Below are positions 1 to 64,000 of a stretch of DNA of 64,000 nucleotides, one piece after another. Origin of the DNA: Telopea speciosissima (Eukaryota; Streptophyta; Magnoliopsida; Proteales; Proteaceae); NCBI RefSeq assembly GCF_018873765.1, contig NC_057926.1, forward strand, positions 48,661,043 through 48,725,042. The letters run 5' to 3'. Both the position numbers and the translations under genes were made by a program. The notes under the pieces are model-generated. The model saw only the letters and a program-made list of their open reading frames with translations, ran no database searches and was not told the DNA's origin. Positions within the stretch are counted from its first letter, which is position 1; each line of letters begins with the position of its first letter.

Positions 1-1123
1 GGAGACTTTGTTGTTTGTTGGTCTTTTCATTATGATGTCATTTACACTTCCCCCCTCCCCTACCCCCCCCCCAAAAGAAGGAAAAACTGATTAAACAGCA
101 GAATCCGAAGACAACTTGCTTTGGTTTGCTTTAATGATTTTATTATGGGCAAGAGTTCTCTGTGAAGGGGGAGCATGGCCCCTGTGTGCATGTGGCCGCA
201 TCAATAGGACAGTCATTACCGCCTTTCAAGGGGAGCAGGGCGATCATTTCACCCTCTTCTGTGTCTGGGTACAAGGCGCACACTCCCCCCATAGAGAACT
301 TTCTCCTTTTTATTATATGGTCTAATGTACATTTTACATTTATTTTTTTTGGTAAGACATTTTAAAATTATTCAAGTACCTACAAGTAATTTTTTTTTGG
401 TAGGAATGTATCTACTAGTATTAATATTGGGAAAAAGAACACAGCCTGGTTGTGTGGTTCCTACGCCCAAACACTGGAGCACGTGAATTTACTTTCCTGC
501 CCCCTATGAAATTAAAAAACCTGTCCTTGTTGATGCCCCTATGCATGCTTGCTCTCATCGGACCACATGCTTGTGAAGATGTTGTATGACAAGGCAACAA
601 TCTCTTGCCCATTATTATTATAGGAACGAGAACGCTGTCAGGCTGCATAGCATACACTAAACACTTCCTTATGTCTACCTCTCTCTTCACATTGTCACAC
701 AAGGAGGCACTATTGTATGATATGTAGCCTGATAAGGAACTCAATCCCATTATTATTTGAAATACTCCCAAAGGACCCTTTATCCTCCTATTTCATGCGA
801 ACACTTCAGTGTTTGATTAAATGTAACAATGTTTCATTTTCGGAACAAAAAGGGCAATGCTCTTGAACACCAAAACATTTTTCACAAAGATTAGAACTCA
901 AAGGAAGGGTCTGATGGAGTAACAACAAGAAGCGTCGAATTCGCTCACTGCAAGGGGCTCTCTAGGCAAGACTCAAAAAGTTAGGAGAGTGAAGAGTTGG
1001 GATGGTATTACGAAATGCTTTACAAGAGGTGGTGGTGGAGATTGAGAAAGGAGACACCATACCAGTACTATTGGGTGCCGTTTCATTGAGAAAGGAGACA
1101 CCATACCAGTACTTTTGAGGCTC
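1..1123. repeat. Left arm of a large inverted repeat
   Basis: This stretch is the near-exact reverse complement of 5039-6162. Base 1 pairs with base 6162, and similarity ends just after the GAGGCTCT shared at about 1117-1124 and 5038-5045. Differences are scattered substitutions plus small indels in the C/G run near the outer tip. The arm may extend left of the window. It is a mosaic: a foldback MITE-like segment at about 146-307, a second MITE-like segment at about 445-650, and the mirror of a LINE zinc-knuckle fragment at about 683-973. Two near-identical direct repeats of about 26 bp lie at about 1053-1120. Confidence 0.93.
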
Positions 1124-3471
1124 TCCAGGCAAGACTCAAAAAGCCGACCACCAATGTCTCATTGGTCCGTGTTTCAAGAGGCATTCATGTAGGTTTTGCT
1201 TGAAGAATAACTCCAGCAATATGTCTTTTGGCTCGTGTTTCAGAAGACAACCATTAACATCAAGTTGCAAGCTTTAATAGTTCGTGACTGATAGAATTGT
1301 GAAGGCTTCATTAAATTCGTTTTTGTGAAATTAAGCGATTTGGTTAGAGTAGTTGTAGTGTAAATACCAAGTTGTAAACCTCATCAGTTTCAGATTTGAC
1401 AAGTTGTAATAAGTTGTAATAACTTCAACAAATACCGACTGCAAGTAAGTAATTTGATTTTCAATCTTCTTCCATTTCTTCTTCCATTGAGATTTTCTTT
1501 TCCTTAAAAATCCTTGGAGCAATTGAGGCACTAGAAAGATCTCATTTTCGATCTTGTTAGAAGTTGGATTTTATTCCAACACATTTCATTGAGTCCAACT
1601 TCAGGGTAAGTGGGTGTGTGTTTTACTTGAAAAAATGTTGCTTTTGGTGAGCTTGATTCCCCCCTCCCTCCTCTCAAGTTCAAAGAAACGGATGAAGCAC
1701 CAGATTGAAATGGCTAGTGAAGAGAACTAGGAAGGGTAACAATCTTTTGAATATTGAAACATTAAAATTTTGGCAATCATTGGAACTGGAAATTTGTTGC
1801 CTGATAATCTATCCTTAACCTTAATTTAATAATACATCTTTCCAGTTGCTTAACTAGGATAAGAATTGAAAGGAGTAATTAGCATTTGGTGTTGCAGTTG
1901 TGTAAATGATGCCAGTTTTTTACTTGTACCCATGTTCTAGGAGATAGGATTTATCAGAGTTTGGCATCTTCTCACTCATTTCGATGTTCTAGGAGATGGG
2001 ATTTATCAGAGAGAGAGAGGGGAGTTTAAGAAAACAAAGTCTTATAGGGGCACGCATTGGTTGTCATGTTGTCTAGGGGACCCAAAGCATTGGAAGGGGC
2101 TTGATTGCAGGGCCACACCAACAAGGCGAGCAAGGTGTCCAAGATGGCAAGGTGCCTGGACGCCTTGACAACTATTAAGATGCGTGTCACAATAAGGGAT
2201 ATATTCCTATCTTGATGGGTCGTTGGGTGTCTTAGACAGTTTTAGTTTGCTTTGGTTGTTCCTATTTTATGTAAGTTTTCCTATTATAACTATATGTAGA
2301 GTCGTAGTGCAACTTAATTTTCCTTCTATAAATAAAGGACTGTAGCCCACAATAGACACATACTCTCAGTCTGTCGTGGTTTGGGAATTCTTCTTCTCTT
2401 CTCTCTTTCTTCTTCTTTGGTTCTGATTTCTCAAGTTCTTAAATTGTCACAACAACTATATGTTGATTGTTAATAATCGACTCATTAGCTGGGTGAGCAC
2501 CCTGTTTAGGATCATGTAGGAAGTTTACTACCCAGAAACAACACTACCTACATGATTCTAGGGTTACCTTGCAAATTCCCAATTCAATATTTTAAATTGC
2601 AGGACTTCTTCACAGCTGCCAATTGTTTTCACATTGATGTATTTGCTGTAGGCAGACTACTTACATATGTCTTCCCTGTCTTTTCCGTCAGAATTTTCCC
2701 AGTAGCAATTTGAATTTCCTGGAATCCCTATTACCAGAAGTTGATATAGCAGCTACATCTATCAAATAATAGCAATAAGCTGATAAAAGACTCATGCCAT
2801 TCACAAAGGAAACTTTTAATGAAGTTGTCATTCATTTTCTTTGATCTCTTTATTTATAAGAAACCTCTCAAACAAAGTTCTTGACTCAACTTACGAAATA
2901 TAACCACAGGCTCTAGATATCATTCAACCTAATATATGCTACTAATAATGCAGAAGAGAACGGGACTTTCATTTTTGCAAGTCCTTATCCTACTCAAGAG
3001 AAGGATCTTAGGAGATTGTAGGTAGCATTTATTCGGAATTTGTTCCAGCTCCAACTAGTAACTTCTAGAAAATTTCTAGAACTTGAACTTAAGATATACT
3101 AGAATGCTTACAAAATTTTAAAACCAGATAGTGTAGAAACTACAATATTCAATCATTGTTATATTATTCTTGCTACCCCACACATGGTCCCTTCTGGGCA
3201 ATGGCTGAAATGTTATAACGGTGTCTTGTTCTTTACTGCTTCTGAATGAACACAAATCCATATACAAGCATGATAAGCATGATGTGCATTATCACAAATA
3301 ACTGTAAATGAAAGGATGCTAAAATTTTCAGAAGTTACAGCTGCACTGCCTGCACAGTAGTTTTGCTAATCTAACTTGCTTACCTTTCCTTTTAATGGGA
3401 TTGAGCTCTACCTTGTAGAATACAGTTTTATTGTTTCCATTCCTCATAACAGATGGCTTGTTTAATTTTAG
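1124..3471. other. Spacer between left arm and OTP51-like exon, with LTR-like debris
   Basis: There is no convincing coding region. At about 1122-1145 the arm motif CTCTCCAGGCAAGACTCAAA recurs, echoing a similar sequence at about 957-977 inside the arm. Bases about 2170-2480 look like an LTR remnant: CTATAAATAAAGGAC (about 2327-2341), then a CT-rich leader, as in many plant LTR transcript starts. Bases about 2050-2180 contain an AAGGCG/CGCCTTGACAACT-type repeat that recurs near 10755 and 20095. The last part, up to the AG at 3470-3471, is probably intron sequence of the OTP51-like copy. Confidence 0.45.
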
Positions 3472-5038
3472 GTGTACAAATGGATGATCCAACAACACTA
3501 GTTTCGGTTTGATTTTGCACTAGCTAGTAGGCTAGTAGATTTTATGAGCAAAGAGCAAAAATATTCGAAGTGTCGGGAGATATTTAATGACATAATCAAT
3601 CAGGGTAAGGTGCCTAGTGAATCTACATTCCATATTCTGACTGTTGCATATCTCAGTGCACCTGTTCAAGGTTGTCTGGAGGAAGCATGTGGCATTTACA
3701 ACCGCATGATTCAGTTTGGAGGCTACCAACCCCGCCTTAGTTTACACAATTCTCTTTTTAAAGCTCTCACTAGTAAACCTGGAGGTGCATCAAAATGTTA
3801 TTTAAAGTAGGCAGAGTTCATTTTTCATAACTTGGTATCATCTGGATTTGCGATACACAAGGAGATTTATGCTGGTCTGATATGGCTCCACAGTTATCAG
3901 GATAATATAGATAGAGAAAGGATAACCGAACTGAGGAAAGAGATGCAAGAGGCAGGAATCAAAGAGGGAACAGATGATCTTCTGTCCCTATTGAGAGCTT
4001 GCTCCAAAGAAAGAGACACAGTGGAAGCAGAAAGAACTTGGCTTAAACTCCTGAAATTTGAATGTAGTCTCCCTTCTTAAGCTTTTGTTTATCGCATGGA
4101 AGTCTATTCAAAAGTCGGAGAACCTATGAAATCGTTGGAGATATTCAGAGGGATGCAGGAACATTTGGGGTCTACCAGTGTTGTGGCATATCATAAGATC
4201 ATAGAGGTGATGTGTAAAGCCCATGAAATGGAAGCTGCAGAAACCCTAATGGATGAGTTCCAAAATAGTGGTCTAAAGCCCCTTTTGCCTTCTTTTATTG
4301 ATCTAATGGGTATGTACTTCGATTTGAGCTTGCACGACAAAGTGGAGTCAACTTTCATCCAGTGCCTTGAGAACTGCCATCCCAATCGAACTATTTACAA
4401 TATATACTTGGATTCATTGGTAAAAATTGGTAAAATTGGTAATATTGGCAAGGCCGAGGAGATCTTCAACCGAATGCTCAATGATGTGATGATTGGTGTC
4501 AACACTCGGGCATGCAATGTCATCTTAGGATTGTATCTCTCTTCTAGAGAGCATGTGAAGGCAGAAAAGATATATGAGTTGATGTGTCAAAAGAAATATG
4601 ACATTGAATCTCAACTGATGGAAAAAATTGATTATATTCTGAGCTTAAAGAGAAAGGTGGTTAGGAAGCCCATAAGTCTAAAACTCAGCAAAGAACAAAG
4701 GGAGATCTTGGTTGGCTTGCTATTGGGTGGTTTGCAGATAGAATCGGATGAAGAAAGGAGGAATCATGCACTCTATTTTGATTTCAGTGAAAACTCTGAT
4801 GTACATTGTGTTCTAAAAAGACATTTATTTGATCTGTACCATGAGTGGTTACATTTCTCTGGTAGGTCAAATGATGAGAGTGATGACGTACCAAATCGAT
4901 TCTCTACAATTGCACATACTTATTTTGGCTTTTATGCAGACCAGTTCTGGCCCAAAGGCCGCCCTATGATTCCGAAGCTCATTCATCGTTGGCTATCACC
5001 TCATGTTCTAGCATACTGGTATATGTATGGGGGCCTCA
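3472..5038 (+). pseudogene. OTP51-like PPR-LAGLIDADG gene fragment, decayed
   Basis: One continuous frame from a 3' splice site (TTTTAG, 3466-3471) encodes pentatricopeptide-repeat helices followed by a LAGLIDADG maturase-like domain. Key segments are REILVGLLLGGLQIESD (about 4705-4755), SYFGFYA-like HTYFGFYADQFWPKG (about 4915-4960) and LIHRWLSPHVLAYWYMYGG (about 4978-5034). This order is that of OTP51, a nuclear-encoded chloroplast protein needed to splice ycf3 intron 2. Three in-frame stops break it: TAG at 3499, TAG at 3808, TAA at 4078. The N-terminal exons are missing, and the C-terminal part after the second LAGLIDADG region is lost at the arm junction. The frame is otherwise open for about 520 codons, so inactivation looks recent. 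It is a dead copy; a working OTP51 should exist elsewhere in the genome. Confidence 0.88.
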
Positions 5039-5189
5039 GAGCCTCAAAAGTACTGGTATGGTGTCTCCTTTCTCAATGAAACGGCACCCAATAGTACTGG
5101 TATGGTGTCTCCTTTCTCAATCTCCACCACCACCTCTTGTCAAGCATTTCGTAATACCATCCCAACTCTTCACTCTCCTAACTTTTTGA

Positions 5190-5480
5190 GTCTTGCCTAG
5201 AGAGCCCCTTGCAGTGAGCGAATTCGACGCTTCTTGTTGTTACTCCATCAGACCCTTCCTTTGAGTTCTAATCTTTGTGAAAAATGTTTTGGTGTTCAAG
5301 AGCATTGCCCTTTTTGTTCCGAAAATGAAACATTGTTACATTTAATCAAACACTGAAGTGTTCGCATGAAATAGGAGGATAAAGGGTCCTTTGGGAGTAT
5401 TTCAAATAATAATGGGATTGAGTTCCTTATCAGGCTACACATCATACAATAGTGCCTCCTTGTGTGACAATGTGAAGAGA
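5190..5480 (+). mobile_element. LINE zinc-binding (zf-RVT) fragment inside the right arm
   Basis: The plus-strand translation reads RRFLLLLLHQTLPLSSNLC, then CPFCSENETLLHLIKH. This is the layout of the cysteine/histidine-rich zf-RVT domain at the end of plant L1-type LINE ORF2. One in-frame stop follows the HLIKH segment. The mirror copy is in the left arm at about 683-973 on the minus strand. It is non-functional debris, but it shows that the arms duplicated an already nested sequence. Confidence 0.6.
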
Positions 5481-5855
5481 GAGGTAGACACAATGAAGCG
5501 TTTAGTGTATGCTATGCAACCTGACAGCGTTCTCGTTCCTATAATAATAATGGGCAAGAGATTGTTGCCTTGTCATACAGCATCTTCACAAGCATGTGGT
5601 CCGATGAGAGCAAGCATGCATAGGGGCATCAACAAGGACAGGTTTTTAATTTCATAGGGGGCAGGAAAGTAAATTCACGTGCTCCAATGTTTGGGCGCAG
5701 AAACCACACAACCAGGCTGTGTTCTTTTTCCCAATAATAATACTAGTAGGTACATTCCTACCAAAAAAAAATTCCTAGTAGGTACTTGAATAATTTTAAA
5801 ATGTCTTACCAAAAAAAATAAATGTAAAATGTACATTATACCATATAATAAAAAG

Positions 5856-6017
5856 GACAAAGTTCTCTATGGGGGGAGTGTGCGCCTTGTACCCAGACAC
5901 AGAAGAGGGTGAAATGATCGCCCTGCTCCCCTTGAAAGGCGGTAATGACTGTCCTATTGATGCGGCCACATGCACACAGGGGCCATGCTCCCCCTTCACA
6001 GAGAACTCTTGCCCATA
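5856..6017. mobile_element. Foldback MITE-like repeat (right arm copy)
   Basis: A segment of about 160 bp bounded by inverted ends: TTCTCTATGGGGGGAGTGTG at the left, and the complement of GTTCTCTGTGAAGGGGGAGC at the right. The mirror copy is at about 146-307. Diverged relatives with the same inverted ends lie at about 31231-31383 and 37537-37695, and partial ones elsewhere. It has no coding capacity. The inverted ends, small size and several copies fit a non-autonomous DNA element; the superfamily is not determined. Confidence 0.65.
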
Positions 6018-6162
6018 ATAAAATCATTAAAGCAAACCAAAGCAAGTTGTCTTCGGATTCTGCTGTTTAATCAGTTTTTCCTTCTTTTTTATTGTTTTGG
6101 GGGGGAGGGGGAAAGTGTAAATGATATCATAATGAAAAGACCAACAAACAACAAAGTCTCCA

Positions 6163-7126
6163 CTACGTCAACCAGCCAAGGAGGAAAATCCAGAGTCCAG
6201 CAGAATTGATAACCCTGCCAAAAGCATACATGGAAATCGAATATGCTGCCTTAATTTGATCTCTTGAAACCCACCTACAATCAAAAGACTTAAAAAGTGT
6301 CTTTAATTTCCCAACAATCCAATCCAATATTATGATATCCCAATTTAATTCATCTAAATCATCCGATCGAACAAGAGTAACAATACCCTTGGCAATCCAA
6401 AATATCCAAGCAGTTGCCATGGCAAATCAAACTTATCAAAGCTTTTGGATCACACTCTCATGGACCAAGCAGGTCTGTGGGAGCCATCCCAGGATGCATC
6501 ATGCATTCCAAGACTCTACGCTAGAATGCATACAGGTTTCAAAACAACCATGCAACCACCAAAAGAGTTGTGCAAACTTAATAGATGACAAAAATTATTT
6601 CATTTTTCAGATCTCAGCAGATATTTTGATGCTGAAGTGATTACCAAGAAATTATGTTTGCAGATGATTTGCTTTGGAAAAAGAGGAGAAAGATCATGTG
6701 GTACATGTCCCAAGAGCCAAGAGTATAGCATATTTGTATATCTATAATTTAATGAAAAACCAAATGATCAGAAGATATTTGGAAAGTAAGAAACTTAAAA
6801 GTATATAACATTACTTTGATTTAGATGTTCAGAAAAAAAACAAAAACATAAATTAGCAGTACATAGAACATGATGTTCAACATCTCAGCCTGGTTCCAAA
6901 TTGGCATTCATTAAGAGAAACTAAAAACATCTGAAGCTCAAGTGTTTCCAACCTATTCAACGAATGGAATTTCTTTTTATGTACACTCGGTTTCAGTCTT
7001 GGACAAATGATCCCAGTCTCAGCCTGACCAGACTGTTCAATGAAAGACCCTCACTCAAGGCTGGCTACTATGGCATGCAAGCATAGCGCTGCCCAACAAA
7101 TGGAAGTTGGAAGAGGGAAAGCAGCC
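6163..7126. other. Region between inverted repeat and ALIS stop codon
   Basis: No coding region was recognised. The part nearest the ALIS stop (roughly 6800-7126) is likely its 3' UTR, because the last coding exon ends at 7127 on the minus strand. An ORF at 6163-6420 (minus) has wording like degenerate LINE RNase H text (MATAWIFWIAKGIVTL...), but this is too weak to call. Confidence 0.35.
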
Positions 7127-10100
7127 TTAATTATAATGCCCTGCTGGATTTCTGTTCCATGATAAGAAGGATGGATCCCCCAGTGGCCTGCAAAATAGCA
7201 ACCTCAAGCTCAATAAATGTGCAAACAGGTTCTGTACAGAAGGATTTTACTTTCCATGAAAGGAGTAGATATTATAATAATATAATATTGATGACAGAAC
7301 TGTTGCAATGTGGAAGGTAACTAATATATTGATACACCTCAATATGCAATTTAAATACTGAAATTGTCCAGACTTAACCTCACTTCTCTGAGAAGGCTAT
7401 AAATAGAAGTAAGCAGAAAAAAACAAGCCAACTGGCCAAAACCAGGCAAAAGAGAAAGGAGGGGGAAATCATTCATAAAAAAATGAGACAAGAAATGCCA
7501 ATGAGATTTCATTATTACACTTCCACCAGGTCAAGGCAGGACAATTTGCCTAAGCCATAACAAAGCCAGAATCCAAACAGTAGGAGCGATTGACAGATTA
7601 ACCACTCAAATAAATTGCTCCAAAACTTCAGAGGCCATAAACCAATTAAAGATGATAACGGTATTCATCATATTCCTCCAGACATTTATCTGATGATTCA
7701 TACAAAAATAATACAAAAGTAACTAGGACATTTTATAGGTGGGATCAATCAAATGGTGCATCCTGAACCATTCCCACCCACCGACTTTTCCCTTTTATAT
7801 GTAAATGTGCACCCAAAGGTGGATAGGATGGTTCTTCCCATCTGATGCAGATCTACTTTCAAAATCATAGTGGTAGTACTCCCAAATTTTAAAACCAATC
7901 ACATGTTTTCTTCACCTACAAAAATAGCTCCACAACTTGCTCCATATACCGTCTACCTAGAAAGTTTCTGCCAAGTCCACATCTTATTTTTCAGAATCTA
8001 ATGGCTTCTATTTTCTATATCATTATTTGGGCCTTGGCCAGAGTGGTTCAAAAAAAGCTACTGTTTTTTAGATGGCAAGTAGAGACAAAACTCAGGTATT
8101 TAGACATATCTTCAACCAAATGATCTAAGTCATTTTCCAATTTCTGATTCTTGAGCTTCAGTAGGATATCCGAACCGCTCAAGGAACTTGTCCCAAGTTG
8201 CTCAAAACAGGGATGTAGGAAAGACTTTATTTCACATATTTACTGGATACATGTCTCAGTTGATTCGGTTCATGTACATACTAGTACAAAAAGTATTTAT
8301 AGCAGGATTAATTTCATATCTTAAAACAAACGGACACACACTCGCTGACAACAACACCCTAACCCACCCACAAGCAGGTGCTAAATTTTCTTTTTCCCTA
8401 AATAGAAGCATTTTCCATGTCTATGTCATGTGAATAATATGCAATGCAGTAGGAGAAACTCAAATTCTACCACATCCACTTCTGACCTTTTAAATCACGC
8501 TGTATCAGTGAGCTCAATAAGCGTAGATAACATATTAAATTTAGAGGATCACAGTGGATTCTTAGATGATTAGTCCATAAGTATTTCACCTCATACAAGG
8601 AGAACCATACCTTAAAATAAGCTAGCCAACCTGACTGTACAGCAAGTGCAGTCTATTCCAAGAAGAAATTGACCAATAAATTTGATATGCAAAACAACTA
8701 CAGATGGATTCAATTCTAGGGTTTTGTAGCAGATTGTGATTTGTGAGTAGATTTAGAACCCCAATCATGACAACAAACCCTAACTAGGATTACTAGGACT
8801 CACATTAGATCTATTTTAAAGAGCGACCTAGTGCACGAGGCTCCCGCTACTGCAGGCTCTGCAAGGGGCAAATGTACGTAGCCTTACATCCTGCTTCGCA
8901 GGACAGGCTGTTTCCAAGTTTTGAACCTGCAACCAATAGGTTGCAATAGCGCAACTTAACCTTTGCACCAAGGCTGTTTCCTTTCACATTAGATCTATTT
9001 TCCGAGCCTGAAATCCCCTTTCAAATGTTTTTAATCACAATTAAATTAAGTAATGGATTAAAGTATCATATCGGCCAATACGTATCGGTATCGATACGAT
9101 ACTGACTGATACGTCTCTTTTTAAAAAAAAAATGTATTGTCTCGATATGTATCGACCGACAAGTGTACGATATGATACAGTCGATACATATCGATACACT
9201 CGATACGTACTAATATTACCATTTGTTTGGTTTTTAAATGTATCGATACGAACCGATACATATCCATACGTATCGATACACATGCCTTTTTTCACATTTT
9301 ACACCAAACATAACCCCCCAACCCTCCTCGACACGAACTAAATCTCAACTTTCTCTTCCTTCGGGTCTCGCCACAAAACATGTCGGGTTGGGTCGGATCC
9401 ACATCGCACTCGAATCCTTGGAATACAAGACATCCTCAACACTTGAAGGGAAAGGTAGGTTTTTTTCAAAAAACTTGATCTTTTGTTTCAAATCTTGCAT
9501 TTTACTTCTTTTTTTGTTTGCTACGATTCAAGGAGAATAGATTCAACTAACTATTAGATGCATGCTTTATACACATTTGCAAAGATTTGAACTCAAATCC
9601 ACCATTTTTCACCTAAAACCGAAAATGACTTCCTTAAGGGTCAGTATCATGCTTATGTTCGGTCAGTACACAACATCATCCTAGTTGCTCTTATTCTTGA
9701 AGATCCTTACAGACATGAGTTTGATCCACCCCGACATTGTTCATGGAAATAGAGTGACTCTGCGTGTAAGAATCTCATCTTTTCTAACAATTTCAAAGTG
9801 CTACACTTGTCTAGTTATACATTATTCACAATTCTTAGTGTATATGCATGATATATGACATATATTGCTTGTTTATATTGTTTTTTGTGTCCAAAAGTGT
9901 ATTCTCATGTATATTTTGATCATTTTCATGCATTTCTGCACCGATCGATGATACGATACGTCTCTGAAAATCGCCCGGCTGATACAATACCCAATACCGA
10001 TACTTCAAACCTTGGTTTCAACTGATATAAAGTAAATGAATGGAATCTCACAGCCAACCAAAGGGAGTTGAAAAGCTAGTGAAGTTTAAACTAACCACTC

Positions 10101-13100
10101 TAAACATCCAAAGTAGAAAAGCAATTTCAGCAACTCAAAACCAAGTAACAGAACTAAATCTCACTATGCAGTAGCCACAGCAAGAAAAATAAAGCTAACA
10201 GTACAAGTAAATAACGGTAAAGAAATCTTCCTCTGCTAATCAAGACCAACAGAACTGCTCTTTTGGTGATAACTGAAGCCTTTAAATAGTTATGCTTCAT
10301 ACATACTTACCACAAAAGTAACTAAGACAGAAGATGCCTTATGCCTAGATAGTGAAGTCTATAGCTGATGATGGTATAGACCTGGGATCAAATCCTGTCT
10401 CTACACATTTATCCAGCCTTAGGCCAAAAAAATTTTAAATCTATTCCAGGCCAGTTGGTTAGTCTATGTCTACTTACTGAAGCAAGAGATTTTGAAGAAG
10501 AAAGCACAGTCCGCTAGTAAAGTGAATGGGAGTCAGAACCTAGACATGGGATACAATAATGCCTTCACCCCCAACATTCTAACAACTAACCACTGACAAT
10601 CTCACATACGCCCACCCAATCCACCCCAACATTCTAACAACTAACCACTGACAACTTACCCTCTACAGGCAAGTATAAGTATACTGGATGGTCCAGCATG
10701 ATACACTTTCCGACATGGCCAAATTGTAGAAATAAGACAAACAGCCCGTCCAGGTCCATAGTCATCATGGCACTAAGGTGAGGCAAGATAGTGGCCAGGT
10801 GCCTAGGTGTTGCCTTGGTGCATTAGGCATCCCCTGAAAATTTATAGGGCAAAGTACCTTAATTCCACGATTCTATTATAATGATTTTCATGGAAATCTA
10901 TAGTTTTGGTAGTGTACCCTCATACAACCCTATCATATCTTATTTATTTATATATTAAGTAGATGTAGTTTTTGTTTGTTTCCCTTTCCCCATCCGTGAA
11001 CATAAAGTCCCAAATACTCTATTCGCCTCACTAACAGGTATGTCTTCCTCTATTCTGCATCTTCTTCTTTTCTGCTTCTCCAGAGTGGCAGAAACAGTGG
11101 CCGCTATTGCTACCATCTCTGGATCTCCGATTTTCTCTTTCAAATCCACCAGATAATCACATTTTCCCCTAAAGTCCTGGCGCCCAGAAAATTTGGTAAG
11201 CGGTTTCCTTGGACCCCAAAAACAGCTTTGTTGCCTAGGCAATATAATGCAGGAGCATGATCACAGTTCTGGTTTTTGGTCTAGTTTGGTTCAAAACATG
11301 GCTGATGGTTCAGGTCTGAATTTCAGGAACCTTATCAGGTCATAGGTCGTGGGCCCCAGTTGGAAGTCATTTGTAGCTTGCTTCAAGATTTTCAGGAATC
11401 AACTCTCCAAGATAAATCGTGGAATCTAAGTTTAGGATTTATTTCTTTGTTTTAATATCAAAGTAGTTGGTTGGATAAGGGACTTGCTAAGTCCAGTCTT
11501 AACCGGTTGTTATTTCAGTTTTTGGGTCTGTTTAGAACACCCAAATACAGTTTGCAGAAGGAAGTTTCCTTCATTGTTTAGGTTTACTTTTTAAGAGTCA
11601 TATTTGTAATGGGTTGCTCCCATTACAGCATGCATATGGAGAGTTCTTAAAGTCCAGTTGTTTCTTTCTTTATTTAATATGTTTTTTGTCTACAGATTCA
11701 AGTCGTGCAAGAGAACTTGCAAAAGGTTAAAGCGAATCTTGAGGAGACTCAGTGATAATTTAAAGAATTTACGAGACTATTGCTGCTCACATCTGGCCAT
11801 ATGTATACTTCCTTCAACAAACTGATCTGACTTGTTGAGCAATGTGTGGGAGAGTCAGAAGACGAGTTGATCGAGGAATCTTCTGAAAAACGAAGGTCCT
11901 CGAACTGAGCTCATGATCGTAACTTCAGATTAATTGATCAAAGAACCGATTGAAGATAAGAGTCTCATATGGAATATTATGTTAAAGAGGGGCAAACTGA
12001 GATCATCCCGTTAGGGTTTGAACATGTGAGATTTTTTCTTCCATAACATATCTTCAACGTCAAAATTTCAACAGTCACTGATTTTGTTCATTTTGTTCAT
12101 AAGAAGCATTAGATCATCAAATCAAGGTGGTTGATTGTGGATGCTGATTGAGAGGTGATAATTCTCATTCTACAAAACTTGTGGGCAAGTTTTTTCAAAC
12201 AAGGAGGAAATTATGCCAGGCCATGACCATGGTTTTTGGTCTGGCTTCGTTCAACCATCGTTGATGGTTCAGATCTGGTTCTTCTAGAAACCGAATATCA
12301 TGGAGCTGTTTGAAGACTTTTTTTTTATGGTTTACGGGTATATTTTTGCTGAATTTCAGGAATCTTATTAGCTCACAACTCACGGGGCCCAGTTGGAAGT
12401 CTTTTAAAGCTTGCTTACAGATTTTCAAGAATCAACTCTCCTAGATAACTCGTGGAGTCTAAATTTAGGATTTATGTCTTTGTTTTAATATGTAAGTAAT
12501 GTAGATGCGAGTTCAACAAAGAACCAACACTACAGTAGGATCGATCTACGGATATTCTCAGGCCTGGCTTCATGTAACAATCAAACATCAATTCCAGTGG
12601 GTGATTCCGTCTTTCGAATGGTCTTCAGCAGATCAGTAACTTTCGGGGCAGAACTCTCACTGAAATCGATGGAATAGAAGATTAAAAAAATAGGAGGATA
12701 ATTTGGATTGAGCCTCTCACTCTCTCCCGGGTCTCTCACCCATGGCCTCTCACTGTATACCACTGCATCTCACGGCCATCTGAGTCTCACAGAATAAAAG
12801 TGATGGGGGCATCATGCCGCACCACTACCGGAGGCCCTTTATGCACCAGTACCAGAGGCGCAGGAGACTACCACGGAGCCAGTTACTATGGTTCGATGAT
12901 GCTTTCAGAGGCTATAGGCTAGCACGGGGCTGTTTAGACTTCTAGGGTTATTTTGGTCATTTTTTTTTTAGTATTTAGGTTGAAAAAGTGAATGACATTT
13001 TTGTATTTTTATTTGTTTAATTCTGCACTTTAGTTTCAGCCTTATAACTTATGTGAGGGCACTTTAGGTACTTTGGTTATTTATTTGAGTTTTAATTTGA

Positions 13101-16100
13101 TTAGGGGTATTTCTGGTATTTACATATTCAGTCTTTATTTAAGTTGTATTGAGACTTTGTTTGCAAGTAACGAATGAAGAAATGAAGATTTGAAAGCAGT
13201 CACTGCAACTCTCTCCCCCTCCCCCTTTGCGATTTCTCTCCCTTTCAAAGGTACGATCTCTCTCCCTCTTATCTCTTCCTCTTTCTTTCTCTTCCCTTTC
13301 CCCATGTCTCCCCTTTCTCTTCTTTCTTTTTTCCCTGCTGTCATGGTCCCTCTTTCCCCCTCCCTGCTGCTGTCGTGATTTCTTTCTTCCCCTCCCTGGT
13401 GTTGCCCAAAACCCCCATCCCCTCCGGTCCCTTGCAACCGAAATAACCCAACCTCCATCTCCACCACTCCCCTTCCATCCCCCAGTCGTGACCCCCTTTT
13501 CCCTTCCCTGTCCTTGTAACCGAAGCACCCCAGCCCCATTAAAAATTATTCCCTCCATTCCCCTCCTTCTCTGTTAGTCAAAACCCTTTGTTTCCCCTCC
13601 CTAAACCAGTCCCTAACCATCCCAACCCCATTTCCAGACTTCACCTAGAAATCATAGCCCCCAAACTAACCCCTACAACCCATCCTTTCTTTAAACCTAG
13701 AAACAGAATTTTATTTTGATCATGTTTGCATGATTTCCCACTAATTTCAGATCTGAAACAGTATTTCTCCTATACTAGTTGTGCTGTTTTGGTATTGCAT
13801 ATATTTTTAATGCTTATTATCAATGGCTTATTATCTTATATGGACTGTCATGCATGCCTACTGAACCCTTGAATGTAATGCCATGAATTTACTTACCTAG
13901 CCTTGTGGAATTCACCATATAGGTTGCTAGAATTGATTCCTAAGACCTATTGGTGTTCATGCATTTGATTTCTATTGATAATTGCCATTAGTAAATTCTG
14001 TTTTTATGTCTGATGTTGCATGTGGCAGTGCGAATTCCAGCCCTTGTATTAAGTCCCCACTAGGGTGTTACACCTGTAATCCTGTCCTATTGTGGGATTC
14101 CTTAGCTTCTAGGGTTTGTCCTGCATCAAAAAGATAAGACTCAAGCCAATATTTCATTAATCGAATTCGTGTACAAGGCTGTAGCCCCATACAAACTTAT
14201 ATAGAAGACTCAAAACACTAAAAAGGAAAGGCCTAACCCAATCCTTAACTATTAAGGTAACATATATTGACTAGGAAACTAAAATAATGAAAGAAACCGG
14301 CTCATAACAGGACTCTAATTAAACTAATGAAGCAAATCCCGTTTTCCTACTTTCTACCCATATTTTAGATTCATTAAATTCGCCAATTACAAAGTAAACC
14401 TATGGGATCAAAAGCCCAACACCTACATAACCCAACCCAAAGTTTATTTTCAATAAAATAAGCCTTTTAGGTGATTTATCTACATCAGTAAGTAGTTGGC
14501 TGGATTAGGTACTTCATAAGTCCAGCCTTAAAAGTTTGCATAAGGAAATTTCCTTCACTATTTGGGTTTCCTTTCTTAGTGTCATATTTGTAGTGGGTTG
14601 CTCCCATTACAGCATGCATATGGAGCGTGTCCTAGAATCAAGTAGTTTATTTCTTTATTTAATATATTAGTTGTTTTAGGACACTCCAAATTAGCTTGCA
14701 GCTAGAGGAGTTAGTTTAATAGATGTACAGGGGATGTTAATGGAATTGATTTAATTTGTTTGAAATTGAAATCGTTGCCTCCTCCCTACTCTCTCCTTTT
14801 GCATTCAACCCACAATTCTGAAATTTTGTTCTTCTCGTCCTCATTCTCTCTTTCTTTTCCACCAGTAGATCCATCTCAATTAATCTGCATCACGACACCT
14901 TGATAACTATGAGCTTAACATCTACCTTTAATCATATTTTCATGTTAAAAATACCCAAAATGGATTATCCTCATATCCAGTTTACATTTGTAGTATCAAT
15001 GTCAGAAAAAATCACACCACAAAAATAAAACTGAATTGTAGTTGTTTTGGATTAGCAATAATTTCTATCACCAAAGAGACGAAAGAGAAAAACATAAGCT
15101 GTTGTAGTTGAATGTATCTTTTCAATTATTTCTCGAAAGAATTGAGGGTTTACTCTTATTTAACTAATTTCTATGCCAAACGAAAAAAATTGAGATTGGA
15201 TGCAAGGTCAAGAGTCAAAAAAAAAAAGAATATAGAACCATAAAGAGAAAATGAGGAAGTCACTCACCTTGGCCTAATCACATAAATAAGTATGAAGCTT
15301 ATTGCCAAGAACAAGCACATTCCACCAACCATTAGATATGCTATGCCCAGGAAATCATTTTTCCCTCCTATCCAACTGGTAGTTGAAATAACTAGTTTCT
15401 TTTTGCCCCCAAAACCATAGGTGTTATAGTTATTCTGTATGACCACTGTTATCTTTTCATTGGCTTCAAGGTCAACCTCTATCTTCCCATAGAGCTTTCT
15501 GAAAGTTGGCAGTGCCGCTGTTCGCATCCAGACAATAAGATCCACTTGCTCACTCAACTGTCATCAAAATAATAACAATAAAAAAAAAAGGCCAACTAAC
15601 AGGAGTTCGAAAGGAAGTACGTGAAGAAATTTTGTATCCAAAATAAAGGAACCTAGCATAACAGGCAAGGTTTTAGATTAATATGGAACTTACAGGTATG
15701 CTTGAATTAAGTTTGCCACCCCCAATCAAGCTCCCACTCTGAAAGTTTTTAGGGAAGACATCAGACCCAAACTTTTTTTCTTGATCACTTTTCCAGGCAA
15801 TATCTTTCTTGCTGACTTTTAACGGCTTTTTATTTACAGAAAACCCATACGTGTCATTGAACAAGCTCCAAGCGATAAGCCCACAAGGAACAATTGCAGA
15901 CCCATTTGCTGTTGTGTCTTCAGGAGCACAAGTACTTGTTACGCTTGCATATGAGCTGCTACTCAGTTGTTTGTCACTTCTGCTTTTAACATATCTGGAA
16001 AAATAAAATGGAAGTAGAATCATCCACAAGCCCAGAGGTAGTGTTCAGATTTTTTCAGAAATATGTATAAGCAAGCTCAAATATGTTATCCGAACAGGAA

Positions 16101-19100
16101 ACACAGAAAGAATCATCTACTGGACCAGAGAGGGTTCTGATATTCTGAAGACAGCATCATACATTTAGGCACAAAACCCTGACAAAGCCAGAGAGAGCTT
16201 ATTTATGCTTAAAGTGTATAAAATGACATGAATATGACACCCACTTTGAAACATCTAGGCATATAGCCAGTACTTTGTTTGCATGAAAACCATCCCATCG
16301 TAGCTTGTATCGACTTTAAGGAGAACTATAACTGAGATGTTTTTGAGTCTTTCTTAGGACTAAACCAACTAGCTGGTAAGAGCTTCTGTATTTGATGAGC
16401 AATATATAAAACTTTGAAAATGTAGAGTGGATTCTGAGGCACTTGGATAAGTTTTATTAAAAGGTCCAGGCTGTCCTGCAGGGATCAAACAAAAAAACGA
16501 AGGGAAAAAGAAGATGCAAACAATAATTAAACTTGGAAAAGGTATAGGTAGTTCCAAGCAATACCAAAAATATAAATACAAATAAATATGTAGGGGAAGC
16601 AAAAATTTCATGAGCTTCTTGATTGGTTGATCCAGACTGTCCAAAGCTCGGTCCCCCAGTAGATTGAACATTAGAAACCAGACCCATCCAACTACCCCCA
16701 TGATTCATGTGAAAACCGCCGATCATATGATCTGGGGTGATGTGTTTATGACATGCAGATCCTATATTTGGGGCACGTGATTCCTAAATTATGTGAGTAC
16801 AATAAAGCAGAAAATTTTCTTGAAAGAACTCGAACTAAGACCCCATCTTTATGAGAAAGCATTAGGACCAACTCAGCTAGGCATGGTTGCAATTACACTT
16901 TACCCTTTTCTTCAAAGTAAACAAACAATTATCTTAAGAAGTCATTCTTTGTTCATATTACATACATGTAGGCACAGACGCAATTCTGCTCAAAATGTGC
17001 ACCAAACTTTTGGAGCTTCCCAGATTTCTGCTCCAAAGAAACCTTGCTCCATAGTCCCATTTTGCTCAATGGTCTGTCTACTTAGAATTGGTTATATAAA
17101 GTTTCATACTGCCTTGAAAAATTCTCACTATCTGGGACATTAAGGAGGTACCCATTTCAAGGAGAACCACATCTCTTCTTTTAAGGCATAGCTTTCAATA
17201 TTCTAAATGAAGTCAACCAATAGAGATCATAGAGATAGGCGCAGACATGACAGAGATGGATACAGAGAAGACAGGGACAGAATTAGAGAGACCCTCAAAG
17301 GCCTAATTTTGAGGAGTATTTGAGATCCTACTTCACTTCAGATGAAGCTTCCAATCGAAGGTATGACACACAAAAGGTGAAGCTTGAGCTGAAGGAGTTC
17401 GATGGGAACCATGATCCTCAGGTATTCTATGACTGGGTTGCTGCCCTTGATGATTATTTTGATTGGTATGATTTGCCTGAAGATAGAAAGATGAGATTGG
17501 CACGTACCAAGCTGGTTGGCCCTGCCCGAGAATGGTGGCGCACTGCAGAGAGGGACATGGAAGTATGGAACGTGATGGCCATGCACCTACTATCTGGGAA
17601 GACATGAGGTATGATTTGAGGGAGAAATATCTGCCCAAGCATTACAGAGCACAGTTGAAGGATCAATTCAACTCCCTCCGCCAAGGGACTATGACCGTAC
17701 TGAGTACATGCAGAAGTTTGATGCCCTTTCTTCTCGTACTAGCACTAGAGAGGGTACCACTCAAATGCTATCTCGGTTTCGACTGGGATTGAGGGCTGAT
17801 ATTATCAGAGCTATCGGTGTAGCTGATGTCAGGGATGTTCGGGACTGTTTTGAGAAGGCATTGAAGGCTGAAGAGTTATTGGCTGCCAATAGAAAGTTTG
17901 TTTCTTCTGCCGTCGACACCAATAAAACTTTTCCAGCCTCCAAATCTACTGCTAATGGTTACACTCGAGCTGGACATTCTGCTGCTGGTTCTACTCGATC
18001 AAGCCCTTTTGTTGGTAGTTCTTCCAGCCCTACAGCCCCTCCACGTGCTGATCATAAAGGTAAAGCTCCCATGGACAGCAATGCTCCCTACAGGTGTTTC
18101 CACTGCAATGAGATTGAACATTATGCCAAGGAATGCCCACAAAAGCATAAACCTGTTAATGTGGCTAAGAAGGAAGATGAAACCCCTAACAATGACAATG
18201 ACCCGGGTTTCCATGCTTATCCCCCATCCGATGATGATAACTTAGCTGGTTACTATGAAGATTTGGGAAGTGATACTCGAGGTGTTCATGTTATTACTCA
18301 AGTATTGATGGATGAAGTGGTTGAAGATGAAGTGGTGGTTGAGAGCATTCCCCAGGAAGACAATGACATTCAAGATGCGGTTCTAGAAGAGATAGAGCTC
18401 GATGAGAAGGCTACTAACATTGAAGACTCTATGGAGGTTGAACATATAAAGTTTGTGATGCCAACTTGGTTCTTTGAAGAGAAGGCTCCACGACTTGAAG
18501 ACTTTATTCCTACTGTTCCAGCCTCACCAGAATTTTGTTCGAGAAGTGTTAAAGCTGCCACTCACATGTTGATTCCTCCTCATCACCACAAAATTCAAGG
18601 AAGAGTTTCTTCAAGTCAAAACAGTACTTGGAGTCATACTAATGATGTCAAGAAGCTTAGCCCCGGGTTGCAGGAGTGTTTCATGGACTTAACCCATTCA
18701 TCGGAGATGAATGTTTTTAAGTAGGGGAAAGTTGATGCAGATCCAAGCATCCACGAGCTGAAGAAGCCACCCTAATCATAGGGTCTTAGCTAGGAGCCTT
18801 AGTTATTTTAGCCTTAGTTAATTTTAGTTTTTTTTTTTCAGTTCAATTGTAAACTTAAATTGAACCGGTTCATATTTGGTTCAATTGGAGTGAAATGATC
18901 CTATTGGCTGTTAGGATCTTATATCTAATTGTTTTTAAGTTGTTTATTCCTACCTCTCCACGATTTCTGAAAGGAGAGAGAATTAGATTTGTATTAGGAA
19001 TTAGGCCTTAAGCCTATTATTTATAACAAAACGTGGGAGGCTCCCCCCACAGAATTTTCAGACTTAAAAATCATTTTTTATGCTGCTGCCACGAATGCTG

Positions 19101-22100
19101 TTGCTTGCTCTTTGAGAGTGTTCCTTGTGGGTAATATCAAAGAGGCCTTGTGAGTCATATCAAGGTGGAAGGGATTGGTGGACTCCAATCGACTCATTGC
19201 ATCTGTTAAGATAGGGAGGTCCTGCCCAAGCCCATCTTCAAGCTGCCATTGAAGAACCTACAATCCAGTAAGTTATTTTACTGTTTTAGCATTCCCTTTC
19301 TTCTTCTAACCCTCCAACCTAAGCTTCCATTAAAACCCATCGATCCCCATTAAACCCTAGATCATCTAAAGTCTGTCCAGCACAATTCCTTCATTAGAAT
19401 CCACCCAAAACTGGATCACAGCTCCCTTACACCACACCCTACACTCGACCTAGCCCCCAGCCCCATCTATCCATAAAAACCCTAATTTCCCCTCACCATC
19501 ATTGAAACGCAAAACCCTAAAACCTGCCCAGACCCCACCAGCCTACAGAATTCAACCATATTACACTCAAACCTTCCCCATACTGCCCTTACCACTAGGC
19601 CAGAAGCCCTGTCCAGAATTCCCCCTCCAAACCCTAAATTCATCTCTTTTCCTAATTCCCAAAACCCAAAACCCTAACCCTAATTTTTCTGGAATTTCAA
19701 TTTTCACTTAAACCTAATAAAACCTATATCATTAGCTTCCCCTAGACCTGCCTAGCTTTATCATCTATCACACCTACCCATTACCATAACCCTAACCCTA
19801 AATCTGACCTAATTCCCCAAGTCTGCCCATTCAGCCAGCTGTTTAGGTAGGTCCTAGTTATTGGCACCTAATAGACCTATCCTCTATCTAGGACTATATT
19901 ACAAAGACTCAAGCTTAACAAGCCAAGATGAGATACAAAATTGAAGACATAACAAGTCAAGCCTAACAACTCAAGATGAGATACGAGATTAAAGACATGA
20001 CAAGTCAAGAAGTCAAGTAAAGGCAAAGTCTCAAGATATGCTCAAAGACTGTAGAACAAAAACTTCAAGACGTAATCGTGTGCATCAAGATCATAGTTAT
20101 CAAAGTGGCAAGGCGACCATGGCGTTGGAGAGGGTCTAAAATCAAGGCAACACCAACAAGGCGGCAAAGCGCCTACCTAGGCGCTCAAGGCGCCCGGTCG
20201 CCTAGGCAACGCCTTGATACACTTGCATTACATACTTGCATGAGCATAGACCTAGATAGACCCTAGTTGATGCCCAAAGACCGTTGAAAAGACCAAAAAT
20301 GTGTCAAAACACCATTGGTGTAAAAGCTCCAAAAGACCCAACCAAAACTGGCAAAACAGGGTAGTTTTTACACCAACTGGTCTGACAGGTTAGAGGCAGT
20401 GTACACTGGTTTCTACTAGCTGCACAAAGGTTGGGAACCGGTCTGACCAGTTGCCCAAATGGCTGGAGAATGTCCAGTCAATATCAAGCCAGTTCTCCAA
20501 CGGCTCTTTCAACCGGTCTGACCAGTTCATGTACAGGTCGACCGGCAGACCTAAAATATGACCGTTTGAGATTCAAATTTCTCATACTTTTTGTTACAAT
20601 TAGACCACTAAAGGACAAATTCAACACAAGTATGATTCCTCTAGGTTGTTTCATACTAGTATGATTCCTTAATCCTTAGTTTGTAAATATTATATATTAA
20701 GTGTTTGAGAGGTGAGTTATACACTCACGATTTTACCTTCTCTAAATCGCAGAGTTTCTCTCTTCTTTGTTCTTCTTCTTTCTCTTCTTCAATTGCTGGT
20801 TTATTTCTTTTAGTTCTGTTACAATACTATTCCATTCTAGATTTCTAGCATCATTATATACAAATCTCACAAGTAATGTTGTTGTCCTGAAAATCACAGG
20901 ACAAAGTATTGACCAAAATCTTTAAGATAACAGAGTTAATTCTAACAGCTCTGCAGGCACTGAACTTATCTGGACGCCAATGACTATTGCATATTCACAA
21001 GTTGCCAATTGAGTTAGTTAAATTTGTTAATACCACAAGCCTTGATTAGAAGCCACCTTTATCCACCACCACCACCACCCAAAAAAAAAGTAGATGAAAG
21101 GGGAGGAAGATAAGAGGAAGGGGAATGAGTAGGAAGCATCGGAGACAACCATCTTTACAAAGAAGAAAATAACTAAGCTCACCCAAGGCGCTTCAAAAAA
21201 ATATGTAAAAGCATAATTTCTAAGACCGTGTAAGTTAGATTACCTGCGATGATTCTGGTAGAAGTTATCGAGCTGGTAATAAACATATACAGGACTTTTC
21301 ATCAACTTTGGAACCTGAAAGAAATGCAATTAACCTTTTGTTGATAAAAAAGCTTGAGTAGGCTGGAATTAGGAAAACATACTATAAAAGAAACTAAATT
21401 TACTGATTTTCCAGTGATCCTAAGAACTGAAGGTATGAACTCACAGTCAAAGTCCTTGAACAGGTCTTGTTAGTTTTACTGCTTTGTATAAATGCAACCA
21501 TATCCTTGCTATACTTCTCTGGAATGCAATCTTCATCGTAACGGTCCACAATTTCCACAACCTACATGAGAAATAAATTGTTACTGTTAAGAGTTACAAG
21601 TTATGAACCGCGGGGGTTTTTCTATAATGTTCTTATCTTTCTTAATTGATTATGTGTAAATACAAATAAGGATCTTTCTTGTAACTCTTAACAGTTACCT
21701 TCAAATGCAAGATCAATATTTTACAGAGTACAAGATGCAATTTCATAGAAAGAATAGAATAAAACTTACGCGCTCTGATGCAAATAAAGACACAAGACCA
21801 ATTGGGATGAAGATAATCCCAATAAATATGAATGTCGTTATGACCTGAAACAAACCAAGGTAGATTATAAGGCCATAAACCTAAGAAAGAGTGAATACAG
21901 TCTAGCAAACAATTATACATCTAGTCTCAAGGGAAATATTCAACTAGAAGAAAGTCAGACTGACCCATCCCGGTGTTAAAATAGGCTTGCAAGCAGGAAG
22001 TTCTTGCTGTGTAAACCTAGAATCTGCAAGAAAGAAGCATAAAAAATCAGCCAGAGCAGGATTGCCTCATTAAAATATGCAGCACAAACTGGAGGTTCAT

Positions 22101-24855
22101 CTAATCAATAAAGCAACTTGCGCAAATGATTCATCCAACAAGAGCAGGTCCGGGGAAGGGAAACTTGAGCTAATTAATAACAAAGCATCAAAAAGTGCTG
22201 ACATGAAGTCTTAAAATTATAAACTACCTCAGTTCCCAAAATCAAAGATTTATTACCTTGCTGAAGTAAATATCTGCACTTGGATTTGGAATTAAGAATA
22301 AAGAAGGCACATCAACAACAACAACATGCAGAGCCAACTTTCCATTAGACATCCAAGTATGGCTAGGAATGGTTAAAATCCTCCTTACGATTTCCACTAT
22401 CATGGACTTCTCCAAGTTTGCCTTGAGCACAAATATCTCTTTCAAGCAACAAAAGATATTTAAACTCAGAGGTAAACTCCGTCGTACCTTCATTGAACAC
22501 GACAGTATCATACTGAGATTGGATATGAGAAAGAACTCAAGATTCCCCCAAAGAAAGTGAATGAGAACTCAGAGTTGGGTCCCCCAACCCCCAAAATACC
22601 CTTACTAACCAGAAAGAAGTCCTTCAGAACACTACTGATGAGAATTAAGGAAAAAATGAAAGAGTTACAACCCATAATCCACATCATCTGTCTAAGCCCA
22701 AACCCCTTTCGTTCCAATACAAAATCCAAGACATCCCAATTCACATTATCGTAAGCTTTTTCAAATCCAACTTGACATCTGTACATTTCCTATTGCATTA
22801 ATTGGTATCCTCAGATTCATTTGCCACCAAGATCCCATCTAGAATTTATCATTCTTAACAGAACTACTGATAAGAGAGGAAAATGGAGCCTACCACCTCT
22901 CTAATTCTTCTCAGTAAGACTTCAGCAATGACATTATAGATGCTAGTCACCATAAACACAATCTTTTATATTCTCATTTTCATGTCATAGGCATGTTTAG
23001 TCAAATCAAGAACAAGGAACTTGAAACAATTCCAGAAACGATGTAAACAAACAACAAGACAGTTCTCTCAGGTAGGCTATAGAGAAGATGGAAAGTAGAA
23101 AAAAGATAGATTTCTGTCATAAAAATTTCCAAAATAATAATTTCCCAACGGATTAGTCATTTTTCTATTCCCAATACTATTTCTAATGGAAAAAAATTAC
23201 ACCCTTTGCTATCTAGGAACCCAAAGCCTCAACAACGAAGCCAAAAATCCAAGTCTAAACCAATTGTAAATTTCAAAACCATTCATTCATTTACCATTAA
23301 CAAGTCCTTATAATTGAAACTAAAGAAGACCACTACAAACACAATCTTCATGACCAGTTATACATATAAACTCAATTATGATTCCCAAACCAAAGCCCAT
23401 CATAAATACTTCGGCCTCATCTAGTTTTGAAGTCATTACAGAGTGGGACTTCTGTGTCTTCATACCTGTCAGTCACTCCTCCTAACACCGTAAGGTTTTG
23501 GGATGAAATCAAACTTGGAATCAAAGCAGGTTTTTATCCTGCCGTGGGTTCTGACCCACCTCCACGCATCCGCCCTCATGCACAATGGTTCCAACCCACC
23601 TACACGTGAAGGGGATTCTTTATTCAATTAAGGAGTGGGACTTTCATGTCTTCATATACCTGTCGGTCCCTCCTCCTAGCACCTTAAGGTTTTGGGATGG
23701 AATCTAACAAATATCACAGCTCCTCGAAGCACTAGAAAACAACCAACTTACGTACATGTCACAGTTTTAAGCCTATGTCTGAAAGTGGTTTCCCATCATT
23801 AAGTTCTACGATCTGTAATAAATGTATGCTCAATTTCACTGTACGTATGTATTTGACATGCACCATTTGGTCTATGTTCTTCAGTAAAATTTCAGAGATC
23901 CAGAACTGCTAGGTGATCATCAACAAGTACCTTAGATTTCTGCAATCTTGCAATCATATTATTTTTAGTTTGGACCTTTTAACACAGAAAATTTTGAGCC
24001 TAAAATCTCTGCGCGGTTAGAATCACCAGTCCCAATGTGGACCAGCAAAGGAAAGAGGAGACATCACTGATAATTGTGGCCTTGTTTGGCTATTTCAGCT
24101 TTCTTTGTCATATTTCATTTAAGCCATTACATCTCTTACCCCATTTACTTATTGCAATAAAATGTTCATCTGTACAAAATCAAGAAATAAAAAAACAAAA
24201 CAAAAGAAGAAACCATGCCGAAAATATTTTATAATCAAACATGTCAGGCACAATGTTATGTTTTCTATGTATCCTAATCTTGTCACTAAGTACCCCAGCC
24301 CAATCTCCTTTCAACAATGCCATGTTTCTAAATTTTCCTAAGCAAAATGCTACCATCATCTGTCATAATGTTAGAAAAGTAACAAGGGAAACAGAATAGC
24401 ACCCCTTCCAACAGCCAATGTCTATTCACAAAAATCCAATATTTCATGAAATACAACGTAAACCCAAAAACTCCAGCCACCCTGACTCATACGTTCAATC
24501 GATCAGAAAAATAAAATAAAAACAATTTGAAGGAAAAATACGCGAAATCTTCTGCCACTGAAGATAATTAACATTCAGAATATCATCACAAGATTTAACA
24601 AGTTGTTCACTAACCCTAGAATTATTATTTAAAAAAAAGAAGAAAAAAGGAGAACCCATGAAAAGGAAGAACGAAACACGCAATGCATTAGTTTCTACAG
24701 AACATGTAAAAAAAATTCGGAAAATTATTTTTTTTTTAAAATGAACGAAGAGGGGATGTGTTGGAGACAAATTCACATTGAGGTTTCTTGGAATTCTTCC
24801 TCGCAGCAGAAGCATCATCTCCTCCTCCGGAGCTCGTAGCTCCTTTGGAAGTCAT
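7127..24855 (-). CDS. ALIS: ALA-interacting subunit (ALIS; LEM3/CDC50 family)
   Basis: Beta-subunit of P4-ATPase lipid flippases (ALA proteins). The family is needed for flippase exit from the ER and for activity at Golgi and plasma membranes. Eight coding exons, in transcript order: 24855-24777, 22023-21965, 21844-21770, 21561-21445, 21314-21244, 15994-15694, 15557-15268, 7187-7127. They total 1053 nt (350 aa plus stop), the usual length. All introns are GT-AG and all phases join. Seen: cytosolic N-terminus with KNSKKP, TM1 at about residues 47-69, exoplasmic loop with VPCGLIAWSLFNDTY, GSDVFPKNFQ, WMRTAALPTFRKLYG and STTSWIGGKNDFLGIAYL, TM2 at about 304-327, and C-terminal DPSFLSWNRNPAGHYN. 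The start is the ATG that gives the family N-terminus; an upstream in-frame ATG at 24951 adds unrelated residues. The gene looks intact. It is unusual in size because introns 1, 5 and 7 are 2.75, 5.2 and 8.1 kb and full of repeats. Confidence 0.93.
7188..8799. other. ALIS intron 7, 3'-proximal part
   Basis: Intron sequence next to the last ALIS exon, whose acceptor is TTTTGCAG on the minus strand. I see no coding region or clear repeat boundary. It is AT-rich low-copy-looking sequence. Confidence 0.5.
8800..8817. repeat. Target-site duplication, copy nearest the SINE 3' end
   Basis: 18 bp, TCACATTAGATCTATTTT, identical to 8984-9001. The two copies bracket the Au-type SINE. Confidence 0.85.
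8818..8983 (-). mobile_element. Au-type SINE with 18-bp target-site duplication
   Basis: Read on the minus strand, it has a tRNA-like head with a box A-like TGGTGCAAAGG and a box B-like GGTTCAAAACTTG. The Au-family body follows (GGAAACAGCCTGTCCTGCG, then CTGCAGTAGCGGGAGCCTCG, then GTGCACTAGGTCGC). It is flanked by the direct repeat TCACATTAGATCTATTTT at 8800-8817 and 8984-9001, which marks a retroposition event. It lies in ALIS intron 7 in the same orientation as the gene. The intact duplication suggests a fairly young insertion. Confidence 0.88.
8984..9001. repeat. Target-site duplication, copy nearest the SINE 5' end
   Basis: 18 bp, identical to 8800-8817. Confidence 0.85.
9055..10011. mobile_element. 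CGATACGTATCG-rich repeat element, copy 1
   Basis: The left end (about 9055-9260) and right end (about 9940-10011) are packed with interleaved TATCGATAC / CGATACGTATCG words in both orientations. The termini are roughly inverted: GGATTAAAGTATC on the left, GATACTTCAAACC on the right. The interior shares blocks in order with 27732-29242, including CTTGAAGGGAAAGGTA at about 9440, an ACAAAGATTTGA-type block near 9580 and TGCTTGTTTATATTGTTTT near 9870. No clean target-site duplication was found. The ORFs over the ends are by-products of the repeats. The superfamily is unknown. Confidence 0.7.
10012..11248. other. ALIS intron 7, middle part
   Basis: Intron sequence with no recognised gene. A near-exact direct repeat of about 36 bp (CCCCAACATTCTAACAACTA...) occurs at about 10570 and 10624. 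An AAGGTG/GCCTAGGTG-type repeat lies at about 10755-10850. A 95-codon minus-strand ORF (10955-11242) has no family I recognise. Confidence 0.4.
11249..11690. mobile_element. LTR-like direct repeat A
   Basis: Begins TGCAGGAGCATGATCAC and runs to about TTTCTTTATTTAATATG. The same sequence recurs, with a 75-bp length difference and a 50-bp one, at 12214-12498 plus 14488-14690. Shared landmarks in order are GGTTTTTGGTCT, GGGCCCAGTTGGAAGTC, AATCAACTCTCC, TTTAGGATTTAT and GGGTTGCTCCCATTACAGC. The spacer between the copies is only about 0.5 kb, as in small non-autonomous (TRIM-like) LTR elements. Confidence 0.55.
11691..12213. mobile_element. Short internal region between LTR-like repeats
   Basis: About 520 bp with no ORF of note. 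It ends in a purine tract (AAGGAGGAAATTA, about 12201-12213) directly before repeat B, in the position of a polypurine tract. No clear primer-binding site follows repeat A, so the TRIM-like reading is tentative. Confidence 0.4.
12214..12498. mobile_element. LTR-like repeat B, first part
   Basis: Matches repeat A from its start to TTTGTTTTAATAT. The match is then interrupted after GTAAGTA (12492-12498) by an inserted element of about 2 kb and resumes at 14488. Confidence 0.55.
12499..14487. mobile_element. Nested ~2-kb insertion splitting repeat B
   Basis: Flanked by the 7-bp direct repeat GTAAGTA (12492-12498 and 14488-14494). The ends are inverted: ATGTAGATG on the left, ATCTACATCA on the right. 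The interior has no convincing coding frame. Bases 13190-13577 are a CT-rich tract that opens several spurious ORFs. On the minus strand, 14100-14487 looks like an LTR: it starts TGATGTAGAT and holds a TATATAAG-type box at about 14200. A solo LTR or an unclassified element are both possible. Confidence 0.55.
14488..14690. mobile_element. LTR-like repeat B, second part
   Basis: Continues repeat B after the nested insertion: GTAGTTGGCTGGATTAGG..., the GGGTTGCTCCCATTACAGC block, and TTTCTTTATTTAATAT as in repeat A. Confidence 0.55.
14691..15267. other. ALIS intron 7, 5'-proximal part
   Basis: AT-rich intron sequence next to ALIS exon 7, whose donor is GGTGAGTG on the minus strand. Nothing recognised. 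Confidence 0.45.
15995..17210. other. ALIS intron 5, acceptor side
   Basis: Intron sequence. Overlapping minus-strand ORFs at 16369-16726 include the text SNVQSTGGPSFGQSGS, but there is no flanking gene context and I do not recognise a family. Confidence 0.4.
17211..18724 (+). mobile_element. Ty3/gypsy-type gag remnant, frameshifted
   Basis: The capsid-like region is spread over two frames. KLELKEFDGNHDPQVFYDWV with ARTKLVGPAREWW (about 17380-17540) is followed by a shift into WEDMRYDLREKYLPKHYR (about 17593-17650). A third frame then runs from about 17708 with FDALSSRTSTREGTTQML. A CCHC zinc knuckle CFHCNEIEHYAKEC lies at about 18096-18138, in the C-X2-C-X4-H-X4-C layout. An arginine/aspartate-rich N-terminal stretch lies at about 17215-17290. 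The last frame stops at 18724. No protease, reverse transcriptase or integrase follows, so it is gag-only. It sits inside ALIS intron 5, antisense to the gene. Confidence 0.8.
18728..19262 (+). mobile_element. Probable 3' LTR of the gag-only element
   Basis: Directly after the gag stop, a purine tract GGGGAAAG leads into TTGATGCAGATCC, as expected for a polypurine tract and LTR start. A transcribed-looking region follows with TTATTTATAACAAAACG near 19015. The right end, near CTACAATCCA at 19258-19267, is a guess. No second LTR copy was found upstream. Confidence 0.4.
19263..21243. other. ALIS intron 5, donor side, repeat debris
   Basis: Holds a C/A-rich stretch with short telomere-like AACCCTAACCCTAA words (about 19670-19800). 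An AAGGCG...CGCCTAGGCG inverted repeat follows (about 20093-20223). An LTR-like tract (about 20380-20870) has repeated CCGGTCTGACCAGTT words, then a CT-rich leader. No gene was recognised. Confidence 0.45.
22240..22870 (-). mobile_element. LINE reverse transcriptase fragment
   Basis: The minus-strand translation contains DFEKAYDNVNWD-type text (GFEKAYDNVNWDVLDFVLER, about 22700-22770), preceded by GILVANE-like codons near 22840. Further on it has LPLSLNIFCCLKEIFVLKANLEKS (about 22410-22490). Both blocks are typical of plant L1-type LINE reverse transcriptase. The frame shifts at about 22510 and the YADD box region is lost. It lies in ALIS intron 1 in the same orientation as the gene. Confidence 0.75.
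22871..24776. other. ALIS intron 1, remaining part
   Basis: Intron sequence. A direct repeat of about 70 bp with about 85-90% identity occurs at 23437-23510 and 23634-23705 (GAGTGGGACTT..., ...AAGGTTTTGGGATG), with about 125 bp between the copies. No coding content was recognised. Confidence 0.45.
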
Positions 24856-25450
24856 TTCCCCAAGATCTAGAAGATCAACCAAAAAAACACAAGATTTCCA
24901 TTCAACAACACAAATTGGAAAAAAAAAAATTACAAAAATAAAACGAATCAAATTAGAACCAGAGAAATCTTCTGCCGTTACCTTTTTTCTTTACTTCAGT
25001 TTATCTTTTTTTCTTTCTTCTTTTTTTCTTTCCTTCGGATCTTTTAGTCCCTTTTTCTTTTTTTTCTTTTTTCTTTTAAGTTAATGGCTGTTATTGCAGA
25101 TACACAGCTAAATATGGTAGAGGCAAAGAAAGGCGGCGGTTTGGCGTTCCTGAAACGAGAAAAACCAACCCATTCTCTCTCTCTCCCTGAAATTTAAATG
25201 CGACAGTAATGTTTTCACGAGCGCATTTATAAAAGATTCTTCCTTTTAACTAGAATGCCCTTTGAAGTTCCCATATTTACATAACGGTCTTAACAACAAT
25301 GAAAGAAATGGGTTTGAGTTAGAGTGTAAATTTATGTAACTGGGTTGGGTTTAAGTATGTCCGGGCCCAGTTCTCTTCTATAGTTTAGGCTTGGGCCTGG
25401 ATTGAAAAGCTGGCCCATCCAAATCAGGGTTCTTTTTTTTTTGGGGAGGG
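24856..25450 (-). promoter_or_regulatory. ALIS 5' UTR and proximal promoter region
   Basis: Upstream of the ALIS start codon. It contains long pyrimidine/T tracts on the plus strand (about 24985-25080), i.e. purine tracts in the transcript sense, and CTCTCTCTC at about 25173. The transcription start cannot be fixed by eye. Confidence 0.4.
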
Positions 25451-25459
25451 GGGGTGAGT

Positions 25460-25640
25460 GATTGAAAACTACGTCATCCTAGTTGCGTGGCTCCTGCGTT
25501 GAGGCACAGGAGCATGCAAAAGTACCATCCTACCCCCCATCAAATAAAATATCGTATCTATTTTGATTCCCTTGCGTGCGCTCTCATTGATCCCCCTGCT
25601 AATGCAGGCACTACACGACCTGATCTCTTGCCTCCTTTTT
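25460..25640. mobile_element. MITE-like repeat, TTGCGTGGCTCCTGCG subfamily
   Basis: Shares GTTGCGTGGCTC, GAGCATGCAAAAGTACCA and CTCTCATTGATCCCC with 31085-31215, and more weakly with about 445-650 of the left arm. It is non-coding. Its ends are unclear. Confidence 0.45.
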
Positions 25641-26897
25641 TTTTTAGTCTAGAGCCATTACATGCCCATCATATGCTAAACAACAAGTCAAGGGGGGCTT
25701 ATATCTGAGGAACATACAAGTTTCAATATCACTTAGTCATCTGCTAAGTTTTACTTGAAGCTTTCAAAGTTTTCAAATTATATGAATCAGGCTGTCAAGA
25801 AAGATAATGGATCATCTACATGTTTGTTTACGTGTAGGTGAACATACATCTGAGAGGTAACCACATGTCCCTTTTGTTTCCATTAATACCCCTTCTGCCC
25901 TTATAAATGGCAAAAATAGGACAGGTGATTACCCCTGATCACATATGTACGTGCACCTATACATACGTGCAAAGGAACTGAACTCCTCAAGAAAAGCACC
26001 CTTGAAATAAGGATGCCAACCGGTTTCGTTTCGTTTATTTGGTTATACAATTTGTGAAAACTAAAACCGAACCAGAACTGATTAAGAACATGTTTTTCAA
26101 ATTAGAACTGGATTGGTTCGGTTTGTTTAAGTTCATTTCCATAAATGGTTCGTTATTTGATTTCGACCTGATTTGTATTTAGTTTGGGCTATATTTTAGG
26201 TGTTTAAGCCAACTTTTTACATTTTCACCAACCAACAAAATAAACTTTCATTAACTTCAGGTCATAATTCACCAAATTTTTTCCAAACACTAAAAGGGAG
26301 TAGAACTTATCATCCACATTGATTAAAGCATCAAAAGACTTATGTGCCCAATTTCATAATACCCTAATCTGAAACCAAACTAGTAAGGCATCAGTTCGGT
26401 TCGATTCAGTTTGGTTTTTTGATCAGTTCATCTAGGGTTTGACAACCATTTGCCTAGAGATGTCCAAGCCAGTGTGCGCAGGTCAAGAAGAGGAACGGGA
26501 TCCTCTCCAACAAGCGCATAGCCAAAGAGTGCCCAATGAACATCCAACGGTTGGGCTGGTTGGGCGCATGCCGGGATGTGTGCCAGCCAGCCTAGCTATT
26601 GGATGCTTCATTGGCACTCATTGGGCAATCTCCTCATTGAAGAGGTTCGAGATCCCCAAGAAGATGGTGGAGGGCTTAAGGTGCGTAAAGTGGGAAAGAT
26701 TTCAAACCGATGCTCCCTATTAGCCCACCATTCTCAATTCTCTTTCATAGCCCATGCGCTTTTTGCATGCTTTCTAAAGAACCAAACCAAAAGGCCTTTT
26801 TTTTTTTTCTCTTCTTTTCTTTTCTTTTCTTTTTTGATATCAACCAAAAGGTGAATTACAAAAATAAAAAAAAATGGTTGTTTCCTGCTATTAGAGG
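25641..26897. other. Intergenic, no recognised gene
   Basis: AT-rich spacer. ORFs at 26439-26964 overlap a low-complexity T/C tract (about 26799-26835) and show no family features. Confidence 0.4.
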
Positions 26898-27269
26898 TCA
26901 TCTAATAAGCTCCCATGAAAAACATGAATATTTGAACGAAGCCATCAAACATGGTATACTATAAAATTTACAAGCGGAGGAGGCCAAACCATGAGCCTTA
27001 GAAATAGAAAATTGAGAGTAGTGAAAGAAAAAAGAACTAGAAATGGAGCTCCACACAATGGGCAAACAATCAAACATGATCACCAAGGAGGAGCTGGACA
27101 AACTCCTAGCAAGGAAGACAACATCCCGACTAGCTTCTGCCTCCATCGTCAACGCTGAGAAACCAAGGCAGGCTTTGCACTTTGCCACCAAAAAGGATTT
27201 GCATGAACCATTTGTGAAGCCATAAATTGCACCAAAGGACACAGGAAGGATATTAGGAGAGGTGTCCAT
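26898..27269 (-). mobile_element. LINE RNase H-like (RVT_3) fragment
   Basis: Minus-strand text KCKACLGFSALTMEAEASRD, then VFLARSLSSSSLVIMFDCLPIVW. It follows the pattern of the plant RVT_3 RNase H domain, with an AEA.A helix and then a DC..IV acidic motif. Plant L1-type LINEs carry this domain at the end of ORF2. It is an isolated fragment with degraded edges. Confidence 0.6.
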
Positions 27270-27731
27270 GGAAGGAGGAAGAGGACCAAGTTCTATGGAA
27301 AAGTATACCTCTCCTTACCTACATCTTAATTGTCAGCCCAAATTAATGAATTTTTTTCACTTTTCTCTTTTTTTACCTGTTTTGTTTGGGACTGTCTACT
27401 ATGGAATTTATAGATGATACAATTATATGCCACATGGCAAGTTAGATGAGGCTGAGGCTTTGTGAACAAGTAAATCCCAAGGTCCGTACTCATATGTTAA
27501 GTTTTAAGCCAAACAAAGTTTGGCCAAGCAGCAAAACAAAGATTTGAAAATGTATAAAAAGAACAAACTTAAGAGAAAATATTCTTCAATTTGTAGGAAA
27601 GATACATCCATTTAGGGTCATAAATGCTATGTCCCCATGGTACGAAGTCAATAATACCCCAATGTTCCTCGATGGCTTATGCACACCATCCAAACCATTC
27701 AGTCAAGGGATTCTTCATTGACGGTGGATGA

Positions 27732-29242
27732 GGATTTAAGTCTCGTACCGTATCGTATCGTTTCGGCCGATACGTCTTGATATCGGTCATGGTCGATACA
27801 ATACAGGCCAAAACGTATCTCTTTTTTTTTTAAATGCAAATGTCTCGATCGTATTGAGACGTATCGACCGAGACATATCGATATGATATGATACGATCGA
27901 TACGTATCGATACAGCCGAGAGTTTTTAAAAATGTTATTTTATTATATTTAAAAAAATGATACGTATCGAGTCGTCTCAATATGTATCGATATGTATCGA
28001 CCGACCGATACATAACGATACATATCGAGACGACTCGATACGTTTCGTTACTTAAAACCCACATGTCCATTTCATTTCTGAAAATCAGAAATTCGAACTT
28101 TGAGCAAGCTGGCGGAAAAAACCTCTTTCCAGCTTTGAGAAACCCTTCAAAAAATACATTTAAACTTGGTTTTTGGGTAAGATTTCTTGAGGGCTTTCAA
28201 TCATTTGCCAAAAACAACCCTAAAGCTGGTGAAATCACATCATTTGGTGCATCTAACAGCCCACATTTGAAATCAAAAGCTGTTCTTGAAGGGAAAGGTA
28301 AGTTTTTTGAAAAAAACTTAATTCTTTTGCTTAAATCTTTGATTTTTGGTATGTTTTTTGGTATGAATCAAAGGGAATATGTTAAACTAACCTAGAAATT
28401 GCATTCTTTGTATACATTTACAAAGATTTGACTTTAAATCCATGTTTCTTTGTCATTTTTTATCCAAAATCGAAAATTCCTTCTTTAAAATGATTTTTTT
28501 TTATTTTCTTTTTAAATTTAAAACAAATGCTAATGTATTTAGTATATGTAGTACATTATGTATAGATCTATGACATCCCAACAAGATTATACATTTACCC
28601 TAAAATCTATATTTTTTTTTAATTTTTTGGGTATTTTTTGAATTTATAAAATACTTTAAAAAAATGTCAAAAATCATGATTTTTCAATCTATACTCTTTC
28701 ATATATGTATAATTGATAAAATGTATAATTGGCTGAAATAGAAGAGAAGAGTTAGATTCATATATGTAGTACATTATGACATTTTTTTTTCATTATTTGA
28801 AAAATTAAATAATGTGTAATTAGTTGTAGAAAATATAAAAATGTTTAAATATTGTTTAGGGCAACTTTGCTAGGTAGTAAATACATGAAAATGATGCAAT
28901 GCATGACATGCATCATAATGTCTGTCTATGCTTGTATAAATTATTAATGTGTAGATTTGAATATTGTTTAATATATATCTTATATAGTTATCTACTTTTG
29001 TTTGGTATTTAGGACGATGCTGCAACAACAAGATATTGGGTGGTTTTATTATACCAAGATATATGCATGATATATGACACAAATTGCTTGTTTATATTGT
29101 TTTTGTGTCCAAAAGTGTATTTTGATCATTTTCATGCGTTTACGCACCGATCGATCACGTATCTCGATCTGATACAATACGATACCATACGTCTCTTAAA
29201 ATCGCCTGAGCGATACGATACCCGATATCGATACTTAAATCC
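27732..29242. mobile_element. CGATACGTATCG-rich repeat element, copy 2, with 14-bp flanking repeat
   Basis: 1511 bp. The ends are inverted, GGATTTAAGT at the left and ACTTAAATCC at the right. About 290 bp at the left and 100 bp at the right are dense in TATCGATAC / CGATACGTATCG words. The interior is AT-rich with no durable ORF and shares ordered blocks with copy 1 at 9055-10011. It is flanked by TTGACGGTGGATGA (27718-27731) and TTGACTGTGGATGA (29243-29256), a 14-bp direct repeat with one mismatch. Short inverted ends plus a 14-bp duplication do not match the usual 2-11 bp duplications of plant TIR superfamilies. Confidence 0.75.
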
Positions 29243-29412
29243 TTGACTGTGGATGAAGGAAAACTGCCTCATAAAACTTTATTGAAAGAAATGAATAATT
29301 GAAAGTAAGCAGAAAAATCCTATTGTGGAAGGATACATGATTAAATTTAAATATTAAATTTTACACGCACCCCATTCAAACCATTCCTTAGGTATCCAAA
29401 AATTGAAAATTG

Positions 29413-29660
29413 ATTTTTTTTTTTTTTTTTTTTTTTTTTTGGGGTGCAATTCAAGGGTCGACCGGCCATCAACTCCATCAGGGCCCCATAAGGTGGCAAA
29501 GAGAGGACCCACAAGGGGTCAAATATGGTACCCATAGGCTCCACTTCTTGGAAAGCAAATAAATGTGGACTAGATGTCGCTAAGGAGACTTGAACCACCG
29601 ATCAAGCTCCTGACGCAGTTCTCCCAAAAGAGTAGCGAACCACCGGGGCAAGCCCTGGAT
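29413..29660 (-). mobile_element. tRNA-derived SINE-like element with poly(A) tail
   Basis: On the minus strand it opens with CCGGTGGTTCGCTACTC and has a box B-like GGTTCAAGTCTCC about 65 bases later. It ends in a long A tract, seen as about 28 T at 29413-29440 on the plus strand. A Pol III-type head plus an A tail fits a SINE. No clear target-site duplication was found. Confidence 0.55.
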
Positions 29661-30429
29661 CGACATATCACTCATACTTAATGTGTGAAACCATGGTTTC
29701 CAAGGTGGATGAGCCTTCTAGAAAAGGAGGGAAAAACTTGTACCTTATGTTTTTTAGAATCTATTTTTTTTAAATTAAAAAAAAAAGCTCTTTCTATTTC
29801 AAACACAAAAGGACAAAGGAAAAAAAAAAAACCAAAAAGCACTTGGGCTGTGTTCTAATATGGACTCCCTCAATTTTTCAATCCAAAAAAATAATTATTC
29901 AAAGGGAGAGGGTTCCTTATGCTGCCAGTGTAGGGAGATATCTCCACACCACAGCAATAGATGTTTGGAAAAAAATATCATTCATGTGGAGTTTGCCGAA
30001 TAAGTGAGAAAAAATAATAAAAAAAATTTATATGAGAGAAAAACTACACCAGGGCGATTTGACAATTTTTTTCCATTACTTAAATCATAGTCACTCCGAG
30101 TAAAAAAAGACTTGATTTTTGGGAGAGATTTGCATTCCAAATGTGCTTCCATACCTTCTCAGAAATCAAATTTCATCCATGAGATTGAGAGGAAGAGGCT
30201 TGTCAGGAGGATCGATCGGCTCTTTGGTTGTCAAGGATGTGATACGTCAATTTACCTGAGAATTCTCAATTACAAGATCCACTCCACACCAACCGGTCCA
30301 CCCTTGGGAAGAAACTAAGCTATATTTTACTAATTTCCCCAGCCACTGAAGGTTGAAAAGCAGAGGTAAACAGCTCAAGATCCCAACAATGATTGGCGTG
30401 GTTTATAAGGTAAAAAACACGGAGGAGGG
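29661..30429. other. Intergenic, no recognised gene
   Basis: AT-rich spacer. It may include the 3' continuation of the LINE fragment that follows. A 68-codon ORF at 30112-30318 is unsupported. Confidence 0.35.
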
Positions 30430-30930
30430 AACAATCAATTGGTTTAGCGTGAGGAACTTTGAAATTTTTGTGGGAAAGAATCTAGTTGTTATCCCAAATT
30501 GAAATGCTTTCATTACTCTCCATCTGCCAGATCAAGCCTTCTTTGAAGACACTCCAACCTTCGAGAATATTTCTCCACACCCATGATGGGCTATTACTTT
30601 CCTTAGCTTGAAGAAAGTCACAATGGGAAAAATAAATCACCTTAAGAAAGACAATGCAGAAGGAATTTGGATTCGACCAAATCATCCTGTCACTTTAGAA
30701 AGTAGAGCACGATTATAGTGAAAAGGATCTTGTAGGCTTGTAGCCCAACCTTCCTTTCTGTTTGGATCTACATAACTTGGATCAAGAGACCCAATGTGTT
30801 TTCTGCTTCCCTTTCGATTGACCCAAAGAGAGTTGGAGGTTGCCTTCCTAATGTGACTATGATGGGAAACCGGAAGCTTGAAGTTCAATCCAACAAAATT
30901 AGAAATCGACCATGTCACCCAATCAAAACT
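30430..30930 (-). mobile_element. LINE ORF2 fragment (between RT and zinc-binding domain)
   Basis: Minus-strand text NRALLSKVTG continues in a shifted frame as MIWSNPNSFCIVFLKVIYF, then SPSWVWRNILEGWSVFKEGLIWQ and ESISIWDNN. This is the FNRALLAKQ...W+SIL.GR.LL..G+.W.IG.G..I.+W pattern found in plant LINE ORF2 after the reverse transcriptase. It is broken by a frameshift near 30684. Confidence 0.7.
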
Positions 30931-31084
30931 TCCTTACCAACATGGGAAAGTACTATAGTCATGAATGGAAAGATATACAGATGTACATCAGTACACAGGC
31001 TCTCATAAAGGCGGGGGGGCGGGGGGGGAGGGATTACCTAAATCTACGAGATAAAAAAAATTTTAAAAAAAGAACGTTGGTTAG

Positions 31085-31215
31085 TTGCGTGGCTCTTACG
31101 TCGACACAGAGCGTGCAAAAATCACCACCCAACCCCTCCTAAAATAATCCATGTTGATACCTGTGTATGCTCACTCTCATTGGCTCCTGTGTCGATGCAA
31201 AAGCTACATGGCCAC
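31085..31215. mobile_element. MITE-like repeat, TTGCGTGGCTC subfamily
   Basis: Relative of 25460-25640: GTTGCGTGGCTCTTACGTCG, GCGTGCAAAAATCACCACCC, CTCTCATTGGCTCCTG. It is non-coding and lies next to another MITE-like copy at 31231-31383. Confidence 0.45.
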
Positions 31216-31230
31216 GTAAATTATAAAAAG

Positions 31231-31383
31231 AAGGGAGAATGTTCTTTGTGGGATGCCACATGAAATGACCGCTCCACCCCCAATGAAAGATGGAAATTCT
31301 GCCTTGAGATGCTAACGCAAGCTCTCATTGGCTACCATGTGTGCGTCGCCCCTACGCTTCCCCACAGAAAATGCTCCCCTTAA
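31231..31383. mobile_element. Foldback MITE-like repeat, intergenic copy
   Basis: Inverted ends: GGGAGAATGTTCTTTGTGGG at the left, and the complement of GGGGAGCATTTTCTGTGGGG at the right. The interior includes AAATGACCGCTCCACCCCC and CTCATTGGCTACCATGTG, as in the arm copy at 5856-6017. Confidence 0.6.
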
Positions 31384-31389
31384 AAAGTA

Positions 31390-33620
31390 AATAGGTGTGA
31401 CTTTTTTTATAAACCTTTTTATTTAATTTGTTTTTGTTTTTGGTAATCAACCTAATTGTTTAAAATCATTATCCAAGCTAAGGTTTTCCTTTCTTTGGTG
31501 CTACATTTCGGACCAAATGAACTCTGAAATCTGACACATTATCTATCCAGACCATAACCAATCTATCCAACCGCTATAATATATAGTGGGAGTTTAGAGA
31601 ATGAATTATTGGCCGATTGGCATGTAGGAATCACTTCCCTTTTTTATTAATAAATTAATTCTTCCCCCTTGTGATTTGTTAGGAGCTGACAGGGTACTTG
31701 GAGACCGGAGAGGGACACAGTAGTTGACAATTCGAGAATTTTCAATTGCTGCCCTAACGGACTTACGAACCTATGTGGTGGGACCCTCCCGCATTGAAAC
31801 TAGTCAATCAGTGAGGCCACGTTGGAACCGTTTTCCGTCCTCATCAAACGGGTCCCACTCTTCCTTGTCTTTTCCCATCTCAAATTTATCGCGAGATACC
31901 TCCTTTTATTCTCACGATAATTAATGTCACCACGTTCTTCCGTTTCGTACTGTCACTCGGTCCCACCATACTACCCATAAAAGCATAAAGTCACTAACAA
32001 ACCGTACAAAAAAGTTCCAACAATGCCTTCACTTGCGAGTTGCGACAAGGCTCTTTCTTCGTGACGAAGTGATTCTAACGAACCAATCGAGGGACCATCA
32101 GAGATCGAACGGTCATGCTTCATCGTATATAAACTAGCCTATCAAAGATCGACAAGTGGTATGTCAGTACCTAAAAGAACTTCATTTGAACCGGAAAAAA
32201 ATAAATAAAAGAGAGAGAAGGAATGTTGACGTGGATGGCCGGTTTGATTTTAACTAGTCATCGGATCGGACGGTCAACTATCAAGAAGTTTTTTGTTTAA
32301 GTATTGATGATGACTGACTAGTGGTGGTAGTAGGACCTTTGATTTGATGTAAGTGGATCCCATTTACCGCTTGAAAGCCGTTGGATCAAAGAATTGATAA
32401 AGTGTTACTTCTTCGTGGGACGTACATCATGTTTTCTATCCGTTGCAAAAGTGGGGTTCAACCAACGAGATTGGGTGGAAGTGCTCCAGCGTACGAGCAC
32501 CTAATCTTGATACGTCACATTGCAAGCTGAATAGCACACTTAGTACTAATCGTGGGTGTACTATCGAATGAGATTCTGCCACCTTACGGTCCATTAAGGC
32601 AAGTAAGGGGCAAGGGTTGTCAATTTCTAGATGGAAGGTTATGTTTAGAAGTTAAGTAAGAAAGAAAAAAAAAACAAAACAAAACAAAAAGGCAAAAGGT
32701 TTCTTGCACGGCCGTGCATGGTACACGATCATGCCTACAACCGTTGGATGGGATGAGGGATTATACGATCATGCCTATTCAATGGTTGAAAGCATGATCG
32801 TGCACCAAAACTCTCCCCATACATACACGAACTAACTGGTTCAATCCATACCTTTTACCTGGGTTTGGGGTGTGACCGCCTATGCCTAGACACATGAGGG
32901 CGAAATGACCTCCCTGTCTCCCATGAAATGTGTAAATCTCGCTCCATTTACACATTTTGGTAAATATGTAAACACCACATATGGAACATTTTATGGGATC
33001 AGATCGATCCTTAGGTTTCTAAGAAATGTCCAAAATTTCTGGTTCCAAAATATTGGCAAGAATCATAGAGAACCCAAGCCAAATAAGGAGCAAAGGAATA
33101 AACATAACTTTTAGTTGAGGTGCAAATATGGAACAATATTGCGACATGGAAATAACAAAACTTGGACATCTTACATGGAGGACCCAAATTTTTGAGAGAT
33201 TTAGGGATATTTAATACAAATTTTTTTTCTTTGATTAAAATCTTTAGGGAGAAAGAACTCTCCTTGGGGCACGTGCGATATGCACCCTCTTGATAGTCAC
33301 ATAACCTAAAAAAACACCTCAAGCTTATCACTTGGATTAAAAATTTGAACGAAATTTTTAAGATCAAAATATAATGACTAAGCAAGTTCCAAACGCTATA
33401 ATTTTGATGGCGATATGGAGTGCCCAAAAATTTTATAATGGTAGAGAGATCGAATAAATTTGAGAGAGAGAGAGAGAGTTACAATGAAACCAACCAATAC
33501 ATAATATTAGATGATCAAGGTCATTACCAAAAAACAAGATGATCAAGGTGATCAAACTGCTGAGTAGTTGGTATAATAATTTCAAGCAAAATTCTAAACT
33601 GTTACTTTGTAATTGCAACC
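31390..33620. other. Intergenic, no recognised gene
   Basis: Low-copy-looking spacer. It contains a partial foldback-like segment near 32870-32930 (GGGCGAAATGACCTCCCTGTCTCC) and a (GA)n run at 33463-33478. ORFs here are short and lack family features. Confidence 0.4.
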
Positions 33621-33635
33621 CCAGTCCCTTTCAAG

Positions 33636-33832
33636 GTTATTGTATTCGGTATCGATCTCTGTCGATATCGATCCAATATTGATTCGGATTGGTCCATATT
33701 TGTCTGGATAGGTCAGGTTTACTGCTATTTTCTTCAAAAAATTAGATTTTTTTTTTTTTTACATTTTTACCTTTATCCTGTACTTATCCATCGATACAGG
33801 ATCGACCAAGAATCAATCGATACGATACTAAT
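33636..33832. repeat. Short repeat with TATCGAT-type ends
   Basis: Starts TTGTATTCGGTATCGATC and ends ATCAATCGATACGATACTAA, a roughly inverted arrangement around a T-rich centre. The words resemble the termini of the CGATACG-rich elements, so it may be an internally deleted relative. It has no coding capacity. Confidence 0.4.
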
Positions 33833-34079
33833 TCCTTAAACATGGTCCCTTCACCACTAACAAATACTGTTACCATACTTATTTTCCATTTTTCATTTCT
33901 CTTCTCCCTTCTAATGATCAAGGAAATAAGGAGTTATGGAGATGTCTTTTTTATCCTCATGCATGTAATGTGTTTGTCCTCCTGTTCCTCACAAAGAGGG
34001 TCATAGTTTCAAAGCCTAAGCTTTATGTACAATCATTTTATAGTTCATTAGAACCTTTCATTTCTTCTTTACAATTTGA

Positions 34080-34680
34080 GCATCTTAATATTAGGCCATT
34101 GGGTGATCCTTTTTGGTCTACTCTATAGAAATTGAATTTGCTTCTTATCTAGTTCTTGCACCTTTTTAATTCTTTTCTATATCCAAATGATGCCATCATC
34201 CAATGAGTTGCCTTTCTATGGTAAATCTGGAAAGCTCAAAATTCCTTTTATATTCAGCCATTCTAACCTTTATCTCATTGGCACAATACATACTTTCAAT
34301 CACTCAGTTGAGGAGGGTCGAATGGGATGTGGTAGGGATAGGGCTAAGTGTCTTGATGCCCATGTTGCTTTAAATATTTATTTCTTAAATCTCCTTCTAA
34401 TGGTTATATTATATAATAGACACGGATGGTGTTTTTGGAAACCTAATTCTAATCTTGGTGGCAGTGATATCATTCTTAAGGACCATGAGAGTAGATTTGT
34501 AGCTGCAAAGTGTAAGCACCTATCGGAGTTTCTCTACTGCATCCATGGAAATAGAGACAATTATGTGAGATTAATATCCCCATACACACAAATGCATAGA
34601 GATCTTGTCTATACGTTAATGAATCACAAACATAAAATAGATGGATCTATTCATACCATTCACCATCGTATACTGTGAGA
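34080..34680 (+). mobile_element. LINE RNase H-like (RVT_3) fragment
   Basis: Plus-strand text WKSGK-like YGKSGKLKIPFIFSHSN (about 34212-34265), then IETIHTFNHSVEE-like TIHTFNHSVEE, then DIILKDHESRFVAAKCKHLS (about 34468-34527). Linker plus RNase H start follows the plant L1-type ORF2 pattern. Stops and shifts interrupt it. Confidence 0.55.
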
Positions 34681-35804
34681 CAATTCCTTAACTCCCACTA
34701 GTCATGGCGATGTTCGTCTTCGAAATATCCCTGCAACAATAATGAACAATAGAGTTTCTAGGTTTCTCCCTCTTGATCTCCCACTCTAATCTCTTTAGTT
34801 AGCTAGTATTGGGTTCCCTAATATAAATCCAAGTCTATGTTGAGATATACTTATTTGACATCAATTAATTAATCAAAATCAATTTCTACAAATTAATCTG
34901 ACAATTTTATTAGAGCACCAATCCTTATTGGATTTTCTATGAAAATCCATTACCTCCACCTTCCCCTCCTCCCATTTGGTTCATAGCAAGTCAATGAGAG
35001 AGAGAGACTTCTAAGATCCTAGCTTCATAGGGGATTAGAGGGCATTTTTGTCAAAAAAGAAAGAAGAATTGTCTCCTAAGGATGGAAATGCCTAGTAGAA
35101 GTAATGTGAGTGTTAGCACTTCAACCAAAAAAAAAGGGGGTGGGGGGGGGGGGGTTTCCAAATCTCCTTTTTTGGGGGTAAACTGTAAAAATTTGTTAAT
35201 ATTAGAAAAAGGAGTGCGGGTTTAGGCTTCCGGGTAAAAAGCTTTTGTATTAGAAATTGTTTATGTTTCAAATTATAGTAATAGATTATGAAACACATTA
35301 TACATACCATGTTCCTCTTAAGGGCACATAATGATATCATATTCTATTAAGTAGGCTTTCATGTATATTAAGTTTCAACAAAGCCAAAACTTAAAAGTCT
35401 AGCTATGTCTATTACATTATATTACTAATATAGTGTCTATCTTCTTGGAATGTGTTAGGTTTGAATTATCTTATTTCTCCATACAAGACAGACAATTTAT
35501 ATTTTAATCCCTCACCTTTGAACCCCCTAAGGCGGCATATTTGATTCCAATAATTTGGGCCAGCTAGCCAGCTGAGGCCCTCGCTGATTACTAGTTATTC
35601 TTAACTTGCATCGTGAAGTTTGTAACTTAACTTGTAAAATGTAATTAGAGTGGGGCCCTAAGGGTCAAAAATCAAGAAAAGGATGGGAATACTAGTGGCT
35701 GCCCAATGACTTTTGGGATACCAGGTCGAAGCCTAACCTATTAAGAACTCATACTAAATCTTGAGTTTTAGGGTTGACAAAGGTCGCTTTCGAATTTAGT
35801 CTGC

Positions 35805-35940
35805 CCTACAAAAATATGCTAATGATCGTCCCACCTCCCATAAAAGGTGGATTTGCTCGCCTTATTGATGTTTCCGTGCATGCACCCATTGGTCCCCATA
35901 CGTGTAGATGCCACACTCCCCCCATAGAAAACTCTTTCCC
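35805..35940. mobile_element. Foldback MITE-like repeat, partial copy
   Basis: Retains the right end CCACACTCCCCCCATAGAAA and the interior CCCATAAAAGGTGGATT, TTATTGATGTTTCCGTGCAT and CCCATTGGTCCCCATACGTG. The left end is lost. Confidence 0.5.
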
Positions 35941-36079
35941 CAATTAAATGATTAAAATATAGTCTTTGGCGTTTAGTGGATTTATATGTTTCTCGGACTA
36001 TATCTAATATGCCTTCTTTTTTACATTAGCTGTCACTATTTTTTTCCTCAGTCACTGTTCCTTTTTTTCATCATTGGTG

Positions 36080-36780
36080 ATTATAATCAAAATTTGTTTC
36101 CTTATGAAAAATCTAACGCGAAGATTCATGTCTAGTGGCTCAGCATAGTTAAACAATCTTGTTTTTTATGTTGGCCTTATTAATACTCTTTAGGGGTCTA
36201 TATTTACTTAGACTAATAAATAGTAACTCCATCGTTTAACTGTGGCTACTTCAGGTTGGAATTATGTTTGGAAGCATGATACTTTGACTTCTTTACCGTC
36301 ATTTGGGTATGATCGCAACCTCATAGTTTTAGATATGAATCCAATGTTGCAATCGTCTACAAAAGTTTTTCATTTTCGAATAGTTTGGTTTAAACATCCT
36401 AAGTTTCTTTTTTAAAACATAAATGGACCTCCTTAAGGGCCACAATCTTTGGTGCAAACTCACAATATCAAAGTTGAATCAAACCTTGTAAGATGTAGGG
36501 TGTATATGAAAGCCCTACCATCTCCATTTTTTCCTCCGAAATCATCCCAATTAAATATCACACATGTCACCATGTGCATTTTTTTTATGAGAAAGAAAAG
36601 CATTTGGCTATTAAATAAAAGATCTATAAGATTGTCCTTACATCTAGTGTTAATTATAAATTATCTTGCTCTATTGAGTCAAATTGTGGGCAAGGATAAT
36701 GAGATGTCTATATTGCTTAATAAAAGATACATACTAAGAGGCAAGTCTAAGCTTCAATATAAAAAGATTTGTTGCCATTG
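36080..36780 (+). mobile_element. LINE endonuclease-region fragment
   Basis: The plus-strand translation around 36200-36410 reads FTWTNK-like text, then ATSGWNYVWKHDTLTSLPSF, then RNLIVLDMNPMLQSSTKVFH and FRIVWFKHPKF. This matches the C-terminal part of the LINE AP-endonuclease domain and the following linker, in place of the usual SDH..I.L motif. It is degenerate with several stops. Confidence 0.6.
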
Positions 36781-37536
36781 AAAACCTTATAGAATACAAG
36801 GAAGAATAAATAAGATTTTGTTAGACTTGAAACCGGATTGTAATGTTGTCGAAGCCCAGAAGTTAACAACTTGAGATCCATAATTAAGATACCCCCAAAC
36901 AAGTTTTATTCAAAACTAAAGTAATAATACCAAATAATTGAGATTTAAGACTTAACTTCTTGCTCCACTAAGATACTTGTGATTACGAACAACACGGGAG
37001 AACCACACACACAATCACAAACATTAATTGCTGCAAAATATTGTTCTCGCAAAACTTCGCACTACACCAGCTTGTCGATTGACAACTATCCTAGTCAGTT
37101 GATCACCTCTCCTTCCACAAACTAGAAACAATGCACAAGAAGACATACGAATTGTGGGAAATTAAAACCAAACTTGAATAAACGAATTTTGAATCTTAAA
37201 TTCTTTTAAAAACTTCTTTACATATAACAAAAAATTTAAAAGAAATTTCAAAATATAGAATCCTCATTCCCAAACCAATTGAGATAACTTTATTAGGTTT
37301 TTCCTTGTTTAGTTGTATAAAGCCACTTGGTGGACTAATTACTCAAAAGGAGGAGAAAACTAGCTTTTATCAGAGGGTTTATGAAAATTAATCATCATTT
37401 TAATGCAATGTGATTAAGTTTTTTTGGTGTGGTAGAAATGCAATGTGATTAAGTAGTAGCATAATTAAGGTGATCTCAGTGGGCTTGATTTTCAAATAAT
37501 TTAAGTTTTAATTACTATTTTCTTAAGGATAATTAT

Positions 37537-37695
37537 TCTATGTGGGGAGTGTACCCCTGTGCCCAAACACATGGGTGCAAAATGATTGCCCTGCCCCCAT
37601 GAAAGGAGGTAATGACTACTTTGTTGATGTCGCCATGTGCGCTCCTATTGGCACATACACATGTAGGGACCACGCTCCCACAGAAAATTCTTGCT
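37537..37695. mobile_element. Foldback MITE-like repeat, intergenic copy
   Basis: Inverted ends: TTCTATGTGGGGAGTGTACC at the left, and the complement of GAATTTTCTGTGGGAGCGTG at the right. The interior AAAATGATTGCCCTGCCCCC with GGAGGTAATGACTAC matches the right-arm copy at 5856-6017 block for block. It lies about 0.75 kb upstream of the AGO1 TATA box. Confidence 0.65.
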
Positions 37696-37699
37696 CTTT

Positions 37700-38438
37700 T
37701 TTTAATTACTAAAATAGGAAAAAAAAAATTTACACGCCAAGGACAAATTTTATTGTAGTTGGAACTCCCAATAAGACAAATCCAAAGTACTAATATATAG
37801 AATTTGCAGTGGTAAGTAACCAAACAATCCCTTAAAATGTACAAAATTGGAAAAAGGGAAAACAAACAAATGTTTTGTTTTTATCATCAATTTACGGTCT
37901 TTTTAACCCAAAAAAATTCTCCTCAGTGGGGCCCATGACCTTGTGGGTCTTGATGTGATACCTCATACCATTCACTGCTTGAGTCATCACTCGTTCACGC
38001 ACTAACATTGACTCACGGTTTCACCATAAGGGTAATTTAGTAATTTGACACTGAGTAATTTTCCGGCATAGAATCTTCTAGAAAATAATTACATGAATCG
38101 ATAAACCCGAAAATTTAACTTCCTCTAATCATGTTTAAGAAACGTAATTAATTATTGTTGAGGGTAGGGCAACAGCCCTCGTTTTTCTCGTCTCGAGACG
38201 AATCGTGGGCCTCGTGGGGTCGTGCCCAATCATGTACGCGTTGCCTCGTTACAACTCATAACCCTACTTTTAAAATGCGGAAGCCACGATGTCATGACAC
38301 ATCAGCAACATCCCCACCAAATAGCCACATCATCTACCTAACCAGTCAATGCCTCTTTTGGTGACACGTCAGTTTCCACGTCAGATGCGGGGGAGAGAAA
38401 GAGAGAAAAAGTCTGTCGTTTTCGGAAGCTATCCCCTA
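37700..38438 (+). promoter_or_regulatory. AGO1 upstream promoter region
   Basis: Non-coding sequence before the AGO1 TATA box, with several CACGTC/GACACGTCAG-type words between about 38295 and 38390. No particular binding site can be claimed from sight alone. Confidence 0.4.
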
Positions 38439-38447
38439 CATATATAG
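38439..38447 (+). promoter_or_regulatory. AGO1 TATA box
   Basis: ACATATATAG. A transcription start about 30 bp downstream (near 38470) would give a 5' leader exon of about 130 nt ending at the splice donor TTTGAG|GTAAAC. Confidence 0.55.
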
Positions 38448-38469
38448 CGAGAGCCGTGAACGGACCATG

Positions 38470-39954
38470 ACTGTTTTGTTCTCTGTTTGTTTTTTTTACT
38501 CCCTCTTCTTATTTCGTCTTCGAGGCCAGACCAGTCTCTGCTAAGGAAAGTGGAAATCCTTCTAGCGAAGGGAAAGGGGTCTGGAAAGCGGTTTTGAGGT
38601 AAACACAGTGGTTTTCTTTTCTATCCGTGGGATTTTTCTTGTTTTCTTCTTACGGGAAGTGGTTTTCTGATGTGTATTACGATCTTCGCTATGTCTTCAC
38701 TTTTCTCCCTTGATCTGGGGTAACTCTCGGAAGAGTATCTTATTTTTGGTTTTCTGAGATATTTTGGTTTCGATTTCTGTTCTCGTTACTCCATTTTGCT
38801 TTTTCGAGTTCTGAGGACTATTTTTTTTTTCTACTATTATTTTAGTATTTTTGTGTTGGTGTTTTTAGGGTATTCGCATCGATTGTTAGGGGTTTAGAGT
38901 CATTTTGTGGTTATTTTGTTCAGATTGTTGTTGTGGATCATTAGTTTTGGTCTGAGAAATGGATGCATGAGGTTTTTAGTTTTCTCTCACTTTTATTTAT
39001 ATATATATAGAGAGTTTGGGGTTTTGATTTTTAGGGAATAAGGGCTGCAGATGTAGTTTTATGATGTGTTTCCTTTCAGGCTGATTGATATGATGGGAGA
39101 ATGATTTAGGAGCTAGGGTTTTGTATGATGTAATTAGATTTATGATTGATGAAATTATCTGCATTTTGATCCTGCTGATGGTACTTGATCGATTTCTTAG
39201 TAATTTTGCATAGAATTTTTGTGCATTTTGAGTGGTTTTATGCTGTTATTTTATGATAAGGACACAGACGATTTCTAGATTTTCCCCTCTATGAACTCCT
39301 GTTCGCTGCTGTAGTATGTGTAACTTTGACTGTTTTAGGGTTTCTCTCTGGTTATTCCTTCTGTATGTTGCATACGAGTGTTGCATTGATATGGTGCTGG
39401 AAATGTTAGTGTTGTATCTGCTATATTGTGTGCTTTAGCTGCCTGGTCTGATCTGGCCTGAAAGGCCCTGCTTGTAAATTTTTCATGCGCCAGGCAGTGA
39501 ACTGATGCACTTATTTTACGTTTTACTTGGTTTCGGACAACTTTGTGACTTGCTGGTTGATTCGCTTCTTTTCTGTATGTGGGTTTCCACGCCTTTTTTC
39601 CTGATATTGAAAATCTTGAAACGAGGAGTCATTTCCATCTTTCCTCCATTGTGTAGCTTCAGTTGACTCGATCTTATTCTTGTTTTCCTAGATTTTGGGT
39701 TTGATTGTGGATTAATTAAGTTTTTGCATCTGGCAAACACTTTAGGTGCTCCTGTGATGAGCTAGGTGATAGATGGATGAGAGTTATATTTTTGTTCAAT
39801 TTTAAGGTTCCCAAGTGTATGTGTGTGTGTGATTCTGATTTATGAGTATTAGAGTTCTGTTGTATCATGCATCTGGAGTATCATATGTTCATTTAATATA
39901 TTTCTGTCTTTTACATTTTCTGAAAGTTTCTGTGGCTATTGGGCAGTTATCGTC
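38470..39954 (+). other. AGO1 5' leader with intron
   Basis: A leader exon ends at 38598 (GAG|GTAAAC). An intron at 38599-39946 ends TTGGGCAG, leaving eight leader bases before the ATG at 39955. The intron is T-rich with no ORF of weight, as expected. AGO1 genes commonly carry a leader intron. The exact transcript start is inferred. Confidence 0.6.
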
Positions 39955-42900
39955 ATGGTGAGGAAGAGGAGAACTGAACTTCCTAGCAGCAGTGGGGAGA
40001 GCTCAGAATCCCAAGATGCTGGTGCTGGCCGTGGTGCTCAGCGCCCAACAGAGAGAGCTCCTCCAGCTCAACAAGGAGGTGGGGGAAGGGGCCCAGCCCA
40101 ATCTCAACAACAACCTCAGCAAGGAGGTCGGGGAGGATATGGAGGTGGATATCCTCCCCAGGGACGTGGTGGGTCCCAGCCAAGGGGTGGAATGGCACCT
40201 CAACAGTATGATGTCCCCCCTGAACATCAGGGTCGGGGAGGCCAGCCACGTGGAATGCCACCTCAACAGCCTATGGAAGCTCCCCTTGAATCTGCAGGGA
40301 GGCGCCGAGGTGGTGGCAGTATGGTTGGTGGTCGTGGGGGAGGGCCTACTTCTGGTGGCCCACCTAGGCCACCAGTTCCCGAGCTGCACCAAGCAACCCA
40401 GGCTCAGTATCAAGCAATGGTGAGCCCTCAACCGGTACAATCTGGGAAACCACCCCAGTCATCCTCTCAAGCCAGTTCTTCGCAACAGCCACCCGAGTCG
40501 AGCACTGGACTGGTGACACAGCAATTTGAGAAGCTTTCTATACAACCTGAAGGGGAACCAACACAGGCAATTCAACCTATTGCCCCGTCCAGCAAATCTA
40601 TGAGGTTTCCACTCCGCCCTGGTAAGGGCAGCACTGGGACGAAGTGTATAGTCAAGGCGAACCATTTCTTTGCTGAGCTTCCAGATAAGGATCTGCACCA
40701 ATATGATGTGAGTTCATATCCCCAACCTTCATCTTTTGTTAGCTGCTTAACTATATGTTGGTTATGGTAACCATACATCTGTTTTGTCTAGGTTTCAATT
40801 ACACCGGAAGTTACTTCACGGGGTGTGAACCGGGCTGTGATGGAGCAGCTAGTGAAATTGTATAGAGAATCACACTTGGGAAGGAGACTTCCTGCTTATG
40901 ATGGGAGGAAGAGCCTTTATACTGCTGGACCTTTACCTTTTACTTCAAGAGAGTTTTCAATAACTTTGGTTGATGAGGATGATGGCACGGGTGCTCCCAG
41001 GTCATGCCAAGATGCATCTGTCTCTTTCACTGTTTCTCATGATCTGAATTTTATCTGTGCTGATTTTGTGTGATGTGTTCTGTCTTGACATAGGAGGGAG
41101 CGGGTGTTCAGAGTTGTCATCAAAATGGCTGCTCGTGCTGACCTTCATCATTTAGGTTTGTTTCTGCAGGGGAGGCAGGCAGATGCACCCCAAGAAGCTC
41201 TTCAGGTCCTTGACATTGTTCTCCGTGAACTGCCTACTGCAAGGTACTTCTGTTTTGATGACATTTCAACAGTCCTGTCTATTGTGTTTTGAGTTATTTT
41301 GTGAATTTGGCCTGTTTTTTTTCAGTTTGTCCAAGTGAATTTAAATTTTATTTGTTGTTTTGTATGTCGTTGTAGGTATTCCCCTGTTGGCAGATCATTT
41401 TATTCCCCAGATTTAGGAAGAAGGCAGCCACTTGGTGAGGGATTAGAAAGTTGGCGTGGTTTTTATCAGAGTATACGGCCTACTCAGATGGGTCTCTCGC
41501 TGAATATAGGTAAGATCATTATATTTAGCAAGAGCCAATGTCTGAATAGTTTTGGCATGTCATGTGTATTGCTATGCTGAAGGCTTCTGAGCTGTACTGT
41601 TTTGTAAGTTGATTCTTCTGCAATTTGGTTTGTAAATTCAATATGCCTCTTTGTTTCACTGGGCTTTCGCTGAATTTCAATAGTATAGTCAGTAAACTGA
41701 ATCGTGAGCCAGATGCTTGTACCCCTCATAATGGAAGTCTTATTTGTTGTGATGTTGCAGATATGTCTTCCACTGCTTTCATTGAGCCGCTGCCAGTCAT
41801 TGACTTTGTAAATCAGTTATTGAACCGGGATGTTATTGCTAGGCCATTATCTGATGCTGATCGTGTAAAGGTTAGTTTCTAAGCTTGTTTTGTTTCTCAC
41901 TGAGGTAAACTATTTTAATTTTGCTCTGGCGGCCTCCTGTCATTTACTGCCTTAACGTTTTTTTTGTGGGACCCTTCATTTTTTCTGAATTCTTATATCA
42001 AACTTAATGAATGTAGGTACTTCAACTAATCAATTATACCTTCTGCCTGTATTCAAAATTCTTTTATCTGTTGTAATTGTTTATTGTTAACAGATCAAGA
42101 AAGCTCTCAGAGGTGTGAAGGTTGAAGTTACTCATAGGGGAAATATGCGCAGAAAATACCGTATATCTGGTTTAACTTCGCAAGCAACAAGAGAGCTAAC
42201 GTGAGTGTTAATGTTTTCTTTTGCAACTACGTGTACTTGCCTTGTTATTTCCTCCCTTTTTTTGTGATATTGTTCATCCATGATTATGGTTTCTCTAAGT
42301 TGGTGGTTTCACTGTATCTATGCATTACAGCTTCCCTGTTGATGATAGAGGAACAATGAAGTCTGTAGTCCAATATTTCCAGGAGACATATGGGTTTGTT
42401 ATTCAGCATACACAGTGGCCATGTTTGCAAGTTGGTAACCAGCAGAGGCCAAATTATCTCCCAATGGAGGTCAACTCATATCACAACTGTTGTGATCTTT
42501 CCATATGTTGTCTCAATTTGCTTGGTTACCAATCGTAAAAATGATTGCAGGTCTGCAAGATTGTAGAAGGGCAGAGATACTCAAAGAGGTTAAATGAAAG
42601 GCAGATTACTGCTCTGCTGAAAGTGACTTGTCAGCGTCCTCGTGAACGAGAACTAGATATTATGCAGGTGCTTTACTGCTGCAAAGTCTTTCTTGACTGC
42701 CCTTTCCCCCCTTAAAAAATCTCAGAAAAATTCTGTCTGCTTTCCAATTTTGCGTATATTTGAAGTTCTTTTTTGATCTCTGATGATGGTAATTATTATA
42801 TTTTGGGGCTTTACTTATACCTTCAACATGCCCTAACAATTAAGCAATTTAGAAATATTTCATAAATTGCTTGTCAACATTTTTCATTTTTAAAAACAAA

Positions 42901-45900
42901 GTCATCCATGTGCTCCTGTCATTTTGCTGGTCTTTTATGCTTTAACAAGTGGTCAAAATTTGAATTTTTTTAGACGGTTCATCACAATGCTTATCATGAG
43001 GATCCTTATGCAAAAGAGTTTGGGATCAAGATTAGTGAGAAACTTGCCCAAGTTGAAGCACGTATTCTGCCTCCACCATGGGTGAGTTGTTGCTTTGTCT
43101 ATTAGTTTTTGTGTTCTACTCTTTTACAAATTCTTTTCATAGAAATATGATTATTATTAAGTGGTTCATGATTGCTGCCTATTGCCTCTACAGCTTAAAT
43201 ACCATGACACAGGAAGGGAGAGGGATTGCCTTCCGCAGGTTGGCCAATGGAATATGATGAATAAGGTATTATCTGGTGGAAAGTTGAGAGCTTCAAATTC
43301 TTTTGTGCCAGTTGAATTTTATTTGTCTGTTTGTGTATTTTCACTGTTGTTGGTATGTGGCTAAACTGTGCAAAATGGACAAAACTTGTTCCTTTGTTTG
43401 TTAGCAAGTATGGATATTGTCTACCTTTAAATTTCTGCTTTTCAAAGACATAGTTAAGTTGTATTTGGAATTGTGTTGTTTAGAAATATAACAAGTGATA
43501 AGTGATCATGTACCAGGGTTGTGTGCTTTTTGATGATGTCTTAATTATAGTTTCTGGTGGTTTAGGCTGTCAAAGGTCTGAAAGAATTTATTTCTAAATA
43601 CTATTCTGTAGTTCAATAGCTTATCTGGATAATCGGGTGATTAGCACTGGTAACCTAGCCATAGGTGAGGGAGGGAAACCTTTTATAGTTATAGTGGTCA
43701 TTATTATGCATTTGGTATGTGAGAGCAACTACCTGCCTTGATTCTATCCATCTATTAAACAAGCAGGGTTAGAACCTAATTTAGCAGGTGGGCAGCTCAA
43801 ACAATTCCTTGCCTACTCTGAATACTTCCTTCTATGGGTTAGGATGCAATAATCAAGTAACCAAACTTCATTGCTAGGAATTGTGGCACTTAGATCATCA
43901 AGTATTGTACTTCATATAATTCTCAGGATTGGCTTTGGTAACATTTTTGAATTCACAAGGATAGTATCAAATTGGCTTCAACGTCCTTGGGGCTATGTAG
44001 TTCAATTATGTTATTTATACATACATGCTCAATGTGGCATATGGGTGAATCCTTATAGTGACTAATTATTGGAGAACTAAGTTATGATTGCTTTTATGAA
44101 CTGGGACAAACAGTGACTGCTTGCATTGTTAGCTAGGGTTAGTTCCAATATATGGGAATGAGTCAAGGATGAAATCCTTTACTGGGGGCTAATAATTGTA
44201 GGAAGTTTTGGTTTGAGGGTGGTATTTATATAAACTGTAATATAATTATAACTACATTTAAAATTTTGATTCAACATTAGTGTTTTTGTTTTTTTGACAA
44301 CAGAAAGGGATTCATATCTAAATATTGATGTGTGTAGATTTGTATCCTAAAAAATTACACACTATGTAGAAAAATGTTATTAGCACATGAAATATTGGAC
44401 ATTTTTATGGAATAAAATTTTGTCCCTTCTATGTTAGAGTTTGTTATTACCTCATGAGATATTGTATACTTAAGTATTATCTTTAACAAAATAAAGTACA
44501 TTTTGGATGTGGCTGCTTCACGTCTTCACCCATTGCATAGATTCTTTTGGCAGCTGAGGCTTTGAAATCATATTTTGATTCTGCTGATGTGCAATATTGT
44601 TAGCCGAAGGCTGTAAGCTGGCAACCTTTTGGAACAGGGAACTCGATCACATGTTATCTATTGTTTTTATTTGTTCTTAAGTTTATCTATCTTTCTCTCT
44701 GGAGTGAGTGCATATATTAACTGGGTAGGTGCATTTAGTTTTTTATTATTAGTCTCCCCATCCCTTAGTGTTCTTCATGTATTGAAGAAGAACTGTTATT
44801 TAAGTAATGTTGCATGTACCAACCCTTAGCTTTCTTCATGTATTGAAGAATAACTGTTGTTCAAGTAATGTTGCATGTACCATTTCTTATTATCTTTCCC
44901 ATATTTTTGTTGCAGAAAATGGTTAATGGAGGAACCGTGAACAATTGGATATGTATAAACTTCTCACGCAATGTGCAAGAAAGTGTTGCCCGTGGGTTTT
45001 GTCATGAGCTTGCTCAAATGTGCCACATTTCTGGGATGGTATGAACTGAAAATATGTGTTGGCATTTGGTGGTGAAGTATGTGTCAGATGGCACTTCATT
45101 TTGTTCCTTTTTTTAACCAAGAGTCTTTTCTTCTCTTTTTTTTCAGGTGTTTACACCTGAACCAGTTGTGCCACCCTACAGTGCTCGTCCTGATCAGGTA
45201 GAGAGAGCCTTGAAGACTAGGTATCATGATGCCATGACAAAACTCCAGCCACTGGGAAAAGAACTTGACTTGTTGATTGTTATTTTGCCTGATAATAATG
45301 GTTCTCTGTATGGTATGGAACTCCTGCTGTTGACCCTTCTGATTTTTTTTAATAGAGTGAAGGATGTAATTTACTGCATTCTCTTTTCTTCCTTTAGGTG
45401 ATCTGAAGCGAATCTGTGAGACCGATCTTGGACTTGTTTCCCAGTGTTGCTTGACTAAGCATGTATTTAAGATGAGCAAGCAATACCTGGCAAATGTTGC
45501 TTTAAAGATAAATGTCAAGGTTGGGGGAAGAAATACTGTGCTTATTGATGCACTGTCGAGGCGTATACCTCTGGTCAGTGACCGGCCGACCATCATCTTT
45601 GGTGCAGATGTGACACATCCCCATCCTGGCGAGGACTCTAGCCCGTCCATCGCAGCGGTAATATTTTTATTTGTCTGATATAAATTCAAACACTGTTTTC
45701 TTATTTTATAATGAATGCAATCTCAGTGCTCCCTACTCTTTAGCATGCATTTGTGCCCCGTTATTTGTAGACATTTAACTTTATTAAGCTTTTATTTGGA
45801 AGTCCCTTTTTTTTTGTTCTTGGTTTTAATTATATTTTTATATTTTTGTTTACATTTTCTGCACCAGGTTGTAGCTTCTCAAGATTGGCCAGAAATTACA

Positions 45901-47578
45901 AAGTATGCAGGTCTAGTTAGTGCTCAAGCTCATCGCCAGGAATTGATTCAAGATTTGTTTAAAGTCTGGCAAGATCCTGTTAGAGGAATGGTGTCTGGTG
46001 GCATGATCAAGTATGTATTTGTCTTTCAAGTGGATATAATTATTTAGCTATGCTTTGTGTTAAAATGTCTACACATAATGGGCTTATGAAGTTGGAAAAT
46101 CATTCCTCGGAGGACATTCTGAAGTAGTTTGAATCTTGTATTTCCAGGGAACTTTTAATTTCTTTCCGCAGAGCAACCGGACAGAAACCTCAGCGGATAA
46201 TTTTCTATAGGTATTGCTTGCCCCCTATATTCTTCGTTGTTTGTACCCAATGTAGGCCTGGCTAATGAGATATTCTTTGTGCAGAGATGGGGTGAGTGAA
46301 GGCCAATTCTATCAAGTCTTGCTGTATGAACTGGATGCAATCCGGAAGGTAAACTGCTTTTATTAAACCGGAGATGTTCCAAAATTTAGTGATAACTAGA
46401 GAACCTAATACCTTCCCTTACCTATTTGCAGATTTCTGAGTTCTGCATTATTTTAACTCTTTTCATATTTATAGTCTTTTTGAGTTGACTCCACTAATAC
46501 ACTTATTCTCCTTCAATTATGAATTCTTCCTTTCAGGCATGTGCCTCTTTGGAGCCGAATTATCAGCCTCCTGTAACTTTTGTTGTTGTTCAAAAACGTC
46601 ACCATACCAGGTTGTTTGCTAACAACCATCATGATCGAAATGCTGTTGACAGGAGTGGGAACATTTTACCTGGTAAGTTGTTCCACAAGACTACTGCATT
46701 TCATACTCTTAAGTATTCTGTTTTTTTTTTTTTTCCAGACATTTCTTCATGATCTAAAATATCCTTCAATGTGTTAAATATGAAAGGTACTGTTGTTGAC
46801 TCCAAGATTTGCCACCCGACCGAGTTTGACTTCTACTTGTGCAGCCATGCTGGTATCCAGGTAAAAATAACAGAGTTTATACCTTTGCCTTCCAGTTTTA
46901 AGATTTCCATTTCTTGTATCAATCTGTAGTGGTTTACTGTGAATCTGTGATGTGTGAACTCCACAGGGAACAAGCCGTCCAGCTCATTATCACGTCCTTT
47001 GGGATGAGAACAAGTTCACGGCTGATGGTCTGCAGTCTCTCACAAACAACCTGTGTTACACGTATGACATAACCTAAATAATTTTTCTTCCTTAATGTTA
47101 CATAATTGCCTTGATATTTTAGTTGTATGTTTGAAATGATCTCATTGTTGGTGCCAGATATGCGAGGTGCACCCGTTCTGTGTCCATTGGTTAGTTCCTG
47201 CTTCTGTCTCAACTTTATGTTTTGTGTACAATATGTTGTGTTCCTAGTCTGTTATGTGTTTGTCATAGTTGGATTTGTGTGCTGAGGGGGTATGATTGGA
47301 TTTTTTTTTTTGTAATTATCTGATGGCTCTGTGTTTGCATGTATGATTTTGATGTGTCAGTTCCGCCGGCATATTATGCACATCTGGCTGCATTCCGAGC
47401 ACGTTTCTATATGGAACCAGAGACGTCAGATAGTGGGTCAATGACAAGTGGTGCAGCGGCAGCTCGTGCAGGTGCTGGAAGTGGTGGCCGTAGCACACGA
47501 ATCACAGGTGCTAATGCTGCCGTCCGACCACTCCCTGCCCTCAAGGACAATGTGAAGAGGGTTATGTTCTATTGCTAG
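39955..47578 (+). CDS. AGO1: Argonaute 1 (AGO1)
   Basis: Small-RNA-guided RNA slicer, the main miRNA effector in plants. Coding exons: 39955-40707, 40792-41000, 41094-41243, 41376-41509, 41761-41870, 42094-42200, 42331-42469, 42551-42667, 42974-43081, 43194-43265, 44916-45038, 45147-45312, 45398-45657, 45868-46010, 46148-46210, 46285-46348, 46537-46672, 46787-46860, 46967-47061, 47158-47189, 47361-47578. They total 3273 nt (1090 aa plus stop). All junctions are GT-AG and in phase. Seen: N-terminus MVRKRRTE with a Gly/Gln/Pro-rich disordered region (about 1-200), N domain from [21 protein letters not shown] at about 425-545, and PIWI at about 715-1035. The slicer tetrad is complete: D800 (FGADVTHP), E841 (HRQELIQDL), D886 (FYRDGVSEG), H1026 (YYAHLAAF). 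The C-terminus is [10 protein letters not shown]-terminus, length and miR168 site point to AGO1 rather than AGO10 or AGO5. It appears fully functional. Confidence 0.96.
40376..40396 (+). promoter_or_regulatory. miR168 target site in AGO1 exon 1
   Basis: A 21-nt site in the codons for PELHQA is complementary to miR168 except at two positions: a G where a C would pair, near the middle of the 5' half of the site, and an A in place of G near the 3' end. It lies at the usual place in AGO1, just after the Gly-rich region. In plants this site lets AGO1 loaded with miR168 cut its own mRNA, a negative feedback loop. Confidence 0.9.
43266..44915 (+). other. AGO1 intron 10, 1.65 kb
   Basis: The longest intron within the AGO1 coding part; the others are about 75-400 nt. 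It is AT-rich with no recognised ORF. A near-duplicate of about 55 bp, containing CTTCATGTATTGAAGAA and AAGTAATGTTGCATGTACCA, occurs at about 44771-44825 and 44831-44885. Confidence 0.55.
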
Positions 47579-49329
47579 ATATGATGTTGATGATGGTGAT
47601 GCCCTTAACCATGTTTTGTTGAAGAGACTAATTTCACTAGTTTTTAGTATGCTGTGGTTATTTTATACGGAGAAGAGGATGGATGGATGCATATGAAATT
47701 CTGTTACGATATGTGTGTGTTTGGCATGTTTAAAAAATTGTTCTCCGGATTTTATGATATAATTGGAGACATGTCTACGTATTCAAGAGGTTGCCAATTG
47801 TTTGGGCATATTACATTTTAACTCATGCCTGGTAATTGAGAAATCTTGCCAAGATTGTGAAACCTAACTTGGGAAGGTCTTTACCATCAGGTCCCGAGTG
47901 GAACAATTTTGAATTAGAGACAGATAGTTGAAACCAGTATACTTGCCAAACAGTTGCTGATAAGTCTTCTTTCTTTCCACCAAAATAAGTCTTTCTTTCT
48001 TCTTAAAATGTTGCACTTCTACACATGGTGTTATTATCTTGCTGTTGTCTTCTGACCTATGATGATCTAGGATTACCTTTTTTCAGTGGCTTTGTTCATA
48101 AATTTTGACATGGGATCGCTTACTTACCGAGGTTGAAATGAAAGTAGTGTTTTTCTTCTTCTTTTTGATCAGAATGAAAATAGAGTTTCTCAAGGGATTG
48201 TAGATTTAAATTATGTACCCTTCAGTACCCCAAGTTTCAACTAGAAACTATAAAAGCTTCCAAAGCGGGTGCCCATCCTGTTCGGTTTGTTTACATGTGT
48301 ACTAAAAAAACTGCAATATAATGATTTTTTTTAAATATTTTTGAAAATCTTTTTATACTTTTAAGGAACAATTATTTTGAAAATAAGACAAGGGTATTGA
48401 AAAGAAAGGTGTCAACTTGAAATATACTCATAGATGTGTCATTTAAATGGTTAGGAGAATGGTGAAGTGAGAAAGTGTAATCTGCTTATGTTTTGCTTTT
48501 TGTTTTTGTCCTAAAAGTTACATGGTATAGAGATGAAAAAAGTTTTCAAAATAATTTAAAAATAACCTCTTTATATCATAATTAAAAGCTATACATTTTT
48601 TAGTAGACAAGTAAAATGACATGATTTATCCTTATTAGAAAAATAAAATGTGTAATTGTGAAAAGAATTTTTTTTAGTTCTTGAAAGAACGAATTGGAAT
48701 TGGTTGGAATAGCTACTAAGAACCTTAGAAACGATCCTCAAATTTAAAACCGCAGTGTGATTCTAGGGTTTTATTTTTTTTATAATGTCAGTTGAACATC
48801 ATTAGATCAGAATTCATTTCAGATCCGAATCTACCGTTTCACCAATCCGATTCTCCATTTTTGAAACCATGAATATACAAGTCTAAATACACCCATTGAC
48901 CCATAGAGGTGTCTTTCAGATAGTCCCTGAAAAATAAAGTGTCATGAAAGATAAAGATGACTAATCATGGGGTCGTGTTTGCCATTTTCTTGGTCTCAAT
49001 ACCGTTGTTAAAGTCCAAGCGTGCTTGCATTCCTGTCTCGATTGCTGGAAAGACTTTTTAATATTTGGAAAATAGGGGAGAAATAAAAGAACACAAAACA
49101 AATGATTGAAGATGACTGAAATTGTATTTAATTGTCTTGTCGAATGATAGATTAACAAAATCTCTCAAAGGAAAAGTTTACATTGAATGGATTAAACTAA
49201 TCTAAATTACTCTTACTCTTAAGAAAGATAAAAATGCAGGTTGGATGAAACGTCCATTCTCTTTCTTCTGTTCTTCAAATATATATATATATATATATAT
49301 TTGTTGTAAATAGATAACTTTATTTAGGA
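47579..49329. other. AGO1 3' UTR and downstream spacer
   Basis: The 3' UTR probably ends within the first 250 bases. The rest is AT-rich spacer without genes. An (AT)n microsatellite lies at 49281-49300. Confidence 0.5.
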
Positions 49330-49690
49330 AAACATGCTACAACTTGAACATAGCTCACGCAAACCAGGAGAGGATATTGGCCAAACTGTCAAGCATATAA
49401 GCGACACAGAGCCATCCGGGCCAGGGAGTCAGCCAGAGTATTGTTCTCCCTGGAATATAAAAGAAAACACAAGATGTAAACATAGATAATAAATGAAGAA
49501 CATCATCAACTATTAGGCGTATCAGCAATGGCGAAGGAGTGTTTCCAGCAGATAGGAATCTGATAAAATTCATATTGTCAGACTCGATGATAACACTCGT
49601 ATGTCCAGCAAAATGCAGATCCAACAAACTATGTCGTATAGCTATCGCCTCTCAACCATTGTTGCTGGACACCCATATGATCAGCAGATG
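49330..49690 (-). mobile_element. LINE RNase H-like (RVT_3) C-terminal fragment
   Basis: Minus-strand text AIAIRHSLLDLHFAGHTSVI, then IIESDNMNFIRFLSAG, then LLIRLIVDDVLHLL and a terminal Y.P.RTILWLT...AYMLDSLA block. This is the layout of the RVT_3 RNase H domain at the LINE ORF2 end: E-A helix, SD motif, then a R..N..AD.LA-like end. The last Asp-bearing block is altered. Confidence 0.65.
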
Positions 49691-49939
49691 CATTATTCAC
49701 CACCGGTTGTGAGTTGTGACCCCATAAACTCCATGAAAGCCACACTATTCACCTCTTCTGCTCTTCTATTTAAACTAAAGCAGTTTTTCTCTTTCGATTG
49801 GTTTTCAGAATTGGTTATAACCAATTGTCCAATCATAACTACCTACTCTGGGTATGATTGTCATATCTAGAAACTAACAATAACTGCCTAGCCATGTTTG
49901 AGACGAACCAGGCAATTTTATTCTGATAAACTGTTGTAT

Positions 49940-50530
49940 TATTATTTTATAGAAGCACTTTTGGGTCAAAGCACTTGTTTCAAAAAGCACTTTTTCAAGT
50001 GTGTGTCAAAGTTTCAAAATTGTGTTTTGTTTCATTCCCTCCTTTTTGTTTCCCTCCTCTATTTTGTTTGAAATTGGTTGTACTCTCTTGTGTGCAAGAG
50101 GCTAGAATTGAGCTCAAGAATAGTCCACATTGGTTGTGGGAGAGTTACTTGAGGGGTATATATATAGGATTGTTTCCTTAAGGTGTGAGCCTTTTGGAGA
50201 GGAAGACACCCTACTCTCTAGTGTGTGGGGGTCCTTGGGGTGCTTTTGAATCGCAGCAGCAGCGCGAGCCGGGCCGTGGTCGGGGTCGGGGTGTGGGTGT
50301 GGGTGTGGGTGTGGACAAAACCTTATAGGAGTTTTAATGTTTTGTTTAAAACTCGATTTGGTTCATCCATACGGTTGATATCTTTCAGATACGACTCAAC
50401 TCGGTTGTCCGTGCTTCTTTCTTTCTGGTTCGTTTCACTCTGCAACTGGTGTGCAATAACAGGTATTTCTCTATTTATGTATATCTGCTTTGTCTTACAG
50501 TATATGCCTAACATAACATAAACTAAAAGG
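49940..50530 (+). mobile_element. Ty1/copia-type LTR fragment
   Basis: Contains AATAGTCCACATTGGTTGTG with GGAGAGTTACTTGAG, then GGTATATATATAGG (TATA-like). A leader with CGCAGCAGCAGCGCGAGC follows, and a (GGTGTG)n run at 50285-50313. This wording is common in plant copia LTRs. The ends are not resolved. It lies beside copia gag text at 50570-51160. Confidence 0.5.
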
Positions 50531-50569
50531 TAAGTTATTTACCTTTGTTGATGAACAACTATAATTTTG

Positions 50570-51160
50570 CTAATCAATAGTCCAATTCTGCTTCTGAAGA
50601 AATCCAAGAAACTTGTGATTGGTATAAACCCCGAACCGATTATGTCTAGTTGATCTAATCGAGCAAGAGTGATGGGGGTCAAGAGTCCTCAAACCGCACT
50701 TTACCTCTCTGCCGATCCTTTGATCATAAAACCAAAGGCATCACTCAATAAAACACTGATTGCCATTGGAAACTAAATGAATGAGATCCTCAATGAAATG
50801 GGTATCTTACCAATTCCTTTAAACGGGAAATGCAGTGCCATTTCCGACGACCACATGATCTGTAGCACCTGTGTCCTTGTGACTGAGATTGGTTTTGTCT
50901 ATTTTGATTAGAAGAAAAAAAGGTTGTAGGTTCAGAAGTCTTTTTTGTTGATAGCTTCAAGGTGTTTTTCTTGAGTTACATGCATATCAAATAACAGAAT
51001 AAATGTGGGCAATCCTTCAAATCATGCGGTTATAGGTTTACCAGCAGCTGCAAGAGAATCTGCAAGAGAATTCACCTTGTCCTGGTAGTCAAGCATGCTG
51101 AATCCCTCCTTAGATCTCTCCACCTTAATTCTCCATTACTTGAACAGTAAAGGTAAATCC
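50570..51160 (-). mobile_element. Ty1/copia gag-protease fragment, decayed
   Basis: Minus-strand text KEGFSMLDYQDKVNSLADSL with AAAGKPITA (about 51030-51110) matches the UBN2-type copia gag domain. Further on, DTGATDHVVVGNGTAFPV (about 50830-50885) matches the DSGATDH protease motif with its following segment. The intervening gag is deleted or shifted. It lies between AGO1 and the AGO exon relics. Confidence 0.7.
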
Positions 51161-51326
51161 TTGAAATAAGGATACACTTTAGTGGTTTAAGTTGTTCAGA
51201 CTTCAGACATTACCCTCTGGAAATTCTCATTTCTAATCAATTTCTGCAATTTTACATGTACACTGTGAACTAATGACATGCAGTAACTATGGTGAATTCA
51301 GTGATATGCCAGCCTAAACAATAACT

Positions 51327-51666
51327 TTTATTTGAGAAGCCATGTTGGCATTCAGGTATGCCTTTCTTGTTTTTTGAAATTTATTATGATCTGCTTCATT
51401 ACTTTGTACAAAATTTATGATGGTGGTTATGATGGTGAAGGGAACAAGCTGGCCAGCTCATTATCATGTCTTATGTGAATGATAAAAAATTCACAGGAGA
51501 TGAACTCCAAATTCCTACAAAAATTCTATGCCACATATATGCCTTTTCTTCTTGCAAATTTGTTTTTTTTGCTATTCTCTGTTTCATTGAGTGGTGGAAA
51601 CTGAAGTAAACCATTTCCCTTCTGTTCCTGTCCAGATATTTGAGGTGCACCCGTTCTGTCTTTTAT
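51327..51666 (+). pseudogene. Argonaute 3' exon relics
   Basis: Three AGO exons survive in order, each next to its splice sites. FYLRSHVGIQ ends at 51356 before GTATGC (compare AGO1 exon 18, [10 protein letters not shown]). GTSWPAHYHVLCE starts at about 51441 and continues after a one-base shift as DKKFTGDELQ, ending near 51538 (exon 19). YLRCTRSVFYG at about 51637-51666 precedes GTACTC (exon 20). The shift and stops make it dead. The flanking sequence 51240-51326 no longer matches. It is probably what remains of a tandem or dispersed AGO duplicate, diverged well beyond the local AGO1. Confidence 0.85.
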
Positions 51667-53230
51667 GGTACTCTCTCTCCCCTCCTTTTCTGTGTGTGAA
51701 CTACTTTTGTTCTAAACAAGAAATAGTTGTGCTTATTTGTGTGACAAAATAAGGACCACCATGTTCTATCTTTGAAAAGCATCATTTGTTTTTGGGAATT
51801 TTGATTCCTTTGGGAATTCCAGTGCTATAGATATATACTTGTTATGGGACTACTGTTGAGTCAGAAAATACAAAAATAAAGAGGAGCTACAAAAAATACA
51901 AAATATGTATGACTACATTGATTTTTTTTTTCTTCTTTAAAGTCTTATGGGCTTTTGATTGTCTGTCAAATTAATGGTGCATTTCAAGAAGCACCAAATT
52001 AAGAGATCATATTTGGTGCTTTGTTTTCAAATCAGGGCCAGTTTCTGATTTATCCGTCCAATCAGCAAATCAGTTGGTTATTCTAACATGTTGCAGCTGA
52101 ATTTTTAGCCCAAAGATGTTCATAAGTTCCTGATGTTAGTCCCTTGTGCATGTAGCAATTTTCATCCCATAACACCCGTCACGGAGTCAAATTTTTTCAA
52201 GCTTTATTTATTGAGAAATATTTTTGGGCTAGGGGCACTACAGGCTTGGATTAGGATGAACTGTACCACTGTACCTGTATGTGATTACTTCTGCAACAGA
52301 ATTGTGACCGTAGAAAAACATTGGGAATATATTAATTTGCTTGGTCGAGTCACTTGGCCTATAGATTTATTGTTGGATGTGTCCATCAAACCTGGAATTT
52401 TTTTCTATTAATTTAATTTAATTTATATGATCATTAACGGGCTATGGTTGTCCTTAGGTTTTCTCCTAAAATGTACTCGACTTGGTTCTTGACTGGACAT
52501 CTTGTTCATATGGTCATCACATCATGTGTTCTTCGAAATGATGATTCCAAGACACAGGTGTGACTTGTGAGTGCACATACAGTGTGTGTGCATGGTACTG
52601 GATCATATGAGAATCTTACATGTGTCATTGGTGCGTGTGTATCTCTTGAGATATCAAGCTAGGCTCCCGCTTGGACAAAGGCTGACCTGTTGCTGTAAAA
52701 CCTTGCATTTTACAGGGTTTGGGCTAAAACTGGCTATGATTTCTCCAGTTTTGGACTGCTTTGTATCATTACATAGATTGACCATTGGGTCCATGTTTTA
52801 GGACCCATGATGCTTATCTGCACTTAAGTGTGGATTCAAATTTTAAGTACCTGTGGCTTGTAGAAAGAGCCATGTTCCCTCATAGAAAATACAGTCACTG
52901 CCTCCACCACCTTACCATCATAATAATAGCCGTCCCTGAATCCAAAGTAAACCAATTCCATCTGACTAACTCACTTTAACTTTTATTGCTGGATGATGAT
53001 CCACATTGGAAGTATACATTTTTTCCATTGGTGTAAATAAACTTTGAAATGAATATTTTATTGAATCCAATAGGATGTATATACACGAATTTGATTCTTC
53101 TGGAGAAAGGGTTACAATGCAGAAACCAAACATTTTCAACACAATTGAGGAATTTAAACTCCCAATCTTTTATCACATAAACACACCACACATCTTTTTT
53201 ATGATGTAAGAACTAAGAAACACCATTTAC
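51667..53230. other. Spacer between AGO relic and sucrose synthase 3' end
   Basis: AT-rich, no recognised gene. A 92-codon ORF at 52133-52411 has no family features. Confidence 0.4.
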
Positions 53231-53364
53231 ACCAGGTGGAATGAACACAATCGTCACTTGTGCTTGGGGACCCGAGCTGCTTCACCTCCAAAACTTTATT
53301 CCTGGGAGGAAGGCTCTTTTGAGTCGAAGCATGGTAGGATCCTAAGGCCATTGTGATTCAGGAA
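53231..53364 (-). other. Probable 3' UTR of sucrose synthase
   Basis: Follows the TGA at 53367-53365 on the minus strand. The poly(A) site was not identified. Confidence 0.4.
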
Positions 53365-56300
53365 TCAACCGAATATCCTATAAGTTAGTTGCATGTTCTC
53401 AATAAGTGATTTCCCAAGTGAAGAGTAAAGGGTTCTGTACAAGTAAATGGGGATGTGATCTTACCTTTGCAATCGGGTTTGTGTACGCCTGAATTCAAAC
53501 CAAACAAGAAGATGTGCAATGGTTAGTGTAAAATTTAGAGATGAAGTTTCATGGGTAAAAAATCTTAATGTGGAGATACTAGTCATGTCTGTAAAGAACT
53601 AGAGCATGAGGGCAAGGGCCTTGATATTATAAAGGCCTGCAAAGTAGATTAGTTATCACATTAGTACCTTTGTGGTGGTTGCTTCTGTGTTTGAGGTTTA
53701 ACTTCTGGCTTTGATGCTGGTTGTTGGGTTCCATCACTTGGGATGGATAAACTCTTTGCCTGTAAGAATCCCACATAGGAACAGGTAAGTAATACTGAAA
53801 CTGTTCTGTTTGCCTTTTCCAATTATTTTTTATGGTACCCAAAACACTGGTAACCAACTTACCAAGTTTTTAAATTGGAGATTGTAGAACATTTGAATGT
53901 ATCTTTGTTTAGCTTGTTTTTGTTCCTTGTTCAACTGCCTCCAGAAGCCATAGATGGATCCCATGTTCAACACTCTGGTGGCATAGATATTCCACGTATA
54001 GCTTCAAAACACAATCATTCAAAAGATGAAAGTATCAGAGAAGGAAAACATAATTTTCAAACTAAAAATAAGTGAAATTTCTCGAGGAATCTATGACTTA
54101 ATTACCATTCATATATTCTCTGGAGACCTCCTGTGGATATTTTGTTCCAGTATTCAGGATCCTCCTTGGACTTCTCAAAGAAATCAGCAATCTTATTGCT
54201 TGACTCATCTCCATTGTTGGGATCAATATGGAATCCTGAGACCCCATCCACAATGATTTCGGCTGGGCCTCCCTGATTGGTTGCAAAGGTGGGTAGCCCA
54301 CAGTTCATTGCCTCAATGACCGTAAGACCAAAGGCTTCATAGAGAGCAGGCTGAACAAAAGCTCCCTTTGAGTCAGCAATGCAACGGTACAACTCTCCAT
54401 TCCGGACTCTATCATTCTGAGCTGCTATCCATCTGATCTGGCCTTTAAGTTGATATTTATCAATCAGGCTTTGCATCTTTTTAATCTCAGCTATTTCTTC
54501 TCTGTCTTTTGATTTGGATGGATCAAAGAAGCCAGCAACAACGACAAGATTGACCAGATTCCTTAGCCTCTTATTCTTACCATACCACTCCGTTAATCCT
54601 GTGATGTTCTTCACTATATCGAGTCTTGCCATTGAGAAGATAATTGGTTTCTTCCTATCTTCTAGAAATCCACTGTTCAAACCAGAGTTCAGATCAGACA
54701 TTAGAAATTTAGAGAAATAGTGCAAAGTAGTATTTCTCTTCAAAATGTACATGCAACATGAAAATGAAGGCATATGACTGTTGCATTACTTTAGTTTCAG
54801 AAGTTAAAAATGGGCAAGTGATCCTGGCATGTTTTTTGTGCTCAAGACACATAAACTCGTTGATGTCACAGGATGGAAGTCAAGTAAGACATTGGTTTGT
54901 TGTTTTTTCGCAGAGTATGCCTCTCAATCAAGATACATGAGTTGAAAGTATGAGACTCACAAGTGCTCATTGTTATCCTGTTTATTGTATAGGAGTTCTT
55001 CAATGGCAGGGTGAAATGTGGTCAACCGCTTCTGTTTCTGTGTGTATGGGAAGTAGAGAGATTGATCAGCACCAGGGGCAGCAATGTTGAACTTTGGATC
55101 AAAGACGTTGATGCCTGAGACTACTCGGCACAGCCCTGGTAGCGTAAATGCAGCATGGCTTTCATACTGTCCTGGCCTGTCCTTGCTGCAGATAAAATAA
55201 AACTGGAAGTTAATTTTTCAGCAACTTTTCTCTAGACTCAACTTGGAACGTAGTTAAACAAATCAAAAGTTATAATTATAACAATCATCAACTACTACTA
55301 AAAATTTGTGCAAGCTTATCATGAAAGCACCAAATTGGTAGAGTCAGTGAGAGACTTGGTGACTTTCCAAGAAAATATATTTACTCAATCCAATTTCAGA
55401 AGACCTTTAACCAGTTCAGGATTGAGATTGGTTGATTCAATCAAGTTCTTCTGAATTCTATGAACATTTAGACTTAGTAGGAGCTCTGACAAACATATTT
55501 AGACTTAAGTCTGAAATGTGGCACAGTGACTAACCTTCCTGCTATTTCTTGGTATGTGCTTGTGATGATGAAATCGGCAGAATTCATTGCGATCATGTCA
55601 GCTGTGAATTGGCATGAGAAGTGATACTTTCCATCTAGTTCTTTCCATTTGATGTCTGAATCTTCATACTTTGTCTTCTCTAGAGCATGAGCAATGGTTC
55701 CCTAGGTTTGGAGTTCATCAGATCAGTAACAGTTAAACTTGAGATCTACAAGTTGATCGAACTTGTAAATAATATGATCAATACCTGAGTTATCCCAAGT
55801 TTGCTTGCAATGAGAGATGCTGCCAGGTTTCCGTCAGTGTAGTTACCAATGATGAGGTCAGGCTTCCCATCCAAGTGATCAAGGATCTTGGCAGTGGCAT
55901 CCTGGGAATTCAGAAAGGTAATTTCTGACTGATATGATCTATATAAAAGAAAAAGATGCTGAAGCAAAATAATGGGTTTGCAATTGAACTGGGTACTTGC
56001 CTGAGTAAACTTCTCAAGGTAGGGGTAGATGTCGAAACGGGAAACCCACTGATGAAGGACACCACTTTCTGTCGTAAATGGAACTCGGAGGATGTGAGAA
56101 TGTCTAGTGTTTAAGACTGGCTCCAGCTCTTGGTTGCACTTAGTCCCTCGAGCATCAGGTATAAGTCGTGTAACCTGTACAAAATAAGCACTACTGTAAT
56201 CAACCTGAACTGGTGGTGATTATGAATGCTTCACAATGATTTCAGCATACCACAAGAATTTGAGGCTTGATACTCAGCCCTTGCTTCTTAATTCTAAGGA

Positions 56301-58159
56301 GCAATTCATCCTCCAGGGCCTTTACTTGATCTAAAATGTAGACAACCTGTTTAATATGGCATAAACCGTTAGTTCTTTTGTTGATGATGCAATCTGTTTC
56401 TATTAGCTGCTGGATTTGATTTGTACCTGCCCGCCAGTATCAGGTAAGCCAAGGACATCTGCTTGGCCAAAGTAGCCATGGATAGAGAAGATGACAATGT
56501 TGAATATTGTCGGAAGCCTACTGGAGAATTTCTCCATGTTCACTGAATCTGGTGCTTGGAGTACCTCTGAGAGTGATCTCATTGTCTCTTTGACAGTTTC
56601 TGCAGTATCACCCCATCCTTTCTCAAAACCCCACTCAGAAAACCTGAAAATAGAGAAAGGGTGGTTTAAAGGCCTATCATTTGGATATCTTGTTAATGTT
56701 TTTCAGTTTCTAATGATCAAACAAGCTGTGAAGCAGAGACCTCTGCTCAAACTTCTGATATGGGGTGTCTTTGGGAAGTGCTGAAACATATACATCCGCT
56801 ACTACTAATGCCCCTTCAAGTTTGGCGACAGTGTTGAGGGTATCATTGATCATAAGATTCTGCAAGTTTCAAACCAAAAGGAAAGAGAACATGAATTTCT
56901 GACATTGTACCATGAGAAACAACATCATGTTGTCTTCTATGAGGTTTTTATTGTTTTCATACTTGTCCTTGATGATTAAGAGCAAGTAAGAAGTCCAGCA
57001 AAGGCTTTGCACTCTCAGAGCCCCCCGCCAACTTTGAAGTTATGAACTTACAGACATAGTTGCGCCCATTACCGATAGAAGATGATAGGGTTACATGAGG
57101 AATAGAGTAGTCAAATGCTCCAAAATCCACTTCCAATGCATATTCATCTTTCGCCCTGCATATCAAATTATTTTATTCTGTATTCAAATAACTACTAGAC
57201 AGAAAATTATGAATGGAGGAGTATATGATCTATGTAATTTCAAAGACTAGCCAAATCAATGATAAATGCAGGATGGTTTGAAGTAATTCATGAGTTTCAT
57301 GGATGATACACTTCCACTACCAACAACTACTCCATTAACTCTGATGAATTATATGAAACTCAACCTGTTTTGATTAATTATCTAAGATTTTGATATAAAC
57401 TGTGCAAATTTAAGAGTGGTGCATTTTGTTGATTGATATTCATAGGTATCTCTTCAATAGCTCATTCAACTTGGTGAGTGAACCTGCCCAGTCCCCTAGT
57501 TTTGAATCTAGTTGAATCTAGTTGAATCTTAACTTTCGAGGCATAGAGATGGCATACCATTTCTCATCGCAGATAATTTCTTTGTATTTCAAGTACTCTG
57601 CAGCAGTGATTCCATCAACTGAAAGATCTTCAGAGTTCACCTTAACAAACTCCCAATATCCAGGATTGGGTCTCACAGCAAATGCAACATAAGGAGGAAC
57701 AACAGCTGCTTCCTGTAATATCCAAGAAATTGAATCCATGTATCACTGAGATTTTCTTAAAGCTGGATAATTAAAGAAAGCAGGTAAAAGGAGGGCAGTG
57801 GAGCAGTAATTAAAACCTGAGTGGAACAGAGGATGTAGCCAAGTAAACCTTCCAAGACCTTGGCTCTTTCAAGCTTATCCTGGATTGATCTCTCCATTTC
57901 TTCCATTAAATGGTGGAGCTTCATTAACCTCCTCCCATTTGATGTATACCTGTTATTGTTAAATTTTTGAAAATGTGAAAACTGGAGTTTTCTCATGAAA
58001 AAAAATTTGGTACAACCAAAGAGAGAATGAATTCGAAGGAAATCAAATCTTGACATACGTAGCAAAGCATTTCTTCATATGGTACCGAGATTGTCTCAAA
58101 GCCTCAGGCATGCTATCAGCTATGGTGTCCGATCGCTTGAAGCCAGACCCAGAAGCCAT
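53365..58159 (-). CDS. SUS: Sucrose synthase, SUS6/SUS7 clade
   Basis: Reversible cleavage of sucrose with UDP into UDP-glucose and fructose, a GT4-type (GT-B fold) enzyme. Sixteen coding exons in transcript order: 58159-58059, 57949-57817, 57712-57558, 57155-56963, 56859-56741, 56643-56427, 56346-56251, 56174-56001, 55901-55785, 55701-55535, 55185-54961, 54672-54106, 54001-53863, 53759-53668, 53488-53465, 53377-53365. They total 2532 nt (843 aa plus stop), in phase throughout. Seen: N-terminus [69 protein letters not shown], and the E-X7-E pair E678/E686 in EAFGLTVIE. The C-terminal tail is [12 protein letters not shown], then [12 protein letters not shown]. The tail and N-terminus place it in the SUS6/7 group, linked in Arabidopsis to phloem callose. 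Intron 8 is GC-AG. The gene appears intact. Confidence 0.95.
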
Positions 58160-59648
58160 TGGATCAGAAATTGTAAATGTGAAAAGCTTTGAAAGAGAAA
58201 GGTTCTGAATTCAGGAAAGGTGATATGGTTCATCAAGCTGAGGGTTGGATGAACATTTTATAGATACTTGCTTTTGGTTTCAAGAAAAATACTCATTGGA
58301 ATCAAGAAATTCTGTTTGGCTTGACATGGAGGAAGAAAGGATGTGAATAAGGTGGGGAGAAGACAAAGCACATTCCTTGAAGTGGGGTTGGAAAGGAGGT
58401 AAAGAATAACAAGAAGAAATTTAACCAAAAAAAACAAGAATAACAAGAAGAAAGGAATTCATCAGGGAAGGAAGCAAAGATTCCTGGTAAACTCAAAAAT
58501 TTTTAAATGGAGGAAAAACCTTTGTGGGTTCAGTGTCATTAGAAATGACTTTTATTCTTTCCTTCTTTGGTTTGTTTTGTTTTGTTATGGTGACCGTTGC
58601 AAGAGGTTTTGTATTTTTTTAAAAACCCAAGATACTATCCCCCGCCAAAAAGAAAATGAATTCGAATGGGCCCAGGCCCAAACCTTCCAAGTTCCAACCC
58701 TACTTCTTGGGTTTAGCCTATAGGGCTGAAATTTTTGGGCCTCAGGTTGGGCTATACTGAAAAGAATATAAAAAAAAAACCAAGGTCAGGTTGAGTTGGG
58801 CTTGGGTTCATGCTCTTGGTAACCCAAGACATGTCCAAGCCTAAACAGATGTCATCGCCTAATAGATGTATTCGAATAGGCCCAGGCCCAAACCTTTCCT
58901 CATTCACTTTCAAATGTTCTCACGCACTCTTATACTCCCTTGACAATCAAACAAAGCTTTAATCTCATGGTTTTTGCAGACCAAAAAAACATGGTAAAGA
59001 AGAGGGTAGGTGCCCCTTTCATCCAAAATGTGTTTTAGACCCAGAATTTATTCTGAGAATGCATACCAAACATAGCCTAAGGCATCATTAGCTGGAATCT
59101 GGATCACAAGAATTCACTTGAGTTGTTCGGTGGTTGTGCAGTAAGTGGATTGTAATGTGCAGGTTCGAGATCAATGTAAGAATGGAAATTAGGGCTCTTC
59201 AATAAGGATTGCAACACGTCAAAAGCATAAAATTGATGAGCAACTAGGGGAGTATGATACAAAGGAGACAACGAGCAATTTTGTTTGATGGAAAACAATT
59301 ATACAGACTAGCCATGCATCTACTTTGACCTCGTCACTTAAATGTTAAAGGTCCTTTTATCATCTTTTAATTTTTTTTCGTATATAATATGGGTAGCTAG
59401 ATCACTTATTAGTTATCTTATGTCATACGGATAACATATCTCATGTTTCTTATGGTCTAGATTTGTTTGCCAAGTTATTTGCATATATGAGTTCCTAATT
59501 TTATATTCATAATAAAAATCATTATCTTCACATGAATAGTAAGCCTGGGGGATAGAGTTTGAATTTCTAATTAATGCTAAACCTTGGAACCAGTACCAAC
59601 TAACAATGGAATGGTCTGGTTCTAGTTCCTAATCGATCCCAACTCTTA
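58160..59648. other. Sucrose synthase 5' UTR, promoter and spacer
   Basis: Upstream of the SUS start codon. An AGAAA-rich stretch occurs in the sense strand. A word of about 25 bp beginning TTCGAAT(G/A)GGCCCAGG is repeated near 58661 and 58870. No further gene was recognised. Confidence 0.45.
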
Positions 59649-60038
59649 GGCTGCGTTTGGTAACGGTCTGAACAAAGAACGCCCGTTCTTGACTAAGAAC
59701 GTTCTTTTGCGTTCTTCGTCTGGAACGGCGTTCTGAGACCAAAAATAACCATTTGGTAACGTTCTCAAGAACGCTGTTCAGAACGGAAATGGTGTTTGGT
59801 AAAATTTGTTCAGAACAGTTTTGATGTTAATTACAATAATGCCATCCTTACCTCAAAATACATGTTTCTCTACAAACATAAATTAAAATTGTCTCATAAG
59901 TTCCTTATTTAACATAGATTAAAATATCTAATAAATTCCTAAACTTAACATAATTTAAAATATGTCTATAATTAAAATATGTCAACTTATAGTTAATTAA
60001 AGTCATTAAATTACAACTTTGACAACCTCTCTCATGAT

Positions 60039-60239
60039 TTAATTTTCTTCTTTCTTCAAGTCTAACTTGGTAAGACCTTTAAGGATGTCTTTGAACATCT
60101 TGGCATGATTTTCCGAGGATGTAATTGCACTCTTGCAATAACCTTTCAGAAATTTCGAAGAAGACGGAGCGGATACAGCTGTTGAGCCTGAGGGACAAAC
60201 CACTGATACATTAGTCTGTTGGCTAGAAGATGAGGTCAT
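60039..60239 (-). pseudogene. Serine-rich ORF remnant in the Harbinger-like element
   Basis: 66 codons. It has a Ser/Thr-rich start and then GYCKSAITSSENHAKMFKDI. It lies downstream of the Myb/SANT-like ORF on the same strand and could be the C-terminal part of the same ORF1-type protein after an intron. Short and unproven. Confidence 0.35.
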
Positions 60240-60284
60240 GCCTTCTTCTATCGATTGAAAAAATTCACATCCGCAATTATCACT

Positions 60285-60578
60285 CTATAAAATCCAACAG
60301 AAGTTACATAAACAAGCCATAGTTTGGTCAAACATATACAAAAGAAACTCATTCAAATCACATTCTTGCATTGTCTCTCTGATTGCCAGCCCACTCTTGT
60401 ATTGCATTCTTGCACTCTTCTTGCATTGCATTCTTCCACTCTTGTTGCCAGCCCTTACATTATCTACCATCAACCGAACTAGTAAGGCAACCTCAGTAGT
60501 GGACCAAGATACAGGACCAACTTTTGATTTTCCTTTTGACCTTGATGAAGTAGCCATAATATCTGAATAATAACACAT
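60285..60578 (-). pseudogene. Myb/SANT-like (Harbinger ORF1-type) remnant
   Basis: 97 codons. The text SWSTTEVALLVRLMVDNVRAGNK resembles the first helices of the plant Myb/SANT-like domain (W-T...E...L..LM...V..GNK), which occurs in PIF/Harbinger ORF1 proteins and in domesticated relatives. The rest is an imperfect tandem duplication (GRMQCKKSARMQYKSG). No conserved second half of the domain follows. Confidence 0.5.
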
Positions 60579-61122
60579 ACATTAGTTCTATCTATTTCAT
60601 AATTCCCTTCCTTTCAATGTAAAACAGGGGCTCCATTTGAAAACAGAGACAAAACAGGCTTTTCTTCCAAGCACCTTGACAACAGAATAAGGAAGTACAA
60701 TGCTGGGAAGGGCCCTTTAATGAAGGGTGTCAACTGGAAGAAAAAACTGAAGAGTACTTGTCTTAATCAAATTTTTATAAATGAAAAGATCTACCGATGC
60801 AGGGTAGAGTACAGAGCAAACTTGGGTGAGGGTGTTTAAGAGAGATCTACCAGATAACTACAGCTTATGATTAGAATGATCTTTCAAATAACTTCAGCTT
60901 ATGACCCATAAAGGAATGAGGTCCTCATTCAGGCAAGTCAGCAACAAAATTTCCTCCTTTGTATCCCCCAAAATGAAATGCATTTTGTCTATGAAAGAAT
61001 CATCCTTGGATTATATTGCTAACAGAAGAAGAATTAAAAATAAAAAAGATGAGACAAGCGTTGCAGGGTAGAGACCCCAACCATCAAAACCTTTGCTGAA
61101 ACAGTCGGTAGATGTGTGCCTC

Positions 61123-61164
<42 letters not shown>
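61123..61164. repeat. (GT)n(GA)n microsatellite
   Basis: GTGTGTGTGT at 61123-61140 runs directly into GAGAGAGAGA to 61164. Confidence 0.9.
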
Positions 61165-61165
<1 letters not shown>

Positions 61166-62178
61166 ACAATATGAAATTCCCAGGACTAACAACCAAGGCA
61201 TGGTACATGCATCCTCTTTTTACTTCTAATTTGGAGCTTATAGGAACCATACTCTAATCAAAAAATTACATGCATGATGCATTGCAACGTTAATGTACAA
61301 AACAGTCATGAACAGTATGGAATAATCATATTCTTATACCCATGGCATTTGCAATCCTAAAAATGCTTTTCCAATGATCACGTTTTGGGAGTGTTTCAAT
61401 GCTTGGAGCCTTCAATATGTCTAATTAAACAAAAGATAATTTGCCTTCTATCTCCACATTCTTTTTTCAGGTATACAATTGTGTAAAAATTTTGTTCAAG
61501 GGTGACTATAACAATACCATCCAAACCACATGCCGCAAACCAACTTAATATTTTGTTCCATATATATATCCTCAAAGAATAGCTGAAATCCTGATCTCCG
61601 TGTGCAATGGTTTATCTAATATATCCTTCATTATCTTTTCCTATTCACAATTGATCAAGGACAAACAGATGAGTTTAAAACTACCAAAAAGTTCATTCTT
61701 ACTTCTGTTCTATTTTTACTCTTTTTGTTGCCATGTGCCTAGCAATTTGTCATTACCTAGGATCAAACATCTAAATTACAACAGAAAGCATTGGATCAAT
61801 GCCAACAAGCGCTGAATCAACTATGGGTATATGTATATTTTAACCCTAATCAAACAAAGAGCTATTTCTTAATAAGCCTACCTAACAAAGAGTAATCATC
61901 CCTTAATAACAGAGAAGCTAGCTTATAGACTCATTGGATTAAAATGACATTCTTTTGTTATTTTCTATATCTTTTCAAAAATTAAAATGTAACCTTCGCT
62001 CTCAAATTTTCGGAGAAACATAAGACAGTGGCTGTGCTTTTTTTTTTCCTTCTACTATTATTGTGAAATGACTCTCCAGTGCATGCTATATTGGAGATTC
62101 CCCAACCGACTAAGGGCTAAAAATCGATTACAGTTCTGGTCCAAAATTTCACAACAAAATATGTAAACCAAAGGCTAA

Positions 62179-62361
<183 letters not shown>

Positions 62362-62869
62362 TGATTCGAAGGTCGTAAGTCGGGAGTTCAAAGATCCTAA
62401 AGTTGTACATACGATTATAGACAAGTGATCTTGTTCTAGTTCTCGGTGAAGGTAAGCTTTAATTGACCAGGTAAAAATTGAAATTGAACAAATGAAAAAG
62501 CGGACATTTAAATTAGTAATTGATTCTATTTTAGCAAACAAAAAAATTAACTTATTCTTCGTGGAGGTAGGGTAGTGGAATATGATACACCTGCTAAATT
62601 GCTAAAACAAGCGGAATCATTCTTCTACAAGCTAATAAAGGAGTACTCTCTAAGATCACGAAGCTTCCTCAGCAAATCCAAAAATCAAAATGCAGGTTTG
62701 ATTTCTTAGAATCTACAAATCTCAGAATTTAAACCAACGAAAGGAGTACCTGGTAGCTTGTGAGAGTCTCCAAGAACGATCCGACAAGAGCAATTTTTCC
62801 ACAGTTGCGAGATAAAACTCTTGTAAGGGATTTGCAAAAATAAAAATGTTAGTATTCGTTCAAAATCAG

Positions 62870-63050
62870 AGAGAGAGAGAGAGAAAAAATTTACACAGAG
62901 AAAGGAAGAGAGAGCGTGAAGGATAGCGAGATAGAGCGTGAGACAGGGAGAGAGCGAGCGAGACAGAGAGAGAAAGAGAGGATGAGAGAGGAAGATACAC
63001 AGAGAAAGGAAGAGAGAGCGTGAAGGAGAGAGCGAGAGAGAGAAACCATT
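62870..63050. repeat. GA-rich tract with ~105-bp tandem duplication
   Basis: ACACAGAGAAAGGAAGAGAG with GAGCGTGAAGGA occurs at about 62894 and again at about 62998, separated by (GA)n-rich sequence. This explains the serine/leucine-rich minus-strand ORF across 62706-63137. Confidence 0.75.
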
Positions 63051-63350
63051 GTACCTGCAGGTGGTTCGAGCGTTTCCCTTCTCTTCCTTCCCCTCCTCTT
63101 CTCGCAGATGCCTTCTTTCTTTCGATTGTGAAGTCACGAGTTTTGCTCGATAGCCTTCAATATTTTGTTCTTTGTTCTTTGCAGACCGTCTCCAAGACGG
63201 TCTGTAAAGAACGTTCTTTTACTTAAAAAATGCCCGGTTCGGTCTTTAAAGAATAAAAAAACGAACCGATAAGCCAAACACTTTTTCATATTTTTTTGTT
63301 CTTTTTGAACAAAAGAACTGTTCAGAACACTGTTCAGACCGTTACCAACG

Positions 63351-64000
63351 AAGACCAAAACTCTAGTTATTAGACTTATAAAAAATAAACTATTTTTAAT
63401 CTTTCAAATTTTATAATATATTTTTTTCCTTTTAGATAAAAATAAATTAGGACTCTCCTATCTAATAATCTCTCCCTTACCTCCCCTTTCCCTTTTTCTC
63501 TCTTTATTTCTTCTACACGCGTGTATTTGCACGTGCAAATTTACTAGTATATTGCATTTTCTTGTCACCAAGTAGCAAGTAGGTGAACTAACAATTTATA
63601 ACCTTATAAGGTTTCGAGTATTGGACCATTCATTCAAAGCATCACTAGTGAAAGTCACATTTTGCCTTCCATTTGGTAAGACATCCAAATCAATGGGACC
63701 TTCCTTTCTATCACTTATGTAAAACTGTTCAATGGCACCATCCTTCGAATCTCTTGTTGAAGCAAATTTTATAGTTGCCATGAAGGCATGAAGCTTGCCT
63801 ATCCAATGTTATAATTAAAAGTAAGTAATAAGAGGGAAGACTTGACTTCTAACTTCTAAGGTCTCTAGCTATCTTTTAATTTAAATAGGATACTAATTAA
63901 CTTTTCTCTCAAATACATCAACAGATAGAGTAGCTACCCTATCTGAGTCCCAAATTTTGACTCTGATCATGGAACTTCTTCAGCTTATTCTTGTTTTTAT
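63351..64000. other. Right end of window, no recognised gene
   Basis: AT-rich. A 61-codon minus-strand ORF at 63596-63781 (KEGPIDLDVLPNGRQN) reads like genuine protein text, but I do not recognise the family. It could be an exon or transposon fragment. Confidence 0.35.

Follow-up and report, generated by a model that had tools for sequence, protein, structure and literature searches.

Two long arms of DNA in inverted orientation lie around a broken gene on C11 of the Telopea speciosissima assembly (822.9 Mb, 1287 contigs), raising the question of whether a transposon has captured a gene fragment or whether neighbouring genes have been rearranged in place. The window, i.e. the whole stretch of DNA analysed, is 64,000 nucleotides long (C11:48661043-48725042). 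Coordinates follow the window numbering and are extended below 1 leftward, 0 being the base just left of the window, and the self-comparison covered -20000 to +20000, including 20 kb of chromosome to the left of the window.

The first-pass annotation had described two arms of about 1.12 kb, and these are readily found: 1-1124 and 5038-6161 align in inverted orientation with 97.3% identity over 1127 columns (E 0.0, far above chance; 97-99% in ungapped pieces). It had also proposed a unit of about 6.2 kb ending at 1 and 6162, but its left limit is simply the place where the window was cut, and a unit confined in this way is ruled out, since both arms go on: in the flanking chromosome the left arm runs 3.35 kb past the window edge to -3349, and the right arm reaches 15266. 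In the self-comparison -2349 to 1124 pairs inverted with 5038 to 8491 (3477 columns, 97.8%), and -3349 to -2348 with 14267 to 15266 (1003 columns, 98.4%), so that 5.8 kb (8492-14266) present in the right arm are absent from the left. The features of the locus inside the window are as follows.

1-1124 (+): left arm, in-window part; inverted copy of DNA downstream of ALIS/CDC50.
143-318 (no strand): dispersed short repeat, MITE-like, ~170 bp; genome matches 74-81%, spanning 137-319.
419-623 (no strand): second dispersed short repeat, MITE-like, ~190 bp; genome matches 71-76%, spanning 406-626.
982-1117 (+): cupin-like gene remnant; counterparts between OTP51 and ALIS on C6.
1119-1143 (+): 25-bp repeat of 956-980 (96%), crossing the left inner arm edge.
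1125-1589 (no strand): spacer between left arm and OTP51 copy, 0.46 kb.
1590-3471 (+): OTP51 copy, tail of exon 1 (~16 bases) and whole intron 1; matches -7542 onward, GTAAGT at 1606.
3472-5040 (+): OTP51 exon 2, partial, pseudogene; PPR repeats and truncated LAGLIDADG_2, with two TAG and one TAA.
5038-8491 (-): right arm, inner part; ancestral copy comprising ALIS downstream DNA, last exon and part of the last intron.
7130-7189 (-): ALIS/CDC50 last coding exon; same peptide stretch in the C6 homeolog.
8492-14266 (-): central stretch of the ALIS last intron, without counterpart in the left arm; conserved in part on C6.
14267-15266 (-): outer right arm; beginning of the ALIS last intron.
15267-15560 and, stop-to-stop, 15676-16044 (-): ALIS/CDC50 coding frames, Pfam CDC50; outside the inverted repeat.

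The arms are the 3' end of an ALIS/CDC50 gene, made up of its last intron, last exon and downstream DNA. This gene, identified by Pfam, lies on the minus strand to the right of the inverted repeat, where the frames at 15267-15560 and 15676-16044 (their far exon edges are approximate) match CDC50 with E 4.6e-39 and 6.8e-23, respectively, the former also matching solved CDC50 chains of 13 distinct sequences. The intron and exon in the right arm are continuous with these upstream exons, and the outer arm end falls within ~1 base of the last intron's 5' splice site. A second copy of the last exon is present in the left arm (-1028 to -969), ~8.1 kb from the first.

A genome-wide comparison of 1-1200 gave 41 matches when 40 of 940 candidates were scored, namely the query itself, its inverted partner and 39 matches of no more than ~220 bp, and the two MITE-like repeats account for 39 of the 41. 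These repeats carry GGCAAGAG- or CTCTTGCCC-type ends, and 5866-5968 also matches 37537-37635. A LINE zinc-knuckle (zf-RVT) was considered for a 23-residue frame in the arm and rejected, Pfam returning only zf-Di19 at E 0.023, below the cut-off.

The parent of the enclosed fragment lies immediately left of the window. A direct repeat pairs -7542 to -4089 with 1590 to 5040 (95.2% in the self-comparison), and the parent OTP51 gene occupies -8153 to -3792 in the same orientation as the fragment, with its ATG at -8153, an open first exon of 209 codons ending at a GTAAGT splice site, an intron of ~1.9 kb and an open second exon of 618 codons. The latter matches LAGLIDADG_2 (E 1.2e-48) and PPR_2 (E 2.5e-19) in Pfam; the domain order, PPR repeats followed by a LAGLIDADG domain, supports the assignment of both parent and fragment to a putative OTP51 type, in agreement with the first reading of the decayed frame. 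OTP51 is described as needed for splicing of plastid ycf3 intron 2 in land plants (PMC9275481). The fragment retains 523 of the 618 exon 2 codons, and its LAGLIDADG_2 match is truncated to profile positions 1-117 of 168, about two thirds. Since it keeps the entire intron along with ~16 bases of exon 1, it is a DNA copy rather than a retrocopy, and since nearly all of exon 1 and the C-terminal end are absent and three stops interrupt the frame, it is unable to encode OTP51. The frame does stop at the inner edge of the right arm, as had been noticed, with similarity to the parent ending at 5040, a 3-base overlap with the arm start at 5038. The expectation that OTP51 would be single-copy is contradicted, there being two intact copies plus the fragment: a genome-wide search with the exon 2 protein gives three close matches, namely the parent, the fragment and a C6 paralog (84%; exon 1 and exon 2 both open), and the remaining 59 of 62 matches, 19-29% identical, are presumably other PPR proteins.

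The homeologous region on C6 provides a reference for the state of the locus without the repeat. There the OTP51 and ALIS paralogs are convergent and ~35 kb apart, in the same order as on C11, the ALIS paralog being 90% identical in the exon searched (three more ALIS relatives, at 65-77%, are found on C9 and C2). The 50 kb of C6 examined hold one OTP51, one ALIS and two cupin pieces, and both the spacer and the OTP51 copy are absent from it; the ALIS 3' end, single on C6, is double on C11 and inverted around the spacer and OTP51 copy. This plain order of OTP51 and ALIS facing each other on C6 indicates that the extra arm and the fragment are a rearrangement of the C11 locus. The synonymous divergence of OTP51 between C11 and C6, 0.35, would fit an ancient duplication of the entire segment. 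C6 also conserves 8212-8801 and 10014-10640, which lie mostly within the stretch missing from the left arm. Because parts of this stretch are conserved, we regard the right arm as ancestral and the 5.8 kb as deleted from the left copy; an insertion of these 5.8 kb into the right arm as a transposon is rejected on the same conservation, and by eye no flanking duplication is seen.

The cupin-like remnant likewise has its relatives on C6. Its first part (982-1086) matches two places there, at 80% and 76%, which are the cupin-like pieces C6:50589854-50589958 and C6:50572899-50573003, in opposite orientations. Pfam recognises the frame at the first of these as Cupin_1 (E 2.4e-12) and finds nothing in the C11 piece itself. 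Of cupin-like genes, the C11 arms show this remnant of ~100 bp and nothing more; at 1041-1117 a 33-bp repeat occurs twice, spaced 44 bp apart.

The two inner edges of the inverted repeat differ. The 25-bp repeat at 1119-1143 is intact over the left one but interrupted at the right one. We accordingly read the sequence as continuous on the left and place a rearrangement junction on the right; at this junction (5038) there are 3 bp of microhomology (AGA). Beyond its initial 25-bp repeat, the spacer has no match in -20000 to +20000, in the whole window or in 50 kb of C6. Taken together, the extra block between OTP51 and ALIS on C11 spans -3349 to 5037, and consists of an inverted ALIS 3' end that has lost 5.8 kb, then the spacer of 0.46 kb and the incomplete OTP51 copy in direct orientation. 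Two breakpoints lie near 5' splice sites, that at 15266 within ~1 nt (ALIS last intron) and that at 1590 within ~16 nt (OTP51 intron 1).

We compared the divergence of the two duplications, with simple repeats left out of the counts and of the Fisher tests. Between the arms 55 of 4426 sites differ (1.24%), and between the fragment and parent OTP51 116 of 3365 (3.45%), or 71 of 1805 (3.9%) in the intron only; arms and fragment differ in divergence with p 7e-11, and with p 1e-10 when only the intron is used. With all sites counted, K2P distances are 0.0155 and 0.0121 for the two parts of the arms and 0.0421 for the fragment. Judged from these alignments, this suggests two ages, the fragment being older than the arms. 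Transitions and transversions stand at 29:36 in the arms versus 94:47 in the fragment. Heavy cytosine deamination of the fragment was considered and rejected, parent-to-fragment changes of the C>T/G>A kind numbering 53 versus 41 of the T>C/A>G kind. With C6 as outgroup, the exon changes assigned to the fragment number 15 replacement, 3 stop and 9 silent, and those assigned to the parent 7 replacement and 9 silent, with 4 sites unresolved; the fragment is thus decaying.

The locus is an ordinary local genome rearrangement, and almost certainly one that took place between the convergent neighbours OTP51 (+) and ALIS/CDC50 (-) with no part played by a transposon. We think it likely that it arose in two steps, an old partial duplication of OTP51 and a later small inversion at whose edges the ALIS 3' end was doubled. 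In the older event a partial OTP51 copy would have been placed, reversed, beyond the spacer by the ALIS 3' flank, with its junction at ~1590. The OTP51 copy, spacer and ALIS 3' end would later have been inverted together, the ALIS 3' end also being kept in its old place; staggered breaks that were filled in, or an equivalent repair by template switching, would give the two opposed ALIS 3' ends and would leave two young junctions, at -3349/15266 and at 5038. These junctions may be polymorphic within the species, the arm divergence of 1.2% being little higher than the 0.76% heterozygosity given for T. speciosissima (PMC13080361). The inversion-with-duplication step, taken by itself, is rather favoured. 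That the older OTP51 copy lay reversed is a deduction, as no intermediate or uninverted relative has been seen; the proximity of breakpoints to two 5' splice sites is treated as coincidence in this two-step account. The fragment itself we infer to be a non-functional by-product. An inverted duplication that trapped the fragment, the other reading offered at first, comes close to this result, the refinement being that two steps with an inversion are favoured here.

In the main rival account, the arrangement was produced in a single replication-based event of fork stalling and template switching, passing from the OTP51 end to the opposite strand at ALIS, back to OTP51 and again to ALIS, with the arms later homogenised by gene conversion. 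Such an event would account for junctions at which microhomology is short or lacking, as well as for the mosaic of direct and inverted pieces, and gene conversion between inverted repeats is well known; if it homogenised the arms, the two ages would be unreal and a single event would do. In this respect it matters whether simple repeats are counted. When they are kept, differences are clumped in both the arms (variance/mean 2.27) and the fragment (3.57), none of 5000 shuffles reaching values as high, and the clumping in the arms, which would suit conversion, is seen with the simple repeat at 61-72 counted. When they are removed, there is no significant patchwork in the arms (variance/mean 1.29, p 0.11) or clumping in the fragment (1.26, p 0.13), and this even spread gives no clear sign of conversion tracts. 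The lower divergence of the arms (1.2%) than of the fragment (3.4%) also tells against a single event, as does its need for left and right inner edges that coincide, which the continuous 25-bp repeat explains without coincidence. We therefore regard the single event as unlikely.

Long inverted repeats are prone to misassembly, and an assembly artefact such as a misjoined haplotype was accordingly weighed. Against this, sequence differences of 1.2% and 3.4% separate the copies, one arm has lost 5.8 kb, three stops interrupt the fragment and no N occurs in the 20 kb left of the window, all of which makes an artefact very improbable.

The reading put forward at first, capture of the OTP51 fragment by a Pack-MULE or other transposon whose terminal inverted repeats are the arms, draws on the likeness of long, high-identity arms around a gene fragment in the window, but it has virtually no chance of being correct: the arms run past the proposed ends, they are the 3' end of a resident gene with parts that are single-copy on C6, the parent of the cargo is adjacent, the inner 1.12 kb matches over its full length nothing but its own partner among the 40 of 940 candidates that were scored, and no direct duplication is found at the proposed place or at the true outer ends. 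Pack-MULE and MULE elements are described as flanked by a direct target-site duplication of 9-11 bp (PMC3310237). At the true outer ends (-3370 to -3335 versus 15255 to 15290) there is no direct repeat of 8-12 bp with one mismatch or fewer, and the sequence expected as a target duplication at the left arm tip, ACTACGTCA, is arm sequence, present to the left as its reverse complement; likewise the bases following 6161, ACTACGTCAACCAG, recur to the left of position 1 as their reverse complement, apart from a single difference. A genome-wide search for further arms with other cargo had been suggested, and no other full-length inner arm was found among the 40 of 940 candidates scored. The first-pass annotation had itself named a lack of other arm copies, a missing target duplication and similarity extending beyond the window as observations that would count against its reading, and it is these that are found, the first of them among the candidates scored. 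A window edge can thus make an ordinary rearrangement of neighbouring genes look like a transposon.

The rearrangement resembles events known from other systems. Inversions through staggered breaks in Drosophila are described as leaving inverted duplications at their breakpoints (PMC7584159). As here, inverted copies flank a segment, on C11 a presumably reoriented one, and the breakpoint sequence is doubled only in the rearranged state; unlike there, the C11 rearrangement measures a few kb, lies in a plant nuclear genome, contains an older partial gene copy and has one arm lacking 5.8 kb. Complex duplications formed by template switching (DUP-NML-INV/DUP type), known from human genomics, join a direct duplicate, an inverted duplicate and a single-copy stretch in one tract. 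The C11 locus shares this layout and differs in that its two divergences argue for two events. With the homeologous region as reference for the plain order, it illustrates on a small scale an inverted duplication involving two plant genes, its parts being dated relative to each other.

Inverted gene duplications are reportedly sources of plant MIRNA genes, and the inverted ALIS last exon and its flanks, a few kb apart, bear some likeness to them. They differ in that the last-exon copies stand ~8.1 kb apart around a 3.9-kb loop and that the C11 locus is known from its DNA sequence. A read-through transcript could be predicted to form a hairpin with the 3.9-kb loop, and small RNAs from such a hairpin, arising from the young ALIS inverted duplication and its OTP51 loop, might conceivably dampen the ALIS flippase-subunit gene or OTP51, an effect we consider quite improbable. 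If it did occur, the locus would represent a very young step towards a MIRNA-like or hairpin-siRNA locus.

A tRNA scan of the window found none. Further frames in the window include the glycine-rich region of ARGONAUTE1 at 39955-40770 (+; Pfam E 7.7e-22), a group-1 glycosyltransferase domain at 54102-54773 (-; E 2.2e-31), sucrose synthase-like by eye, and a CCHC zinc knuckle at 17708-18724 (+; E 1.5e-4), which by eye resembles a retrotransposon gag.
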